NCBI GenBank assembly: GCA_902560675.1 | Contig: CACEMP010000003.1 | Location: 1-64,000 of the forward strand | DNA from: an uncultured Alphaproteobacteria bacterium | Lineage (GTDB): Bacteria; Pseudomonadota; Alphaproteobacteria; HIMB59; GCA-002718135 | Reading direction: 5' to 3' | Length of the DNA stretch: 64,000 nt | In this document: positions 1-64,000 of the stretch, piece by piece | How the letters are laid out: every line of letters starts with the position of its first letter | Numbering within the stretch: position 1 is the stretch's first letter | The notes under the pieces: model-generated | Databases searched by the model: none | The model's input: the letters and a program-made list of their open reading frames with translations, nothing else | Told to the model about the DNA's origin: nothing | Translations under genes and position numbers: made by a program

Positions 1-1740
1 GGTTTTGGATCAGCTAAATGTTCAAATGAAGAAGCTTATTTATTTCAAAAATTAATAAGAACTGGTTTTAATACAAATAATGTTGATCATTGTACAAGGC
101 TTTGCCATGCATCATCTGTAGCTGCTTTACTAGAAACAATTGGTTCAGGTGCAGTTACTGCTCCATTCTATGAAGTTGAACATTCTGATGTGATAATAGT
201 CATTGGAGCAAATCCTACTGAAAATCATCCTGTTGCAGCAACTTTTTTTAAGAATGCTGCTAAAAAGGGTTCGAAATTAATTGTGATGGATCCAAGAGGT
301 CATTCCTTAAAAAAACATGCAACACATATGTTGCAATTTAAACCAGGATCTGACGTTGCTCTCTTAAACTCAATAATGAATGTTATTGTCGAAGAAAATT
401 TATTTAATTCCGAATATATTAAAAAACAAACTGAAGGATTTGAAAAATTAAAAAAACATTTAATGAATTATTCACCTGATATAATGGAAAACGAAACAGG
501 TATTGACCCAGAACTTATAAGAGAAGTAGCACGCTTATATGCTAATACAAACAAAGGAATAATTTTTTGGGGGATGGGAGTTTCTCAACACACACATGGT
601 ACCGACAATGCTAGATGTTTAATTTCTCTTGCTTTAATGACAGGGAATGTTGGAAAAAGAGGATCTGGTTTACATCCTTTAAGAGGACAAAATAATGTTC
701 AAGGAGCGTCTGATGCCGGTCTAATACCAATGATGTATCCTGATTACCAATTAGTTGATAAAGAAAATAATAAAGATTTTTTTGAAAAACTTTGGGAAAC
801 TCCTCTAGATGATAAAAAAGGTCTAACTGTTGTTGAAATTATGGATGCTATTCATGAGAATACAATTAAAGGTATGTATATACTTGGTGAAAATCCAGCA
901 ATGTCCGACCCTGATCTTAATCATGCAAGAGAAGCTTTACAAATGTTAGATCATTTAGTTGTTCAAGATATTTTTTTAACCGAAACAGCAACGTATGCGG
1001 ATGTTATTTTCCCAGCTTCCGCATGGCCTGAAAAAAATGGAACAGTTACTAACACTAATAGACAAGTTCAGATGGGAAGAAAAGCTTTAGACTCCCCGGG
1101 TGATGCTAAAGAAGATTGGTGGATAACTAACGAACTTGGAAAAAGAATGGGCTTAAATTGGAAATATAAACACCCTAGGGAAATTTATGAAGAAATGTCA
1201 CTAACAATGCCCTCACTAAACAATATATCTTGGGAAAGATTAGAAAATGAAAACTCTGTAACTTATCCTAGTAAGTCTCCAAACACACCTGGGGATGAAA
1301 TTGTTTTCGGTGATAAATTTCCAAACGAAAGTGGTAAAGGTAAATTTGTGCCAGCTAGTGTTACTGCGCCTGATGAAGTACCTGATAAAGAATTTGCAAT
1401 GATATTAACTACAGGAAGGCAATTAGAGCATTGGCATACTGGAGCTATGACTAGAAAAGCTTCAAATTTAGATGCCATAGAGCCAGAACCTTCTGTTTCA
1501 TTGTCCCCTGGAGATATATTAAAAAATAATATGAAAGCTGGTGATAAAATAAAAGTTTCTACTAGAAGAGGATCGGTAGATATAAGAGTAAGACAAGACA
1601 GAGCAATTCCAGATGGTGTTATTTTCATACCTTTTTGTTACAATGAGTCTGCCGCAAATCTACTAACTAATCCTGCCTTAGATCCTTACGGAAAAATACC
1701 TGAATTTAAATATTGTGCAGCAAAAATTGAAAAGTTATAA
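1..1740 (+). CDS. fdhF: Formate dehydrogenase alpha (catalytic, molybdopterin) subunit, 5'-truncated by window edge
   Basis: Frame 1 is open from the first base, so the gene begins before the window; 579 C-terminal residues are visible, and the ATG at 190 is internal. The protein oxidises formate to CO2 at a bis-MGD molybdenum centre. The fragment shows NVDHCTRLCHASS, where Cys35 of the fragment (nt 103-105) followed by His36 matches the Mo-ligand Cys/Sec-His pair of the Fdh alpha family. It then has IGANPTENHPV, the HTHGTDNARCL and GSGLHPLRGQNNVQGASD cofactor-binding segments, and a C-terminal molydopterin dinucleotide-binding domain (TGRQLEHWHTGAMTRK onward). A Cys rather than selenocysteine is used. 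It probably serves C1 detoxification or energy yield together with the sarcosine oxidase genes. A tiny lipoprotein gene follows after 7 nt; no fdhD or fdsD lies between it and tRNA-Thr. Confidence 0.93.
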   Translation, partial: GFGSAKCSNEEAYLFQKLIRTGFNTNNVDHCTRLCHASSVAALLETIGSGAVTAPFYEVEHSDVIIVIGANPTENHPVAATFFKNAAKKGSKLIVMDPRGHSLKKHATHMLQFKPGSDVALLNSIMNVIVEENLFNSEYIKKQTEGFEKLKKHLMNYSPDIMENETGIDPELIREVARLYANTNKGIIFWGMGVSQHTHGTDNARCLISLALMTGNVGKRGSGLHPLRGQNNVQGASDAGLIPMMYPDYQLVDKENNKDFFEKLWETPLDDKKGLTVVEIMDAIHENTIKGMYILGENPAMSDPDLNHAREALQMLDHLVVQDIFLTETATYADVIFPASAWPEKNGTVTNTNRQVQMGRKALDSPGDAKEDWWITNELGKRMGLNWKYKHPREIYEEMSLTMPSLNNISWERLENENSVTYPSKSPNTPGDEIVFGDKFPNESGKGKFVPASVTAPDEVPDKEFAMILTTGRQLEHWHTGAMTRKASNLDAIEPEPSVSLSPGDILKNNMKAGDKIKVSTRRGSVDIRVRQDRAIPDGVIFIPFCYNESAANLLTNPALDPYGKIPEFKYCAAKIEKL

Positions 1741-1747
1741 ATAGACT

Positions 1748-1870
1748 ATGATTAAAAAAACTTTGATTATTGTATTCCTAGTATTTAGTCCGCTATCTGC
1801 ATGCTCTACCTTAAGTGAAATTAATGAAAGAGTAAAAGGTGATGGTGTTCCCTATATACCTGGAATTTAA
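1748..1870 (+). CDS. Small predicted lipoprotein (40 aa)
   Basis: A short ORF 7 nt after the formate dehydrogenase stop. It encodes MIKK, then a hydrophobic stretch and a lipobox LSAC with Cys19, then a 21-residue polar tail ending GVPYIPGI. Lys-rich n-region, hydrophobic h-region and lipobox are all in the right order for signal peptidase II processing, so the mature product would be a 22-residue lipopeptide anchored to a membrane. Its spacing suggests co-transcription with the formate dehydrogenase gene. It resembles the very small entericidin/LPS-assembly-type lipoproteins in size only; I do not recognise the family and assign no function. It is shorter than usual annotation cut-offs, so it is easily missed. 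Confidence 0.6.
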   Translation: MIKKTLIIVFLVFSPLSACSTLSEINERVKGDGVPYIPGI

Positions 1871-1871
1871 T

Positions 1872-1896
1872 TTAAAAATTCTTGTCGAATTTTTAA
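1872..1896 (+). terminator. AT-rich hairpin, possible terminator of the fdh operon
   Basis: A perfect 10-bp inverted repeat with stem arms at 1872-1881 and 1887-1896 and a 5-nt loop TTGTC lies 1 nt after the lipoprotein stop. The 3' arm carries five T in a row, but the stem is nearly all A/T, so termination strength is doubtful. It sits just before tRNA-Thr. Confidence 0.35.
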
Positions 1897-1919
1897 TATA
1901 ATATAAATGGAATTTTGTT

Positions 1920-1995
<76 letters not shown>

Positions 1996-2018
1996 ACCAA
2001 CTTAATCAAGAATATTTT

Positions 2019-2780
2019 CTAGATCTTAAAAAATTCATACAATGCTATTGATGCAGCATTAGAAACATTAAGACTATCAATTTCATATTCTATGTTTGGT
2101 TTTGATTTTATTTTGACTAAAATATCACATTCTTTTCTTATTAAATTTCTCATTCCTTTACCCTCTGATCCAAAAACCAAAACTGATTTTTTTGAAAACT
2201 CAAGTTCTGATTTGGTATTATTAGAGCTATCAAAACCATAAATCCAATAATTATTTTTTTTAAAATCTGATAATGTTCTTTTAAGATTTGTTACTCTAAA
2301 ATAATTTACTACTTCTACAGCACCCGAAGCTGCTTTTAGTAATGAGGATGTTATTTCAGGTGAATTATCTTTTGCGACTATTATTCCTTTACAATCAAAC
2401 ATTGAGCAAGATCGCATTATAGAACCAATATTTTGAGGATCTGTTATTTGATCTAAAACAACAATGACTGATTTAGATTTATTCTGTTCATTTTTTATAA
2501 ATGTATTTAAATTTGGTCTACTAAAATCATTTGTGATTAGAACTACTCCTTGAGTATTATGTTCATCACCAAACTTTTGTCTAAAATCTCTATTACTAAG
2601 CATAATGATATTTTTAACTTTTTGTCTGTATATTTTTGCAAAGCTTCTCTGATTTTCATTAATTATTAACTCTTTATGCTCTCTTTTTTTATTTAAAAGG
2701 GCTGCTTTTACGGAATGAAGTCCGTAAATTATATGTTTTTCTGCCAATTTCTCTCTTTTTTGGTTATTTATTTTAGGCAT
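2019..2780 (-). CDS. rlmB: TrmH/SpoU-family 23S rRNA (guanosine-2'-O)-methyltransferase, RlmB-like
   Basis: 253 aa, the usual length for RlmB, which methylates the ribose of G2251 in 23S rRNA using SAM. The N-terminal substrate-binding domain begins IIYGLHSVKAALL and contains the NTQGVVLI strand. The C-terminal SPOUT domain has the three family motifs: DQITDPQNIGSIMRS (motif 1, with Asn-Ile-Gly-Ser and the catalytic Arg), FGSEGKGMRNL (motif 2) and IDSLNVSNAASIALYE (motif 3). It is the only minus-strand gene at this end and is convergent with tRNA-Thr. Subfamily specificity (RlmB versus other TrmH proteins) is inferred from length and the HGLHSV-like start. Confidence 0.88.
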   Translation of the reverse strand: MPKINNQKREKLAEKHIIYGLHSVKAALLNKKREHKELIINENQRSFAKIYRQKVKNIIMLSNRDFRQKFGDEHNTQGVVLITNDFSRPNLNTFIKNEQNKSKSVIVVLDQITDPQNIGSIMRSCSMFDCKGIIVAKDNSPEITSSLLKAASGAVEVVNYFRVTNLKRTLSDFKKNNYWIYGFDSSNNTKSELEFSKKSVLVFGSEGKGMRNLIRKECDILVKIKSKPNIEYEIDSLNVSNAASIALYEFFKI

Positions 2781-2905
2781 TTTTCTATATCACAGATTTA
2801 TTTAATTAATACAATCTAGTTATGTACAAATTGCCATTTTTTGTCTAAAAGGCCGTTGCTTTTACGAATACACGTATTTTGCAAAGGTGTGGTTGCTGTT
2901 TTAGA

Positions 2906-2932
2906 TTGACATACATACTAATTTATTAGTAT
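2906..2932 (+). promoter_or_regulatory. Candidate sigma70 promoter of the tRNA-Tyr/tRNA-Gly/tuf transcript
   Basis: A perfect -35 hexamer TTGACA at 2906-2911 is followed after 15 nt by TAGTAT (2927-2932); with a 16-nt spacer the alternative -10 is AGTATT. tRNA-Tyr starts 18 nt downstream. This is the strongest -35 box in the first 15 kb and stands at the head of the long ribosomal/RNA polymerase block. Confidence 0.5.
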
Positions 2933-2950
2933 TGGCCAATGTCTTCATAT

Positions 2951-3036
2951 GGAGGGGTGGTCGAGTGGTTAAAGGCAGCGGACTGTAAATCCGCCCGCGT
3001 GAGCGTACGTAGGTTCGAATCCTACCCCCTCCACCA
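2951..3036 (+). tRNA. tRNA-Tyr (GTA)
   Basis: Class II tRNA with long variable arm. Acceptor GGAGGGG pairs with CCCCTCC; anticodon stem GCGGA/TCCGC encloses loop CTGTAAA, anticodon GTA. T-arm contains GGTTCGAATCC; CCA is encoded (3034-3036). The tRNA-Tyr, tRNA-Gly, tuf order is the classic bacterial arrangement. Confidence 0.96.
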
Positions 3037-3098
3037 AAATGGAGGTTAAGGATTAAAGCAAATGAAGGAAGTGAGTGTGTGAAACAGTCAGTTTAGTT

Positions 3099-3172
3099 GC
3101 GGGTGTAGCTTAGTGGTAAAGCTCCAGCCTTCCAAGCTGGCTACGAGGGTTCGATTCCCTTCACCCGCTCCA
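3099..3172 (+). tRNA. tRNA-Gly (TCC)
   Basis: Acceptor GCGGGTG pairs with CACCCGC; anticodon stem CCAGC/GCTGG encloses loop CTTCCAA, anticodon TCC. T-arm GGGTTCGATTCCC; encoded CCA at 3170-3172. Lies 62 nt after tRNA-Tyr and 27 nt before tuf, so the three are very likely one transcript. Confidence 0.96.
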
Positions 3173-3199
3173 TAACAAAAATTTATTGGGGTAAATAAA

Positions 3200-4390
3200 A
3201 TGGCAAAAGCAAAATTTGAAAGAAACAAACCACATTGCAACATTGGTACTGTTGGACACGTGGATCATGGTAAAACTACATTAACCGCAGCTATTACAAA
3301 AGTTTTAGCTGAAAAAGGTGGAGCAGAATTTACTGCTTATGATCAAATAGATAAAGCTCCTGAAGAAAAAGAACGTGGAATTACGATATCAACAGCTCAT
3401 GTTGAGTATGAAACTGATAATAGACACTATGCCCATGTAGATTGTCCAGGTCATGCTGATTATGTTAAAAACATGATAACTGGTGCAGCACAAATGGATG
3501 GAGCAATATTAGTTGTTAACGCTGCAGATGGCCCAATGCCTCAGACTAGAGAACATATATTACTAGCGAGACAGGTTGGTGTACCTGCTTTAGTAGTTTA
3601 CATGAATAAAGTTGATCAAGTTGATGATAAAGAGCTAATTGACTTAGTTGAAATGGAAGTAAGAGAATTGTTATCTTCATATGAATTTCCTGGTGATACT
3701 ACCCCTATCATTAAGGGTTCTGCTCTTGCTGCTGTTGAAGGTCGTGATGATGAGATTGGAAAGAACTCTATCATGGAGCTTATGAAAGCTGTTGATGAGC
3801 ACATTCCACAACCAGATAGACCTAAAGATAAACCCTTCTTAATGCCTGTTGAAGATGTATTTTCAATTTCTGGAAGAGGTACAGTTGTTACTGGTAGAAT
3901 TGAACAAGGTATTATTAAAGTAGGTGAAGAAATTGAAATTTTAGGTATCAGAGAAGCCCAAAAAACTACATGCACTGGAGTAGAAATGTTTAGAAAACTT
4001 TTAGACTCTGGAGAAGCTGGAGATAATGTTGGTGTTTTATTAAGAGGTACTAAAAGAGAAGAGGTTGAAAGAGGGCAGGTATTAGCAGTACCAGGTTCAA
4101 TTAAACCTCATACCAAATTTAAAGCTGAAGCATATGTTCTTAAAAAAGAAGAAGGTGGAAGACATACTCCGTTTTTCTCAAATTATAGACCTCAGTTTTA
4201 CTTTAGAACTACAGATGTAACTGGTACAATAAAACTACCTGAAGGCACTGAAATGGTTATGCCTGGTGATAATATAACAATGGAAGTAACTCTACTGTCC
4301 CCTATAGCAATGGATAAAGGTTTAAAATTTGCTATCAGAGAAGGTGGCAGAACTGTTGGTGCCGGAGTTGTTGCTGAGATTATTGAATAG
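3200..4390 (+). CDS. tuf: Translation elongation factor Tu
   Basis: 396 aa, full length. EF-Tu carries aminoacyl-tRNA to the ribosomal A site with GTP hydrolysis. The G domain shows GHVDHGKT (residues 19-26), the switch-I RGITIS segment, DCPGHADY (switch II) and the NKVD guanine-specificity motif; domains 2 and 3 follow, with [19 protein letters not shown] near the C-terminus. A GGGG Shine-Dalgarno-like tract precedes the ATG. It is the only tuf in the window, sitting between tRNA-Gly and tRNA-Trp (the tufB position); no second copy follows fusA. Confidence 0.99.
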
Positions 4391-4432
4391 TTTAAGAGAC
4401 TTGTTCTACTAATTAGACTATCCTCTTAATAA

Positions 4433-4508
4433 AGGAGTGTAGCTCAACTGGTAGAGCACCGGTCTCCAAAACCGGGGGCTGCGGGTTCAAGTCCTGCCAC
4501 TCCTGCCA
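4433..4508 (+). tRNA. tRNA-Trp (CCA)
   Basis: Acceptor AGGAGTG pairs with CACTCCT; anticodon stem CCGGT/ACCGG encloses CTCCAAA, anticodon CCA (Trp). T-arm CGGGTTCAAGTCCTG; encoded 3' CCA at 4506-4508. A 7-bp inverted repeat (4392-4398 with 4423-4429) in the tuf-tRNA spacer may be a processing hairpin. Confidence 0.96.
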
Positions 4509-4520
4509 AATTGAAAGTTG

Positions 4521-4739
4521 ATGATGAATATAGAAAAGAAAAAAAACTCACCTGCTCTTTTTGTAAGACAAGTTAGACAAGAGCTGCAGAAAGTTACATG
4601 GCCTCAAAGAAGAGACACTTTTATATCATCTGCTATTGTTATAGTTCTTATAATTCTTTTTTCCTTGTTTTTTCTTCTTACAGATCAAATATGGTCTTTT
4701 TCAATCAAACAGATTATTAAAATAGGGTCAGGTTTATAA
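4521..4739 (+). CDS. secE: Preprotein translocase subunit SecE
   Basis: 72 aa (71 if the adjacent second ATG at 4524 is used; an in-frame TTG at 4518 is also possible). SecE clamps SecY in the inner-membrane Sec translocon. The sequence shows the typical amphipathic segment FVRQVRQELQKVTWPQRRDT followed by one transmembrane helix (AIVIVLIILFSLFFLL), the minimal single-span SecE. The start lies only 12 nt after the tRNA-Trp CCA, with no clear Shine-Dalgarno sequence, so after tRNA processing the mRNA would have a very short leader. Directly abuts nusG. Confidence 0.93.
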   Translation: MMNIEKKKNSPALFVRQVRQELQKVTWPQRRDTFISSAIVIVLIILFSLFFLLTDQIWSFSIKQIIKIGSGL

Positions 4740-5273
4740 ATGTCTCAAACTAGATGGTACGTACTACATGCATATTCTGGATATGAAAAAAAGGTTGCAG
4801 AAAGTATAATGGATCAAGCAATTAAACTTGGTATTCGAGAGCACATTGAGGAAATATCCGTACCTACTCAAAACATTGTTGAAGTTAAAAGAGGGGTAAG
4901 AGTAAATACTGAGAGAAAAATATTCCCTGGTTATATTCTTATTAAAATGAATTTAAATGATGATACTTGGCATATAATTAAAACAACTCCTAAATTAAGT
5001 GGTTTTCTTGGGAATAAAGGTAAACCAATACCAATTAGTAATTCTGAAGCACAAAGAATTTCTCAAGATGCTGCAAGCGGTCCTGATAAAACAAGACCTG
5101 CTATAATGTACGATATAGGTGAACAAGTAAAAGTCATAGATGGGCCTTTTGCCTCTTTTAATGGAGAAATAGAACAAATTGATGAAGATAAAGCTAGACT
5201 TAGAGTTGCTGTTTCAATATTTGGAAGATCTACACCAGTAGATTTAGATTACACTCAAGTGGAGAAAGTATAA
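4740..5273 (+). CDS. nusG: Transcription termination/antitermination factor NusG
   Basis: 177 aa. NusG binds RNA polymerase as a processivity factor and couples it to Rho or to ribosomal protein S10. The N-terminal NGN domain starts [17 protein letters not shown] and includes [11 protein letters not shown]; the C-terminal KOW domain shows [22 protein letters not shown]. The ATG immediately follows the secE stop with no gap, indicating translational coupling. Confidence 0.98.
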
Positions 5274-5280
5274 GGTAATT

Positions 5281-5709
5281 ATGGCCAAAGAAATATTAGG
5301 ATATATTAAATTACAAATTCCTGCTGGGGGCGCAAATCCATCCCCTCCAGTTGGTCCAGCACTTGGTCAAAGAGGTTTAAATATTATGGATTTTTGTAAG
5401 GCTTTTAATGATAAGACTAAAGATTTAGAAAAAGGTGCTCCCATTCCAGTTATTATTACTGCATATAAAGATAGAAGTTTTGATTTTATTACTAAGTTAC
5501 CACCTGTGAGTTATTACCTTAAAAAAGCAGCAAAATTAAAAAAGGGTAATTCAACACCTGGAAGAACATTAGTGGGTAAAGTTTCGATGTCAGATGTTGA
5601 AAAAATTGCAAAAGAAAAAATGTCAGATTTAAATGCGATTGATTTAAAAGGTGCAGTTAATATGGTTAAAGGATCAGCTGTCTCAATGGGGATGGAGGTA
5701 ACTAATTAA
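5281..5709 (+). CDS. rplK: 50S ribosomal protein L11
   Basis: 142 aa, standard length. L11 binds the GTPase-associated region of 23S rRNA. The proline-rich N-terminal domain reads [19 protein letters not shown], and the C-terminal RNA-binding domain has [17 protein letters not shown]. The last base of its TAA stop is the first base of the rplA ATG, so the two are translationally coupled. Confidence 0.99.
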
Positions 5710-6398
5710 TGAAAATTTCTAAAAATAAAAAAAATATGATTAAAGATCTAGACCTACAAAAAATCTATGAACCCTTAGAAGCTATAAAAATTTTAAAAGA
5801 AAGATCTTTCGTTAAATTTGACGAAACAGTAGATGTTTCAATTAACCTTGGTATAGATAGCAACAAAACAGATCAAAATATAAAAGGTGTAATTAATTTG
5901 CCAAAAGGCACGGGCAAAAAAGTTAATGTAGCAGTTATAACATCAGATAATAAGATAAGTGAAGCAAAAGATAATGGTGCAGACATTTATGGTGGAAATG
6001 AAGTAATTGAATCAATCTCATCAAGCAAAATAAATTTTGATATTCTTATAGCCTCACCTGATATGATGCCAAATTTAGGTAAGGTAGCTAAAATACTAGG
6101 ACCAAAAGGACTGATGCCAAATCCTAAATTAGGAACCGTTACTAACGATATTGCGAATGCTGTAAAGAATGCAAAAGCAGGTCAAGTAAAATTTAAAAAT
6201 GAAAAATCTGGAATTGTTCATGCTGGAATTGGAAAACTTAGTTTTAGTGAAGAGGACATTTTATCTAATCTTAAAACATTTTATTCAACAGTAAGTAAGA
6301 GTAAACCTGATGCTGTAAAAGGGTCATTTATAAAAAAAGTTACCATAGCTTCAACTATGGGAGTTGGACTAACTATTAACCTGAATAGTCTGCGTTAA
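5709..6398 (+). CDS. rplA: 50S ribosomal protein L1
   Basis: 229 aa. L1 forms the mobile L1 stalk that guides deacylated tRNA out of the E site, and in many bacteria it represses its own operon. The conserved GPKGLMPNPKLGTV signature is present in the middle, with FDETVDVSINLGID near the N-terminus. It overlaps rplK by one base and is followed by the 186-nt leader of rplJ. Confidence 0.99.
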   Translation: MKISKNKKNMIKDLDLQKIYEPLEAIKILKERSFVKFDETVDVSINLGIDSNKTDQNIKGVINLPKGTGKKVNVAVITSDNKISEAKDNGADIYGGNEVIESISSSKINFDILIASPDMMPNLGKVAKILGPKGLMPNPKLGTVTNDIANAVKNAKAGQVKFKNEKSGIVHAGIGKLSFSEEDILSNLKTFYSTVSKSKPDAVKGSFIKKVTIASTMGVGLTINLNSLR

Positions 6399-6409
6399 TA
6401 AGTTCAACA

Positions 6410-6568
6410 GATGATCATTTTGATCATCACCTGTCAAAGACTGCAGGAGCTTTATAGCTTAATATCCTGCATAGACTGAAGTGAGTCATTGATTTGCTTC
6501 TTGACAGGCTTATGTTAGTTTGGTGGTCAAACTAACTTTAGCTAATATTAGATTTTTAAATCTAATAT
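6410..6568 (+). promoter_or_regulatory. Ribosomal protein L10 leader with accessory hairpins
   Basis: The 186-nt rplA-rplJ spacer is packed with secondary structure. The core closes with CTGTCAA (6431-6437) pairing to TTGACAG (6501-6507) and encloses GACTGCAGGAG...TCCTGCATAGAC, which looks like the L10 leader family: mRNA that L10(L12)4 binds to repress rplJL translation. Three extra stems flank it: GATGATCA/TGATCATC (6410-6428), a 9-bp stem at 6514-6522/6528-6536, and a perfect 10-bp stem at 6545-6554/6559-6568 that ends 6 nt before the rplJ ribosome-binding site. The family call is from the conserved core and location; the accessory stems are read directly. Confidence 0.8.
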
Positions 6569-6584
6569 AAAAACCGAGGTTGAC

Positions 6585-7106
6585 GTGAAACGTTCTGAAA
6601 AAAAAGATTTCGTAGCTAAGCTTAAAGATGAAATTTCTAAATCTTCTTCAATAATTGTTGCTGAATATTCTGGTTTAACAGTTAAGGAATCCGAGAATTT
6701 GAGAAATGAAATGAGAGCTAATGGCACGAATTTTAAAGTAACAAAGAACAGACTCACTAAACTTGCTATTCAAGAAACTCATTTTAAAGAGATTTCTGAT
6801 TTATTCAAAGGTCCTACAGCAATAGCTTATTCAACTGATCCAGTTGCACCAGCAAGAATTGCAGTTACTTTTGAAAAAAAATTTGAAAAATTTAATATCA
6901 TTGGAGGTGGTTACAATGGAGAAAAAATTGATAAAGAAAAAATTGATTTTTTAGCCAAATTACCTTCATTAGATGAGTTAAGGGGTAAACTTGTAGGTCT
7001 AATTTCGGCTCCCGCGCAAAAAATCGCATCTATTGCAATTGAGCCAGGAAGTCAAATTGCAAGACTTTTAAGTTCAAAGAGTAGTAATTCTCAAGAGTCG
7101 AACTAG
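6585..7106 (+). CDS. rplJ: 50S ribosomal protein L10
   Basis: 173 aa. L10 anchors L7/L12 dimers to the ribosomal stalk. The N-terminal RNA-binding domain has [29 protein letters not shown] and [12 protein letters not shown]; the C-terminal helix ([19 protein letters not shown]) is where L12 dimers bind. The start is GTG, supported by CGAGG 6 nt upstream and by family length. Translation is probably governed by the structured leader upstream. Confidence 0.97.
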
Positions 7107-7125
7107 GTTAATAAGGAGAAATAAA

Positions 7126-7500
7126 ATGGCTGATCTAAATAAAATTATTGAAGATTTATCTTCATTAACAGTTCTTGAAGCAGCAGAATTGAGCAAAATG
7201 CTTGAAGAAAAATGGGGAGTTTCAGCAGCAGCTCCAGTTGCAGTTGCCGCTGCACCTGCTGCAGGTGGCGAAGCTCCTGCTGAGGAAAAATCTGAATTTG
7301 ATGTTGTGCTTGCAGAGTCAGGTACAAATAAAATTGCAGTTATTAAAGAAGTTAGAACAATAACTGGTTTAGGTTTAAAAGAAGCAAAAGATCTTGTTGA
7401 GGGAGCTCCAAAGCCTTTGAAGCAAGGTGTTAAAAAAGAAGAAGCAGAAGCTATGAAGAAATCATTGGAAACTGCTGGAGCAAAAGTTGAACTAAAATAA
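7126..7500 (+). CDS. rplL: 50S ribosomal protein L7/L12
   Basis: 124 aa. The multicopy stalk protein recruits translational GTPases. Order: N-terminal dimerisation helices ([26 protein letters not shown]), Ala-rich flexible hinge ([19 protein letters not shown]), then the globular C-terminal domain with [16 protein letters not shown] strong AAGGAG Shine-Dalgarno precedes the ATG, fitting the protein's high copy number. A GC-rich hairpin follows the stop. Confidence 0.99.
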
Positions 7501-7505
7501 AATAA

Positions 7506-7525
7506 TGACCCCTGAGCAGGGGTCA
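7506..7525 (+). terminator. rplL-rpoB intergenic hairpin (attenuator or processing site)
   Basis: A perfect 8-bp GC-rich stem, TGACCCCT (7506-7513) with AGGGGTCA (7518-7525) and loop GAGC, is followed by AATATTTT. It lies between rplL and rpoB, where enterobacteria have a partial terminator and an RNase III site that lower rpoBC expression relative to L7/L12. The T-tract is interrupted, so partial rather than full termination is likely. Confidence 0.6.
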
Positions 7526-7548
7526 ATATTTTAAAAAAAAGGAAATTG

Positions 7549-10500
7549 ATGAGTTTAGACCATATTAATTTAAAAAAAATTAGAAAATCATTTGGAAAAA
7601 TACCACTTGTAACCTCTTTACCAAATTTAGTTGAGGTTCAAAAAAGATCATATGATAGTTTCCTACAATTAAGAGTCGATCCAGATAAAAGAGATAATAT
7701 TGGTTTGCATGCAATTTTTAAATCAGTTTTCCCAATACATGACTACGCTGAAAGAGCCACAGTAGATTATGTAAGCTATAATTTAGGTGTTCCAAAATAT
7801 GATGTTGAAGAATGTAGTCAAAGAGGAATGACGTATGGAACACCATTACTTGTTAATTTCAGATTAATTATTTGGGATATAGATGAAATTGCTGGAACAA
7901 AATCAGTAAGGGACATCAAAGAACAAGAAGTATATATGGGTGATATTCCTTTAATGACTAAAAACGCGACCTTTGTTGTTAATGGAACAGAAAGGGTTGT
8001 AGTTAGTCAAATGCATCGTTCTCCTGGTGTATTTTTTGATCATGATTTTGGCAAAACACATACAAGTGGTAAATTTTTATTTAATGCAAGAATAATTCCA
8101 TACAGAGGATCTTGGCTTGACTTTGAACATGATGCTAAAAATAATATTCATGCAAGGATAGATAGAAAAAGAAAATTTCCTGTTACAACATTATTTAAAT
8201 GTTTATTAAGTGAAATGTCTGAGAAATATATTGCAGAGTGTGATAAAAATAAAATTGAGCCTGATTCAAAAAAAATTTTGGGAATGAGCTCCGAAGAAAT
8301 TTTAAGCACGTTCTACAATAATACTCTATATAAAAAAAATGAATTTGGTTGGCAGTTTAAAGAAGATTTATCTTTTTTTAGGGGTAAAATTTTAAACTTT
8401 AATCTGTTGGAGTCCAAAAACGGTAAAATATTAATTTCCAAAGGAACAAAAGTTAATCAAAAAATTATAAATGATCTTAAGAAAAAAAATCTATCTTCAC
8501 TTACAATCGATAATGAAGCTCTAATAGGCCACTATATAGCATCAGACATAATTGATGAGAAAACAGGAAAAATTTTCTATGAGGCTGGATTTGAAATTGA
8601 CGAAGGATTTATTGATTTTGCCAGTAGTTCTAAACTAAATAAAATAGATATTTTAAAAGTTGATAACATTGAAATTGGCTCATATATTAGAAGCACATTA
8701 CAACTTGATAAGGCTCGTTCTAGAGAAGAAGCACTTTTTGAAATTTTTAAAATCTTAAGACCTGGAGAACCTCCTACAATCGAAACTGCTGAAACACTAT
8801 TTAACAATCTTTTTTTTAATTCAGATAGGTATGATTTATCATCAGTTGGTAGATTAAAAATAAGTTCAAAATTTAAAAAACAAACTCCTGTTGAACAAAG
8901 GGTTTTAGACAAAAGTGATATTATTGATGTTGTTAATCATATGCACAATTTAATTGATGGCAAAGGAGACGTTGATGATATTGATCATCTTGCAAATAGA
9001 AGAGTTAGATCTGTTGGAGAACTCCTTGAAAATCAATATCGTATTGGTTTGTTAAAGATGGATAGAGCTATCAAAGAAAGATTAAGCTCGCTTGAGGTTG
9101 ACAATATTATGCCACAAGATATTGTTAATGCAAAACCCGTAGTTGCTTCGATTAAAGAGTTTTTTGGATTAAGTCAATTAAGCCAGTTTATGGATCAAAC
9201 AAATCCATTAAGTGAAATAACTCATAAAAGAAGAGTTTCTGCACTGGGCCCCGGTGGACTTAATAGAGAAAGAGCTGGATTTGAAGTAAGAGATGTTCAT
9301 CAGACACATTATGGAAGAATTTGTCCAATTGAAACACCTGAGGGCGCAAACATTGGATTAATAAACAGCTTAGCATCTTATTCAAGAATTAATAAATATG
9401 GATTTATCGAGACACCCTACAGAATTGTTAATAATGGTAAAGTTTCAGATAAGGTAATTTACTTAAGTGCAATAGATGAAGAGGATTTTGTAATTGCTCA
9501 AGCAAACGCAGAAATTGATAATAAAGGTAAATTTATAAATGAAATTGTAAGTTGTAGAAAAAATGGTGAATTTATTAATGCTAGCATAGAAGCAATTGAT
9601 TTAATGGATGTTTCTCCTCAGCAACTTGTATCCGTAGCTTCCTCATTAATTCCTTTTTTAGAAAATGATGATGCAAATAGAGCATTAATGGGCTCAAATA
9701 TGATGAGACAGGCAGTTCCACTTATAAAACCAAAGGCCCCACTAGTTGGTACAGGTATGGAGTATACAGTAGCAAAAGATAGTGGATCAACAGTAGTAGC
9801 AAAGAGAGAAGGTATAGTTGATCAATTGGATGCAAATAGAATTGTTATCAGAGTAACAGACAAAAATGACAAATCACTTAATAAAATAGATATCTATAAT
9901 TTATTAAAATTTCAAAGATCAAATCAAAACACATGTATAAGTCAAAGACCACTTGTGAATGTAGGAGATAAAATACTTAAAAATCAGGTTATAGCTGATG
10001 GTCCTGCAACTGAACTTGGAGAGCTCGCACTAGGTAGAAATGTCTTAGCAGCATTTATGCCCTGGAATGGATATAACTTTGAAGACTCGATTCTTATTTC
10101 TGAAAAAGTTGTTCAAGATGATGTTTTTACCTCAATACACGTAGAAGAATTTGAAGTTATGTCTAGAGACACAAAACTTGGTCCAGAAGAAATAACCAGA
10201 GATATACCTAATGCAAGTGAAGAAATGTTGATAAATTTAGATGAAACTGGCATTGTTTATATAGGCGCAGAAGTTTCATCAGGTGATATATTAGTTGGTA
10301 AAGTTACTCCTAAAGGTGAATCACCAATGACTCCTGAAGAAAAATTACTTAGAGCTATTTTTGGAGAAAAAGCTGCAGATGTAAAAGATACAAGTTTAAG
10401 AGTACCTCCTGGTGTAAAAGGAACTATTGTCGAGATAAGGGTTTTCTCAAGAAGAGGTATTGAAAAAGATGAACGTGCTATTAGCATAGAAAATCATCAA

Positions 10501-11754
10501 ATTGAAATTATTGCAAGAGATAGAGATGATGAGCTTAAAATACTTGAGAAAAGCTTTAGCAATCATTTGAGAGATTTATTGATAGGTAAAAAATTTATTT
10601 CAGGTAATGATAATTTTCAAAAAAATGAAAGTATTACTTATGACAAAATAGAAAATTTAAAATTAGGTGAGTTGTTAAAAATTAACATATCTGAAGAAAA
10701 AACAAATCATCAAGTAGATGCTTTGGTTAAAAACTATGAAAATCAATTAGGTAATATAAATCAAAAATTTGAAAATAAGATTGATAAAATTCAAAGTGGA
10801 GATGAGTTACTCCCTGGAGTTTTAAAGTTAATTAAAGTATTTATTGCTGTAAAAAGAAAATTACAGCCTGGAGATAAGATGGCTGGAAGACATGGAAATA
10901 AAGGAGTTATATCTAAAATATGTCCAGTTGAAGATATGCCATATATGGAAGATGGAACACCAGTTGATATTGTTTTAAATCCTTTAGGTGTGCCGAGTCG
11001 AATGAATATAGGTCAAATTTTAGAAACTCATCTTGGTTGGGCTTCAGCATCACTTGGTAGACAGGTTAATGAAATGATAAATAAAATGCAAAAAGAAGGT
11101 CAAACAAATGACTTAAAGAATAAGCTTTTAGATATATATGATTATGAAAATCATCAAAAGGCTATCCAAAAAATGAATGATGATGAAATTCTTGATTTAG
11201 CTGATAATTTGAAAGATGGAATACCATTTGCAACTCCAGTTTTTGATGGAGCGAAAGAAAAAGATATTTCAAAATTATTAGAAAAATCTGGTGTCTCAAT
11301 TACTGGTCAAGAAACATTATATGATGGTGTAACTGGTGAAAAGTTTGAAAGACCAGTAACTGTAGGCTATATGTACATGTTGAAATTACATCATTTAGTT
11401 GATGAAAAAATTCATGCTAGATCAATTGGTCCATATAGCTTGGTAACTCAGCAGCCTTTGGGTGGTAAAGCACAGTTTGGTGGACAAAGATTTGGTGAAA
11501 TGGAAGTTTGGGCTTTAGAAGCATATGGCGCAGCCTATACACTCCAAGAAATACTTACAATAAAATCTGATGATGTAGCAGGTAGAACAAAGGTTTATGA
11601 ATCTATTGTCAAGGGTGATAATAATTTTGAATCTGGTACTCCAGAGTCGTTTAATGTTATGGTTAAAGAGTTAAGATCTTTAGGTTTAAATTTAGAATTT
11701 AAGGAAAATATTAAAGAAAATAATTTAACAGACATGATAGGTAAAAATGAATAA
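7549..11754 (+). CDS. rpoB: DNA-directed RNA polymerase subunit beta
   Basis: 1401 aa from the ATG; an in-frame TTG lies one codon upstream, but the AAGGAA ribosome-binding site fits the ATG better. Beta forms one pincer of RNA polymerase and most of the rifampicin pocket. Visible landmarks: [20 protein letters not shown] at about residues 535-555 with wild-type (rifampicin-sensitive type) residues, [53 protein letters not shown] and the C-terminal [20 protein letters not shown]. Its stop overlaps the start of rpoC by 8 nt. Confidence 0.99.
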
Positions 11755-14700
11755 AGAACTAACGAATATATTTAATCAAAATCAAGGTGTTCAAAACTTC
11801 AATAGTCTAAAGGTTTCAATTGCTAGTCCAGAAGATATAAGATCTTGGTCATTTGGGGAAATTAAAAAACCAGAAACAATAAATTATAGAACGTTTAAAC
11901 CTGAAAAAGATGGGCTGTTTTGCTCTAGGATATTTGGACCAGTAAAAGACTACGAGTGTCTTTGTGGAAAATATAAAAGAATGAAATTTAGAGGTATCAT
12001 ATGTGAGAAGTGCGGCGTTGAGGTTACTCTATCAAAGGTAAGAAGGGATAGAATGGGCCATATTGAGCTAGCAGCTCCGGTTTCTCATATATGGTTTATG
12101 AAATCCTTACCAAGTAGAATTGCTACTCTTCTAGACATGACAATTAAAAATTTAGAAAAAGTTCTATATTTTGAACAATTCATTGTGGTTGAACCCGGTC
12201 TTACTGACTTGAAAAAAGGTGAAATACTCTCTGAAGAACAGTTCATTGAATACCAAGACGAATATGGTGAAGATTCTTTTAGTGCTGCGATTGGAGCTGA
12301 AGCTATAGAACAGATGTTATTAAATATTGATTTAGAAGCAGATTACAAACAGCTTAAAATAGACTTAACTGAAACCAAATCTGAACTAAAGAAAACAAAA
12401 ATTACAAAAAGAATTAAATTAATAGAATCATTTATTAACTCTAAAAATAAACCAGAATGGATGATTTTAAGAGTTCTACCTGTAATACCACCTGAACTCA
12501 GACCGCTTGTTCCATTAGATGGTGGAAGATTTGCTACTAGTGATTTAAATGATCTTTATAGAAGGGTTATTAATAGGAATAATAGATTGAAAAGATTAAT
12601 AGATCTGAGGGCCCCGGATATAATCATTAGAAATGAAAAAAGGATGTTACAGGAATCTGTAGATGCTTTATTTGATAATGGAAGAAGAGGCAGAGTAATA
12701 ACATCTACAAATAAAAGGCCACTCAAATCATTGTCTGATATGCTTAAGGGTAAGCAGGGTCGATTTAGACAAAATCTTTTGGGAAAAAGAGTTGACTATT
12801 CTGGGAGGTCAGTAATTGTTGTAGGGCCTAACTTAAAACTCCATCAATGTGGACTGCCAAAAAAAATGGCTCTAGAACTTTTTAAACCATTTATTTTCCA
12901 TAAACTTGACATATATGGTTGGGCTAATACTATAAAGGCGGCAAAAAAATTAGTTGAAAAAGAAGATCCAAGAGTTTGGGATATTTTAGAAGAGGTAATA
13001 AGGGAGCATCCAGTTCTTCTAAATAGAGCTCCTACTTTACATAGATTAGGTATACAAGCTTTTGAGCCAATATTAATTGAAGGTAAATCAATTCAACTTC
13101 ATCCACTTGTTTGCACAGCATTCAACGCTGATTTTGATGGAGATCAAATGGCAGTTCATGTTCCATTAAGTTTAGAAGCTCAACTAGAGGCAAGAGTTTT
13201 AATGATGAGTACAAACAATATTTTATCACCATCTAGTGGTAAGCCTATTATTGTTCCTTCACAAGACATTGTACTTGGGATCTATTATCTTTCAATAATA
13301 AGAGAAAATCAAAAAGGACAAGGAAGATATTTTGTCGATCTTAATGAAATACTTAAAGCACTAGAAAATAAAGATGTAAACCTTCATACTAAAATTTATG
13401 CTAGGATTAAGAACTATAATGGTGAGTTTGAAAAAGTTGAAACTACTCCTGGAAGAATGATTTTAGGAAATAATCTGCCATATAACCCTAATATAAAATA
13501 CGACATGGTAAATAAGGTTTTGACCAAGAAAGAGGTAAGTAACATTATTGATGCTGTTTATAGATTTTGTGGACAAAAAGAAACTGTACTATTTGCAGAT
13601 CATATAATGGAAACCGGTTTCAAATATGCAGCTTTAGCAGGTATTTCTTTCGGCAAAGATGATTTAATTATCCCAATGGATAAACAAATGCTTTTGGACC
13701 AGACTCAATCAAAGGTTCAAGAATACGAAAGTCAGTATCAAGATGGTTTAATTACACAGGGAGAAAAATATAATAAAGTTGTAGATGCTTGGTCGGAATG
13801 TACAAATAAAGTAGCTGATAAAATGCTTGAAGTTATTTCTAGTCCATCCGACGATCAACCAATAAATTCAGTTTATATGATGGCCCACTCTGGTGCTAGG
13901 GGATCCGCCGCTCAGCTGAAACAACTATCTGGTATGAGAGGTTTGATGGCAAAACCTTCTGGAGAAATTATTGAAAACCCAATAAAATCTAATTTTAAAG
14001 AAGGACTTTCTGTTTTGGAATATTTTACTTCAACACACGGAGCAAGAAAAGGACTCGCAGATACAGCACTAAAAACTGCAAGCAGTGGCTATTTAACTAG
14101 AAGACTTGTTGACGTTGCACAAGATGCGGTAATTAGAGAACAAGATTGTAACACTAAAAATGGAGTTATGGTTGAAGAAATTGTAGAAGCTGGAAATGTA
14201 ACTTCACCACTTTCTGAGAGAATACTAGGCAGAACGCCAGTTGAAAATATATTGGATGAAGAAAATAATATTCTAGTTGAATCGGGGGAAATTATAACAG
14301 AACAACACTTAGAAAAAATATCAAATCTTGGTTTGCGATCAATGAAGATAAGATCAGTTCTTACCTGTGAAACAGAAGATGGTATATGTGCAAAGTGCTA
14401 TGGAAGAGACCTAGCTAGAGGAACATCAGTAAATATTGGTGAAGCAGTTGGTATTATAGCTGCTCAATCAATTGGAGAGCCAGGTACACAATTGACAATG
14501 AGAACTTTTCATATCGGAGGTGCGGCAAGCTCTTCTGTAGAGCAATCAAATGCAATATCACCTATTGAAGGAACAGTTAAGTATGAAAACGTAAAAATTA
14601 TCAAAGACAAATTTAAAAACCAAATTGTATTGAGTAGAAATGCAAAAATTAAAATTCTAAATAATGAAGACGAAAAATTTTCGTCTTTCATACCTTTTGG

Positions 14701-15883
14701 CGCAAAACTATTAGTTAATGATAATGATAAAATAAAATCTAACCAAACTATAGCTGAATGGGATCCTTATACCTTACCAATAATTTCTGAAAAAAATGGT
14801 TATTCAAAATATGTCGACTTAAAGCAGGGAGTTTCATTCAGAGAGTCAATTGACGACACTACTGGCATATCAAGCAAAGTTGTTATTGATTGGAGTCAAA
14901 ACCAAAAAAGTAAAAATTTTAAACCTGCAATTAATATAGTTGAAAGTTTGGACGAAACTGACTCAGAGAATGTTATTTATTCAAACTATCCAATGTCAAT
15001 AGATACAATAATAAGTGTTGAAGAAGGTCAAGAGGTATTTGCTGGTCAGGTTCTTGCTAGAATACCAAAGGAGTCTTCTAAAACAAAAGATATAACTGGA
15101 GGTCTACCAAGAGTTGCAGAACTATTTGAAGCTAGAAAACCAAAAGATCCTGCAATAATGTGTGAGATAGATGGAAAAATTTCATTTGGAAAAGATTATA
15201 AAAATAAAAGAAGAGTTATAATTACTAGTATAGATGGCTCTGAGCAAATAGAATTACTGATTCCAAGATCTAAATATTTAAATGTTCAAGAAGATGATTT
15301 TGTAAAAAAAGGAGATATATTAGTTGAAGGAACACCTGTTCCCCATGATATACTTAGAATTCTAGGTGTTGAAGAACTAGCTAGATATTTAGTCAAGGAA
15401 GTTCAATCAGTATATAAGCTTCAAGGAGTTTATATTAATGACAAACACATTGAAACTATTGCAAGACAAATGTTACAAAAGGTTTTAATAAAAGATCCAG
15501 GAGACTCTTCATTGATGGTTGGAGAGCAAATCCATAGAAGAGATCTTATTAGTTTAAATAAAAAGTTAACTGCAGAGAAAAAAAATCCTATTAAATATGA
15601 GCCTGTCTTACTAGGTATAACTAAAGCTAGTTTACAGACAAATTCCTTTATTTCTGCAGCATCTTTTCAGGAAACAACTAAAGTTCTTACCGATGCAGCT
15701 ACTTTAGGAAAAGTTGATACACTTAATGGACTTAAAGAAAATGTCATTGTTGGCAGACTTATACCAGCTGGTACTGGAAGAATGACATCTGAATATGAAA
15801 AAATTGCTGCTGAAAAAGATAAGGAAATAATGATGCAGAATCAGTCCAAAATTGAAGAAAATACTGAAGAAAATATTGAATAA
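11747..15883 (+). CDS. rpoC: DNA-directed RNA polymerase subunit beta'
   Basis: 1378 aa. Beta' carries the catalytic Mg2+ site: [12 protein letters not shown] is at about residue 460. The N-terminal zinc site (CLCGKYK...CEKCGV) is near residue 70 and the second cysteine set ([15 protein letters not shown]) near residue 880. The bridge-helix/trigger-loop region includes [25 protein letters not shown]. Starts within the last codons of rpoB (ATGAATAA overlap). A roughly 100-nt spacer containing a possible promoter separates it from rpsL. Confidence 0.99.
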
Positions 15884-15897
15884 ATTAAGATATTTCC

Positions 15898-15924
15898 TTG
15901 ACTTTCTCTACCTGAGTTTATAAA
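15898..15924 (+). promoter_or_regulatory. Candidate internal promoter upstream of rpsL
   Basis: TTGACT (15898-15903) and TATAAA (15919-15924) are separated by 15 nt in the 102-nt rpoC-rpsL spacer, the largest gap in this part of the block; TAAAGA at 15921 would give a 17-nt spacer. A GAGGAG Shine-Dalgarno lies just before rpsL. No terminator hairpin follows rpoC, so read-through from rpoBC is also expected. Confidence 0.4.
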
Positions 15925-15985
15925 GACCCCTACGATTTGTTAAAGGTCGTGGATATTTTATCCAAACACTTAACTTGAGGAGAAG

Positions 15986-16357
15986 ATGCCAACTATTAAT
16001 CAATTGGTTAGAAAAGGTAGATCTACTATAAAAAAGAGGAACAAAGTTCCTGCTTTGGAAAGCAGTCCACAAAAAAGAGGAGTATGCACAAGAGTGTATA
16101 CAACTACTCCAAAAAAACCAAACTCAGCTCTTAGAAAAGTAGCTCGTGTAAAACTTACTAATGGACAAGAGGTATCTGCTTACATTCCAGGTGAAGGACA
16201 TAATCTGCAAGAACACTCGGTTGTTTTAATTAGAGGTGGAAGGGTTAAAGATCTTCCAGGAGTTAGGTACCACATTTTAAGAGGCACTCTTGATACCCAA
16301 GGAGTTAGTTCAAGAAAGCAAAGAAGGTCACTTTATGGTGCCAAAAGACCAAAATAA
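15986..16357 (+). CDS. rpsL: 30S ribosomal protein S12
   Basis: 123 aa. S12 sits at the decoding centre. The [12 protein letters not shown] segment carries Lys43 and the [13 protein letters not shown] segment carries the second conserved Lys, both in the streptomycin-sensitive form; [10 protein letters not shown] precedes them. GAGGAG precedes the ATG. It opens the str operon and is 2 nt from rpsG. Confidence 0.99.
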
Positions 16358-16359
16358 TT

Positions 16360-16830
16360 ATGTCTAGAAGAAGAGCAGCAGAAAAAAGAAATATACTTCC
16401 AGACCATAAGTATAAAGATTTAGTTTTAGCAAAATTTATGAACAGAATCATGAATGATGGGAAAAAATCTATATCTGAAAAAATAGTATATGGAGCCTTC
16501 GATATTGTTGCAAAAAAAACAGAAAAAAGTCCAATTGAATTTTTTCATGATGCACTCAATAATGTTAAGCCTTCATTAGAGGTTAGATCTAGAAGGGTAG
16601 GTGGCGCCACATATCAAGTTCCAATGGAAGTAAGACCAAAACGCGCTCAAACTTTAGCAATGAAATGGATAGTTGACGCAGCTGTTAAGAGAAATGAAAA
16701 AACAATGAAAGAAAGAGTAGCTAATGAAATAGTTGATGCTTTTAATAATAAAGGTAATTCAGTTAAAAAGAGAGAAGAAACGCACAAAATGGCTGAAGCC
16801 AATAGAGCTTTTTCTCATTTTAGGTGGTAA
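16360..16830 (+). CDS. rpsG: 30S ribosomal protein S7
   Basis: 156 aa. S7 nucleates assembly of the 30S head and lines the E site. Conserved [10 protein letters not shown] start, [32 protein letters not shown] beta-hairpin region and AFSHFRW C-terminus are all present. Lies 2 nt after rpsL and 2 nt before the fusA ATG. Confidence 0.99.
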
Positions 16831-16832
16831 AG

Positions 16833-18911
16833 ATGTCTAGATCTCACAATTTATCTAAATATAGAAATATCGGAATTATGGCTCACATAGATGCTGGTAA
16901 AACAACAACTACAGAGAGAATATTGTATTATACTGGGAAATCACACAAGATAGGTGAAGTGCACGATGGTGCAGCAACTATGGATTGGATGGAGCAGGAA
17001 CAAGAAAGAGGAATTACAATAACTTCAGCAGCTACTACATGTTTTTGGAAAGATTATCGAATCAATATAATAGATACACCAGGACACGTAGATTTTACGA
17101 TAGAAGTAGAAAGATCATTGAAAGTTCTTGATGGAGCCGTAGCCGTTTTTGATGGAGTTGCTGGAGTAGAGCCACAATCGGAAACAGTTTGGAGGCAAGC
17201 TGATAAATATAATGTACCAAGAATGTGCTTTATTAATAAATTAGACAGAACAGGTGCAAATTTTTTTATGTGTGTTGATATGATAACTGAAAGGTTAGGC
17301 TCATACCCACTTGTAACACAATTACCAGTGGGTATTGAAAGTGACCTTAAAGGTGTTGTTGATTTAGTTAATAATAATGCAATTATTTGGCAAGACGAAA
17401 GCTTAGGTGCAAAATTTGATGTTGTCGATATTCCTGATGAACTTAAAGATCAGGCTAAAGAGTATAGAGAGAAACTTGTTGAGAAGGCAGTTGAAGAAGA
17501 TGACAAGATAATGGAAAAATACTTAGACGGTAAAGAACCCACTGTAGATGAGTTAAAAAAATGTATTAGAATAGGAACAATTAAAGGTTCGTTTGTGCCT
17601 GTTCTGACTGGTTCTGCATTTAAGAATAAAGGTGTTCAACCTTTATTAGATGCAGTTATTGATTACATGCCATCACCAGAAGATGTTGAGAGTGTTAAAG
17701 GTACAGATGTAAATGATTCCTCTAGTGAACTTTCAAGAAAATGTGATGATAATGAGCCTTTTAGTGCCCTTGCATTCAAAATAATGACTGACCCATTTGT
17801 AGGTAGTCTTACATTTACAAGGATTTATTCAGGTTCAATTAATACAAAAGACTCCGTTTTAAATTCAAACTCAGGAAAAAAAGAAAATATCGGAAGAATG
17901 TTGTTAATGCATGCAAACAATAGAGAGGAAATTAAGACCGCTAATGCAGGAGATATAGTTGCTTTAGTTGGTTTAAAGGAAGTAACCACTGGTGAGACAT
18001 TGTGCGATATTAATAAGCCAATTGTTCTTGAACGAATGGATTTTCCTGATCCAGTTATAGAAGTTGCTGTTGAACCCAAAACTAAAGTAGATCATGAAAA
18101 AATGGGACAAGCACTTTCAAGATTAGCGCAAGAAGATCCAAGCTTCAGAGTTACTACCGACCATGAAAGTGGACAAACTATTATAAAAGGTATGGGCGAA
18201 TTACACTTAGAAATTCTTGTCGATAGAATGAAAAGAGAATTTAAAGTAGAAGCAAATGTTGGAGCACCACAAGTAGCATACAGAGAAACAATTTCAAACT
18301 CATTTGATGTAGATTACACCCATAAAAAACAATCTGGAGGTGCAGGACAATTTGCCAGAGTAAAAATAAAATTTGAACCAGGAGAGCCAGGAAGTGGTTA
18401 TGAATTTGTTAACCAAATTAAAGGTGGAAATATTCCTACTGAACACATCCCTGGAGTTGAAAAAGGACTTATAGCTCAACAACAAACCGGAGTTATAGCA
18501 GGTTTCCCATGTATAGATTTTAAAGCAGTTTTATACGATGGTGCATACCATGATGTTGACTCAAGTGTTCTAGCCTTTGAAATTGCGGCCAGAGCAGCTT
18601 TCAGGGAGGGTATAGCAAAAGCGAATCCTGTCTTACTTGAGCCAATGATGAAAGTTGAGGTTGTAACACCTGAAGAATATATGGGTGATGTTATTGGTGA
18701 TCTAAATAGTAGAAGAGGTCAAGTTCAAGAAATGTCAACAAGAGGTAATGCAAATGTTGTTGATGCTATGGTTCCATTAGCCAACATGTTCGGTTATGTA
18801 AATAATCTTAGATCTTTATCTCAAGGAAGAGCAAATTATACAATGCAATTTGATCATTACGAGCAAGTTCCTTCTAATGTTGCAGATGAAGTAAAGGCAA
18901 AGTTAGCTTAA
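16833..18911 (+). CDS. fusA: Translation elongation factor G
   Basis: 692 aa from the ATG at 16833; an upstream in-frame GTG (16824) would overlap rpsG, and AGGTGG just upstream fits the ATG. EF-G drives translocation. G1 [16 protein letters not shown]3 DTPGHVDF, G4 [10 protein letters not shown]; domain IV includes [18 protein letters not shown] and the C-terminal domain [15 protein letters not shown]. The stop codon overlaps the rpsJ ATG by one base; the tuf gene normally found after fusA is absent. Confidence 0.99.
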
Positions 18912-19219
18912 TGGAAAATCAAAATATAAGAATAAGACTAAGAGGGTTTGATAATAAATTATTAGACAGCAGCACTAATGATATAATTAATACTGCTAAA
19001 AGAACTGGAGCCAAAGTTAAAGGTCCAATCCCTCTGCCTACAAGATTTGAAAGATTTACTGTCAACAAATCGCCTCACGTTGATAAAAAAAGTAGAGATC
19101 AATTAGAAATTAGAACGCATAATCGCCTACTAGATATAATTGATCCAACCCCTCAAACTGTTGATGCCTTAATGAAACTTGATCTTTCAGCCGGTGTTGA
19201 AGTAGATATAAAGATTTAA
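18911..19219 (+). CDS. rpsJ: 30S ribosomal protein S10
   Basis: 102 aa. S10 is a 30S head protein and also the NusG/NusB partner in transcription antitermination. [14 protein letters not shown] and [17 protein letters not shown] signatures are clear. Its ATG shares a base with the fusA stop, so the str and S10 operons are fused here with no room for a separate promoter. Confidence 0.99.
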
Positions 19220-19220
19220 A

Positions 19221-19865
19221 ATGTTAAGATCTGGTTTAATAGCAAAAAAAATTGGGAATTCGTCTTACTTTAGTGAGAAAGGTGAAGCCACCAATGTAAC
19301 TATTCTAAAGATAGATGAATGTATTGTTTCAGGCATTAAAACTAATGAAAAAAATGGCTACACAGCCGTTCAACTTGCTAGCATTGATACAAAAAAAGAT
19401 ATAAATAAAATCAACAAACCTCAAAGAAAATTATTTAGTTCAATTAATCTAAAACCAAAAAAAATTATTAAAGAATTTAGAGTGGATAATGAAAACATAT
19501 TAGAAGTAGGAACTAAACTTGATGTTTCACACTTTACAAAAAATCAATTTATAGATGCAAGTAGCTTTTCAATTGGAAAAGGATTTGCCGGTGTCATGAA
19601 ACGTCACAATTTTGCTGGTTTACGTGCTTCACATGGTGTTTCAATCTCACATAGATCTCATGGTTCTACTGGACAAAATCAAGATCCAGGTCGTGTATTT
19701 AAAGGAAAGAAAATGGCTGGTAGAATGGGTTCAAAAAAAGTCACTAAACAAAATTTACAAGTTATTGATATAGACCAAAAAAACAATTTATTAGTTTTAA
19801 AAGGCTCAGTGCCTGGTAGAAAAAATTCAATCGTGTTTTTAAAAGATTCAGTAAAGAAAAAATAA
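19221..19865 (+). CDS. rplC: 50S ribosomal protein L3
   Basis: 214 aa. L3 nucleates 50S assembly and reaches the peptidyl-transferase centre. The N-terminal LIAKKIGNSSYF start, SHGVSISHRSHGSTGQNQDP loop (with the Gln methylated in other bacteria) and PGRVFKGKKMAGRMG extension are present. Starts 1 nt after rpsJ. Confidence 0.99.
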   Translation: MLRSGLIAKKIGNSSYFSEKGEATNVTILKIDECIVSGIKTNEKNGYTAVQLASIDTKKDINKINKPQRKLFSSINLKPKKIIKEFRVDNENILEVGTKLDVSHFTKNQFIDASSFSIGKGFAGVMKRHNFAGLRASHGVSISHRSHGSTGQNQDPGRVFKGKKMAGRMGSKKVTKQNLQVIDIDQKNNLLVLKGSVPGRKNSIVFLKDSVKKK

Positions 19866-19866
19866 T

Positions 19867-20490
19867 ATGAAAAAACCAATTGTAAATTTAAATAATAAAG
19901 AAGTTGGCAATTTAGAAATTGATGAAAAAATTTTTGGATTAAAGACATACCCAGATATTATTCATCACTATATTAGGTATCAAAATGCCAAAAATAGACA
20001 GGGATCTCATAAAACAAAATCAAGATCTGAGGTTAGCGGAAAGAGCAAAAAGCCTTTCTCTCAGAAAGGTACTGGTAATGCTAGGCAAGGAAGTAGTAAG
20101 CCACCTAACTTTAGGGGTGGAGCTGTAGCAATGGGTCCGCAAAACAGGGATTATACTTTTAAGCTAAATAAAAAAGAAAAAATGTTAGCTATTAGATCAG
20201 CTCTTTCAACAAAATTATTGGATAATCAATTATTATTTATAGATACATTTAAGTTAGACAACCATAAGACTAAAGAATTAGATAAATCACTTAAAAATTT
20301 TGAATATACTTCTGCGTTATTTATTTATTCTGAAAATGGAATAGATAAAAATTTTAAACTTGCTTCATCTAATATACCAAGAGTATCGGTTCTAAATCAA
20401 AAAGGTTTAAATGTTAGAGATTTAATTAATAATGATAAAGTCTTTATCGAGAAAAATACTGTAGAAGAATTATCAAAGAGGCTTGCATGA
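19867..20490 (+). CDS. rplD: 50S ribosomal protein L4
   Basis: 207 aa. L4 lines the exit tunnel; the long loop KPFSQKGTGNARQGSSKPPN, the macrolide-relevant part, is intact. In E. coli L4 represses this operon; I see no comparable leader because rpsJ overlaps fusA. Overlaps rplW by 4 nt. Confidence 0.98.
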   Translation: MKKPIVNLNNKEVGNLEIDEKIFGLKTYPDIIHHYIRYQNAKNRQGSHKTKSRSEVSGKSKKPFSQKGTGNARQGSSKPPNFRGGAVAMGPQNRDYTFKLNKKEKMLAIRSALSTKLLDNQLLFIDTFKLDNHKTKELDKSLKNFEYTSALFIYSENGIDKNFKLASSNIPRVSVLNQKGLNVRDLINNDKVFIEKNTVEELSKRLA

Positions 20491-20804
20491 GAAAATTACA
20501 TAAAGAAATATCATCTGAGCGCGCATTGAGTATAATAAAAAGACCTATAACCACTGAAAAATCTACAAATCTTCAACAATTTAATCAGTATACATTTATG
20601 GTATCAAAAGATTCTAATTCAAATGAAATTAAACAAGCTATTGAAAAAATCTTTAAAGTAAAGGTTACAAAAATTAATACTTCAATTAGTAGAGGAAAAT
20701 TAAAATCATTTAAAGGTAATATTGGATTTAGGAATGATTTTAAAAAAGCAGTCATTACTCTAAAAGAAGGTAATACTATTGATCCCTCACTGGAGATTAA
20801 ATAA
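20487..20804 (+). CDS. rplW: 50S ribosomal protein L23
   Basis: 105 aa. L23 is at the tunnel exit, the docking site for trigger factor and [15 protein letters not shown] near residue 18 and the [16 protein letters not shown] segment identify it. Overlaps rplD by 4 nt and rplB by 1 nt. Confidence 0.98.
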
Positions 20805-21625
20805 TGTTGAATAAATTTAAACCAGTTACACCAGGCTTAAGAGGAACAGTATTAGTTTCAAAAAGACATCTATCAAAAGAAAAGCCTGTAAAATATTTAA
20901 CCAGACCTATCGTTTCATCAGGAGGTAGGAATAATCAAGGAAGGATAACCTCCAGAAGAATGGGCGGAGGTGTAAAAAGAAAATACAGATTAATTGATTT
21001 TAAAAGAAATAAAATAAATGTTGAAGCAGAAGTAATAAGAAACGAATATGATCCAAATAGATCAGCATTTATTTCTCTCCTAAAATATGATGACGGCCAA
21101 TTGAGTTACATCATTTCTCCTAAAAATTTAAAAATTGGAGATAAGTTAGTATCTGGTGAAGACGTAGAGATAAAAAATGGAAATTGTCTTCCGATCAAAA
21201 ATATACCTATTGGTACAAATATACATAACGTTGAGTTAAAACCTGGTGCTGGGGCACAGCTTGTCAGATCTGCCGGATCCTCCGCACAAATTGTCTCTAA
21301 AGAAGATCCATTTGTTCAAGTTAAATTAGTATCAGGAGAAATAAGACATATTAATAAAAATTCTAGAGCAACTATTGGAGAAGTTTCTAATCCTGACCAA
21401 AAAAATATAAAATTAGGTAAAGCTGGAAGAAAAAGATATTTAGGTTTCAGACCTAAAGTTAGAGGTGTGGTTATGAATCCAGTTGATCATCCTCACGGAG
21501 GTGGTGAAGGTCGGACATCTGGTGGAAGAAATCCAGTTACTCCTTGGGGTGTGTCTACTAAAGGTAAAAAAACTCGAAATAACAAGAAAACAAATGTTTT
21601 CATAATTAAAAGAAGGAAAAAATAA
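20804..21625 (+). CDS. rplB: 50S ribosomal protein L2
   Basis: 273 aa. L2 supports peptidyl transfer and subunit association. The C-terminal [20 protein letters not shown] loop contains the critical His; [20 protein letters not shown] and [12 protein letters not shown] are also conserved. Overlaps both neighbours by one base. Confidence 0.99.
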
Positions 21626-21906
21626 TGACACGTTCTATCTGGAAAGGACCTTTTGTAGATAATCAGCTAATTAAAAAGGCTGAAAAATCTCTTCAGTCTG
21701 GACGAAAAGAAGTAATAAAGACTTGGTCAAGAAGATCAACCATACTTCCACAATTTGTTGGACTTACTTTTGGAGTTTATAATGGACAAAAATTTGTGCC
21801 AGTAACAATAAATGAGCAAATGGTTGGACACAAACTTGGTGAATTTTCTCCTACTAGAAATTTTAAAGGACACACCGCAGCTGACAAAAAGGCAGAACAA
21901 AAATGA
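21625..21906 (+). CDS. rpsS: 30S ribosomal protein S19
   Basis: 93 aa. [10 protein letters not shown] start, [16 protein letters not shown] and [16 protein letters not shown] motifs. S19 forms the head-to-50S bridge with S13. One-base overlap with rplB and 4-nt overlap with rplV. Confidence 0.99.
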
Positions 21907-22271
21907 GCAATAATTTAAAAGCTATAGCAAGAGATAACATGATGAGAATCAGTCCTACAAAATTATCAATATTAGCTAATAGTATTGTTAACAAAAAAGC
22001 ATCAACTGCAGTTAATCAACTTAAATTTTCTCAAAAAAGAATTTCAAAAAATGTATTAAAAGTTTTAAACGCAGCAATAGCTAATGCTGAAAACAATAAA
22101 CAACTTGATATTGATAAACTATTTATTAAAGAGGCATATGTTGGAAAAAGTTTAAGAATGAAAAGATGGAGACCAAGAGCTAAAGGTAGAGCTGGATCAA
22201 TAATCAAACCATTCAGTAAAATAACAATAATTGTTGAAGAAAGACAATCAAAAGTAAAGGAAACAAAATAA
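21903..22271 (+). CDS. rplV: 50S ribosomal protein L22
   Basis: 122 aa. The extended beta-hairpin that lines the exit tunnel is represented by [16 protein letters not shown] near the C-terminus; [14 protein letters not shown] is near the start. Overlaps rpsS by 4 nt and rpsC by 1 nt. Confidence 0.98.
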
Positions 22272-22948
22272 TGGGTCAAAAAGTAAATCCTCATGGTATC
22301 AGACTAGGAATAAACAAAACTTGGTCTTCAAGATGGTTTTCTAAAAAAGAATATACCAACCTTCTTCATCAAGATTTGAAAATTAAAAACTATGTTGCTG
22401 AAAAATTAAAAAGTGCCAGTATTTCAAAAATCAATATTGAGAGAGCTGCAAAAAAACTAAGGTTATCAATATATAGCTCAAGACCGGGAATAATTATTGG
22501 AAAAAAAGGTGCTGATATTGAGACTTTGAAAAATAAATTATCTAAAATGTCAAATTTAGAAGTATTCTTAGATATAAAAGAGATTAGGAAGCCAGAAGTT
22601 GAAGCTAAATTAGTAGCTGAAAATATAGCCAATCAACTTGAAAAAAGAATATCATTTAGAAGAGCAATGAAAAAAGCAGTTCAATCAGCAATAAGACTCG
22701 GAGCTAAAGGTGTCAAAGTTGTTTGTAGTGGAAGATTAGGTGGAGCAGAAATAGCTAGAACAGAAAAATACCATGAAGGTAGTGTTCCTCTTCATACTCT
22801 TAGAGGTGATATTGATTATGCTACTGCTGAAGCTGAAACAACATACGGTATTTGTGGTATTAAAGTTTGGATAAATAAAGGTGAAATATTAGCAAAAGAC
22901 CCCTATGCAAGTGAAAAGAAACAAATAGATCAAGGGAGTGTTAGATAA
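22271..22948 (+). CDS. rpsC: 30S ribosomal protein S3
   Basis: 225 aa. [13 protein letters not shown] start, a type-II KH domain with [14 protein letters not shown], and the C-terminal half [21 protein letters not shown]3 forms the mRNA entry tunnel with S4 and S5. One-base overlaps with rplV and rplP. Confidence 0.99.
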
Positions 22949-23364
22949 TGAACATGTTATCACCAAAAAAAACAAAATATAGAAAACAATTTAAAGGCAG
23001 AATACATGGAAACTCTAAGGGAAATTTTGCTCTTACATACGGAAGTTTTGGTTTGAAAGCAATGGAGCCAGAAAGAGTAACTTCTAGACAAATTGAGGCC
23101 GCAAGAAAAGCTATTACAAGATATCTTAAAAGAGCTGGAAGAATGTGGATTAGAGTATTTCCAGATGTGCCAGTTTCTAAAAAACCTGCTGAAGTAAGAA
23201 TGGGAAAAGGAAAAGGTTCAGTTGAATATTGGGCTTGTAGAATAAAACCCGGAAGAATAATGTTTGAAGTTGATGGTGTTGACGTAAATGACGCAAGAAA
23301 GGCTATGACACTAGCTGCAGCAAAACTACCAATAAAATGTAAATTTGTTGAGAGAAATATATGA
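22948..23364 (+). CDS. rplP: 50S ribosomal protein L16
   Basis: 138 aa from the ATG overlapping rpsC; a second in-frame ATG at 22954 gives the canonical [12 protein letters not shown] start and may be the real one. L16 binds the A-site tRNA elbow region. [15 protein letters not shown] and KFVERNI near the C-terminus are conserved. Overlaps rpmC by 4 nt. Confidence 0.98.
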
Positions 23365-23561
23365 TAGAAAAAGCAACAAAAAAAATGAATTCAAAACAAT
23401 TAAAAGAAGAAATTTATAAAAATAAAAAGGATCTCTTAAATTTTAATTTTCAGAAATCTACTGGACAATTAGAAAAAACACACGAAATAAGAAAAACAAA
23501 AAAAACAATAGCACGTTTAAAAACGGAATTTACAAAAACTATGAGGGAAGAAAATGCCTAA
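23361..23561 (+). CDS. rpmC: 50S ribosomal protein L29
   Basis: 66 aa two-helix protein near the tunnel exit. [20 protein letters not shown] followed by KKTIARLKT is the family signature. Overlaps rplP by 4 nt and rpsQ by 8 nt. Confidence 0.96.
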
Positions 23562-23796
23562 GAGAACTTTAACTGGGAAAGTAGTTTCTTCAAACGCAAA
23601 TAAAACTATCGTTGTTCAAGTTACGAGAAGAGTCAAACATAAACTATACAAAAAAATAATTAGTAGATCAAAAAAATATCATGTTCATGATGAAGAAAAC
23701 AAATTTAATGTAGGTGATATCGTATCAATAATTGAACATAAGCCGATATCAAAAACTAAATCATGGATTGTTTTAAACAATGATGGAGCAAAATAA
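23554..23796 (+). CDS. rpsQ: 30S ribosomal protein S17
   Basis: 80 aa OB-fold protein. [20 protein letters not shown] and [20 protein letters not shown] identify it. Starts inside the end of rpmC; the stop overlaps the rplN start by one base. Confidence 0.98.
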
Positions 23797-24164
23797 TGAT
23801 ACAAATGCAATCTAACCTTTTTGTTGCTGATAATTCTGGAGCAAGAAAAATACAGTGCATCAAGGTATTGGGAGGCTCTAAAAGGAGATTTGCATCTATA
23901 GGAGATATAATTGTTGTATCTATAAAAGATGCTATTCCTAAAGCAAAAGTTAAAAAAGGTGATGTATATAAAGCAGTTATAGTTAGAACTTCTAAAGATT
24001 TCAAAAGATCAGATGGAACTTCAATTAGATTTGATAAAAATGCTGCTGTTATCTTGGATAAACAAGAAGAACCAATTGCTACAAGAATTTTTGGTCCTGT
24101 AACTAGAGAGCTTAGGAGTAAAAAATTTATGAAAATAATAAGTCTAGCACCAGAGGTACTATGA
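23796..24164 (+). CDS. rplN: 50S ribosomal protein L14
   Basis: 122 aa. [20 protein letters not shown] start and [15 protein letters not shown] end are conserved. L14 contributes to the intersubunit interface and is the binding site of ribosome silencing factors in other bacteria. Overlaps rplX by 4 nt. Confidence 0.99.
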
Positions 24165-24481
24165 TGTCACAGAAAATCAAACTGAGGAAAGGTGATGAGG
24201 TTCTTGTATTAGCTGGTAAGGATAAAGGAAAAAAAGGCAAAATAATAAAAATTTTACCTAAAGTTAATAAAGCAATAGTATCAGATATAAATAAAGTTAA
24301 GAAAAATCAAAAGCCCGATAATAATCAGGCTGGGGGCATAGTAGATAAAGAAATGCCTATTCAGTTATCAAATTTAGCTTTTTTTGATTCAGTACTTAAT
24401 AAAGGTATAAAAATTGGTTACAAATTTATTAAAGAGAAAAAAGTTAGAATTAATAGAAAATCTGGCAAGGAAATAAAATGA
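24161..24481 (+). CDS. rplX: 50S ribosomal protein L24
   Basis: 106 aa (105 if the second ATG at 24164 is used). KOW motif [21 protein letters not shown] near the N-terminus. L24 initiates 50S assembly. Overlaps rplN and rplE by 4 nt each. Confidence 0.97.
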
Positions 24482-25029
24482 GTAGACTATTAGAAATGTA
24501 TAAGACTACTTTAAGGCCTGAGCTTATGTCTAAATTAAAACTTAGTAATATGTATGAAGTTCCAAAAATTGAAAAAATAATCCTTAATATGGGTATTGGT
24601 GAGGGAAAAGATGATAGCAAATTAATAGATAAAGCAGTTGAGGATCTTTCATTAATCGCTGGTCAAAAAGCAGTTAAAACAAAAGCAAGAAAAGCAATTG
24701 CAGGTTTCAAAATTAGAGCTGGAATGCCTCTTGGCGCGATGGTCACCCTTAGAAACAAAATTATGTATGAATTTTTAGATAGATTAATTAATATAGCTAT
24801 TCCAAGAATTAGAGATTTTAGAGGACTTAACCCAAACAGTTTTGATGGTAATGGAAATTATTCCTTTGGAATAAAGGAACACATTATCTTTCCAGAAATA
24901 AATTTTGATAAGATCGAGAAAGTAAGAGGATTAGACATAACTATTTGCACCACATCAAAGCAAAACAAAGATGCGTTAGAATTACTAAAAACATTTAATA
25001 TGCCTTTTACAAGCAATAAAGAAAATTAG
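24478..25029 (+). CDS. rplE: 50S ribosomal protein L5
   Basis: 183 aa. [35 protein letters not shown] and [20 protein letters not shown] are L5 signatures. It binds 5S rRNA and the P-site tRNA elbow. Overlaps rplX by 4 nt and is 7 nt before rpsN. Confidence 0.99.
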
Positions 25030-25036
25030 GAGAAAT

Positions 25037-25342
25037 ATGGCAAAGTCAAGCTCAGTACAAAAAAATCTTAACAGGTTAAAATTAATAAAAAAACTTAGTG
25101 AAAAAAGAAAAATTTTAAAATCTAAAATTATGGATAAAAATTTATCTTTAGAAGAAAGATTACAATTTCAAAATAAATTGAATGATCTTCCAAGAAATAG
25201 TTCATCGATCAGACATAGAAATAGATGTGAAATAACTGGAAGACCAAGAGGGAATTATAGAAAATTTGGTTTATCTAGAATCAAAATTAGGGAATTATCA
25301 ATGACTGGAGATTTACCAGGAGTTGTTAAATCAAGTTGGTAG
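25037..25342 (+). CDS. rpsN: 30S ribosomal protein S14
   Basis: 101 aa, the long zinc-free form usual in alphaproteobacteria (no CxxC pairs). C-terminal [20 protein letters not shown] and the SSW end are conserved. A TAGGAG Shine-Dalgarno precedes the ATG. Confidence 0.98.
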
Positions 25343-25350
25343 GAGATTTT

Positions 25351-25749
25351 ATGGCTTTTAATGATGCATTATCGGATATGTTAGCAAGGATTAAAAATGC
25401 TCACAATGCTAAAAAATTACAAACATCATGTTTTAATTCAAAACTCAATATGAATGTTCTTTCTGTGCTTAAAGCAGAGGGGTATATAAGAGATTTTAAA
25501 AATATAGATGATAGAAAAGGTGTAAGTACAATAAAAATAGAACTAAAATATTACAATGGCGACCCTGTTATAAAAAAAATAAAAAGAATTTCAAAACCTG
25601 GAATAAGAGTTTATTCAAAAATTTCTGAACTTGAAAAACCTTATGGTGGACTAGGAATATCAATAATTTCAACACCCAAAGGTGTTATGTCAGATCAGCA
25701 AGCTAGAAAAAATAATGTTGGTGGTGAAATTCTTTGTGAGGTTTTTTAA
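25351..25749 (+). CDS. rpsH: 30S ribosomal protein S8
   Basis: 132 aa from the ATG at 25351, which has AGGAG 5 nt upstream; the open frame extends to a TTG inside rpsN, but family length and the MAFNDALSDMLARIKNA start favour the ATG. S8 organises the central 16S domain. ISTPKGVMSDQQARKNNVGG and CEVF at the C-terminus are conserved. One-base overlap with rplF. Confidence 0.98.
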   Translation: MAFNDALSDMLARIKNAHNAKKLQTSCFNSKLNMNVLSVLKAEGYIRDFKNIDDRKGVSTIKIELKYYNGDPVIKKIKRISKPGIRVYSKISELEKPYGGLGISIISTPKGVMSDQQARKNNVGGEILCEVF

Positions 25750-26282
25750 TGTCAAGAATAGCTAAAAATAGTATTAAAATTAATAAAGACATTAATTGTA
25801 ATTTTGCTCAAGGAATATTTTTAGCTAAAGGTCGATTAGGTGAAATGCAAATTACTATCAACAGTAATCTTTCAGTAGAAATAAGTGAAGATACAGTTAG
25901 TATTATTCCTAAAGATGAAAAAATTAAAAAAGATCCGATTTGGGGAACCACAAGATCACTTGTGGCCAATATTATACAAGGTGTATCTGAAGGTTTTAGT
26001 AAAACACTTGAGTTAAATGGTACAGGTTATAGAGCCAGTGTATCAGGGTCTACCTTAAAACTCCAACTTGGATACAGTCATGACATTAATTTTCAAATAC
26101 CAAAAGAAGTTAAAATAGAGTGCCCTAAACAAAACATTATAAAACTATCAAGTTTTGATAAAGAAAAATTAGGAGAGGCGGCAGCAAAAATTAGATCATT
26201 TAGAAAACCTGAACCATTTAAAGGTAAAGGCATAAAATATAGTAATGAATTTATTTTTAGAAAAGAAGGAAAGAAAAAATAA
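25749..26282 (+). CDS. rplF: 50S ribosomal protein L6
   Basis: 177 aa. Two repeated domains; the second has LNGTGYRASVSGSTLKLQLGYSH and the C-terminal FRKPEPFKGKGIKYSNEFI signature. L6 lies near the sarcin-ricin loop. One-base overlap with rpsH. Confidence 0.98.
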   Translation: MSRIAKNSIKINKDINCNFAQGIFLAKGRLGEMQITINSNLSVEISEDTVSIIPKDEKIKKDPIWGTTRSLVANIIQGVSEGFSKTLELNGTGYRASVSGSTLKLQLGYSHDINFQIPKEVKIECPKQNIIKLSSFDKEKLGEAAAKIRSFRKPEPFKGKGIKYSNEFIFRKEGKKK

Positions 26283-26286
26283 AATT

Positions 26287-26619
26287 ATGAAAACAAGAGC
26301 AGAAAAAATTAGATATAAATTAAAAAAAATCTCTGATAGAATGAGACTTTCGGTATTCAAATCAAATTCACATATATATGCTCAAATTATTGATGATAAA
26401 AAGGGTTTTACTCTAGCATCTTCATCTTCATTAGATAACAAGATTAAGGAAAAAAAACTTAACAGAAAAGAATTAGCAGAAAAAATAGGCTCAGAAATTG
26501 CAAAAAAATCTATCTCTAAAGGAATCAAAGAAGTTGCTTTTGACAGAGGTAAATACAGATATCATGGCTTAATTAAAATACTTGCTGAAGCTGCTAGAAA
26601 AGAAGGTCTAAATTTTTAA
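26287..26619 (+). CDS. rplR: 50S ribosomal protein L18
   Basis: 110 aa from the ATG 4 nt after rplF; the open frame extends upstream into rplF, but the shorter start fits family length. L18 binds 5S r[21 protein letters not shown] and the C-terminal [22 protein letters not shown] signature are clear. Confidence 0.97.
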
Positions 26620-26628
26620 AGGATATTT

Positions 26629-27135
26629 ATGATAGATAATGATAAAAATGAATTCAGTGAACATTTAGTTACTATAAATAGAGTAGCTAAAGTTGTTAAA
26701 GGTGGTAGAAGATTTGGTTTTGCTGCAATAATGATTGTTGGAGACAACAAGGGCAGAGTTGGAATTGGAACTGGGAAAGCTAAAGAAGTTCCTGAAGCTG
26801 TTCGTAAGGCAACTGAAAATGCAAAAAATAAAATGATTAGGGTACATTTAAAAGAAAATAGAACTATTCATCATGATATAGTTGGTAGATTTGGGGCAGG
26901 CAAAGTAATATTAAGATCGGCTGCTCCTGGTACAGGTATAATTGCTGGAGGTCCAATGAGAGCACTTTTTGAGTCTTTAGGTGTTAAAGATGTAGTTGCA
27001 AAATCGACTGGAACTTCTAACCCTCATAATATGCTAAAAGCAACTTTCAATGCTTTTAAATCATCTGAGTCCCCAAAGTCAATCGCATCTAAAAGATCAA
27101 TTAAAATAAGTGATTTAACTAATAACAAAACCTAA
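26629..27135 (+). CDS. rpsE: 30S ribosomal protein S5
   Basis: 168 aa. S5 double-stranded RNA-binding domain [20 protein letters not shown], then [20 protein letters not shown] and [19 protein letters not shown]5 affects translational accuracy. The next gene in most bacteria, rpmD, is missing: only 7 nt separate rpsE from rplO. Confidence 0.99.
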
Positions 27136-27142
27136 AACTAGT

Positions 27143-27601
27143 ATGAAAATTAACGAATTAAAATCAACAAAGACATTTAATAAAGATAAAAAAAGAGTTG
27201 GTAGAGGCTCTGGCTCCGGATTAGGCAAAACTTCAGGAAGAGGAGTTAAGGGCCAAAAATCAAGATCTGGAGTTTCTATAAATGGTTTTGAAGGTGGACA
27301 AATGCCTTTGTACAGAAGATTACCAAAAAGAGGTTTTAAAAACATTTTTAAGAAAAAAATACAGGCAATTAATTTTAAAATTTTGAATAATATTATAAAA
27401 AAATATAATTTAGATACTAATTTGATCAAAGAATCCGATCTTTTTGAAAAAAAAATATTTAAAAAATCTAAAGGAAATTTAAAACTTCTTAATATTGGTA
27501 AAATTGATAAACCGTTTACTATAGAAATTTCATTTGCTTCTAAGGGAGCAATTGATGTTTTAGAAAAAAATGGTGGAAAAATTAACTTAACTAATAAATA
27601 A
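27143..27601 (+). CDS. rplO: 50S ribosomal protein L15
   Basis: 152 aa. The Gly/Arg-rich N-terminal extension GRGSGSGLGKTSGRGVKGQK and the FEGGQMPLYRRLPKRGF signature are present. Follows rpsE directly, without rpmD; secY begins 1 nt after its stop. Confidence 0.98.
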   Translation: MKINELKSTKTFNKDKKRVGRGSGSGLGKTSGRGVKGQKSRSGVSINGFEGGQMPLYRRLPKRGFKNIFKKKIQAINFKILNNIIKKYNLDTNLIKESDLFEKKIFKKSKGNLKLLNIGKIDKPFTIEISFASKGAIDVLEKNGGKINLTNK

Positions 27602-27602
27602 T

Positions 27603-28943
27603 ATGGCAACAGCTGCAGACAGATTAGCGAATAATATTAATTTTGGAGCTCTTGGCAAAGCGACTGAATTAAGACAGAGGCTATTATTCACTCTGGGGGC
27701 CCTTATAGTTTTTAGATTAGGGACCTTTCTTCCAATACCAGGAATTAATCCTATTGCTCTCCAACAATTTTTTGAACAGCAATCATCAGGAATTTTAGGA
27801 ATTTTCGACACTTTTTCTGGGGGCGCTCTAGGAAGAATGGGTATATTTGCTTTAGGAGTTATGCCTTACATATCTTCATCAATAATCATGACATTAATGC
27901 AAACAGCAATCCCATATCTTAAAACTTTAAAAGAACAGGGAACAAAAGGAAGAAGGCAGCTTTTACAATATACAAGGTACTTTACTGTTATTATTGCAGC
28001 ACTTCAAGGTTATGGTGTCTCTATCGGACTAGAATCAATGCAGACTGCTTATGGGAATATTGTATTTGAACCAGGAATTTTTTTTAGATTAACTACTGTT
28101 ATCACATTAGTGGGAGGAACTATCTTTTTAATGTGGCTTGGTGAACAAATCTCATCTAGAGGTGTTGGAAATGGTATTTCACTTATTATTACAGCTGGTA
28201 TAATTGCAAACCTCCCAAGTGCTTTTGTAAGTACTCTTCAACTAGGTAGAACAGGGGAATTAAGTATTGCATTTATTTTAGGTATTCTGATTTTAATTTT
28301 ATTATTAATTATTTTCATAGTCTTTGTAGAAAAAGGTCAAAGAAGAATTCCAGTTCAATATCCAAAAAGACAAGTTGGAAATAAGATTTACGGAGGTCAA
28401 AGCTCACATTTACCTCTCAAAATAAATACTGCAGGGGTTATTCCAGTCATATTTGCTTCTTCAATATTATTATTACCTAATACAATGTCTGGATTTGGAG
28501 CTGGATCATCAAGTGATATATTTATTTTTATTTCAAGTTACTTAGGAAGAGGGCAGCCTCTATACTTAGCAATGTATGCAGCAATGATTATTTTCTTTGG
28601 GTTTTTTTATACTGGAATTGTTTTTAATCCTGACGAACAGGCAGAAAATTTAAGAAAATATGGTGGTTTTATTCCTGGAATAAGACCAGGTGAAAACACA
28701 GCAAAATACATAGAGTTTGTACTTACAAGACTTACAACCATTGGTACTATTTATTTAACCTTTGTTGCACTTCTTCCAGAATTTTTATTATCGAGAACAT
28801 CCATTCCTTTTTACTTAGGGGGTACAGCTTTACTAATTGTTGTTGTGGTAATGATAGATTTTATAAATCAAGTTCAATCTCATTTGTTTCAACATCAATA
28901 CGAAGGTCTCTTGAAAAAGACAAAGTTAAAAGGCAGAAGATAA
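27603..28943 (+). CDS. secY: Preprotein translocase subunit SecY
   Basis: 446 aa, ten predicted transmembrane helices. SecY is the protein-conducting channel. FRLGTFLPIPGINPIAL, GIFALGVMPYISSSIIMTLM, EQISSRGVGNGISLIITAGI and the cytosolic loop QRRIPVQYPKRQVG match the family. It closes the spc operon with adk starting 1 nt later, the usual alphaproteobacterial arrangement. Confidence 0.99.
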   Translation: MATAADRLANNINFGALGKATELRQRLLFTLGALIVFRLGTFLPIPGINPIALQQFFEQQSSGILGIFDTFSGGALGRMGIFALGVMPYISSSIIMTLMQTAIPYLKTLKEQGTKGRRQLLQYTRYFTVIIAALQGYGVSIGLESMQTAYGNIVFEPGIFFRLTTVITLVGGTIFLMWLGEQISSRGVGNGISLIITAGIIANLPSAFVSTLQLGRTGELSIAFILGILILILLLIIFIVFVEKGQRRIPVQYPKRQVGNKIYGGQSSHLPLKINTAGVIPVIFASSILLLPNTMSGFGAGSSSDIFIFISSYLGRGQPLYLAMYAAMIIFFGFFYTGIVFNPDEQAENLRKYGGFIPGIRPGENTAKYIEFVLTRLTTIGTIYLTFVALLPEFLLSRTSIPFYLGGTALLIVVVVMIDFINQVQSHLFQHQYEGLLKKTKLKGRR

Positions 28944-28944
28944 T

Positions 28945-29514
28945 TTGTACAATTTAATTTTTTTTGGTCCACCGGGTGCAGGCAAGGGGACACAAGCAAA
29001 AATAATATCAAAGCATCTTAATATACCTCATCTTTCAACTGGAGATATATTAAGATCAAAAATTGAAAAAAAAGATGTACTTGCTACACAATTAAAAGAA
29101 ATAATTGCGAGTGGTAAATTAGTTTCTGATGATATTCTAAATACAATAGTCGCTGAAAAAATAATTAACGATTGTAAAGATGGTTTTATTCTTGACGGAT
29201 ATCCAAGAACAATGAATCAGTTTTATTTTATTGATAACTTATTAAAAGAAAACGAAATGTATTTGAATTTCATTTTTAATATTAATATTCCTCTTAGTGT
29301 TTTAAAGGATAGAATACTAAAAAGGTCTAAAGAAGAAAACAGAGACGATGATGATATTAGTGTTGTTGAGACCAGATACAAAGAGTATTTAAATTCTACA
29401 GAAATTGTATCACAACATTATAAGCAAAATTATGGAGAAATCTTTTATGAGATTGACGGTATTGATGAAATTGAAGAAATTACTATAAAAATTCAAAAAA
29501 TCCTAAAAAAATGA
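28945..29514 (+). CDS. adk: Adenylate kinase
   Basis: 189 aa, short-LID form. Converts AMP plus ATP to two ADP. P-loop GPPGAGKGTQ at residues 7-16, HLSTGDILR AMP-binding segment, ILDGYPRT, and the RDDDDISVVETR region at the reduced LID. The start is TTG: it gives MYNLIFFGPPG, matching the family N-terminus, and no ATG exists upstream of the P-loop. Lies 1 nt after secY. Confidence 0.97.
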   Translation: MYNLIFFGPPGAGKGTQAKIISKHLNIPHLSTGDILRSKIEKKDVLATQLKEIIASGKLVSDDILNTIVAEKIINDCKDGFILDGYPRTMNQFYFIDNLLKENEMYLNFIFNINIPLSVLKDRILKRSKEENRDDDDISVVETRYKEYLNSTEIVSQHYKQNYGEIFYEIDGIDEIEEITIKIQKILKK

Positions 29515-29546
29515 TTAAAAACTGCCAAATTTTACTATATCTCTAC

Positions 29547-29574
29547 TTGACTAGCCTATGATAAATCATGTATT
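29547..29574 (+). promoter_or_regulatory. Candidate promoter upstream of rpsM
   Basis: TTGACT (29547-29552) with a 16-nt spacer to TGTATT (29569-29574) in the 90-nt adk-rpsM gap. The same layout (TTGAC-, 16 nt, -GTATT) is seen before tRNA-Tyr, which makes it a plausible house-keeping promoter form here. No terminator hairpin is evident after adk. Confidence 0.35.
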
Positions 29575-29604
29575 CACCCTCATTCATTTTTAGAAGATTT
29601 CACT

Positions 29605-29985
29605 ATGGCTAGAATATCTGGAGTAAACATTCCTACTAACAAAAGAGTGCATATAGCATTGACATATATTTATGGTATTGGATTAAAAACTGCAACGGAT
29701 ATATGCAGCAAATCATCAATAGATCTATCTAAAAGAGTTAGTGAACTTAATGACGATGAATTAAATAAAATAAGAGACCATATTGATAACAGCTATTCAG
29801 TTGAAGGTGACTTAAGAAGAAAGATATCAATGGATATTAAAAGATTAAACGATCTAGGTTGCTATAGAGGTTTGAGACATAGAAAAAAACTTCCAGTTAG
29901 AGGTCAAAGAACACATACGAATGCTAGAACAAGAAAAGGTAAAGCAGTTGCAATTGCTGGCAAGAAAAAAGTTACTAAGGGATAA
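29605..29985 (+). CDS. rpsM: 30S ribosomal protein S13
   Basis: 126 aa. [20 protein letters not shown] start, helix-two-turn-helix with [15 protein letters not shown], and the basic tail [19 protein letters not shown]13 contacts L5 and the P-site tRNA. First gene of the alpha operon. Confidence 0.99.
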
Positions 29986-29997
29986 AGAGTTAAATTA

Positions 29998-30378
29998 ATG
30001 GTTGAGAAAAAGAAAAACAAAACAAAGAAAAAAGTTTCTTCTGGTGTTGCTCATATTGTATCATCTTTTAATAATACAATAATTACAATATCTGATGAAA
30101 AAGGAAATGCGCTTGCATGGTCTTCGTCTGGTCATAAAGGATTTAAAGGATCAAGAAAATCTACACCATACGCTGCTCAGATAGCAGCAGAAGATGTTGG
30201 AAATAAAGCAAAAGAATTCGGTTTAAAGTCTCTTAAGGTAGAAGTATCTGGACCTGGTTCTGGCAGGGAGTCTGCATTACGATCTCTACAATCCATAGGT
30301 TACATTATTACATCTATAAAAGACGTTACACCAATACCGCATAATGGTTGCAGACCACGAAAAAGAAGAAGAGTTTAA
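29998..30378 (+). CDS. rpsK: 30S ribosomal protein S11
   Basis: 126 aa. [18 protein letters not shown] and [20 protein letters not shown] followed by [12 protein letters not shown] are S11 signatures. It lies on the 30S platform. No rpsD follows, as usual in alphaproteobacteria; rpoA starts 17 nt downstream. Confidence 0.99.
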
Positions 30379-30395
30379 TAAATAAGGAGCATTAA

Positions 30396-31418
30396 GTGTT
30401 ACAAAAAAATTGGAGTGAATTAATTAAACCAAGTAAAATGGAAGTTAACGTAGATGAAACAAATGGCAAAAAAGGTATTTTAACTGCAGAACCTCTTGAA
30501 AGAGGTTTTGGTCTTACATTGGGAAATGCAATTAGAAGAATACTTCTATCATCCTTACAGGGAGCAGCAATAACTTCAGTAAAGATAAAAGGTGTGGTAC
30601 ATGAATTTTCTACAATTCCTGGGGTAAAGGAAGATTTAACTGATATACTATTAAATCTTAAAACTGTTGCAGTTAAAGTTCATTCTACTGGCTTAAAAAA
30701 AATGTATTTAAAATCATCAGGATCTGGAGAACTGCGTGCTGGAAATTTTGAAACTGACTCTGAAACTGAAATAATGAATCCAGATCAATTAATTATGACT
30801 CTAGACTCAAACGCTGATATTGAAATTGAGGCTAATGTTGAAACAGGAAAAGGATATGTATCTGCTGAAGTAGCTGAAGATGAAAATAAAATAATTGGTG
30901 AAATTAAGCTTGATGCTATGTTCAGTCCTGTAATTAAAACATCGTATAAAATTGAAAATAGTAGAGTTGGACAAGTTACAGACTATGATAAATTAATATT
31001 TGAAGTTGAAACAAATGGTGTAATATCACCTGATGATGCAATCGCTCTAGCAGCTAGAATACTGCAAGACCAACTTCAACCATTTATTAATTTTGATGAA
31101 CCAGAGGTGCTGCCAGATCAGTCTTCTGTTGAAAAACTATCCTTTAATTCAAATTTATTAAAAAAAGTTGAAGAGTTAGAACTTTCCGTAAGATCTGCAA
31201 ATTGTTTAAAAAATGATAACATTATTTACATAGGTGATCTAGTTCAAAAATCAGAGTCAGAAATGCTAAGAACACCAAATTTTGGAAGAAAATCCCTTAA
31301 TGAAATTAAAGAAGTTCTTCAGCAGATGGAATTAAATCTAGGAATGTCAGTTCCTGATTGGCCCCCTGAAAATATTGATGAGCTAGCAAAAAAATATGAG
31401 GATCCATTTAATAAATAG
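30396..31418 (+). CDS. rpoA: DNA-directed RNA polymerase subunit alpha
   Basis: 340 aa. N-terminal assembly domain with [30 protein letters not shown] and [14 protein letters not shown]; flexible linker; C-terminal domain ([36 protein letters not shown]) that contacts UP elements and activators. GTG start with AAGGAG 6 nt upstream. The rplQ ATG follows immediately. Confidence 0.99.
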
Positions 31419-31856
31419 ATGAAACACAATATTAAAAATAGAAAACTAAACAGAACTTCGTCACATAGGCTTGCAATGTTAAAGAATCTTTCTAATGCTC
31501 TTATTAAACATGAACAAATAACAACTACTTTACCAAAAGCTAAAGAATTAAAAAAATTTGTTGAAAAAATTATTACTTTAGGAAAAAAAGGGGATTTGTC
31601 TTCTAGAAGAAGGTGTCAATCAAATACTAATGATCAAAAAATGACAGAAAAGATTTTTAATATCTTTGCTAAAAGATATGAATCAAGAAAAGGTGGATAT
31701 ACAAGAATCATAAAATTAGGCAATAGATTTGGAGATAATGCACCAATGGCTGTTATTGAGTTAGTTGATAGAGACGAAGATGCTAAAGGTAAAGATAGCG
31801 GACCTGTGGTCATGAAAAAATCAACAGAAGAAACAGAAGATCAACCTCAAGTTTAA
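31419..31856 (+). CDS. rplQ: 50S ribosomal protein L17
   Basis: 145 aa. [36 protein letters not shown] split across the N-terminus is the L17 signature; the C-terminal tail (about residues 120-145) is a charged, low-complexity extension. Abuts rpoA with no gap and ends the ribosomal block. Confidence 0.98.
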
Positions 31857-31862
31857 TATATA

Positions 31863-32231
31863 TTGTTACACATTTTATTAGTCGCTGCTGGAGGTGCAAC
31901 TGGTGCTTTATCCAGATATTCTTTGACAAACATAACTAAATTTTTTTTTTATGAAAGTTTTTATGCTACTTTTTGTATAAATTTAATTGGATCTTTTCTA
32001 ATTGGTTATTTTATTTCATTAGGATATGCAAAAAATTATTCAGATTACTTTATAAAATATTTTTTAATTATAGGTTTCTTAGGTTCTTTTACAACTTTTT
32101 CAGCTTTTTCTTATGAAGTATTAGATCTTTTTTTGGAAAAAAAAATATTTTTATCAATCACATATATAGTATCATCAATATTATTTTGTATTTTTGCATC
32201 CTTTCTTGGTATGCAAATTCATAAGCTTTGA
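31863..32231 (+). CDS. crcB: CrcB/Fluc fluoride ion channel
   Basis: 122 aa with four hydrophobic segments. CrcB exports fluoride as a dual-topology dimer. Family motifs: AAGGATGALSRY near the N-terminus, FCINLIGSFLIGYF in helix 2, GFLGSFTTFSAFSYE in helix 3. The TTG start gives the normal family N-terminus and there is no upstream ATG. It lies 6 nt after rplQ, so it may be read from the alpha operon; I see no fluoride riboswitch in the spacer. Overlaps the next gene by 4 nt. Confidence 0.9.
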   Translation: MLHILLVAAGGATGALSRYSLTNITKFFFYESFYATFCINLIGSFLIGYFISLGYAKNYSDYFIKYFLIIGFLGSFTTFSAFSYEVLDLFLEKKIFLSITYIVSSILFCIFASFLGMQIHKL

Positions 32232-33139
32232 AAAAAAAAATAAAAATTAAAAAAACATATGATTTAAGGTTAGATAAATACCTTAAATTAAAATACACTG
32301 CATTAACTCAAGGTTTTATTGAAAAGAATATAAGAAAAAAAAATATTGTTATAAATAACAAAAAAACCATGTCTAGTTATCATGTTCAAAAGGATGATTT
32401 ATTAGAAATATTTAATTTTCATGAAGAAAGATATAAAAACAAAATTATTTTCAAGAAGAATTTAATTATTGACCAAAAACTTATTAATTTATTTCATGAA
32501 TCAATAATATATGAAAATAAAAATTTTTTAGTCCTAAATAAATGGTCCGGAATTGCAACTCAAGGCGGAAGTAAAATAAAAATTTCAATAGACGACATAA
32601 TAAAACATATATCTTCTGAATATAAATTAGTTCATAGGTTAGATAAAGATACTTCTGGCCTCTTAATTATTTCAAAAAACTTAAATTATGCAAATATATT
32701 TGGTAATCTATTTAAGTTAAGATTAATAGACAAAACGTATTTGGCTATTTGTGATGGTGTTCCACAAAATAAAGAATCAATCGTAAATTTAGATCTTAAA
32801 AATAAAAAAAATGAAAATGAAAATACAGAAACTTATTATAAAGTATTATGCACTAATAAATATCTATCCTTTGTTATGTTTAAACCTAAAACTGGTAAGA
32901 CTCATCAATTAAGAAAAGTTGCTAAAAATCTTAACTCACCAATTATTGGAGATATTAAATACAATAATCATTCTAAACTTAGTAAAGAAAATTTAAAATT
33001 AAATGCATATAATTTGATATTTAAGATTAAAAATAAAAATTATGAATTTACTTCAAAATTACCATTAGATTTTTTACAATTTTTAAAGAAATATAAGTTT
33101 AAAAATTTATCTAAAATTAAAAACTTAAATCAAAGATAA
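32228..33139 (+). CDS. RluC/RluD-family 23S rRNA pseudouridine synthase
   Basis: 303 aa. An N-terminal S4 RNA-binding domain (DLRLDKYLKLKYTALTQGFIE, then IRKKNIVINNKK) precedes the catalytic domain, whose HRLDKDTSGLLIISKN motif carries the nucleophilic Asp. The C-terminal GKTHQLRKVAKNLNSPIIGD motif is also present. RluC (U955/2504/2580) is the likelier function, since in alphaproteobacteria an rluC gene commonly follows crcB, but I cannot separate RluC from RluD by eye. TTG start overlapping the crcB stop. The 3' end overlaps the convergent lipB by 15 nt. Confidence 0.88.
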   Translation: MKKKIKIKKTYDLRLDKYLKLKYTALTQGFIEKNIRKKNIVINNKKTMSSYHVQKDDLLEIFNFHEERYKNKIIFKKNLIIDQKLINLFHESIIYENKNFLVLNKWSGIATQGGSKIKISIDDIIKHISSEYKLVHRLDKDTSGLLIISKNLNYANIFGNLFKLRLIDKTYLAICDGVPQNKESIVNLDLKNKKNENENTETYYKVLCTNKYLSFVMFKPKTGKTHQLRKVAKNLNSPIIGDIKYNNHSKLSKENLKLNAYNLIFKIKNKNYEFTSKLPLDFLQFLKKYKFKNLSKIKNLNQR

Positions 33140-33772
33140 ATTTTTAATAAATTTTTGTTCAAATTTTAAATCAAACTCTTCTTTTGAAATATTTAAATTT
33201 AATTCACTTAATGAAGTGTTTTCATAATTCTGTAGGCCACAGGAATGAATAAATTTATAGTATCTTAAATCAGGATTTATATTAAAACTTAAGCCATGGT
33301 ATGTCACCCATTTAGAAATTCTTAATCCAATTGCGCCAATTTTTTTCTCTTGTTTGAATTCAATATTATTTGATTTGGTTACCCAAATACCAACCCTATC
33401 CTTAAATGATCTAGCCTCGACATGGTAATCAGCTAAAAAACTAATTAAGGAATTTTCTATTACTGTTATAAATTTTCTTATATCTTTTTTTCTTTCATTT
33501 AAATTTATCATAAAATATACAATTCTTTGTCCAGGTCCATGATATGTAGTTTTTCCACCCCTATTAGTTTTAATAACATCAACATTATTTTTTTTTATAA
33601 TTTCATTATCTTTTGCACTAGTACCTTGAGTATAGATATGATTATGCTCAAGGAACCAAATTAATTCATTTAAATTTTCAGATTGAATTTTTTTAATTCG
33701 TAGATCCATAAATTTTAAAGCTGATTCGTAGTTCACAAGATTTAATGATTTTTTAATTTCAATTTTATTCAT
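33125..33772 (-). CDS. lipB: Lipoate biosynthesis: octanoyl-ACP:protein N-octanoyltransferase
   Basis: 215 aa, standard length. LipB moves octanoate from ACP to the lipoyl domains of E2 and H proteins. RGGKTTYHGPGQRIVYFMINL is the family signature; the catalytic Lys is in EKKIGAIGLR and the catalytic Cys in IHSCGL. WVTYHGLSFNINPDL is also conserved. Convergent with the pseudouridine synthase, with which its last 15 nt overlap. Confidence 0.95.
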   Translation of the reverse strand: MNKIEIKKSLNLVNYESALKFMDLRIKKIQSENLNELIWFLEHNHIYTQGTSAKDNEIIKKNNVDVIKTNRGGKTTYHGPGQRIVYFMINLNERKKDIRKFITVIENSLISFLADYHVEARSFKDRVGIWVTKSNNIEFKQEKKIGAIGLRISKWVTYHGLSFNINPDLRYYKFIHSCGLQNYENTSLSELNLNISKEEFDLKFEQKFIKNLSLI

Positions 33773-33796
33773 TTTTTTTTAGTTTTTTTTGATATG

Positions 33797-33825
33797 TTGA
33801 TACTTAATAGCCTATCTGTTATTTA
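33797..33825 (+). promoter_or_regulatory. Candidate promoter of tRNA-Leu-mgtE
   Basis: TTGATA (33797-33802) and TATTTA (33820-33825) are separated by exactly 17 nt, 14 nt before the first base of tRNA-Leu. It is the only good match between the divergent lipB start and the tRNA. Confidence 0.5.
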
Positions 33826-33839
33826 ATTCTAGTATATAT

Positions 33840-33926
33840 GCGGCTGTGGCGGAATTGGTATACGCGCAGCGTTGAGGTCGCTGTGGGATTTATCCTGTGG
33901 AAGTTCAAGTCTTCTCAGCCGCACCA
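33840..33926 (+). tRNA. tRNA-Leu (GAG)
   Basis: Class II tRNA with long variable arm (TGGGATTTATCCTGT). Acceptor GCGGCTG pairs with CAGCCGC; the anticodon loop TTGAGGT gives GAG. Encoded CCA at 33924-33926. The mgtE ATG is only 6 nt after the CCA. Confidence 0.95.
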
Positions 33927-33932
33927 ATTAGT

Positions 33933-35297
33933 ATGGAAGAAATTATTATTAAAAAAAATCAAGACTCATTAATTAAATCAATTGAATTAGTAACTAAATA
34001 TTTAGAAAATTATAAGTATGATGATGTTTTATCTTACTTAAAAAATATTCATAATGCAGACATTGCAGATATAATTCAAAATCTAGATCCTGTTTTAAGA
34101 TTAAGCTTATTAAATATTGTCGATAAAAATTTTGATCCAGAAATTTTAACTTATTTAAATGATAGTCTAAGAGAAGAAATAATAGAAACTTTAGATATTA
34201 AACAGTTGGCTAATAATGCAAAAAGTCTAGATATTGATGATGCAGTAGATCTAGTTGAAGATTTAGAAGAAAAAGATCAAAATATTTTTTTAGAAAATTT
34301 AGATAAAGAGGAAAGAACTTTAGTTCAAGAAGGCTTAAACTATCCAGAAGACTCTGCGGGTAGATTGATGCAAAGAGAATTTGTCGCTGTTGAACAATCG
34401 TGGAATGTTGGTCAAGCAATTGATTACTTAAGAAGTAATAAAGAGAATTTGCCTGACGATTTTTATGATATCTATTTAGTTAATAATAATGAAGTAAAAG
34501 GTGTGGTGCCATTAGGAAGATTAATGGGCTCTAAAAGACAAATAAAACTTAATTCTATAAAAAATAAAGAGTTAAGATTAATAGATGTTAACACAGATCA
34601 AGAAGACGTAGCTTTGCTATTCAATAAATATGGATTGGTAAGTGCTCCTGTTATTGATAATCAAAAAAAAATTATTGGATCTATTACTGTTGATGATGTT
34701 GTTGAAGTTATAGAGGAAGAAAGAGAGGAAGACATTTTAAAACTTGGAGGAGTAGATCATACAGATTTATACGAGTCAGTTATCAGTACAACAAAATCAA
34801 GAATTTCATGGTTAATTGTAAATTTAATGACTGCTGTGGTAGCATCTATAGTTATAGGTTTGTTTGAGGCTGCAATAGAACAAGTAGTTGCTTTGGCAAT
34901 ATTAATGCCTATTGTAGCCTCCATGGGTGCTAATGCTGGTACTCAAACATTAACAGTAGCTGTAAGAGCGATAGCAGTAAAAGAATTAACAACCAGTAAT
35001 GCAATAAAAATAATAACAAAAGAGACTTTTATAGGAGGTATCAATGGTATGATATTCGCCATTATAATTTCTTTAATATCTATTTACTGGTTTGAAAATT
35101 TTATGTTGGGTTTAATCATCGGTCTGGCAATGATTTTAAACTTAATACTTGCTGGATTCGCTGGAATTGTAATTCCACTTATATTAGAAAAATTAAGAAT
35201 TGATCCTGCGTTAGCATCTGCAGTAATTTTGACTACTATAACAGATGTTTTTGGTTTTTTATCTTTTTTAGGATTAGCAACTTTATTTTTAATATAA
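33933..35297 (+). CDS. mgtE: Magnesium transporter MgtE
   Basis: 454 aa. MgtE is a dimeric Mg2+ channel with an Mg-sensing cytosolic part. Order: N domain (about 20-130, EDLEEKDQNIFLENLDKEER), CBS pair (SAGRLMQREFVAVEQ to DDVVEVIEEEREED, about 140-265), connecting helix, then five transmembrane helices with LAILMPIVASMGANAGTQTL, where the conserved pore region lies, and the C-terminal DVFGFLSFLGLATLFLI. The frame is open upstream into tRNA-Leu, but the ATG at 33933 is the first codon outside the tRNA and fits the family. It has no Shine-Dalgarno of its own, so processing of the tRNA would leave a 6-nt leader. Confidence 0.95.
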   Translation: MEEIIIKKNQDSLIKSIELVTKYLENYKYDDVLSYLKNIHNADIADIIQNLDPVLRLSLLNIVDKNFDPEILTYLNDSLREEIIETLDIKQLANNAKSLDIDDAVDLVEDLEEKDQNIFLENLDKEERTLVQEGLNYPEDSAGRLMQREFVAVEQSWNVGQAIDYLRSNKENLPDDFYDIYLVNNNEVKGVVPLGRLMGSKRQIKLNSIKNKELRLIDVNTDQEDVALLFNKYGLVSAPVIDNQKKIIGSITVDDVVEVIEEEREEDILKLGGVDHTDLYESVISTTKSRISWLIVNLMTAVVASIVIGLFEAAIEQVVALAILMPIVASMGANAGTQTLTVAVRAIAVKELTTSNAIKIITKETFIGGINGMIFAIIISLISIYWFENFMLGLIIGLAMILNLILAGFAGIVIPLILEKLRIDPALASAVILTTITDVFGFLSFLGLATLFLI

Positions 35298-35320
35298 AGA
35301 TACCTATTTAAGTAAATGTG

Positions 35321-36661
35321 ATGTTAAAAAAGAATGATTTAATAGATTATTTTTTTAAGGGAATTAAAAAAAAAGATAATTTAAGAATTGGAGTAGAACA
35401 TGAAAAATTTGTTCTCAATAAAGAAAATTTTAACCAACTATCTTATGAAGAGCATAAAGGTATAAAAGATATTTTATTAAAATTTGTAAAAAAAGGATGG
35501 AAACCAAAGTATGACGATAAAGAAACGACTATAGTGGCTTTAGAAAGGTTTGGTGAAAGTATAACTCTAGAACCAGGAGGTCAGATTGAATTATCTGGAG
35601 CACAATTAAAGAATATTCACCAAACTTGTTCAGAAACAAATAGACATTTAAAAGAATTAAAAGAAGTTGGTAATGAGTTTGGTTTTATACTGTTAGGTTT
35701 AGGTGTGGAGCCTAGCTTATCCTTAGATGAATTACCTTGGATGCCAAAACAAAGATACTCAATAATGAAAAAATATATGCCTAAAGTTGGTACATTAGGA
35801 CATCATATGATGAAGCGTACATGCACAAACCAAGTAAATTTAGATTTCCATTCAGAAAAAGACATGATTTCAAAATATCGATTGATGTTAAATCTTGAAG
35901 GGGTAGCAACAGCAATATTTGCAAACTCACCTTTTGATAGAGGAAGAGTTTCTAGATATAAAAGTCTAAGATCTCATTTCTGGCATTACACTGATAAAGA
36001 TAGAACAGGTTTACTTCCATTTGTTTTTGACAAAGATTTTAATTTTGAAAAATATGTAGATTATGCTCTTAATGTTCCAATGTATTTTATAATTAGAAAC
36101 TATGAGTATATTGATATGACCAAATATACTTTCAAAGATTTTCTTGAAAATAATATATCAAAAGAATTAGATATTGAGCCTAAAATTGATGACTGGATAA
36201 ACCATCTATCAACTTTATTTCCTCAAGTTAGATTAAAGCAATTCTTAGAAATTCGTTCTATGGATGCATGTTCGTGGGATTTAATATGTTCTCAACCTGC
36301 TTTTTGGATTGGTATTTTATACAATGATGAATCTTTCGATAAAGTAAATGAAATGGTTGAAGGCTGGAGTCAAGATGATAGAAATTATATAAATAGCATT
36401 GCTCCTGAGCAAGGCTTACAAACAAAATTCAATAATCAAACCCTGCTTGAAATTGCTCAAAAGCTATTTGAAATATCAAAATCAGGTTTAGAAAAAAGAA
36501 ATATTTTAGACAAAAATCAAAAATATAATGAAACTTATTATTTAAAAGATTTAGAAAAAAATTTGTCATGTGGAATGTCACCATCAGATCGATTAATAAA
36601 AAAATATAATACCGAATGGAAAAAAAATATTAAATACCTATACAAAGAAAATATTTTCTAA
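35321..36661 (+). CDS. gshA: Glutamate-cysteine ligase, plant/alphaproteobacterial type
   Basis: 446 aa from the ATG (a GTG lies one codon earlier). Makes gamma-glutamylcysteine, the first step of glutathione synthesis. Family landmarks: LRIGVEHEKFVLN with the Mg-binding Glu residues, ITLEPGGQIELSG, and PKVGTLGHHMMKRTCTNQVNLD. The plant-like GCS is typical of alphaproteobacteria. Its stop overlaps the gshB ATG by one base, so both glutathione genes are coupled. Confidence 0.95.
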   Translation: MLKKNDLIDYFFKGIKKKDNLRIGVEHEKFVLNKENFNQLSYEEHKGIKDILLKFVKKGWKPKYDDKETTIVALERFGESITLEPGGQIELSGAQLKNIHQTCSETNRHLKELKEVGNEFGFILLGLGVEPSLSLDELPWMPKQRYSIMKKYMPKVGTLGHHMMKRTCTNQVNLDFHSEKDMISKYRLMLNLEGVATAIFANSPFDRGRVSRYKSLRSHFWHYTDKDRTGLLPFVFDKDFNFEKYVDYALNVPMYFIIRNYEYIDMTKYTFKDFLENNISKELDIEPKIDDWINHLSTLFPQVRLKQFLEIRSMDACSWDLICSQPAFWIGILYNDESFDKVNEMVEGWSQDDRNYINSIAPEQGLQTKFNNQTLLEIAQKLFEISKSGLEKRNILDKNQKYNETYYLKDLEKNLSCGMSPSDRLIKKYNTEWKKNIKYLYKENIF

Positions 36662-37599
36662 TGAAGAAAAGCATAGCAATACAAATGGATGATATTTCTG
36701 AAATTGATTATGAATTTGATAGTTCTTTTTTGATAGGTTATGAAGCACAATTAAGAGATTATGATATCTTCTACTATAATCCAAATGATCTATATATAAT
36801 TGAGAATAATATTCAGGCTTCAGGATATTTTATAGAATTAGCTTTAGATAAAAATAATTATTTTAAATTTAAATCAAAGAAAATATTTGTAAAGTTAGAA
36901 AAATTTCAATTTATCTTTTTAAGACAAGATCCTCCATTTGATATGAGCTATATAACATCTACTTATATTTTAGATTTACTTCCAGCTTCAACAATTGTTG
37001 TAAATAATCCAACAGCAGTTAGAAACTCTACAGAAAAATTATTTACATTTAAATTTAGAGAATTTATGCCACCTACATTAGTAACAAAAGATTTAAAAAT
37101 TATTGAAGACTTTTTAATTAAAGAAGAAGATATTATAACTAAGCCACTCTATGGAAATGGAGGAGAAGGTATACATAGATTTAATAAAAATAATTTTAAT
37201 AATAAAATTATACAGCAATATTTGCACTTGCCTATTATGGTTCAAAAATTTATAAAAGAGATAGACGATGGTGATAGAAGAATAATCTTTTTTGATGGAG
37301 AATACCATGGTTCTGTTGCAAGAATACCGCAACTTGGTAATCTTAAAGCAAATTTCCATGCTGGTGGTAAGGCATATAAAACAGATCTCGTATATAGAGA
37401 CAGAGAAATTATAGAAACTTTGGGCCCTGAATTAAAAAAACATAACCTTTTTTTTGTTGGTATTGATGTGATTGGAAATTATCTCACAGAAATAAATGTA
37501 ACATCGCCTACAGGTTTAAAGCAAATTAATGCATTAAATAATGTAAAATTAGAAAAAGATTTTTGGGATAAGCTTGAAGCAAAATATAAATTAGTTTAA
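36661..37599 (+). CDS. gshB: Glutathione synthetase
   Basis: 312 aa ATP-grasp enzyme that adds glycine to gamma-glutamylcysteine. FLRQDPPFDMSYITSTYILD, NNPTAVRNSTEKLFTFKF, KPLYGNGGEGIHRF (ATP lid) and NVTSPTGLKQIN near the C-terminus match prokaryotic GshB. One-base overlap with gshA. Confidence 0.97.
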   Translation: MKKSIAIQMDDISEIDYEFDSSFLIGYEAQLRDYDIFYYNPNDLYIIENNIQASGYFIELALDKNNYFKFKSKKIFVKLEKFQFIFLRQDPPFDMSYITSTYILDLLPASTIVVNNPTAVRNSTEKLFTFKFREFMPPTLVTKDLKIIEDFLIKEEDIITKPLYGNGGEGIHRFNKNNFNNKIIQQYLHLPIMVQKFIKEIDDGDRRIIFFDGEYHGSVARIPQLGNLKANFHAGGKAYKTDLVYRDREIIETLGPELKKHNLFFVGIDVIGNYLTEINVTSPTGLKQINALNNVKLEKDFWDKLEAKYKLV

Positions 37600-37623
37600 T
37601 TATAACTTTTTAAAGGAAAATAT

Positions 37624-38190
37624 ATGCACAAAGATAGAATTTTAATAAATAAACTAAAAAACTTTGAAAATATAAACTCTAATATATTATCAATAATGTT
37701 GATATTAATGGGCTCAATCTTGTTAGCTATTTCAGCTAAAATTCAGGTACCATTTTGGCCAGTACCAATGACAATGCAAACATTCATTATTTTTTTAATA
37801 GGAATGACATATAGTATTAGATTATCTTTTGCGACTGTAGTGTTTTATCTTTTTCAAGGAGCTATTGGACTTCCTGTTTTTGCATCTGGAGGAGGGATTG
37901 CATATTTGATTGGTCCAACTGCAGGATATCTTTACGGAATGTTAGTTGCATCAATTATTATAAGTTATTTTGCAAATTTAGGATTTAGCAAAACATATTT
38001 TAAAACTGCTTTATCTTTATTTGTTGGATCTATAGTAATATTTTCATTTGGTATTTTATACCTTGGCTATATTATTGGTTACCAAAAAGCAATTGCTGCT
38101 GGTTTATTACCTTTTCTCCCAAGTGAAATTTTTAAAATAGCACTAGCAGTTGTTTTAATACCAACATTACATAAATTTATTAATAAATAG
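37624..38190 (+). CDS. bioY: BioY, biotin transporter S component
   Basis: 188 aa, about six hydrophobic helices. BioY binds and imports biotin, alone or with an ECF module. AKIQVPFWPVPMTMQTF, GAIGLPVFASGGGIAYLIGPTAGYLYG are the family signatures. No bioM/bioN genes are adjacent, so it is either a solitary BioY or uses an energising module encoded elsewhere. It suggests reliance on external biotin, but biosynthetic genes outside the window cannot be excluded. AAAGGA precedes the ATG. Confidence 0.93.
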   Translation: MHKDRILINKLKNFENINSNILSIMLILMGSILLAISAKIQVPFWPVPMTMQTFIIFLIGMTYSIRLSFATVVFYLFQGAIGLPVFASGGGIAYLIGPTAGYLYGMLVASIIISYFANLGFSKTYFKTALSLFVGSIVIFSFGILYLGYIIGYQKAIAAGLLPFLPSEIFKIALAVVLIPTLHKFINK

Positions 38191-38196
38191 TAATTA

Positions 38197-39087
38197 ATGA
38201 AAATTGGTATTGATGTAGGTGGTACCAAAACCGAAGGTATTTTGTTAGACACTAATGGAAATGAAATAGATAGAAAAAGAATTAATACTGAAAAATCTTA
38301 TGATGGAACTATAAAAGGCATACTATCAATAATAAATTATTTTGAAGATAAATATGGTAAAGTAAAAACAGTAGGTATGGGCATGCCTGGTGCAATATCA
38401 AATGATACAGCTTTAATTAAAAATGCAAATTCAATATGGTTAAATGGAAAACCATTTAAACAAGACTTAGATAAAATCCTAAAAAGAAATGTTAATTTAG
38501 AAAATGATGCAAACTGTTTTACTCTTTCTGAAGCAGTTGATGGAGCTGGAAAGGGTTTTAAAATTGTTTTTGGAGTAATTATTGGGACAGGTGTTGGCGG
38601 TGGTATAAGCATTGATCAAAAAATTTTAAGAGGTCGTAATAGTATAAGTGGTGAATGGGGGCATATTACATTACCAAATAGGAGTGAAGATGAAAAAAAG
38701 TATGTCAAAGAATGTTATTGTGGAAAAGATGGCTGCTTAGAAACTTACATATCAGGCCCAGGTTTTTCATCCAATTACAATTTACGTTTTAATAAAAATT
38801 ATAATTCGCATCAAATATTAGAAGCTTTTAATAATAAAGAAGATGATAGTATTTTTGCTCTAAATCAATATGTCGATCATTTGGCAAGAGGTTTGTCTTT
38901 AGTTTGTAATATACTTGATCCAGATGTGATAGTGCTTGGAGGTGGTATGTCAAATATTGATTTTATTTATAAAAATATAAATGATGCATTAAAAAAATAT
39001 GTTTTCACCGACACACTTCATACCAAAGTTGTTAAAAATATTCATGGAGACTCCAGTGGAGTAAGAGGTGCAGCTTGGCTTTCTTAA
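38197..39087 (+). CDS. ROK-family sugar kinase
   Basis: 296 aa. ATP-binding N-terminus GIDVGGTKTEG (residues 4-14), catalytic Asp104 in LENDANCF, VIIGTGVGGGI phosphate loop, EWGH with His156, and the ROK zinc site CYCGKDGCLE (Cys173, Cys175, Cys180). Such enzymes phosphorylate fructose, mannose, glucose or N-acetylhexosamines; length and motifs fit fructokinase/N-acetylglucosamine kinase, but the substrate cannot be chosen by eye. Starts 6 nt after bioY; its 3' end overlaps the convergent gabD by 4 nt. Confidence 0.88.
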   Translation: MKIGIDVGGTKTEGILLDTNGNEIDRKRINTEKSYDGTIKGILSIINYFEDKYGKVKTVGMGMPGAISNDTALIKNANSIWLNGKPFKQDLDKILKRNVNLENDANCFTLSEAVDGAGKGFKIVFGVIIGTGVGGGISIDQKILRGRNSISGEWGHITLPNRSEDEKKYVKECYCGKDGCLETYISGPGFSSNYNLRFNKNYNSHQILEAFNNKEDDSIFALNQYVDHLARGLSLVCNILDPDVIVLGGGMSNIDFIYKNINDALKKYVFTDTLHTKVVKNIHGDSSGVRGAAWLS

Positions 39088-40535
39088 ATACCACCCATTG
39101 ATATATATTTTATAGTTAAATAATCATCGAGTCCATAACGAGAACCCTCTCTTCCCATTCCTGATTCTTTTACACCTCCAAAAGGAACTTCTGCAATAGT
39201 TGGTAATCCATTGTTTATTGAAACTATTCCATACTCTAGTGCCTCCGCAACCCTCCAAATTCTTCCAATATCTCTTGAGAAGAAATAAGAAGCTAAACCA
39301 TAAGGAGTATTATTTGCCATTTTAATAACTTCCTCATCATTTGAAAATTTATAGAGTGGCGCAACAGGACCAAAAGTTTCTTCAAAAGTTATTTTTGCTT
39401 TAGTAGAAACATTAGACAAAACAGTTGGTTGATAAAAATTTCCTCCAAGAGAATGTATATCGCCACCAATTGCAATTTTAGCACCTGTATTTACAGCATC
39501 TTGAACATGATCAATTACTTTCTCTAATGATGATTTGTCAATTAATGGACCAGAAATAATTCCATCTTCAAGTCCATTACCAACAGTAATTTTTTCTACT
39601 TCTTTTGTAAATTTGTTTAAAAATTCATCATAAATTTTTTCGTGAACAAATATTCTGTTGGTACAAATACAAGTTTGACCACTATTTCTAAATTTACTTT
39701 GCATTGCTCCTGTAACAGCTTCATCCATATCAGCATCATCAAAAACAATTAGTGGAGCATGACCTCCAAGTTCCATTGAAACTTTTTTTACAGTTGAGGC
39801 ACTTTGTTCTAAAAGTATTTTTCCAACTTCTGTTGATCCTGTAAATGAAATTTTTCTAACTGTAGAATTACTTGTTAATTCCCTCCCTATTTCACTTGCT
39901 GAACCAGTTATAACATTAAATACACCATCAGGAAAACCAGCTTCTTTTGCAAGTTGTGCAACAGCCAAAGCTGAAAAAGGTGTTTGACTTGCTGGTTTTA
40001 CAACAGTAGTACATCCAACAGCCATAGCAGCAGCACATTTTCTTGTAATCATTGAATTAGGAAAATTCCATGGAGTTATTGCGCCTACTACACCAACAGG
40101 CTGCTTAATAATTACAATTCTTTTACCGGGCCTTGGATCTGGTATTATATCACCATATACTCTTTTTGCTTCCTCCGCGTAGAACTCAATATAGGAAGCA
40201 CCCATTAATATTTCACCCTTTGCTTCGGCCAGAGGTTTACCCTGCTCAATTGTCATTATCTTAGCTAAGTCATCTGAATTTTTTGAGATCAATTCCCCCC
40301 ATTTTTTTAAAATTATTGATCTTTCTTTAGCTGTTGTTTCCTTCCAGCTTTGAAAAGCGTTATTAGCATGATCAATTGCAATTTTTGTTTCTGCAGTTGA
40401 GCATTTTGGCACATTTCCAATTATTTCTAGAGAAGCTGGATTATTTACTTCAAGAGTTTCTCCTGAAGCACTACCAATCCATTGTCCATTAATAAAACAT
40501 TTTTGTTTAAACAGCGATTTGTTATTTAATTCCAT
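39084..40535 (-). CDS. gabD: NAD(P)-dependent succinate-semialdehyde dehydrogenase-type aldehyde dehydrogenase
   Basis: 483 aa. Oxidises succinate semialdehyde (or a related omega-semialdehyde) to the acid. ITPWNFPNSMITRK cofactor strand, Lys180 in VVKPAS, FTGSTEVGK, general base Glu255 in MELGGHAP and nucleophile Cys289 in GQTCICTNR are all present; the C-terminal PFGGVKESGMGREGS fits GabD. It is divergent from the amidinotransferase with only 42 nt between the starts, suggesting linked regulation. In Ruegeria-type ectoine clusters an 'ssd' gene of this family accompanies eutABCDE, so aspartate semialdehyde is an alternative substrate. Confidence 0.9.
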   Translation of the reverse strand: MELNNKSLFKQKCFINGQWIGSASGETLEVNNPASLEIIGNVPKCSTAETKIAIDHANNAFQSWKETTAKERSIILKKWGELISKNSDDLAKIMTIEQGKPLAEAKGEILMGASYIEFYAEEAKRVYGDIIPDPRPGKRIVIIKQPVGVVGAITPWNFPNSMITRKCAAAMAVGCTTVVKPASQTPFSALAVAQLAKEAGFPDGVFNVITGSASEIGRELTSNSTVRKISFTGSTEVGKILLEQSASTVKKVSMELGGHAPLIVFDDADMDEAVTGAMQSKFRNSGQTCICTNRIFVHEKIYDEFLNKFTKEVEKITVGNGLEDGIISGPLIDKSSLEKVIDHVQDAVNTGAKIAIGGDIHSLGGNFYQPTVLSNVSTKAKITFEETFGPVAPLYKFSNDEEVIKMANNTPYGLASYFFSRDIGRIWRVAEALEYGIVSINNGLPTIAEVPFGGVKESGMGREGSRYGLDDYLTIKYISMGGI

Positions 40536-40577
40536 AAATTTTAATTATAATGAATAATCTAAATTAAGGAAATTATA

Positions 40578-41681
40578 ATGACAATAGTTAATTCTTGGAA
40601 TGAATGGGATCCATTAAAACATGTAATAGTTGGGGCCGTTGAAAATGCAAATGTACCTCCTATGGAAACTGCACTTGTACCTAAGATTAGTAAAGATAGT
40701 GGAATGATGGGTTCTCACGGACCTCGTTCAAAAGAGTCAATCGACAAAGCTAATATACAACTAGAAAACTTTGTTAAAATTTTAAATTCTCTAAATATAA
40801 AAGTTGATCGACCAACACCTATTGACTTTTCTCAAAGTATCGAAACTCCAGATTGGTCAAATGATGGCATGTTTGGCTGTATGCCTCCAAGAGATGTTAT
40901 TCTCACTGTAGGAAATGAAATGCTAGAAGCACCCATGTCTTATAGGTGTAGATGGTTTGAGTATCTTGCATATAGACCTTTACTTGAAAAATATTATTCA
41001 GAAGATAAAAATATGAGATGGGAGTCGGCACCTAAACCAAGATTAACAAATCAATCTTATAAGTTTAATTATCTTCCTGAAGGCATAACTGAAGAAGAAC
41101 GATACAAAAAAATTGAAAATAGAGACATGATTTTGACAGAAAAAGAACCACTTTTTGATGCTGCAGAAATTTTACGCTTTGGAAAAGATCTTTTTTATCA
41201 TAACAATTTTACATCAAATTTAAGTGGCTTAGATTGGTTAAGAAGACATTATAGAAATCATCGTGTTCATCAAATTAATTTGCCAGGTGATTTAATACCA
41301 ACTCACATTGATGCATGTTTTACTCCTATTAAACCAGGAGTAATAATTATTAATCCAAATAGAAAAATTTCATCAGAGCAAAGAAAAATTTTTGATGATA
41401 ATAAATGGGAAATTCATGAAGCAGCTCCTTCTATTCATAATAGCCCACCACCTATGTGTTATTCATCTATTTGGTTATCTATGAATGTTTTGATAATTGA
41501 TCCTAAAACTATATGTGTCGAAGCGACTGAAGAAAAAATGATTAAACAAATGGAAAGTTTTGGATTAGATGTTATTCCAATTCCTTTTAGAGACGTTTAT
41601 GCTTTTGGTGGTAGTTTACATTGTGCAACAACTGATGTTTATAGAGAAGGTGAGTGTGAGGATTATTTTCCAAATCAATAA
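40578..41681 (+). CDS. Arginine:glycine amidinotransferase-like enzyme
   Basis: 367 aa, the length of the GAT/StrB1 group of the guanidino-group modifying superfamily. These enzymes move the amidino group of arginine to an amine acceptor, leaving ornithine. The catalytic triad is intact by alignment to human AGAT: Asp204 (RFGKDLF), His243 (PTHIDACF) and Cys349 (GGSLHCATTDV). Segments WLSMNVL and TSNLSGLDWLRRHY also match AGAT. Acceptor could be glycine (giving guanidinoacetate), GABA, or another amine; not decidable here. AAGGAA precedes the ATG and TATAAT lies at 40546-40551. It leads an eight-gene cluster with overlaps or gaps of at most 14 nt. Confidence 0.85.
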   Translation: MTIVNSWNEWDPLKHVIVGAVENANVPPMETALVPKISKDSGMMGSHGPRSKESIDKANIQLENFVKILNSLNIKVDRPTPIDFSQSIETPDWSNDGMFGCMPPRDVILTVGNEMLEAPMSYRCRWFEYLAYRPLLEKYYSEDKNMRWESAPKPRLTNQSYKFNYLPEGITEEERYKKIENRDMILTEKEPLFDAAEILRFGKDLFYHNNFTSNLSGLDWLRRHYRNHRVHQINLPGDLIPTHIDACFTPIKPGVIIINPNRKISSEQRKIFDDNKWEIHEAAPSIHNSPPPMCYSSIWLSMNVLIIDPKTICVEATEEKMIKQMESFGLDVIPIPFRDVYAFGGSLHCATTDVYREGECEDYFPNQ

Positions 41682-42436
41682 TGGATAGTTTTAATCAAAA
41701 TAATGTTAAAGCCAATTTAAAAGATACAAACTTTTCTAGAATTGGTGTAATTACACTATCAACTGATTTTACCATTGAGCAGGATTTTAGAAAAATTTGC
41801 CATAATTTACCTGTTGATCTATTTTTTAATAGGATACCTTTTTTAAATCCTCTAACTCATGAAAATTACATAAAGATGGCTGATCATATTACAGAAATAA
41901 CAAATCAAATATTACCCAATGAAAAAATACAAGTTGTAGCGTATGGATGTACTTCGGGTACTATTGAAATTGGTGAAAAAAGAATAAGATCTGAAATCTT
42001 CAAAGCTAAACCTGATGCTTTAATCACTACGCCTATTACAGCAGCTGTAAAAGCACTTAAATTGTTAAACCATAAAAAAATTGCTGTTCTTACCCCTTAT
42101 CCAAATGATGTTAATGTAAAAGTTTACAATTATTTAATAGATAGTGGTTTTGAAATTAAATCATTTAGTTCATTTAATTTAAACTATGACTCGGAAATTG
42201 CCAAAGTTACCCATGACAGTTTAATGAGAACAATTTCCTCAATTGATTCAACAGATGTTGATAGTATTTTTGTATCTTGTACCGCATTAAAAGTAATTGA
42301 TATTATTGAAAAATTAGAGTCAAAATTAAACACAGATATCATTTCAAGTAATCAAGCTATTATTTGGGATTCACTAAGATTATCTAATATTAATCAAAAA
42401 ATTGATGGTTTTGGTAATCTACTTAAATTACATTAA
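41681..42436 (+). CDS. Asp/Glu racemase / arylmalonate decarboxylase-like protein (EutA-like)
   Basis: 251 aa. The two catalytic cysteines of this superfamily are present: Cys90 in VAYGCTSGT and Cys200 in FVSCTAL, with IAVLTPYPNDVN between them. The family includes maleate isomerase, hydantoin racemase and EutA of ectoine-utilisation clusters; the order here (EutA-like, EutB-like, EutC-like) matches the eutABC block. Its start overlaps the amidinotransferase stop by one base. The reaction is unknown; cis-trans isomerisation or racemisation of a small dicarboxylate/amino acid is the family expectation. Confidence 0.75.
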   Translation: MDSFNQNNVKANLKDTNFSRIGVITLSTDFTIEQDFRKICHNLPVDLFFNRIPFLNPLTHENYIKMADHITEITNQILPNEKIQVVAYGCTSGTIEIGEKRIRSEIFKAKPDALITTPITAAVKALKLLNHKKIAVLTPYPNDVNVKVYNYLIDSGFEIKSFSSFNLNYDSEIAKVTHDSLMRTISSIDSTDVDSIFVSCTALKVIDIIEKLESKLNTDIISSNQAIIWDSLRLSNINQKIDGFGNLLKLH

Positions 42437-42448
42437 ATAGGGTTTAAA

Positions 42449-43411
42449 TTGATTACACTTCAACAAATACAAGATGCACATAAGAAGATTTTACCTTATG
42501 TTAATTATACACCATTAGTTAATTCTAATTTCTTATCAAAAAATAATAAAGTAAAACTAAAGTTAGAAAATTTTCAAATTACTGGTTCATTTAAGTTAAG
42601 AGGTGCAGTTAATAAGCTACTTTCTTTAAGCAAAGATGACAAAAACAAAGGAGTCATCGCAGTTTCTACAGGTAATCATGGCAAAGGAGTTGCTTATGCT
42701 TCAAAGGTATTAGGCATTCAATCAACAATATACATGTCTTCAATGGTTCCAGAATATAGAAAAGAGGCTATTGAAAAATTAGGAGCAAAAGTAGAAATTA
42801 TTGGAAAAAATAGTGATGAAGCTGATTTGCATGCTAAACGAATTGCCAAAGAAAAAAATATTCCATTAATCCATCCATTTGACGATGAAGATATTATTAT
42901 AGGTCAAGGAACAGTGGGTTTAGAAATGCTCGATCAGTTCCCAGATGTTGATACAGTTATTATTCCAACATCTGGCGGCGGCCTTATTTCTGGAATTGCA
43001 CAAGCAATTAAACTTCAAAAACCTGATACAAAAATTATTGCAGTATCCATGGAAAGAGGACCCTCCATGTATGAAAGTCTAAAACAAGGTAAGCCTGTCG
43101 ATGTTAAGGAAACTGAAACTTTAGCTGATTGTTTAGGTGGCAGCATTGGCTTAGATAATAAATTTACTTTTAATATTGTACAAAAATATGTTGATGACTT
43201 TGTTTTAGTTAGTGAAGAAAAAATAGCTGAGGGAATAAGAATGAATTTTTTAGAACATAAAATAGTATCTGAAGGTGCAGCAGCAACAAGTGTTATGGTT
43301 GTTAAAGAAAAACTAACATCACACTTAGGAAAAAATATAATCTGTTTAATTTGTGGAGGTAATATAGACTCGGAATTATTCAATAAAGTTTTAAGTCATG
43401 CTCATACTTAA
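42449..43411 (+). CDS. Threonine dehydratase / threo-hydroxyaspartate ammonia-lyase-like PLP enzyme (EutB-like)
   Basis: 320 aa. Fold-type II PLP enzyme: Schiff-base Lys49 in TGSFKLRGA, STGNHGKGVAYA phosphate-contact loop, TSGGGLISG glycine loop and the terminal LICGGNIDSELF. Length lacks the ACT regulatory domain of biosynthetic IlvA, so it is the catabolic/serine-racemase-like type. Homologues are EutB and BhcB, which dehydrate beta-hydroxyaspartate. TTG start with AGGG a few bases upstream; its 3' end overlaps the next gene by 14 nt. Confidence 0.82.
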   Translation: MITLQQIQDAHKKILPYVNYTPLVNSNFLSKNNKVKLKLENFQITGSFKLRGAVNKLLSLSKDDKNKGVIAVSTGNHGKGVAYASKVLGIQSTIYMSSMVPEYRKEAIEKLGAKVEIIGKNSDEADLHAKRIAKEKNIPLIHPFDDEDIIIGQGTVGLEMLDQFPDVDTVIIPTSGGGLISGIAQAIKLQKPDTKIIAVSMERGPSMYESLKQGKPVDVKETETLADCLGGSIGLDNKFTFNIVQKYVDDFVLVSEEKIAEGIRMNFLEHKIVSEGAAATSVMVVKEKLTSHLGKNIICLICGGNIDSELFNKVLSHAHT

Positions 43412-44372
43412 TAAAAATCAGATTATTCAACATGTGCACTTAAATGAAGAACTCATTCCAATAATTGAAGAAGCTTTTGTCAGTTTATCAAAAGGATCAG
43501 TTATGATGCCCCCAATTATGAGAATTGATATTAAGAAATACCATGGCGAATCTGATATTAAAGCTGCTTATATTGAAGGTTTAGATAGCTTTGCAATAAA
43601 AATAGCATCAGGTTTTTTTGATAATCCAAAAATTGGTTTGCCATCAAGTAATGGATTGATGGTTTTATTAGACTCTGAAACAGGAATAGTAAAATCTGTT
43701 TTATTAGATGAAGGTTATCTTACAGATACTAGAACAGCTATTGCAGGAGCTATAGCTACAAAATATTTATCAAATCAAAACGCTAATACGGTGGGGATCA
43801 TTGGAGCTGGAATTCAAGCCAGATTACAACTTCAAGCTATAATGTTAGTGAGAAAAATTAATAAAATTACGGTTTGGGCAAGAGACAAGATTAAAGCTAA
43901 TCAATTTTTAGATAGCTTTAAAGATTTAGAAATAGATTTGCATATGGCTTCTTCTTGTAAAGAATTGGCTTGTTTATCAGAGATAATCGTTACAACAACT
44001 CCAAGTAAAAAACCTCTTTTAGAGTTTGATTGGATAAAAAAAGGAACACATATAACTGCAATGGGATCAGATGCAGAACATAAAAATGAAATAGATCCTC
44101 ATATGTTAAAATATTGTGATCAATATGTGCCAGATAATCAATCACAGACAAGTGCATTAGGTGAATTACATCATGCATTGAAAAAAAATCTAATTTCATC
44201 TCAAGAAAAATTTAATGATCTTGGTGATATTATTAATGATCCAAACTTAGGAAGAAAAAATAAAGAAGATATAACGATATGTGATTTGACAGGAACTGGT
44301 GTACAAGATACTGCGATAGCAAGATTTACTTTTAATCTTTGTAAAAAAAATAATTTAGGCATCAATATTTAA
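43398..44372 (+). CDS. Ornithine cyclodeaminase/mu-crystallin family protein (EutC-like)
   Basis: 324 aa. NAD(P)-binding Rossmann motif VGIIGAGIQARLQ in the middle, preceded by the family's KSVLLDEGYLTDTRTAIAGA segment and followed by TGTGVQDTAIA near the C-terminus. Family members cyclise or reduce imines: ornithine cyclodeaminase, ketimine reductases, BhcD iminosuccinate reductase, and EutC. Standing next to a hydroxyaspartate-lyase-like gene, an imine-handling partner role is plausible. True ornithine cyclodeaminase activity would also fit, because the cluster's amidinotransferase releases ornithine. Confidence 0.8.
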   Translation: MLILNKNQIIQHVHLNEELIPIIEEAFVSLSKGSVMMPPIMRIDIKKYHGESDIKAAYIEGLDSFAIKIASGFFDNPKIGLPSSNGLMVLLDSETGIVKSVLLDEGYLTDTRTAIAGAIATKYLSNQNANTVGIIGAGIQARLQLQAIMLVRKINKITVWARDKIKANQFLDSFKDLEIDLHMASSCKELACLSEIIVTTTPSKKPLLEFDWIKKGTHITAMGSDAEHKNEIDPHMLKYCDQYVPDNQSQTSALGELHHALKKNLISSQEKFNDLGDIINDPNLGRKNKEDITICDLTGTGVQDTAIARFTFNLCKKNNLGINI

Positions 44373-44375
44373 AAC

Positions 44376-45818
44376 ATGAGTCAAACAATAATTAAAAAAA
44401 CATCTGATTACTTCAAATCTAAAGGAGTTGTCTTGCCAAGTATAAGTGAACTTCAAAATCCTCAAAGTATTAATGAAAATATTAAAAATTCTCTAAAAAA
44501 AATAAATAATAATGACATAAACCCACTTAATCTTTTTAGAGTACATTGGTTCAACAAAAGAGATCAATCAGGTTTTGGTAATGAGCCTGAATATGTTGTG
44601 CTTCCGTCAGAATTTACTGGGGTCAAAGCAAAGATTATTGTAAATATGGGACGTTATTTTCCCTTAATAACAGCTCATAAAGTTTTGGCAGCTTATGGTT
44701 GTTTGCTTCCAAGAATATTGAATGGCACTTTTGATTTTGAAAAACATAAAGCAGTTTGGCCTTCAACAGGAAATTATTGCAGAGGTGGAGTAGCAATATC
44801 TCGTATCATGGGACTTAATAGTATTGCTATACTTCCTGAAGGGATGAGTAATGAGAGATTTGAATGGTTGAATAATTGGGTCGAAGATAAAAAAAATATT
44901 ATAAAGACAAAAGGCACAGAAAGCAATGTGAAAGAAATCTATGATGCTTGTAATGAACTAAAAAAAGATAGTCAAAACGATATTATAAATCAATTTGATG
45001 AGTATTTTAATTACGGTATTCATCGTTCTGTAACTGGTCCATCTTTTGAAAAATCATTTCTTAAAGTTAAAGGTGACAGTAATTTAGTTCCAAGGTTTTA
45101 TGTTAGCGCTTCAGGTTCTAGCGGTACTCTAGCAGCAGGAGATTATCTTAAAGATAAATTACAAACAAAAATTGCAGTTGTAGAAGCTTTGGAGTGTCCA
45201 ACATTGCTTCATGGAGGTTATGGTGAACATAATATACAAGGAATTGGCGATAAACATGTTCCACTTATTCATAATGTAATGAATACGGATTTTGTTGTAG
45301 ATATTTCAGATCAAGCTACCAATAATCTAAATATGATTTTTAATACTGAAATTGGAAAAAGGTTTTTAATACAGAGAAAGAATTTAGATCCTAATTTTGT
45401 TTCTCGACTTCCTGAATTTGGTTTTTCAGCAATAGCAAATATATTAGCTTCAATAAAACTAGCTAAATATATGGATTTAAATAGTGATGATGCAATTATC
45501 ACCGTTGCTACTGATGGTGCAGATTTGTACATGTCAGAATTAAATAAAACGATCAATGATTTTAAAGATAATTATAATGAAATAGTTTGTGCTGAATTAT
45601 TAGGTAAGCATTTATCAGGCATATCAACTGATAATATGTTGGAACTTTCTTATATGGATAAAAAAAGAATATTTAATCTAGGTTACTTTACATGGGTAGA
45701 ACAACAAGGCATAAGTCTTGATGATTTTGAGAAACGAAAAGATCAGAAATTTTGGAATTCACATTATGAATACATGCTTTCTCTAGACAATCAGATTAAA
45801 GAATTTAATAATATGTAG
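44376..45818 (+). CDS. Cysteine synthase/tryptophan-synthase-beta-like PLP protein of unknown substrate
   Basis: 480 aa. Not a standard named enzyme, but fold-type II PLP features can be read: likely Schiff-base Lys102 in FPLITAHKVLAAYG, phosphate loop PSTGNYCRGGVAISRIMGL (about 129-147), and a glycine-rich loop SASGSSGTLAAGDYL. ALECPTLLHGGYGEHNIQGIG resembles the region before the cofactor pocket of cysteine synthases. At 480 residues it is longer than OASTL (about 310-330), with an N-terminal extension of about 80 residues and an inserted segment after residue 160. It starts 3 nt after the EutC-like gene and ends 3 nt before the M20 gene. A lyase or beta-replacement step is the family expectation. 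Confidence 0.7.
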   Translation: MSQTIIKKTSDYFKSKGVVLPSISELQNPQSINENIKNSLKKINNNDINPLNLFRVHWFNKRDQSGFGNEPEYVVLPSEFTGVKAKIIVNMGRYFPLITAHKVLAAYGCLLPRILNGTFDFEKHKAVWPSTGNYCRGGVAISRIMGLNSIAILPEGMSNERFEWLNNWVEDKKNIIKTKGTESNVKEIYDACNELKKDSQNDIINQFDEYFNYGIHRSVTGPSFEKSFLKVKGDSNLVPRFYVSASGSSGTLAAGDYLKDKLQTKIAVVEALECPTLLHGGYGEHNIQGIGDKHVPLIHNVMNTDFVVDISDQATNNLNMIFNTEIGKRFLIQRKNLDPNFVSRLPEFGFSAIANILASIKLAKYMDLNSDDAIITVATDGADLYMSELNKTINDFKDNYNEIVCAELLGKHLSGISTDNMLELSYMDKKRIFNLGYFTWVEQQGISLDDFEKRKDQKFWNSHYEYMLSLDNQIKEFNNM

Positions 45819-45821
45819 TTT

Positions 45822-46976
45822 ATGAAAACACAAGCTTTACATAACCAATTAGTAGAATGGCGTCATGATCTTCATATGCACCCACAATTAAGTTTTGAAG
45901 AAGAGTATGCTGCAGCAAAAGTGTCCACACTACTTAAAGAGTTTGGCATAGAAGTTCATTCGGGTATAGCCAGAACAGGCGTAGTTGGAATATTAAAAAA
46001 AGGGAATAGTTCAAAATCAATTGGTATTAGAGCTGATATGGATGCTCTTCCTATACATGAAACCAACACTTTTAGTTATAAGTCAAAATTCGATAATCGA
46101 ATGCATGCATGTGGACATGACGGCCACACAACTATGTTATTAGGTGCAGCAAAATATTTGGCAGAAAAAGGGAACTTCAATGGTACCGTATATTTTATTT
46201 TTCAACCTGATGAAGAAAATACATTTGGTGCAAGAACTATGATTGATGAAGGTCTATTTGATAATTTTAGTATTGATGAAGTATATGCTTTGCACAACAT
46301 TCCTAATATGGAAATTGGAACATTTGGAACAAGAAAAGGAGCCATTACAGCAAGTGAAAATTTATTTGAAATAGAAATAAAAGCTAAAGGTGGTCATGCG
46401 GCATTGCCTCATATGGGTGTTGATGCAATAACCGTTGGTTCTCAAATAGCTGTGGCTCTTCAATCGATTGTATCAAGAAAGTTAAATCCAGCAGATAATG
46501 GTATAGTTTCTATTACTGAATTTATGACAGATGGTAAAAAAAATGTTTTGCCAGGTATGGTAAAAATGACTGGTGACGCGAGAGCTTTATCAAAAGAAAC
46601 AAATGAAAAAATTGCTTCAAAAATGTTACAAATTGTCGAAGGTATTTGCAATGCACATGGTGTTAATGGTAGTGTTAAATATGAAACGACATGCCCAGTA
46701 ACTTATAATTCAAAAAACCAAACTGAGTCTGCAACAAAAGCTGCAGTTTCATTACTTGGCAACGATAGATGTAATGCTGATATTGAACCACGTTTATTCT
46801 CAGAAGATTTTTCTGTTATGGCAAATGAAATACCTGGCTGTTTTGTTTTAATGGGTAACGGTACATCAGAGCAGCATTCTAGACCTTTACATGCAGACAA
46901 TTATGATTTTAATGACGAATTATTAGTCATAGGTTCTTCATATTGGACTGAATTGGTAGAACAACAATTAAAATAA
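45822..46976 (+). CDS. M20D-family amidohydrolase (hippurate hydrolase/N-acyl amino acid deacylase type)
   Basis: 384 aa. Metal-dependent amidohydrolase: RADMDALP, ACGHDGHTTMLLGAA (Cys97, His99, His102), QPDEEN with the catalytic Glu pair, GGHAALPH, and PLHADNYDFND near the C-terminus. It removes an acyl group from an amino acid; family members include HipO, auxin-conjugate hydrolases and enzymes annotated DoeB2 (N-acetyl-diaminobutyrate deacetylase of ectoine degradation). Its position right before an M24 hydrolase, one base from stop to ATG, parallels the hydrolase-deacetylase pair of ectoine breakdown. Exact substrate unknown. Confidence 0.82.
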   Translation: MKTQALHNQLVEWRHDLHMHPQLSFEEEYAAAKVSTLLKEFGIEVHSGIARTGVVGILKKGNSSKSIGIRADMDALPIHETNTFSYKSKFDNRMHACGHDGHTTMLLGAAKYLAEKGNFNGTVYFIFQPDEENTFGARTMIDEGLFDNFSIDEVYALHNIPNMEIGTFGTRKGAITASENLFEIEIKAKGGHAALPHMGVDAITVGSQIAVALQSIVSRKLNPADNGIVSITEFMTDGKKNVLPGMVKMTGDARALSKETNEKIASKMLQIVEGICNAHGVNGSVKYETTCPVTYNSKNQTESATKAAVSLLGNDRCNADIEPRLFSEDFSVMANEIPGCFVLMGNGTSEQHSRPLHADNYDFNDELLVIGSSYWTELVEQQLK

Positions 46977-48134
46977 ATGTTTTCTGAAAATTTAAATAAA
47001 TTAAAGAAAAAAATGTCTGAGAATAATATTGATCTCTCAATTATAACTGATGATGACTCTATATATTATTTCACAGGATACCATGACTTCCTTCATATGG
47101 ATTTTTATCGACCAACACTTTTAGTCGTTTCAAATGATCATAAAACTTACTTAATTACACCTCTTCTTGATGTTTTATTAGTACCAGAAACTTGTCCTGT
47201 AGATTTGGTTGAAACATGGAATGATGGTATTGGAAATGAATGGAGAGAATTATTACCTCAAATCATCAATCAGCATAAAAATATTTTTATTGAAAAATTT
47301 AAAATAAATCCAATGGTTAAGAGTTACTTAGATGAATTACTTCAAGACCATCCTGGTGATATAACTAAATTAATAGATAATATAAGAATGATCAAATCTA
47401 ATCATGAATTGAATATAGCTCGTCATGCTGGTGAAGTTGGTATGGCTATGATGGAGGCAGCTAAAAAAACAATTGACCATAATGTTCCTGAGTATGAGGT
47501 CGCACTTGCGCAATCACAAGCCGGAACAAGAAAAGCTGCAGAGCTTTTAAAAAAATTTTATCCTGATAATATTAATATGTCTCCAAATATTCACTTTTTA
47601 CCAGTTATGACATCAGGTCATGATTTACCTAAAACTCACCATCGCGCTTCAACCAAAATTATTAAAAAAGGTGATCCCGTATTTGTATGTTATTGTGGTT
47701 CTACAAATTTTCATAGGTTTAAGTTAGGTTTTGACAGAATATTTTGGGTAGAAGAAATTCAATCTAATGAACAAATAAAAGCTTTTGAGGCTGCAGTTAA
47801 ATCTCAAAAAGCTGCTCTTGAAATTCTTGGCCCAGGAGTTACGGCTGAAGAAGTTCATGCTGCTTATGCAGATACTATACAGTCTGAAGGATACCCGTAT
47901 CCTACTTTTCGATGTGGCAGAGGTACGGGCTTTAGTTTTTTAGAGGAGCCACAATTAGTAGTTGGTAATAAAACAGTACTCGAGCCTGGAATGGTATTTG
48001 CCGTTGATGGAGGAGCAAGTGCAAATAAATTTAGATCACAGGTTGGTGATAGTTTTATTATTACAAAAGATGGATACGAACAAATTACACATCATTCTAA
48101 AAATATTGATGATCTAATAATTCAACATGGATGA
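46977..48134 (+). CDS. M24-family 'pita-bread' hydrolase without metal ligands (creatinase/ectoine-hydrolase-like)
   Basis: 385 aa: creatinase-N domain (about 1-140) and pita-bread catalytic domain (about 145-385). The stretch ARHAGEVGMAMMEA...NVPEYEVALAQ aligns with creatinase. By eye, the five M24 metal ligands (Asp, Asp, His, Glu, Glu) become Tyr239, Gly251, Arg315, Asp344 and Gly357, so it should not be a metallo-aminopeptidase. Creatinase and ectoine hydrolase (EutD/DoeA) are known metal-free M24 enzymes. The LTGYDGWSFYV-like signature I expect in ectoine hydrolases is replaced by FTGYHDFLHMDFYRP, closer in form to creatinase (DFLYCSFGRP). soxBDAG downstream fits sarcosine release. Abuts the M20 gene and overlaps the next gene by 8 nt. 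Confidence 0.78.
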   Translation: MFSENLNKLKKKMSENNIDLSIITDDDSIYYFTGYHDFLHMDFYRPTLLVVSNDHKTYLITPLLDVLLVPETCPVDLVETWNDGIGNEWRELLPQIINQHKNIFIEKFKINPMVKSYLDELLQDHPGDITKLIDNIRMIKSNHELNIARHAGEVGMAMMEAAKKTIDHNVPEYEVALAQSQAGTRKAAELLKKFYPDNINMSPNIHFLPVMTSGHDLPKTHHRASTKIIKKGDPVFVCYCGSTNFHRFKLGFDRIFWVEEIQSNEQIKAFEAAVKSQKAALEILGPGVTAEEVHAAYADTIQSEGYPYPTFRCGRGTGFSFLEEPQLVVGNKTVLEPGMVFAVDGGASANKFRSQVGDSFIITKDGYEQITHHSKNIDDLIIQHG

Positions 48135-49152
48135 AATAACAGTATTTAATACACATTGTTGTGGTGAAATTGGGGATGTCGTAATTGGATTCAAAGGTTT
48201 AAAGTTCAATTCACCTGAAGAAGCTTCTAAAAAACTTTTTTTAGATAAAAAATGGAGAAATTTTTTTTTAAATGAACCTCGGGGAGGAGTCTTTAAACAT
48301 TGTAATATTATTTTAGAGCCTTCAAATAAAAATGCAGATGCTGGATTTGTCATTATGGAACCAGAAGATAATCCTCCAATGAGTGGATCAAATACAATTT
48401 GTGTAACAACAGTCTTATTAGAAAAAAATATTGTTCAAATGAAATATCCTAAAACAATGCTTACACTTGAAGCTCCCGGTGGTTTAATAAAAGTTGTTGC
48501 TGATTGTGAAAATAAGAAAGTTAAAAGTGTAACTTTTACTAATCTTGCCTGCTTTGCAGATAAGATAGATGTAGATTTAAAGACTAAAAATTATGGTACA
48601 ATTAAAGTAAGTACTGCTTTTGGTGGTGATAGTTTTTTGATTTGTAATGCTAGTGATTTTAATCTTAAAATTGAACCACAAAATGCAATTAAATTTGTAA
48701 ATGTTGCCAAAGAATTATTAAAAGAAGCAAATGCATCAATTGGATTTGAACATCCTACAATTAAAGAATTAAACTATCTTTCCTTTTGTCAATTTATTGA
48801 ACCTTTGCAAAAAAATAATCGATCATTACTAACAGGGTTAAATACTGTTGTTATACGACCAGGGAAACTTGATCGTTCACCTTGCGGTACAGGCACTTCA
48901 GCAAGATTAGCAGTAATGAAAGAAAAAAATGAAATACAACTAAATGAAGAATTTATATCAAAGTCTATTATAGGATCATCATTTAAAGCTAGTATTGAAA
49001 AGGAAATTCAAATAAATAACAAAAATTGTATTATTCCAAAAATAACTGGTACTGCATTTATCACTGGAAAACAAAGTTTATATTTCGATAAGGATGATCC
49101 TTTTCCGGAAGGTTATAGATTAAATGACACATGGCCAGATTCATCAACTTAA
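48127..49152 (+). CDS. Proline racemase-superfamily enzyme, Ser/Cys type (hydroxyproline epimerase/dehydratase-like)
   Basis: 341 aa. Proline racemases use two Cys on opposite faces. Here the first is Ser86 in PPMSGSNTICV while the second, Cys253 in LDRSPCGTGTSARLA, is kept. EAPGGLIKV and AFGGDSFL are family landmarks. A Ser at the first site is seen in superfamily members with hydroxyproline epimerase and/or 3-hydroxyproline dehydratase activity, whereas true proline racemase needs both Cys. It overlaps the M24 gene by 8 nt, so it belongs to the same operon. A cyclic imino acid or dehydration substrate is the likely theme. Confidence 0.82.
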   Translation: MDEITVFNTHCCGEIGDVVIGFKGLKFNSPEEASKKLFLDKKWRNFFLNEPRGGVFKHCNIILEPSNKNADAGFVIMEPEDNPPMSGSNTICVTTVLLEKNIVQMKYPKTMLTLEAPGGLIKVVADCENKKVKSVTFTNLACFADKIDVDLKTKNYGTIKVSTAFGGDSFLICNASDFNLKIEPQNAIKFVNVAKELLKEANASIGFEHPTIKELNYLSFCQFIEPLQKNNRSLLTGLNTVVIRPGKLDRSPCGTGTSARLAVMKEKNEIQLNEEFISKSIIGSSFKASIEKEIQINNKNCIIPKITGTAFITGKQSLYFDKDDPFPEGYRLNDTWPDSST

Positions 49153-49228
49153 CTGTGATTAAATAACACTAGCTTGGTAAATTAATTTATTTTACTTTAA
49201 TCAATTATTCTAATAATTAATAAAACAA

Positions 49229-50494
49229 ATGACAAAATTTGATGCCTGGAATGTAATTAAAAACGGTTTAAATGGTCAGTCTTATTGGACTAGACAATGG
49301 CGTGATCCAGAACCAAAAAATAGTTATGATGTTGTAATAATCGGGGGAGGTTTACATGGTCTTGCCACAGCATATTATCTAGCAAAGAATCATAATATAA
49401 AAAATGTAGCTGTCTTAGAAAAAGGCTGGATAGGTGGCGGAAACGCTGGACGTAATACAACCATTGTAAGATCAAATTATATGATGCCAGGTAATCACGA
49501 ATTCTATGAACATTCTTTAAAGTTATGGGAAAATTTAAGTCATGAATTAAATTACAATGTAATGTTTAGCCAACGAGCTCATGTGTCATTATTTCATAGT
49601 CCTAGTGCTAAAGATTCAGTTTCAAGGATTTATAATATTATGAGGCTGCATGGAACTGATGCAGAACTTTGGGATTTAAAAACTTTAAAGAAAAAAATCC
49701 CGCATTTAAATTATCATAATTCTAGATTCCCAATACTTGGAGCTGCAGTCCAGAAAAGAGCAGGTAATGCAAGACATGATGCAGTTGCATGGGGTTATGC
49801 AAGAGCTGCAGATACATTAGGTGTAGATATTCTTCAAAATTGTGAAGTTACAGGCTTTACAAGAAAAAATGGAAAAATTGAAAGTATTCAAACTTCAAGA
49901 GGAATTTTAAAAGCAAAGAAAATAGGATTTGCTGTTGCTGGGAATACTTCAGTATTATGGCAAATGACAGAATTAGGCAACTTACCAATTGAGTCCCATA
50001 AATTACAAGCTTTTGTGTCTGAAGCAGTTAAACCGCTTTTAGATCAGGTTGTTGTATACGGTGTGGGCGGTGCACATTTCTATATATCTCAGTCTGATAA
50101 AGGAAGCATGGTGTTTGGCGGTGATCTTGATTGGTATAAATCATATGCACAAAGAGGAAATCTTCCTATGGTTCAAGATGTTGCTGAAGCGGCCATGGCA
50201 ATATTTCCTTCACTTGGCAGAATAAGATTACTTCGTCATTGGGCAGGTGTTATGGATATGACAATGGACGGATCTTTTTTTATTTGTAAAACACCGATAT
50301 CTAATCTCTATTTAAATGCTGGCTGGAATTATGGAGGTTTCAAAGCGAGTCCAGCATCAGGCTGGTATTTTGCTGACTTAATTGCAAATGAGAGTCCACA
50401 TAACTATGTTCAAAATCATAATTTAGAAAGATTTGAAAAAGGGATCAACATAGATGAACGTGGTGCAGGACCTGATCCAAAATTGCACGGTTAA
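49229..50494 (+). CDS. soxB: Heterotetrameric sarcosine oxidase beta subunit
   Basis: 421 aa. The FAD/FMN-binding subunit where N-methylglycine is oxidised. FAD motif VVIIGGGLHGLATAYYLA (GGGLHG at 39-44), then the subfamily hallmark IGGGNAGRNTTIVRSNYM, and KRAGNARHDAVAWGYARAAD, whose His lies where the covalent FMN link occurs in known SoxB. C-terminal RLLRHWAGVMDMT and NAGWNYGGFKASPASGW are conserved. The 76-nt gap from the previous gene could hold its own promoter, but I see no convincing one. soxD begins at the next base after the stop. Confidence 0.96.
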   Translation: MTKFDAWNVIKNGLNGQSYWTRQWRDPEPKNSYDVVIIGGGLHGLATAYYLAKNHNIKNVAVLEKGWIGGGNAGRNTTIVRSNYMMPGNHEFYEHSLKLWENLSHELNYNVMFSQRAHVSLFHSPSAKDSVSRIYNIMRLHGTDAELWDLKTLKKKIPHLNYHNSRFPILGAAVQKRAGNARHDAVAWGYARAADTLGVDILQNCEVTGFTRKNGKIESIQTSRGILKAKKIGFAVAGNTSVLWQMTELGNLPIESHKLQAFVSEAVKPLLDQVVVYGVGGAHFYISQSDKGSMVFGGDLDWYKSYAQRGNLPMVQDVAEAAMAIFPSLGRIRLLRHWAGVMDMTMDGSFFICKTPISNLYLNAGWNYGGFKASPASGWYFADLIANESPHNYVQNHNLERFEKGINIDERGAGPDPKLHG

Positions 50495-50779
50495 ATGATT
50501 AGAATCAATTGTCCTTATTGTGGTGAAAGAGATCATAGTGAATTTAGTTATGGAGGAGATGCAACAATAAATTATCCTTCGTTAGATGCCTCTGAGAAAG
50601 AATGGACTGAGGCTATATTTTTTAGAAAAAATATAAAAGGTTTTCAATTTGAAACATGGCATCATTCTAATGGATGTAGAATGTGGTTAGTAGTTGAACG
50701 TTCTACAGTCACACATGAAATAAAAAGTGTGAAACCATGTCATCCAGACTTACAGAAGGTTGTAGAAAATAATAAATGA
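50495..50779 (+). CDS. soxD: Heterotetrameric sarcosine oxidase delta subunit
   Basis: 94 aa zinc protein. Cys6 and Cys9 in NCPYCGERDHSEFSYGG plus His57 and Cys61 in HHSNGCRMW match, with a 2-residue shift, the Zn ligands known in structurally solved TSOX delta. Directly follows soxB and overlaps soxA by 4 nt. Confidence 0.95.
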   Translation: MIRINCPYCGERDHSEFSYGGDATINYPSLDASEKEWTEAIFFRKNIKGFQFETWHHSNGCRMWLVVERSTVTHEIKSVKPCHPDLQKVVENNK

Positions 50780-53733
50780 TAACTAGAAGATTAGATAATT
50801 ATGGCAAAATTAATAGAGATAAAATTTTATCCTTTAGATGGGATAAAAAGATTTATAAAGGTTTTGAAGGAGATACACTAGCATCAGCATTACTTGCAAA
50901 TAATATTGGTATAGTTGGTAGAAGTTTTAAATATCATAGACCAAGAGGAATATTTTCTAGTGGAGTTGAGGAATCTGGAGGTTTAGTTACTATTGGTTCA
51001 AAAGATAGAAGAGATCCAAATGTAAGAGCAACAACACAAGAATTATATAATGGTTTGGAAGCAAGTGGTCAAAATGCATTTCCAAATGTAAATTTTGATC
51101 TAGCTGGAATAAATAATTTCTTAGGTAGGTTTTTTGCAGCTGGTTTTTATTATAAAACTTTTATGGGAATACCTCCATTTGAATGGGGTAAAGGAACAGC
51201 CATATGGATGTTTTTCGAAAAGTTTATTAGAAAAGCAGCGGGAATGGGAAGTGCTTCTGGATTACCTGATCCAGATTCTTATGAACATGCTCATGATTTT
51301 TGTGATTTAATGGTTGTAGGATCAGGACCTTCCGGTGTTGCAGCAGCAATTGAGGCAGCAGAAAAAAAATTAGATGTTATTTTAGTTGAGCAAGATAGTC
51401 TTATTGGAGGAGATCAACTTGCAGAAAATAATTTTGATAATTCACAGATTAAAAAACAACTTGAAAATCTAGGAATAAAAATAATGACTAGAACCACTGC
51501 GTTCGGACTATATGATAATTGTGTTGTTGGTTTATTAGAGAGAGTAACAGATCATATTGCAGCACCAGATGTAAACATTCCACGTCAAAGATTTTGGACC
51601 ATTAGAGCAAAGCATATAATTGTTGGAGCTGGAGCAATTGAAAGACATATTGCTTTTAATAACAATGATATTCCTGGTGTAATGACCGTTAATGCATCAA
51701 AGCATTATTTGAATAGATATGGTGTACTAACAGGAAAAAAAATTGTGATAGCTACAAATAATGATTCCGTTTATGAAACAGCACAACAATTATCAGAAGC
51801 TGGAGCAAATGTAACTGTTATTGATTCACGAACTAATTTTAAAATTGAGACAAATAAAAATTATGAAATTAGAAAAGGTTATGTGCCTTATAATATTAAT
51901 GGTTCAAAAAAAATTAATAGTTTAGATATATCAAAAAGTGAAAATATAAATAAATCTGAAACTATAAATTGTGATCAGGTTCTATTGTCAGGTGGCTGGT
52001 CGCCTGCTGTACATTTGTTATCTCACAGGGGAGTAAGACCTAAATGGGATTATCACAATGCTTGTTTTTTACCGAGTGACACAAAAGAAAATATTACAAT
52101 GATAGGTTCTTCTAGAGGTTTATGGAATAAGAATGATTGTATTGCTTCTGGGATAGCAGGAACTACTGACGCATTGAACAGATTAGGTATTTCTAAAACA
52201 AATTATTTTTTTCCAAAACCTGGTGGATGGAAAAATCCCATTCAACCACTTTATGAAGTAAAATATAAAAAATCTAGATCAAAAAGTTTTGTAGATTATC
52301 AACATGATGTAACTTCAGACGATGTAAGACTTGCACATCGTGAAGGTTTCATTTCGGTAGAGCATCTTAAAAGATACACAACTTTAGGTATGGCTAACGA
52401 TCAAGGAAAAATGGGAAATATCATTGGATTATCTTTAATGGCTGAACTTTTAAATAAAGAAATTCCAGAAGTTGGAACTACGGTTTTCAGACCTCCTTAT
52501 ACTCCTGTATCTATAGGTGCGTTAAGTGGAAGAAATGTTGGAAAACATTTTAGGCCGTTAAGAGTAACACCAATGCATCAATGGCATATTGATCATGGTG
52601 CAAAAATGATTGAAGTTGGATTATATCAAAGACCTTGGTATTATCCCAAGGAAAATGAAACTTTAAGTGACTCCTATATAAGAGAAGCAACAACAGTAAG
52701 AAAAACAGTTGGTATTTGTGATGTAACCTCATTAGGTAAAATTTCTATTCAAGGACCAGACTCTAACGAATTTTTAAATAGAATTTATTCAAATGGTTTT
52801 TCAAAATTACAAGTTGGAAAAGCCAGATACGGTATTATGTTGCGTGATGATGGTATTGTAATGGATGATGGCACATCTTGGAGATTAGCAGAAAATGAAT
52901 ATTTTATGACTACATCTACAGGTGAGGCTGCAAAAGTTATGTCATGGTTAGAAGAATTACTTCAAACTAGATGGACAGATCTTAAAGTTAATGTGACTAG
53001 TGTTTCTGAACAATGGGCAGGCGTATCAGTTGCAGGGCCTAAATCTAGAGAAGTTCTTAATAATTGTGTCGATGATTCTTTGGTTATAACTAATAATAAC
53101 TTACCTTTTATGGGTATTGCCTCAACTTTTCTTAAAGGTAATATTCCTTGTAGAATTGCAAGAATTAGTTTCTCAGGTGAATTAGCTTTTGAAGTTTATG
53201 TTAAATCAGATTTTGCCAATACGATGATGGACCTACTTTGGAAAAATACAAAAAAGTATAATGGTTGTCTATATGGATTAGAAGCTTTGGGCGCACTTAG
53301 AGTTGAAAAAGGTCATGTAACAGCCGCAGAGCTTGATGGAAGGGTAACAATTGATGATGCAGGTTTAAGCAAAATGGCTTCTATGAAAAAATCATATATT
53401 GGAAGTGCAATGAGAAAACGTGGAGTATTGAAAAATAATGATCGAGAAATTCTAGTGGGTTTCTTTCCTACAAACTTAAAGGAAACTTTTAACGCTGGAA
53501 CTATTGTGTGTGAAAAAAATAATATTAAAGGACAGGGTATCGGAAGAATTACCTCAGTCACTTATTCTCCAGAACTTCGACATTGGATTGGATTAGGTTT
53601 TGTAAAAGGTGGTTTAGATAAATGGAAAGATACCACTTTAGTTGGGGCAGATCCTGTAAGAAACAAACAAATGAATTTAAGAGTTGTTTCACCACATATG
53701 ATTGATCCCAAAGGAGAGCGAATGTATGCATAG
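50776..53733 (+). CDS. soxA: Heterotetrameric sarcosine oxidase alpha subunit
   Basis: 985 aa. Order: N-terminal ferredoxin-like/flavoprotein start with SFKYHRPRGIFSSGVEE; NAD-binding Rossmann GSGPSG (182-187); pyridine-nucleotide-disulfide oxidoreductase body; C-terminal GcvT-like folate domain from about residue 580 (RVTPMHQWHIDHGAKMIEVG, RKTVGICDVTSLGKISIQGP, EALGALRVEKGHV). It takes the C1 unit as 5,10-methylene-THF. Ends inside the soxG start region (8-nt overlap). Confidence 0.96.
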   Translation: MITRRLDNYGKINRDKILSFRWDKKIYKGFEGDTLASALLANNIGIVGRSFKYHRPRGIFSSGVEESGGLVTIGSKDRRDPNVRATTQELYNGLEASGQNAFPNVNFDLAGINNFLGRFFAAGFYYKTFMGIPPFEWGKGTAIWMFFEKFIRKAAGMGSASGLPDPDSYEHAHDFCDLMVVGSGPSGVAAAIEAAEKKLDVILVEQDSLIGGDQLAENNFDNSQIKKQLENLGIKIMTRTTAFGLYDNCVVGLLERVTDHIAAPDVNIPRQRFWTIRAKHIIVGAGAIERHIAFNNNDIPGVMTVNASKHYLNRYGVLTGKKIVIATNNDSVYETAQQLSEAGANVTVIDSRTNFKIETNKNYEIRKGYVPYNINGSKKINSLDISKSENINKSETINCDQVLLSGGWSPAVHLLSHRGVRPKWDYHNACFLPSDTKENITMIGSSRGLWNKNDCIASGIAGTTDALNRLGISKTNYFFPKPGGWKNPIQPLYEVKYKKSRSKSFVDYQHDVTSDDVRLAHREGFISVEHLKRYTTLGMANDQGKMGNIIGLSLMAELLNKEIPEVGTTVFRPPYTPVSIGALSGRNVGKHFRPLRVTPMHQWHIDHGAKMIEVGLYQRPWYYPKENETLSDSYIREATTVRKTVGICDVTSLGKISIQGPDSNEFLNRIYSNGFSKLQVGKARYGIMLRDDGIVMDDGTSWRLAENEYFMTTSTGEAAKVMSWLEELLQTRWTDLKVNVTSVSEQWAGVSVAGPKSREVLNNCVDDSLVITNNNLPFMGIASTFLKGNIPCRIARISFSGELAFEVYVKSDFANTMMDLLWKNTKKYNGCLYGLEALGALRVEKGHVTAAELDGRVTIDDAGLSKMASMKKSYIGSAMRKRGVLKNNDREILVGFFPTNLKETFNAGTIVCEKNNIKGQGIGRITSVTYSPELRHWIGLGFVKGGLDKWKDTTLVGADPVRNKQMNLRVVSPHMIDPKGERMYA

Positions 53734-54289
53734 ACATTCTGCGCTAGAAACACTTTATAAAGTTGGAAAATTTTCAACAAACGAGAAACAATTTTTAACA
53801 TTTAAAGAATTAAAAAGTTTAGAAATTCTACAAATTGCTTGTTGGCCTGACAAAATTGATGAATTAAATAATTTATTAACAAAAAAATTGTCTATTAAAA
53901 ATATTCCCTTTTTTAATAAAGGGATTGTTTTTGAAAATAAATCATTATGGAGAATGGAACCCTTGAAATGGTGGTTATTTAATAAAGAAATCGAAGTAAG
54001 TGAGCAAATTGCAACAATTTTAGATATGTCTCATGCTTTCACAGGTATTGAAATTAAAGGAGATAATTCATCATTATTTTTAAATAGACATCTTCCAGTT
54101 GATTTAAGAGCTAAGAATTTTCCAGATCTATCGTCTGCTAGCACAGCCATTCATCATGTTAGTGTTAAATTATTTAAAATATCCTCCAATAATTACCATC
54201 TATATATACCAAGAGGTTTTGCCTTATCAATTTGGGAGATCCTTCTTGAAACAGCAAATCAGTTTGGATACGAAGTATTAGAGAGATAG
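53726..54289 (+). CDS. soxG: Heterotetrameric sarcosine oxidase gamma subunit
   Basis: 187 aa from ATG 53726, which has AAGGAG 9 nt upstream; the frame is open to an earlier TTG inside soxA, but family length favours the ATG. SoxG resembles a GcvT C-terminal lobe and stabilises the complex. IATILDMSHAFTGIEIKGDN, LNRHLPVDLRAKNFP and FALSIWEILLETANQFGYEV match the family. Last of the sox genes: the glyA, folD or purU often found here are absent. Convergent with the DUF3726 gene. Confidence 0.92.
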   Translation: MHRHSALETLYKVGKFSTNEKQFLTFKELKSLEILQIACWPDKIDELNNLLTKKLSIKNIPFFNKGIVFENKSLWRMEPLKWWLFNKEIEVSEQIATILDMSHAFTGIEIKGDNSSLFLNRHLPVDLRAKNFPDLSSASTAIHHVSVKLFKISSNNYHLYIPRGFALSIWEILLETANQFGYEVLER

Positions 54290-54363
54290 ATAGATTATCT
54301 TAGGGTAATGGAAACTGGTTATAAACTAATTACTAATATATTTAGCGATTTGCTTATAGTAAA

Positions 54364-55044
54364 TTAATCATTTGCATCACCACCTCCGGCACCTTTTGCT
54401 CTAGACTCCTCTGACTCAGGAACAAAAGTTCTAAAAGCTATTTTAGATATTTGATCCCAAGATTTCTTATCAGGATTAATACCCTTAGAGAGCAAATTAT
54501 TTATATTTGATGATGAAATATTAATATCTAACTTTTGTTCCTTTAAAATATTCTTTGTGAGTAGAAGATCAAAATTTCTTTGATAATTTGTAGAGATAAT
54601 ATCACTATTAACTCTAATATTTTTATTTGTTATTTGTCCATAAATTTTTTGATCTAACAAAAACTGTGAATTGATATTTTTTTTGGCATACTTGTAAAGT
54701 AAGGGTATTAAGAATATAGGGTCACTACAATTTTTTAAAGTTAATTTAACATTATCCCTTTTATCTATTTTTGATATTAAATAATCGATTAATCCTGGGC
54801 CTATCACCAAAAAAGATTTATTTTTACAATCAAACTCATCATTTATTTTTGTTGGATCTATACTGGCATTAAAGGTGTTATCTAATTCTTCAATCTTAAA
54901 TGTTAATAATTTGATTCCATCAAAACCAAATACTTCGAGCCAAGTTGTAATAAATGCAGCATCTTCATCTGATCCATAGGTGAACCCTAATCCTGAAAAA
55001 GCTCGTTGTGTATTAGTGAATACTTCATAGTAAGAATAACTCAC
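54364..55044 (-). CDS. DUF3726 family protein, function unknown
   Basis: About 226 aa. The N-terminal SYSYYEVFTNTQRAFSGLGF followed by GSDEDAAFITTWLEVFGFDG resembles the 'RAARGAG...GLAEEAA.A.RWL...GL.G' start of DUF3726 proteins, and the C-terminus FVPESEESRAKGAGGG matches their 'vP.SE.SR..GAG' end. Aligning to that start favours the GTG at 55044, 5 nt after the stop of the upstream gene; an ATG at 55080 is also possible and would overlap it. No enzyme motif is visible. It sits in a minus-strand pair with the 553-aa protein, beside sox and dipeptidase genes, so a role in amine/amino acid catabolism is a contextual guess. Confidence 0.7.
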   Translation of the reverse strand: MSYSYYEVFTNTQRAFSGLGFTYGSDEDAAFITTWLEVFGFDGIKLLTFKIEELDNTFNASIDPTKINDEFDCKNKSFLVIGPGLIDYLISKIDKRDNVKLTLKNCSDPIFLIPLLYKYAKKNINSQFLLDQKIYGQITNKNIRVNSDIISTNYQRNFDLLLTKNILKEQKLDINISSSNINNLLSKGINPDKKSWDQISKIAFRTFVPESEESRAKGAGGGDAND

Positions 55045-55049
55045 AGATA

Positions 55050-56711
55050 TTAATATGAACTCATTGTTGCAAAACCCCATTCATCAACATTTTTATTATT
55101 TAGGTCTGATAAATAAGGTGCGCCAGAAAAAAAACTTACTCTTAACCATCTGTCTGACTTAGGATCATAACGATTGGCACCAAAAAAGGATAATTTAAAT
55201 CTTAACATATCAATTGGTATTGTTTTTCTATCAAGAACATTATCTTGAACTTCCGAGTAAGGGTAATTTTTTAAAGATTGAATTCTCTTAACAATTCCTC
55301 TGTATTTAGGGTGCACTAATAAAAATTCACAAATTAATTGATTTTCATCTATATTTTTTATTTGCTTAAATAAGTCACTGACCATTTTTGCAATTCCTAA
55401 ATTTTGCTCCAATTCACTTCCTTGTTCATTATATCTTTCACCAAGTCTAGGTTCTAACTTTGCTGCTGAAACATACCAAAATAAATAATTGCTATCTTTG
55501 TTATTAAAATCAATATCTTTTATCCAAGCATATTTATCATTAATTATTTTTTTTAAATCTCCAATAGATTGATTTCCATCAATTTCCATTATCTCCTCAT
55601 CTCCCATGTCTTCTGCTAATTCTTCTGATATATGAGGATACAATTCAATTAGTTGTACTCTCGCAATTTCTTGAGTATCATTATTAAAATTTGAATCACA
55701 ATAATTTAAAATATCTAACCATTTAAATTTTTGAGAAAGATCCAAGTCATTAATGTAAAAAATATATTTTCTTAAATCTTCAATAGTTAATTTATTTTTA
55801 TTTATTTGGAATTGATCATTTGTATTAACTTCTTCAAGATAATTAAGAGCTTTATTCAAAAGTTTTTTATATTTTTCGAAAACTATATTATTTAAATTAA
55901 TTTCAACAATTTCTTGTAATGTCTTTGTGTACTGACTCATCCATTTATTAATTAACTTTGGGTGTTTAATTATAAATGGAGCCATCCCTAAACCAGTAGA
56001 ATTACCGATACCTAAATGCTGTTTAATCTTCCTTTCTAATTTAACTGCTCTATTTGGGTTAATTTGCTTCGCAACATGCTCGACTAATTCAACACTAAAT
56101 TCTCTTATTAAATAAACAGATAACATTTCAGCTCTAAATGGTTGATCAAACACTGTTTCATTTTTTGTATTGCTAAAATCTGATAAACCAAATTTACCAC
56201 TTCCATATACAGCTGTTGTTCTTAATAAATAACCTACTTTATTTATTTCATTAATATCCGGTTGACTACCTTCCGAAAGACAATCAACAACGTATTGAAA
56301 TAACCTAACACTTTTATTAGCTCTGCTTAATATTAATTCATTTGGTGAATTTCTTCCTGACTCTTGAAGAGGAATTGTATCTTTTAATCTTTTGAGTTCT
56401 TTATCAGTTAATTTTCCAACATGCAGTGTATATGCTGTGTCCCACTTACTCGCAATTACGCGGTCACTTCTATCTTCATCATCAAGAAAAGCTGAAAAAC
56501 ATACTAGTGAATAGGTGTCATCATTGATTATGATTTCATAAACAACAGTACCATAACCGTTCTTATCTAAGTCAAATTTAGATTTTTTTATTTTCCATTT
56601 ATCATTTAATAAACGTCTTAGCATGCTTCTAGAAAAACTAAGTCTTGAAGGATAACGAGATCCCATACTAGCTAATCTCATGTAGTTATTTTCTTTAACT
56701 TTTTGAAGCAT
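55050..56711 (-). CDS. Conserved-looking protein of unknown function (553 aa)
   Basis: 553 aa; I do not recognise a named domain. No signal peptide or transmembrane helix is evident; it looks cytosolic and mostly helical. Strongly patterned segments suggest real conservation: MGSRYPSRLSFSRSMLRRL near residue 16, SDRVIASKWDTAYTLHVG, LQESGRNSPNELILSRANKS, YGSGKFGLSDF, GIGNSTGLGMAPFIIKHP and the terminal DEWGFATMSSY. A start at Met11 or Met16 is also possible. It is the promoter-proximal gene of a two-gene minus-strand unit with DUF3726 and is divergent from the M19-type gene by 54 nt. It may form a functional set with those neighbours. Confidence 0.85.
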   Translation of the reverse strand: MLQKVKENNYMRLASMGSRYPSRLSFSRSMLRRLLNDKWKIKKSKFDLDKNGYGTVVYEIIINDDTYSLVCFSAFLDDEDRSDRVIASKWDTAYTLHVGKLTDKELKRLKDTIPLQESGRNSPNELILSRANKSVRLFQYVVDCLSEGSQPDINEINKVGYLLRTTAVYGSGKFGLSDFSNTKNETVFDQPFRAEMLSVYLIREFSVELVEHVAKQINPNRAVKLERKIKQHLGIGNSTGLGMAPFIIKHPKLINKWMSQYTKTLQEIVEINLNNIVFEKYKKLLNKALNYLEEVNTNDQFQINKNKLTIEDLRKYIFYINDLDLSQKFKWLDILNYCDSNFNNDTQEIARVQLIELYPHISEELAEDMGDEEIMEIDGNQSIGDLKKIINDKYAWIKDIDFNNKDSNYLFWYVSAAKLEPRLGERYNEQGSELEQNLGIAKMVSDLFKQIKNIDENQLICEFLLVHPKYRGIVKRIQSLKNYPYSEVQDNVLDRKTIPIDMLRFKLSFFGANRYDPKSDRWLRVSFFSGAPYLSDLNNKNVDEWGFATMSSY

Positions 56712-56765
56712 TTATTAAATATCTATAGTTAATTTTATTTTTTTCATTAATAGATGTAATAATCT

Positions 56766-57752
56766 ATGTCAAAAATAAGTGAAGATATTATTTTAATTGA
56801 TGGGTTAGAATATTGTAACTGGAATAGAAATTTATTCGAAAATGCTCACATAGCTGGAATTACTGCTATTCATGCGACATTAGTGTATTGGGAAAATACA
56901 GAGGAGTCATTTGAAAAGATAAGCTATTGGAATAAACTTTTCAAAGAAAATCAAGACATTATTGTTCATGCAAGAAATACAAAAGATATTAAAGATGCTA
57001 AGGAAAATAATAAAGTTGCAATTATATTTGGTTTTCAAAATTCTTCACCTATAGCAAATGATATTTTTTTAGTTGAAAAATTTTTTGATGAAGGTCTTCG
57101 TTTTATGCAACTAACTTATAATAATCAAACTCCATTAGGTGGAGGTTGCTTCGAGCCAAAAGACTCTGGAGTCTCTAGATTTGGACATGCTGTTATTGAA
57201 GAAATGAACAGATTGGGAATGATTATTGATTTAAGTCATGCAGGAAAACAAACTTGTTTAGATGCTATTAATATTTCGAAAGAACCAGTTGCTATATCTC
57301 ATGCCAACCCATCTTTTTTTCATAAATCAACTAGAAATATTGATGAGGATGTTTTGAAAAAATTGGTAAGCAAAAATGGTTTTATAGGTCTTAGTCTTTA
57401 CCCTTATCATTTAAAAAATTTTAGCCAATGTTCTGAAGAAGATTTTTGTACAATGATAAAGCAATTAATAAATATTATCGGAGATAATAATATTGGTATT
57501 GGATCTGATTTATGTCTCAATTGGCCTGATGAAGTTGTCATGTGGATGAGAAATGGTAAATGGACAAAAAAGATAGATTATGGGGAATCAAAGGATCAAA
57601 ATCCCAAATGGCCAGAACTTCCTAGTTGGTACAAACAGCCTTCTGACATTAAGAGATTATACAGCACAATGTGTAGGTATGATATTTCTGAAAAAACAGC
57701 TGAAAAAATTATTGGTTTAAACTGGTTAAATTTTATGGAAAATCATTTCTAA
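56766..57752 (+). CDS. M19 (membrane/renal dipeptidase) family protein with altered metal site
   Basis: 328 aa amidohydrolase-fold protein. His158 (IIDLSHAG), His179 (ISHANPS) and Asp248 (GIGSDLC) of the M19 site are kept. The N-terminal HxD pair is missing (Leu14 and Tyr16 in LIDGLEYCNW), and the bridging Glu is Gln91 in FGFQNSSPI. Without these, the classical binuclear zinc site cannot form, so a mononuclear enzyme acting on a non-dipeptide amide or cyclic substrate is likelier. YNNQTPLGGGC and SLYPYHLK are otherwise family-like. No lipid anchor or signal peptide is seen. Divergent from the 553-aa gene; 3' end overlaps the convergent EamA gene by 4 nt. Confidence 0.85.
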   Translation: MSKISEDIILIDGLEYCNWNRNLFENAHIAGITAIHATLVYWENTEESFEKISYWNKLFKENQDIIVHARNTKDIKDAKENNKVAIIFGFQNSSPIANDIFLVEKFFDEGLRFMQLTYNNQTPLGGGCFEPKDSGVSRFGHAVIEEMNRLGMIIDLSHAGKQTCLDAINISKEPVAISHANPSFFHKSTRNIDEDVLKKLVSKNGFIGLSLYPYHLKNFSQCSEEDFCTMIKQLINIIGDNNIGIGSDLCLNWPDEVVMWMRNGKWTKKIDYGESKDQNPKWPELPSWYKQPSDIKRLYSTMCRYDISEKTAEKIIGLNWLNFMENHF

Positions 57753-58612
57753 ACTTTTCTACTTAAAAAAGTAGCAATTATCAAACTTAATATTACAATC
57801 AATGCACCAATAAACTGGTATAACTCTAAAGTTTCGTTTAATAAAATTACAGCTCCTAGAACTCCTACAACTGGTTCAAGGTATAAAAATAATGCAGTGT
57901 AAGATTGACCAATTTTGGGTATCGCAACTAGTTGTGATAAAAGAGCAAAACTATAACAAATTGAAGGTATCAAAATAAAAATATAAGTACTAAAATCTGA
58001 ATTAAAATTTAAATTAAAAAAAATTTTTAAAACAATAAAAAAAATAATTGTATTAAAAAAGTTTATAAAAATATTTATTGGAATGGGTGGGATACCCTTT
58101 AATGAAATTTTTTGGTTTACAATGATCATGCTTGCTGATCCAATCGATGCAATTATAGCTAGAGAAATACCTAGAAAATTGACTGCAATGAAAGAAGGGC
58201 CTATTACCAAAATAATTCCAATAAAAGTAATAAAAAAAAGCAATTTAATTGAAAGATTAATTTTCTCCCCGTCTATTAATATTGAATAAATAAGCACATA
58301 GATTGGATATAAGCAAAATATTATAATAGTGAGACTTACATCTATAAATATGACTGACGTAAGCAAACCAATTGTTAGAAAAATTGAACCAATTGAAATA
58401 AAAATAAATAATTTCAAATTTTTTCTGAAATTTGAAAGTAAATTTTTTTGATATGGTACTAATGGTAAAATTATAATTGATGCAATTGCGTATCTCATAA
58501 AAATTACTAAACCAACAGCAGCATCATAATTATATGCTAATTTAGTAGTTGGGCCTATTAACCCAAACAAAACTCCTGCAATTAATGCAAATATAACACC
58601 AAATATGAACAT
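57749..58612 (-). CDS. EamA/DMT-family transporter (drug/metabolite exporter type)
   Basis: 287 aa with about ten hydrophobic segments in two EamA repeats; the first has LAGVLFGLIGPTTKLAYNY and FMRYAIASIIILPLVPY, the second LEPVVGVLGAVILLNETLELYQFIGALIVILSL split around residue 250. The repeat ending 'E.l...q.iGa.lI..g' is the family hallmark. DMT proteins export amino acids or metabolites, or act as importers in some marine bacteria; the substrate cannot be read. Divergent from the ABC transporter operon (71 nt). Confidence 0.88.
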   Translation of the reverse strand: MFIFGVIFALIAGVLFGLIGPTTKLAYNYDAAVGLVIFMRYAIASIIILPLVPYQKNLLSNFRKNLKLFIFISIGSIFLTIGLLTSVIFIDVSLTIIIFCLYPIYVLIYSILIDGEKINLSIKLLFFITFIGIILVIGPSFIAVNFLGISLAIIASIGSASMIIVNQKISLKGIPPIPINIFINFFNTIIFFIVLKIFFNLNFNSDFSTYIFILIPSICYSFALLSQLVAIPKIGQSYTALFLYLEPVVGVLGAVILLNETLELYQFIGALIVILSLIIATFLSRKV

Positions 58613-58628
58613 TTTATAAAATTAAGTT

Positions 58629-58657
58629 TTGACTATTCGTTTTCATACAGTTATTCA
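58629..58657 (+). promoter_or_regulatory. Candidate sigma70 promoter of the potADBC-like operon
   Basis: TTGACT (58629-58634), exact 17-nt spacer, TATTCA (58652-58657); the potA ATG is 27 nt downstream. It lies in the 71-nt divergent gap between the EamA and ABC genes. Confidence 0.5.
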
Positions 58658-58683
58658 AGCATCAAAACAAAACAAAATATATA

Positions 58684-59772
58684 ATGTCTAACTCAACTCC
58701 AAGTTTCGTCAAATTTGAAAAAATAGATAAGAGTTATGACGGAGAGGTCTTGGTAGTTAAGAACTTAAATTTAGATATAGCTAAAGGTGAGTTTGTTACA
58801 ATGTTAGGCCCGTCAGGTTCTGGTAAAACAACTACCTTAATGATGCTTGCAGGTTTTGAAACACCAACTAATGGTGAAATTTACCTGGACACAAATCCAA
58901 TTAGCAAGATACCTCCATATGAAAGAGAAATAGGAATGGTATTTCAAAATTATGCACTATTTCCTCATATGACTGTTCAAGAAAACTTAGCCTTTCCACT
59001 GGAAGTAAGAAAAATATCTAAATCTGAAACCCAAAAAAAAGTTCAAAAAGCACTTGATATGGTAGAATTAGGAAATTTTGGAACGAGATTTCCTGCTCAA
59101 TTATCAGGTGGTCAACAACAGCGAGTGGCTTTAGCAAGAGCATTAGTATTTGAGCCTAGACTTGTTTTGATGGATGAACCTCTTGGGGCATTAGATAAAA
59201 ATTTACGAGAGCAAATGCAATATGAAATTAAACATATTCATGATAGGATTGGAATTACTGTTGTTTATGTGACACATGATCAAAGTGAAGCTCTAACAAT
59301 GTCAAATAGGATAGCAGTTTTTAATGATGGAATTGTACAACAATTATCTACTCCAGATATTTTATATGAGAAACCTGAAAACTCTTTTGTTGCAAAATTT
59401 ATAGGAGAAAACAATACTTTAAATGGTGTTGTTAAAGAGATTAATGGTAGCACTTGTGAAGTTGATCTTGACAATAATTATGGTGTAGTAAAAGCTCTTA
59501 AAGTAAATGTAAGTGAAGTTGGAGAAAAAACTCAATTATCAATAAGACCTGAGAGAGTTTCAATTGACTCAAATAATAATGGCCCAAATACATTTACTGG
59601 AAAAATTGAAGAACTAATTTATCTTGGAGACCATATAAGAGCTAGGCTAGATGTTTGCGGAAATAATGAATTTATTGTCAAAGTTCCAAATGAAGGTAGT
59701 TTTAGTCACAAAGAAGGTGACACTTTAAATTTAAGTTGGAACTCTAATGACGTTAGAGCTTTGGATATCTAA
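58684..59772 (+). CDS. potA: Spermidine/putrescine-type ABC importer, ATP-binding subunit
   Basis: 362 aa. Walker A GPSGSGKTT (42-50), Q-loop FQNYALFPHMTV, signature LSGGQQQRVALARA (about 139-152), Walker B LVLMDEPLGALD, H-loop YVTHDQSEA, then a C-terminal TOBE regulatory domain. Length and the NYALFPHMTV segment fit the PotA/FbpC/CysA group; the neighbouring binding protein and two permeases make the PotA type likely. First gene of the operon, with its own promoter candidate. Confidence 0.92.
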   Translation: MSNSTPSFVKFEKIDKSYDGEVLVVKNLNLDIAKGEFVTMLGPSGSGKTTTLMMLAGFETPTNGEIYLDTNPISKIPPYEREIGMVFQNYALFPHMTVQENLAFPLEVRKISKSETQKKVQKALDMVELGNFGTRFPAQLSGGQQQRVALARALVFEPRLVLMDEPLGALDKNLREQMQYEIKHIHDRIGITVVYVTHDQSEALTMSNRIAVFNDGIVQQLSTPDILYEKPENSFVAKFIGENNTLNGVVKEINGSTCEVDLDNNYGVVKALKVNVSEVGEKTQLSIRPERVSIDSNNNGPNTFTGKIEELIYLGDHIRARLDVCGNNEFIVKVPNEGSFSHKEGDTLNLSWNSNDVRALDI

Positions 59773-59860
59773 ATTAATTTCCCAGAATACTGCGACTTTT
59801 TTTTATTTTTAAACCTTTTTTTTCAATAAGCTACATGTTATTAGGTCCCCATTACAGACA

Positions 59861-59874
59861 TAATCTTAAGATTA
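59861..59874. repeat. 14-bp perfect palindrome in the potA-potD spacer
   Basis: TAATCTTAAGATTA reads the same on both strands, 28 nt before the potD ATG and just after the -10-like CATAAT. Within the 129-nt potA-potD gap, which also contains long T tracts. It could be an operator or a chance AT-rich palindrome. Confidence 0.35.
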
Positions 59875-59901
59875 AACTAATTAAAAAATAGGAGGATATA
59901 T

Positions 59902-61005
59902 ATGTCTAAATTTACAAAAGCCTTCTTATTCGCATCAATAATTTTTGCGCCATTTGCAGCTAGTGCTGTAACTGTTGCATCATGGGGTGGTGCTTATACA
60001 GAAAGTCAAAAGAAAGCATATGCTGACACATATACTGATCCAGGTGCGATTGTATTTGAAAACTACAATGGTGGTTTAGGTGAAGTAAGAGCTCAGGTTG
60101 AGAGTGGAAGTGTTACTTGGGACGTTGTTGACGTTTTACCTTCAGATGCAATCACAGGTTGTGACGAAGGATTATTCGAAGATATTTCAGCTGAAATAGC
60201 TTCAAGTGCTGCGCCAGGACCTGACGGCGAGTCAATGTTAGAAGATATGGAAAACAATGGTCTTGAATACCATTCTGGTTGGGATTGTTGTGTACCACAA
60301 ATTTTCTGGACTTACGTTGTATTTTATGACCCAGATGCTTTCCCAGGTGACAAACCTTCAAGCATGGCTGACTTTTTTGATGTAGAAAAATTTCCAGGCA
60401 AAAGAGGAATTCACACTTGGGCAACTGGTGTAATTGAAAAAGCTATGGTTGCAGATGGTGTAAAACCAAATGCAGTTCCAACTGTTTTAGCAAACCAAAC
60501 TGGAGCTATTGATAGAGCATTTGAAGTAATGGACAGAATTAAAGATGACGTAGTATTCTGGTCTGCTGGATCAAAACCTCTAGAATTAGTAAAAAGTGGT
60601 GAAGTTGTAATGGCGATTGCTTATAATGGTCGTGTAGGTGCAGCTAACTTAGCTGAAGGCGAAAACTTTGAGTATATCTGGGAAGGACAAGTTCTTGACC
60701 AAGAATATTTATGTTTAATGTCTGGTGCTCCAAACAGAGATCAAGCTCTTGATTTCATGTTCCATGCATCAACTCCAGAAGCACAAGCTGAACAAGCTAA
60801 ATACATTACTTATGGTCCAATGAGAGCATCTGGTATTCCAATTATTCAAAATAATGAGCCTTGGGGACCAGGTGGAGTAGATATCATGCCTCATATGCCT
60901 AATACACCAGAACGTTTAGCAGTTTCAATCGTAAGTGATCCACAATGGTGGTCAGATTACGGTGCCGAAATTAATGAGCGTTATTCTGCTTGGATGGGTA
61001 ACTAA
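59902..61005 (+). CDS. potD: ABC importer periplasmic substrate-binding protein (PotD-like, family 1)
   Basis: 367 aa. Sec signal peptide MSKFTKAFLFASIIFAPFAA with cleavage probably after SA at residue 22. The mature N-terminus VTVASWGGAYTESQKKAY and the VESGSVTWDVVDVLPSDAI segment are typical of PotD-like family-1 binding proteins; a Cys pair in WDCCVPQ and another Cys in GCDEG could form a disulfide. Polyamines are the standard annotation, but other amines are taken up by this family. Strong AGGAGG ribosome-binding site, fitting a highly made binding protein; a terminator follows. Slightly higher GC and cleaner codon choice also hint at high expression. Confidence 0.92.
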   Translation: MSKFTKAFLFASIIFAPFAASAVTVASWGGAYTESQKKAYADTYTDPGAIVFENYNGGLGEVRAQVESGSVTWDVVDVLPSDAITGCDEGLFEDISAEIASSAAPGPDGESMLEDMENNGLEYHSGWDCCVPQIFWTYVVFYDPDAFPGDKPSSMADFFDVEKFPGKRGIHTWATGVIEKAMVADGVKPNAVPTVLANQTGAIDRAFEVMDRIKDDVVFWSAGSKPLELVKSGEVVMAIAYNGRVGAANLAEGENFEYIWEGQVLDQEYLCLMSGAPNRDQALDFMFHASTPEAQAEQAKYITYGPMRASGIPIIQNNEPWGPGGVDIMPHMPNTPERLAVSIVSDPQWWSDYGAEINERYSAWMGN

Positions 61006-61036
61006 GCTTGATAAATTAAAAATTGTAATTTAATCT

Positions 61037-61062
61037 AAAGGCGAGATTTATCTCGCCTTTTT
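61037..61062 (+). terminator. Intrinsic terminator/attenuator between potD and potB
   Basis: Perfect 10-bp stem AAAGGCGAGA (61037-61046) with TCTCGCCTTT (61051-61060), loop TTTA, followed by further T residues. Located inside the operon directly after the binding-protein gene, the usual place for a hairpin that keeps permease levels below binding-protein levels. Confidence 0.85.
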
Positions 61063-61064
61063 AT

Positions 61065-62342
61065 TTGGAGGACATTATTTCTACTGCAGAGCTATTAACA
61101 ACAGACGGAATACCACTTAAACGAAGTCTGAAAAAAGCTGAAAGGCGAAATAAAATTCGAGCCTTTTTTCTAGTATTTCCATTGTTACTTTTTATTGTTG
61201 TTACATTTGTAATCCCTATTGGTGATATGCTTATGAGAAGTGTTGATGATAGTCAAATCAACACAGTTTTCCCAAATACTTTTGAGGAATACAAAAAATG
61301 GAAAAAGGGTGAAGATGATCTTCCTCCTGAAGAAGTTTATAAAAATCTTTTTCTTGAACTTGCTAATGGAGATAAAAGACAAATAGGTAAAGCATTAACT
61401 AGAATGAATTATGCTAAATCAGGATGGAAAAGTTTAATAAAAAAAACTTCTAGAGAGATTAAAAAAATAGTTAAAAAAGGTGAAGAGCCTGTGTCTTACA
61501 AAGATACAATGATTGAAATTAATAAATTATGGGCAGATCCAACTTATTGGTATTCATTTAATCAAATGGTTAATGAACGATCTTCAATTTATTACTGGAA
61601 TGCACTTGATAGAACTTATAATGAAGAGGGAGATGTTATTCTTCAAGATGAAAAAAGAAGAATGTACATTAAGACATGGATTAGAACTTTAAAAGTAAGT
61701 GTCTATGTAACTTTTTTCTGTTTAATTTTAGGTTTTCCTGTTGCGCATCTACTAGCTAACTTACCACTACGCTACAGTAATCTTTTGATGATCTTTGTTT
61801 TACTTCCTTTCTGGACATCATTGCTTGTAAGAACAACCGCATGGATTGTTATGCTTCAACAAAATGGAGTAATTAACGGGGTATTAGTTTGGCTAGGAAT
61901 ACTAAGTGATGATGGAAGAATTCAAATGGTTTATAATGAAACGGGTACACTGATTGCCATGACTCAAATATTATTGCCCTTTATGATTTTACCATTGTAT
62001 AGCGTTATGAGAGTCATTCCAAAAAGTCATATGAGAGCAGCTCAAAATTTAGGTGCAAAACCCGCTACGGCATTTTGGCGAGTATATTTACCACAAACCA
62101 TCCCAGGTATGAGTGCAGGAGGTTTATTAGTATTTGTTTTAGCTATTGGTTATTTCATAACACCAGAACTTGTTGGTGGAAAAGATGGGCAATTAATCGG
62201 TCACTGGATTGCTTATCATTTAAAGACGACATTGAATTGGGGGTTATGCGCTGCGTTGGGATCAATTTTACTTTTTGTTATGTTAATCTTTTATTGGCTG
62301 TACAATAAAATTGTTGGCATAGATAATATTAAACTAGGATAA
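61065..62342 (+). CDS. potB: ABC importer permease (PotB-like), extended periplasmic loop
   Basis: 425 aa in the longest frame. Inner-membrane permease: TM1 AFFLVFPLLLFIVVTFVIP, then a hydrophilic segment of about 140 residues (70-205) before TM2, then five more helices with the EAA-type loop MRAAQNLGAKPATAFWRVYLP. PotB is usually about 280 aa; the excess is this charged loop, seen in some alphaproteobacterial permeases. The start is unclear: the TTG at 61065 overlaps the GGAGG at 61067-61071, so ribosomes would more naturally start at an in-frame ATT (61074 or 61077); no ATG occurs until inside TM1. Confidence 0.88.
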   Translation: MEDIISTAELLTTDGIPLKRSLKKAERRNKIRAFFLVFPLLLFIVVTFVIPIGDMLMRSVDDSQINTVFPNTFEEYKKWKKGEDDLPPEEVYKNLFLELANGDKRQIGKALTRMNYAKSGWKSLIKKTSREIKKIVKKGEEPVSYKDTMIEINKLWADPTYWYSFNQMVNERSSIYYWNALDRTYNEEGDVILQDEKRRMYIKTWIRTLKVSVYVTFFCLILGFPVAHLLANLPLRYSNLLMIFVLLPFWTSLLVRTTAWIVMLQQNGVINGVLVWLGILSDDGRIQMVYNETGTLIAMTQILLPFMILPLYSVMRVIPKSHMRAAQNLGAKPATAFWRVYLPQTIPGMSAGGLLVFVLAIGYFITPELVGGKDGQLIGHWIAYHLKTTLNWGLCAALGSILLFVMLIFYWLYNKIVGIDNIKLG

Positions 62343-62344
62343 TT

Positions 62345-63241
62345 ATGGCACTTCCAAGTTATGCTTCACCTGTACAAAGAACTTATTATTATGCATATTT
62401 ATTTTTTTGTGCTGTTGTGTTTTTCTTTCTAATTGCTCCATTAATAGCAATAGTCCCAATCTCTTTTAGTGTCTCGCCATTTATGGTCTTTACTGAAGGT
62501 ATGTTAGCTTGGCCACCTGATCCTGAAGCTTGGTCATTGCGATGGTATAAAAATATGATTGGTGATTGTAGTGCTGATGTTGTTTCTTCCACTGTTCCTT
62601 GTTCAAAGAAATGGATGGTAGGAACAGTTAATAGTTTGTTTATTGGAATAATAGCTACGGCAATAGCAACTGCTCTTGGTACAATGGCAGCCTTAGGATT
62701 GAGTAGACCACACATGCCTTACAAAGCATTAATAATGTCTATATTAATTTCACCAATGATAGTACCTTTGATCATTACTGCCGCTGGTATGTTCTTTTTT
62801 TATGCTAGAATAAATTTAGTTTATACTTTTACTGGAGTTATACTTGCTCATGTAGCTTTAGCTACACCATTTGTTGTAATAACAGTTACAGCAACATTGG
62901 TCGGATTTGATATGAATATGGTTAAAGCTGCACAAAGCTTAGGTGCTAGACCAATTAGGACATTTTTTAAAGTAATCATGCCATTAATTTTGCCAGGAAT
63001 AATATCAGGTGCTTTATTTGCATTTATTACTTCATTTGATGAAGTTGTAATAGTTATGTTTATGGCAAGTATAGATCAATTAACAATACCAAAACAAATG
63101 TGGGCTGGAATAAGACAGGAAATTAGTCCAGTTATATTATGTATGGCAACATGTTTGGTTTTGCTTTCAATAGTTCTATTAACAACTGTTGAACTTCTGA
63201 GAAGAAGATCTGAGAGGTTAAGAGGAATTAAGTCCCGTTAG
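62345..63241 (+). CDS. potC: ABC importer permease (PotC-like)
   Basis: 298 aa with six predicted helices. Pairs with the PotB-like subunit. TM1 AYLFFCAVVFFFLIAPLIAI, SMAALG-like core helices, and the EAA loop KAAQSLGARPIRTFFKVIMPLILPGI that docks to the ATPase. Between TM1 and TM2 a periplasmic stretch carries two Cys (GDCSADVVSSTVPCSK), which may form a disulfide. Starts 2 nt after potB. Confidence 0.92.
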   Translation: MALPSYASPVQRTYYYAYLFFCAVVFFFLIAPLIAIVPISFSVSPFMVFTEGMLAWPPDPEAWSLRWYKNMIGDCSADVVSSTVPCSKKWMVGTVNSLFIGIIATAIATALGTMAALGLSRPHMPYKALIMSILISPMIVPLIITAAGMFFFYARINLVYTFTGVILAHVALATPFVVITVTATLVGFDMNMVKAAQSLGARPIRTFFKVIMPLILPGIISGALFAFITSFDEVVIVMFMASIDQLTIPKQMWAGIRQEISPVILCMATCLVLLSIVLLTTVELLRRRSERLRGIKSR

Positions 63242-63245
63242 AATT

Positions 63246-64000
63246 GTGAAGAAAGTAGCAATCGTCGGCGCTGGTATTGTTGGAATATGTAGTGCCTATT
63301 TTCTAAAAAAATCTGGATTTGATGTTACTGTAATTGATAAAGAGGAACCAGGCAGTATGACGAGTTTTGGACATGCATGTAGTTTTGCAGATTACGCAAA
63401 TGTTCCAATAAATTATCCTGGTTTAATCTGGGATTTACCTTCAATGTTATTAAAAAAAGATGGTCCTTTAACTGTTGATTTTTTTTATATTTTAAAAAAT
63501 TTACCCTGGGCAATTAAATTTTTAAGAAATTGTAAAAAAGATAAGGTTGATGAAATTGCTAGCTCATTAACCAATATTCTTAAGCACTCACATTTGTCTT
63601 ATGATGAGATTTTTAAAGATATCAATGTATCCCAATTTATTAGTAATGAGGAAAATTTATATCTTTTTGATACTAAAAAGTCTTTTGATGATTATGATTA
63701 TGCAAATAAGATTAGAGAAAAAAATAATGTTAAGGTTCGCAATTTAACTAAAGATGAAGTTAAAGAATTAGAGCCAAATATTGAAGATGTATATTATTCA
63801 GGTCAACTATTTAAAGGTTCTAAACACACAACAAATCCACTTGCTATAAGTCAAAAAATTTTTAAAGTATTTTTAGAGTTAGGGGGTAAATACATAAAAA
63901 AAAATGTAAAAAATATAATTAATAGAAATGAAAATATTGAAATAATTATTGAAAATAATAATATTTACTTTGATAAGTTAATTATTTGTGCGGGTGCATG
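63246..64000 (+). CDS. DadA-type FAD-dependent amino acid/amine oxidoreductase, 3'-truncated by window edge
   Basis: The frame runs from GTG 63246 to the window end without a stop (251 codons visible). The N-terminus VKKVAIVGAGIVGICSAYFL is a dinucleotide-binding FAD motif, followed by VTVIDKEEPGSMTSFGHACS, the arrangement of D-amino-acid dehydrogenase (DadA) and related DAO-family enzymes; the latter part has YYSGQLFKGSKHTTNPLAISQ. It starts 4 nt after potC, so it is likely co-transcribed and may oxidise the imported amine or amino acid. No start nearer than this GTG fits the Rossmann motif. Confidence 0.85.
   Translation, partial: MKKVAIVGAGIVGICSAYFLKKSGFDVTVIDKEEPGSMTSFGHACSFADYANVPINYPGLIWDLPSMLLKKDGPLTVDFFYILKNLPWAIKFLRNCKKDKVDEIASSLTNILKHSHLSYDEIFKDINVSQFISNEENLYLFDTKKSFDDYDYANKIREKNNVKVRNLTKDEVKELEPNIEDVYYSGQLFKGSKHTTNPLAISQKIFKVFLELGGKYIKKNVKNIINRNENIEIIIENNNIYFDKLIICAGA

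Follow-up and report, generated by a model that had tools for sequence, protein, structure and literature searches.

An M24-fold protein without the canonical metal ligands, encoded beside an M20 deacylase gene in an alphaproteobacterial operon, is probably a distinct kind of C-N bond hydrolase

The operon and its M24 gene

The stretch of DNA analyzed here, which is referred to as the window, comprises 64,000 nucleotides from an uncultured Alphaproteobacteria bacterium, and the genes of interest in it are the following, with bit scores set against the cut-offs of the corresponding family models.

39084..40535, minus strand: divergent aldehyde dehydrogenase of the succinate-semialdehyde dehydrogenase type (712 bits, over the cut-off of 646)
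40578..41681, plus strand: arginine:glycine amidinotransferase-like protein, which opens the cluster (human AGAT, E 1e-76)
41681..42436, plus strand: EutA-like protein of the AMDase superfamily (211 bits, cut-off 318)
42449..43411, plus strand: EutB-like PLP dehydratase (357-386 bits, cut-off 413)
43398..44372, plus strand: EutC-like or cyclodeaminase-type reductase (414 bits, cut-off 472; PRK08291 453, over the cut-off of 408)
44376..45818, plus strand: PLP fold-type II protein of 480 amino acids (weak cysteine-synthase-like matches, 70 bits, cut-off 351)
45822..46976, plus strand: M20 amidohydrolase/deacylase, DoeB2-like (319 bits, cut-off 550)
46977..48134, plus strand: M24X, an M24-fold protein of 385 amino acids without canonical metal ligands
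48127..49152, plus strand: proline racemase superfamily protein, trans-3-hydroxy-L-proline dehydratase-like (415 bits, cut-off 550)
49229..50494, plus strand: SoxB, sarcosine oxidase beta family (606 bits, over the cut-off)
50495..50779, plus strand: SoxD (PF04267, E 9e-31)
50776..53733, plus strand: SoxA, sarcosine oxidase alpha family (1161 bits, cut-off 1164)
53702..54289, plus strand: SoxG-like protein, identified from its position and by comparison with annotated sox operons

Because the TIGR Eut matches in this operon all fall below the curated equivalog cut-offs, the operon is, as judged from profile scores, a diverged ectoine-type cluster (eutABC plus an M20 deacylase). The amidinotransferase-like protein at its head has no family match in the Pfam or NCBIfam models, and the GshA and GshB genes that lie upstream probably serve ordinary glutathione synthesis. 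The M20 gene ends at the base immediately before the start of the M24X gene, which in turn overlaps the proline-racemase-type gene by 8 bases; the latter is missing in four relatives (L047-L049 and L055) that keep M24X and the rest of the cluster, while the PLP fold-type II gene is present in every relative whose contig covers it. M24X itself occurs in all of the cluster loci by construction, since it was the query. An ectoine-hydrolase-type gene follows SoxG in 15 of the 42 relatives whose contigs reach that point, with a score in one of them (G161) of 470 bits, below the cut-off, and is absent from the corresponding place in the window (54289-54364). This junction is one at which the gene has been gained or lost (for example at L104:17014 and L039:17333-18505), and in L050 the frame holds a stop.

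The coordinates, frame and intactness of the M24X gene given by the first-pass annotation all hold. The open reading frame is uninterrupted over 385 codons, the opposite strand read in register contains many stops, and dN/dS is 0.06-0.07 when the window is compared with related contigs and 0.04-0.06 when the relatives are compared with one another; this is a real gene under strong purifying selection, with no decay. Both domains of the M24 pita-bread superfamily are matched above their curated cut-offs: PF01321 (Creatinase_N) at residues 6-139, with 62.8 bits against a cut-off of 22, and PF00557 (Peptidase_M24) at residues 148-363, with 86.8 bits against 23. An AlphaFold2 prediction from M24X and its relatives (16 sequences, of M24X type at 89-96% and EutD at 24-25%) has a mean pLDDT of 47, too low for the model to be used.

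Replacement of the metal-ligand columns

The positions of the metal ligands were located by MAFFT alignment with prolidase, creatinase, ectoine hydrolase and other M24 sequences, by HMM-to-PDB alignment, and by profile-profile alignment of the M24X family against ectoine hydrolases and against creatinases. The five columns that hold D, D, H, E and E in M24 metallopeptidases are occupied in M24X by Cys238, Gly251, Arg315, Asp344 and Gly357, and the metallopeptidase ligand set is absent in both the MAFFT and the HMM-to-PDB alignments. Independent alignments thus agree with the earlier report of an M24 protein without a metal site, and the profile-profile alignments likewise find the canonical site gone; the wording of that report, that all five ligands were lost, is slightly too strong, because an acid, Asp344, still fills one of the acid positions, which strictly leaves four unlike replacements and one conservative one, and because Cys238 could in principle bind metal. 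The residues which it had placed at these columns were correct for Gly251, Arg315 and Gly357, but Tyr239 was off by one: the conserved histidine is separated from the first ligand column by an ungapped 17 residues in all four families compared (H...D in prolidase, H...E in ectoine hydrolase, H...N in creatinase and H221...C238 in M24X), and this spacing identifies Cys238. Among the three histidines proposed earlier as catalytic candidates, it is His221, and not His216 or His222, that occupies the general M24 and creatinase catalytic position.

In 28 of 28 relatives, which span about 36-97% identity, the five replacement residues are invariant, as are F43, R45, W81, W89, H221, C240, K249, the F252-D253-R254 triplet, R312, G345 and D358. 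The resulting signature (H-x16-C-[FY]-C, K-x-G-F-D-R, R-x2-R in the ligand-His loop, V-D-G and G-D) is found in M24X and in all 28. Since the replacement residues never vary in these relatives, selection acts on them as a set, and their joint presence in M24X is more than chance.

Clade and distribution

The M24X gene is present in 53 loci, nearly all of them labelled Pelagibacteraceae or uncultured Alphaproteobacteria, whose bearers probably belong to the AEGEAN-169 group. Two of the contigs that bear the cluster, at 97% protein identity, are binned as "Verrucomicrobiales" and "Trichodesmium" (L007 and L016), most likely through contamination of those assemblies. More distant members of the same subclade (X), at 53-59% identity, occur in Roseovarius, Aminobacter and several other alphaproteobacteria, and a second subclade (Y), at 36-43% identity, occurs in rhizobia, Paraburkholderia and others.

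In the trees, X and Y together form one branch (100/100), the creatinases a second (100/100) and the ectoine hydrolases a third (100/100), with no branching order resolved among the three; X and Y remain together in a wider sample (100/99) and lie apart from the M24 proteins that bear metal ligands. M24X accordingly falls outside the prolidase/aminopeptidase clade, membership of which would have undermined the earlier annotation. The separation is also seen in a clade-profile search of 398 genomes, where members score at least 542 bits and the other M24 proteins among the matches listed at most 158. Two genomes, G079 and G176, each encode a creatinase, an ectoine hydrolase and an X protein, which indicates that the X protein is not simply one of the other two. 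Their true creatinases are 63-74% identical to that of P. putida, the ectoine hydrolase of G176 scores 547 bits (below the curated cut-off), and in both genomes the X-protein gene and the ectoine hydrolase gene are far apart.

A further M24 group without metal ligands was encountered at L154, L159 and L163; its members have Arg in place of the conserved His, and their ligand columns read E-(A/P)-Y-H-G. Creatinase and EutD are thus not the only M24 groups to have lost the metal.

Gene neighbourhoods of the relatives

The genes that accompany the relatives (called in high-GC loci by simple ORF finding and tblastn) differ in detail from those in the window. An operon at L088, unrelated to that of the window, contains an aldehyde dehydrogenase, an M20 protein, M24X and a EutA-like protein, and its M20 and M24X proteins are respectively 60% and 59% identical to those of the window; a GshB homologue near it is taken as coincidence. 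The Roseovarius and Aminobacter loci carry M24X, EutA-like, SoxB and SoxD genes, with M20, diaminopropionate ammonia-lyase and Ehu-type transporter genes near; the Roseovarius locus continues with SoxA and SoxG, while the Aminobacter record stops after SoxD. M24X stands with a EutA-like gene at L091, and no recognised amidohydrolase or EutA-like partner, nor any other of the neighbours just named, is seen at the X loci L089, L090 and L199. Among the 19 loci of the Y subclade, whose proteins are about 40% identical to M24X, ten adjoin a nitrilase-type C-N hydrolase gene, six have an AtzE-type amidase no more than about 6 kb away and six have a EutA-like gene; an amide hydrolase of either type lies within about 6 kb in 16 of 19, and three (L092, L098 and L102) have no recognised amidohydrolase or EutA-like partner. 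The pattern common across loci is that of an M24X-type protein with an amide hydrolase.

Several side observations concern these neighbours. A 59% homologue of the AGAT-like protein is encoded about 6 kb from the Y-type M24 gene at L098. Around the Y-type gene in the S. meliloti pSymA record (L086:10353-14689), the GntR, EutA-like and amidase genes are each split in two frames, by sequencing errors or by decay. Several types of metal-free M24 protein have EutA-like neighbours; one is a true creatinase of G176 (L204:5267-6454, 63% identical to that of P. putida), which adjoins a EutA-like gene at about 6611. The idea that a EutA-like neighbour signals a chiral product was rejected for this reason, and such neighbours do not fix the reaction of M24X.

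Proposed function and alternatives

Taken together, these data lead us to regard M24X, with moderate confidence, as a member of an unnamed M24 subfamily without metal ligands, one that hydrolyses a C-N bond in a small N-substituted derivative of an amino acid, upstream of an amidohydrolase. It would probably be a different kind of C-N bond hydrolase, neither a peptidase nor the known creatine- or ectoine-splitting enzyme. The bond cleaved may be the C-N bond of a cyclic amide, a cyclic amidine or an amidino group, and the product would pass to the M20 protein in the window operon, or, in relatives, to a C-N hydrolase of the nitrilase type or an amidase of the AtzE type; in this organism SoxBDAG may then remove an N-methyl group from it. 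Catalysis would proceed without metal. Arg45 is predicted to anchor the carboxylate of the substrate in the manner of creatinase Arg64, and Asp253 and Asp344, one carbon shorter than the creatinase glutamates, may hold a cationic or polar head group. His221 would act as general base or acid, and Cys238, which occupies the column of the first metal-binding Asp, where EutD has Glu255, may be the nucleophile or else a polariser. Of the chemistries that would suit the conserved residues, the simplest has a cysteine as nucleophile and His221 as its base. The more specific proposal, that a cysteine-dependent hydrolase evolved within the M24 fold and that the clade unites a Ti-plasmid opine delactamase with a new marine alphaproteobacterial enzyme for the degradation of osmolytes or N-methyl amino acids, is put forward tentatively and could well be wrong.

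It is unlikely that M24X is instead a diverged hydrolase of ectoine or 5-hydroxyectoine that replaces EutD in a eutABC and M20 cluster. The context is the one expected of EutD/DoeA: an M20 deacetylase gene is adjacent and eutABC is nearby, albeit with Eut matches below the equivalog cut-offs, and the operon runs eutA-eutB-eutC-M20 with an aldehyde dehydrogenase of the succinate-semialdehyde dehydrogenase type; EutD follows in just 15 of the 42 M24X-bearing relatives and none was found in this genome's 82%-complete assembly, and Ehu-type transporters lie near the Roseovarius and Aminobacter relatives. The protein itself, however, does not fit. M24X scores 60 bits against 613 for TIGR02993 and 53.7 against 575 for NF038259, and it lies outside the EutD clade (100/100). 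It lacks the SFYVHQ segment and the PPDWGERT loop, and has Cys238 in place of Glu255 (EutD chain numbering, counted on the alignment), the residue through which EutD performs covalent catalysis. Moreover, both genes stand in one cluster in the 15 relatives, and far apart in G079 and G176.

The first-pass annotation had leaned towards creatinase, on the basis of an N-terminal resemblance and of the sarcosine oxidase downstream, and a creatinase-type amidinohydrolase that converts creatine to sarcosine and urea for SoxBDAG is now, in our judgement, quite improbable. In creatinase (1CHM) the active-site set comprises F62, R64, H232, Y258, E262, R335 and E358, of which F62, R64, H232, E262 and E358 contact the substrate. 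M24X has F43, R45 and H221 at the first three positions and acids at E262 and E358, but both of these guanidinium-binding glutamates have become Asp, Y258 has become Lys and a 5-residue deletion removes the region around R335; F43, R45 and D253 are, moreover, found in other M24 groups too. The "RP" motif at 45-46 was rejected as a creatinase mark, since M24 proteins that retain the metal ligands (own_L004 and M24b) carry it. M24X also lies outside the creatinase clade (100/100), profile alignment puts the identity of its family with creatinases at only about 24%, and true creatinases are encoded separately in G079 and G176, so that the creatinase identity was not borne out. The sarcosine oxidase link survives in part: a four-subunit operon does follow, with soxB 1.1 kb downstream, and the product of M24X may eventually reach SoxBDAG, but Sox genes adjoin M24X in only three of eight lineages of close relatives and are absent near most X and Y relatives. 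An amidinotransferase heads the operon, which speaks for the creatinase reading, whereas creatinase has no need of the M20 deacylase partner. Also in its favour, creatine use has been proposed from annotation for the marine Ca. Indicimonas, in passages that name no gene for it (PMC11366302).

A rebuilt metal site, in which C238, C240 and H221 (and D253 and D344) bind Zn or Fe so that M24X is still a metallohydrolase, has little probability in our estimation, although it is the chief competitor of the cysteine-nucleophile proposal. Two cysteines, one histidine and two aspartates are indeed invariant in the part of the alignment where the old site lay, but the ligand His is replaced by Arg315 and the second Asp and the last Glu by Gly, and creatinase and EutD work without metal on the same fold. 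Finally, a non-catalytic pseudoenzyme with a regulatory or scaffold role as partner of the M20 hydrolase would account for the lost ligands and the directly adjoining M20 gene, yet is hardly credible given that the old active-site region is among the most conserved parts of the protein and that relatives exist without any M20 neighbour.

If the preferred reading of M24X as a metal-free C-N bond hydrolase is right, the M24 fold contains a further metal-free branch with its own invariant residue set, maintained in a stable catabolic operon at more than 50 loci in small marine alphaproteobacteria. In databases, proteins of this type go under the name "Xaa-Pro peptidase", and in marine surveys their genes may be counted towards creatine use. 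The substrate would reveal a nitrogen-rich compound eaten by these cells, and the enzyme would test whether a metal-ligand position can turn into a cysteine nucleophile.

Comparison with known systems

Xaa-Pro dipeptidase and aminopeptidase P (1PV9 and 7N02) have the same fold and give the best sequence-profile scores against M24X, but unlike M24X they keep all five D/D/H/E/E ligands. That the M24 fold can work without metal is established by creatinase and EutD. Creatinase shares with M24X the fold, the missing canonical site and the F62/R64/H232 equivalents, and differs from it at the ligand columns, where M24X has C rather than N at the first Asp, R rather than H, and G at the last. EutD/DoeA (6TWK) likewise shares the fold, the lack of a canonical metal site and the conserved His, and in addition the direct pairing with an M20 deacylase and the nearby eutABC genes. 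The pairing of M24X with an M20 or other amide hydrolase resembles the EutD/EutE hydrolase-deacetylase bimodule, where ring opening falls to the M24 enzyme and removal of the acyl group to the M20 enzyme (PMC8739950). Creatinase departs from this paired pattern, because its product is sarcosine directly.

The octopine-type Ti plasmid encodes an M24 protein (NC_002377, 66829-68079) which, at 26-29% identity, joins X and Y in the tree at 94/96, as one sequence on one long branch. It has R45, H221, C238, C240, D253, R312, R315 and G357 in common with M24X, and differs in having Cys for Gly251 and Glu for Asp344. Its gene belongs to a cluster of the opine type and is flanked by an ABC transporter on one side and by genes resembling fructoselysine kinase and fructoselysine-phosphate deglycase on the other, at what is presumably the agaE position of the agropinic-acid (aga) region. 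The role assigned to agaE is to convert agropinic acid, which is a lactam, to mannopinic acid; if the Ti-plasmid gene is agaE, the nearest relative of M24X with a known role would act on the C-N bond of a lactam.
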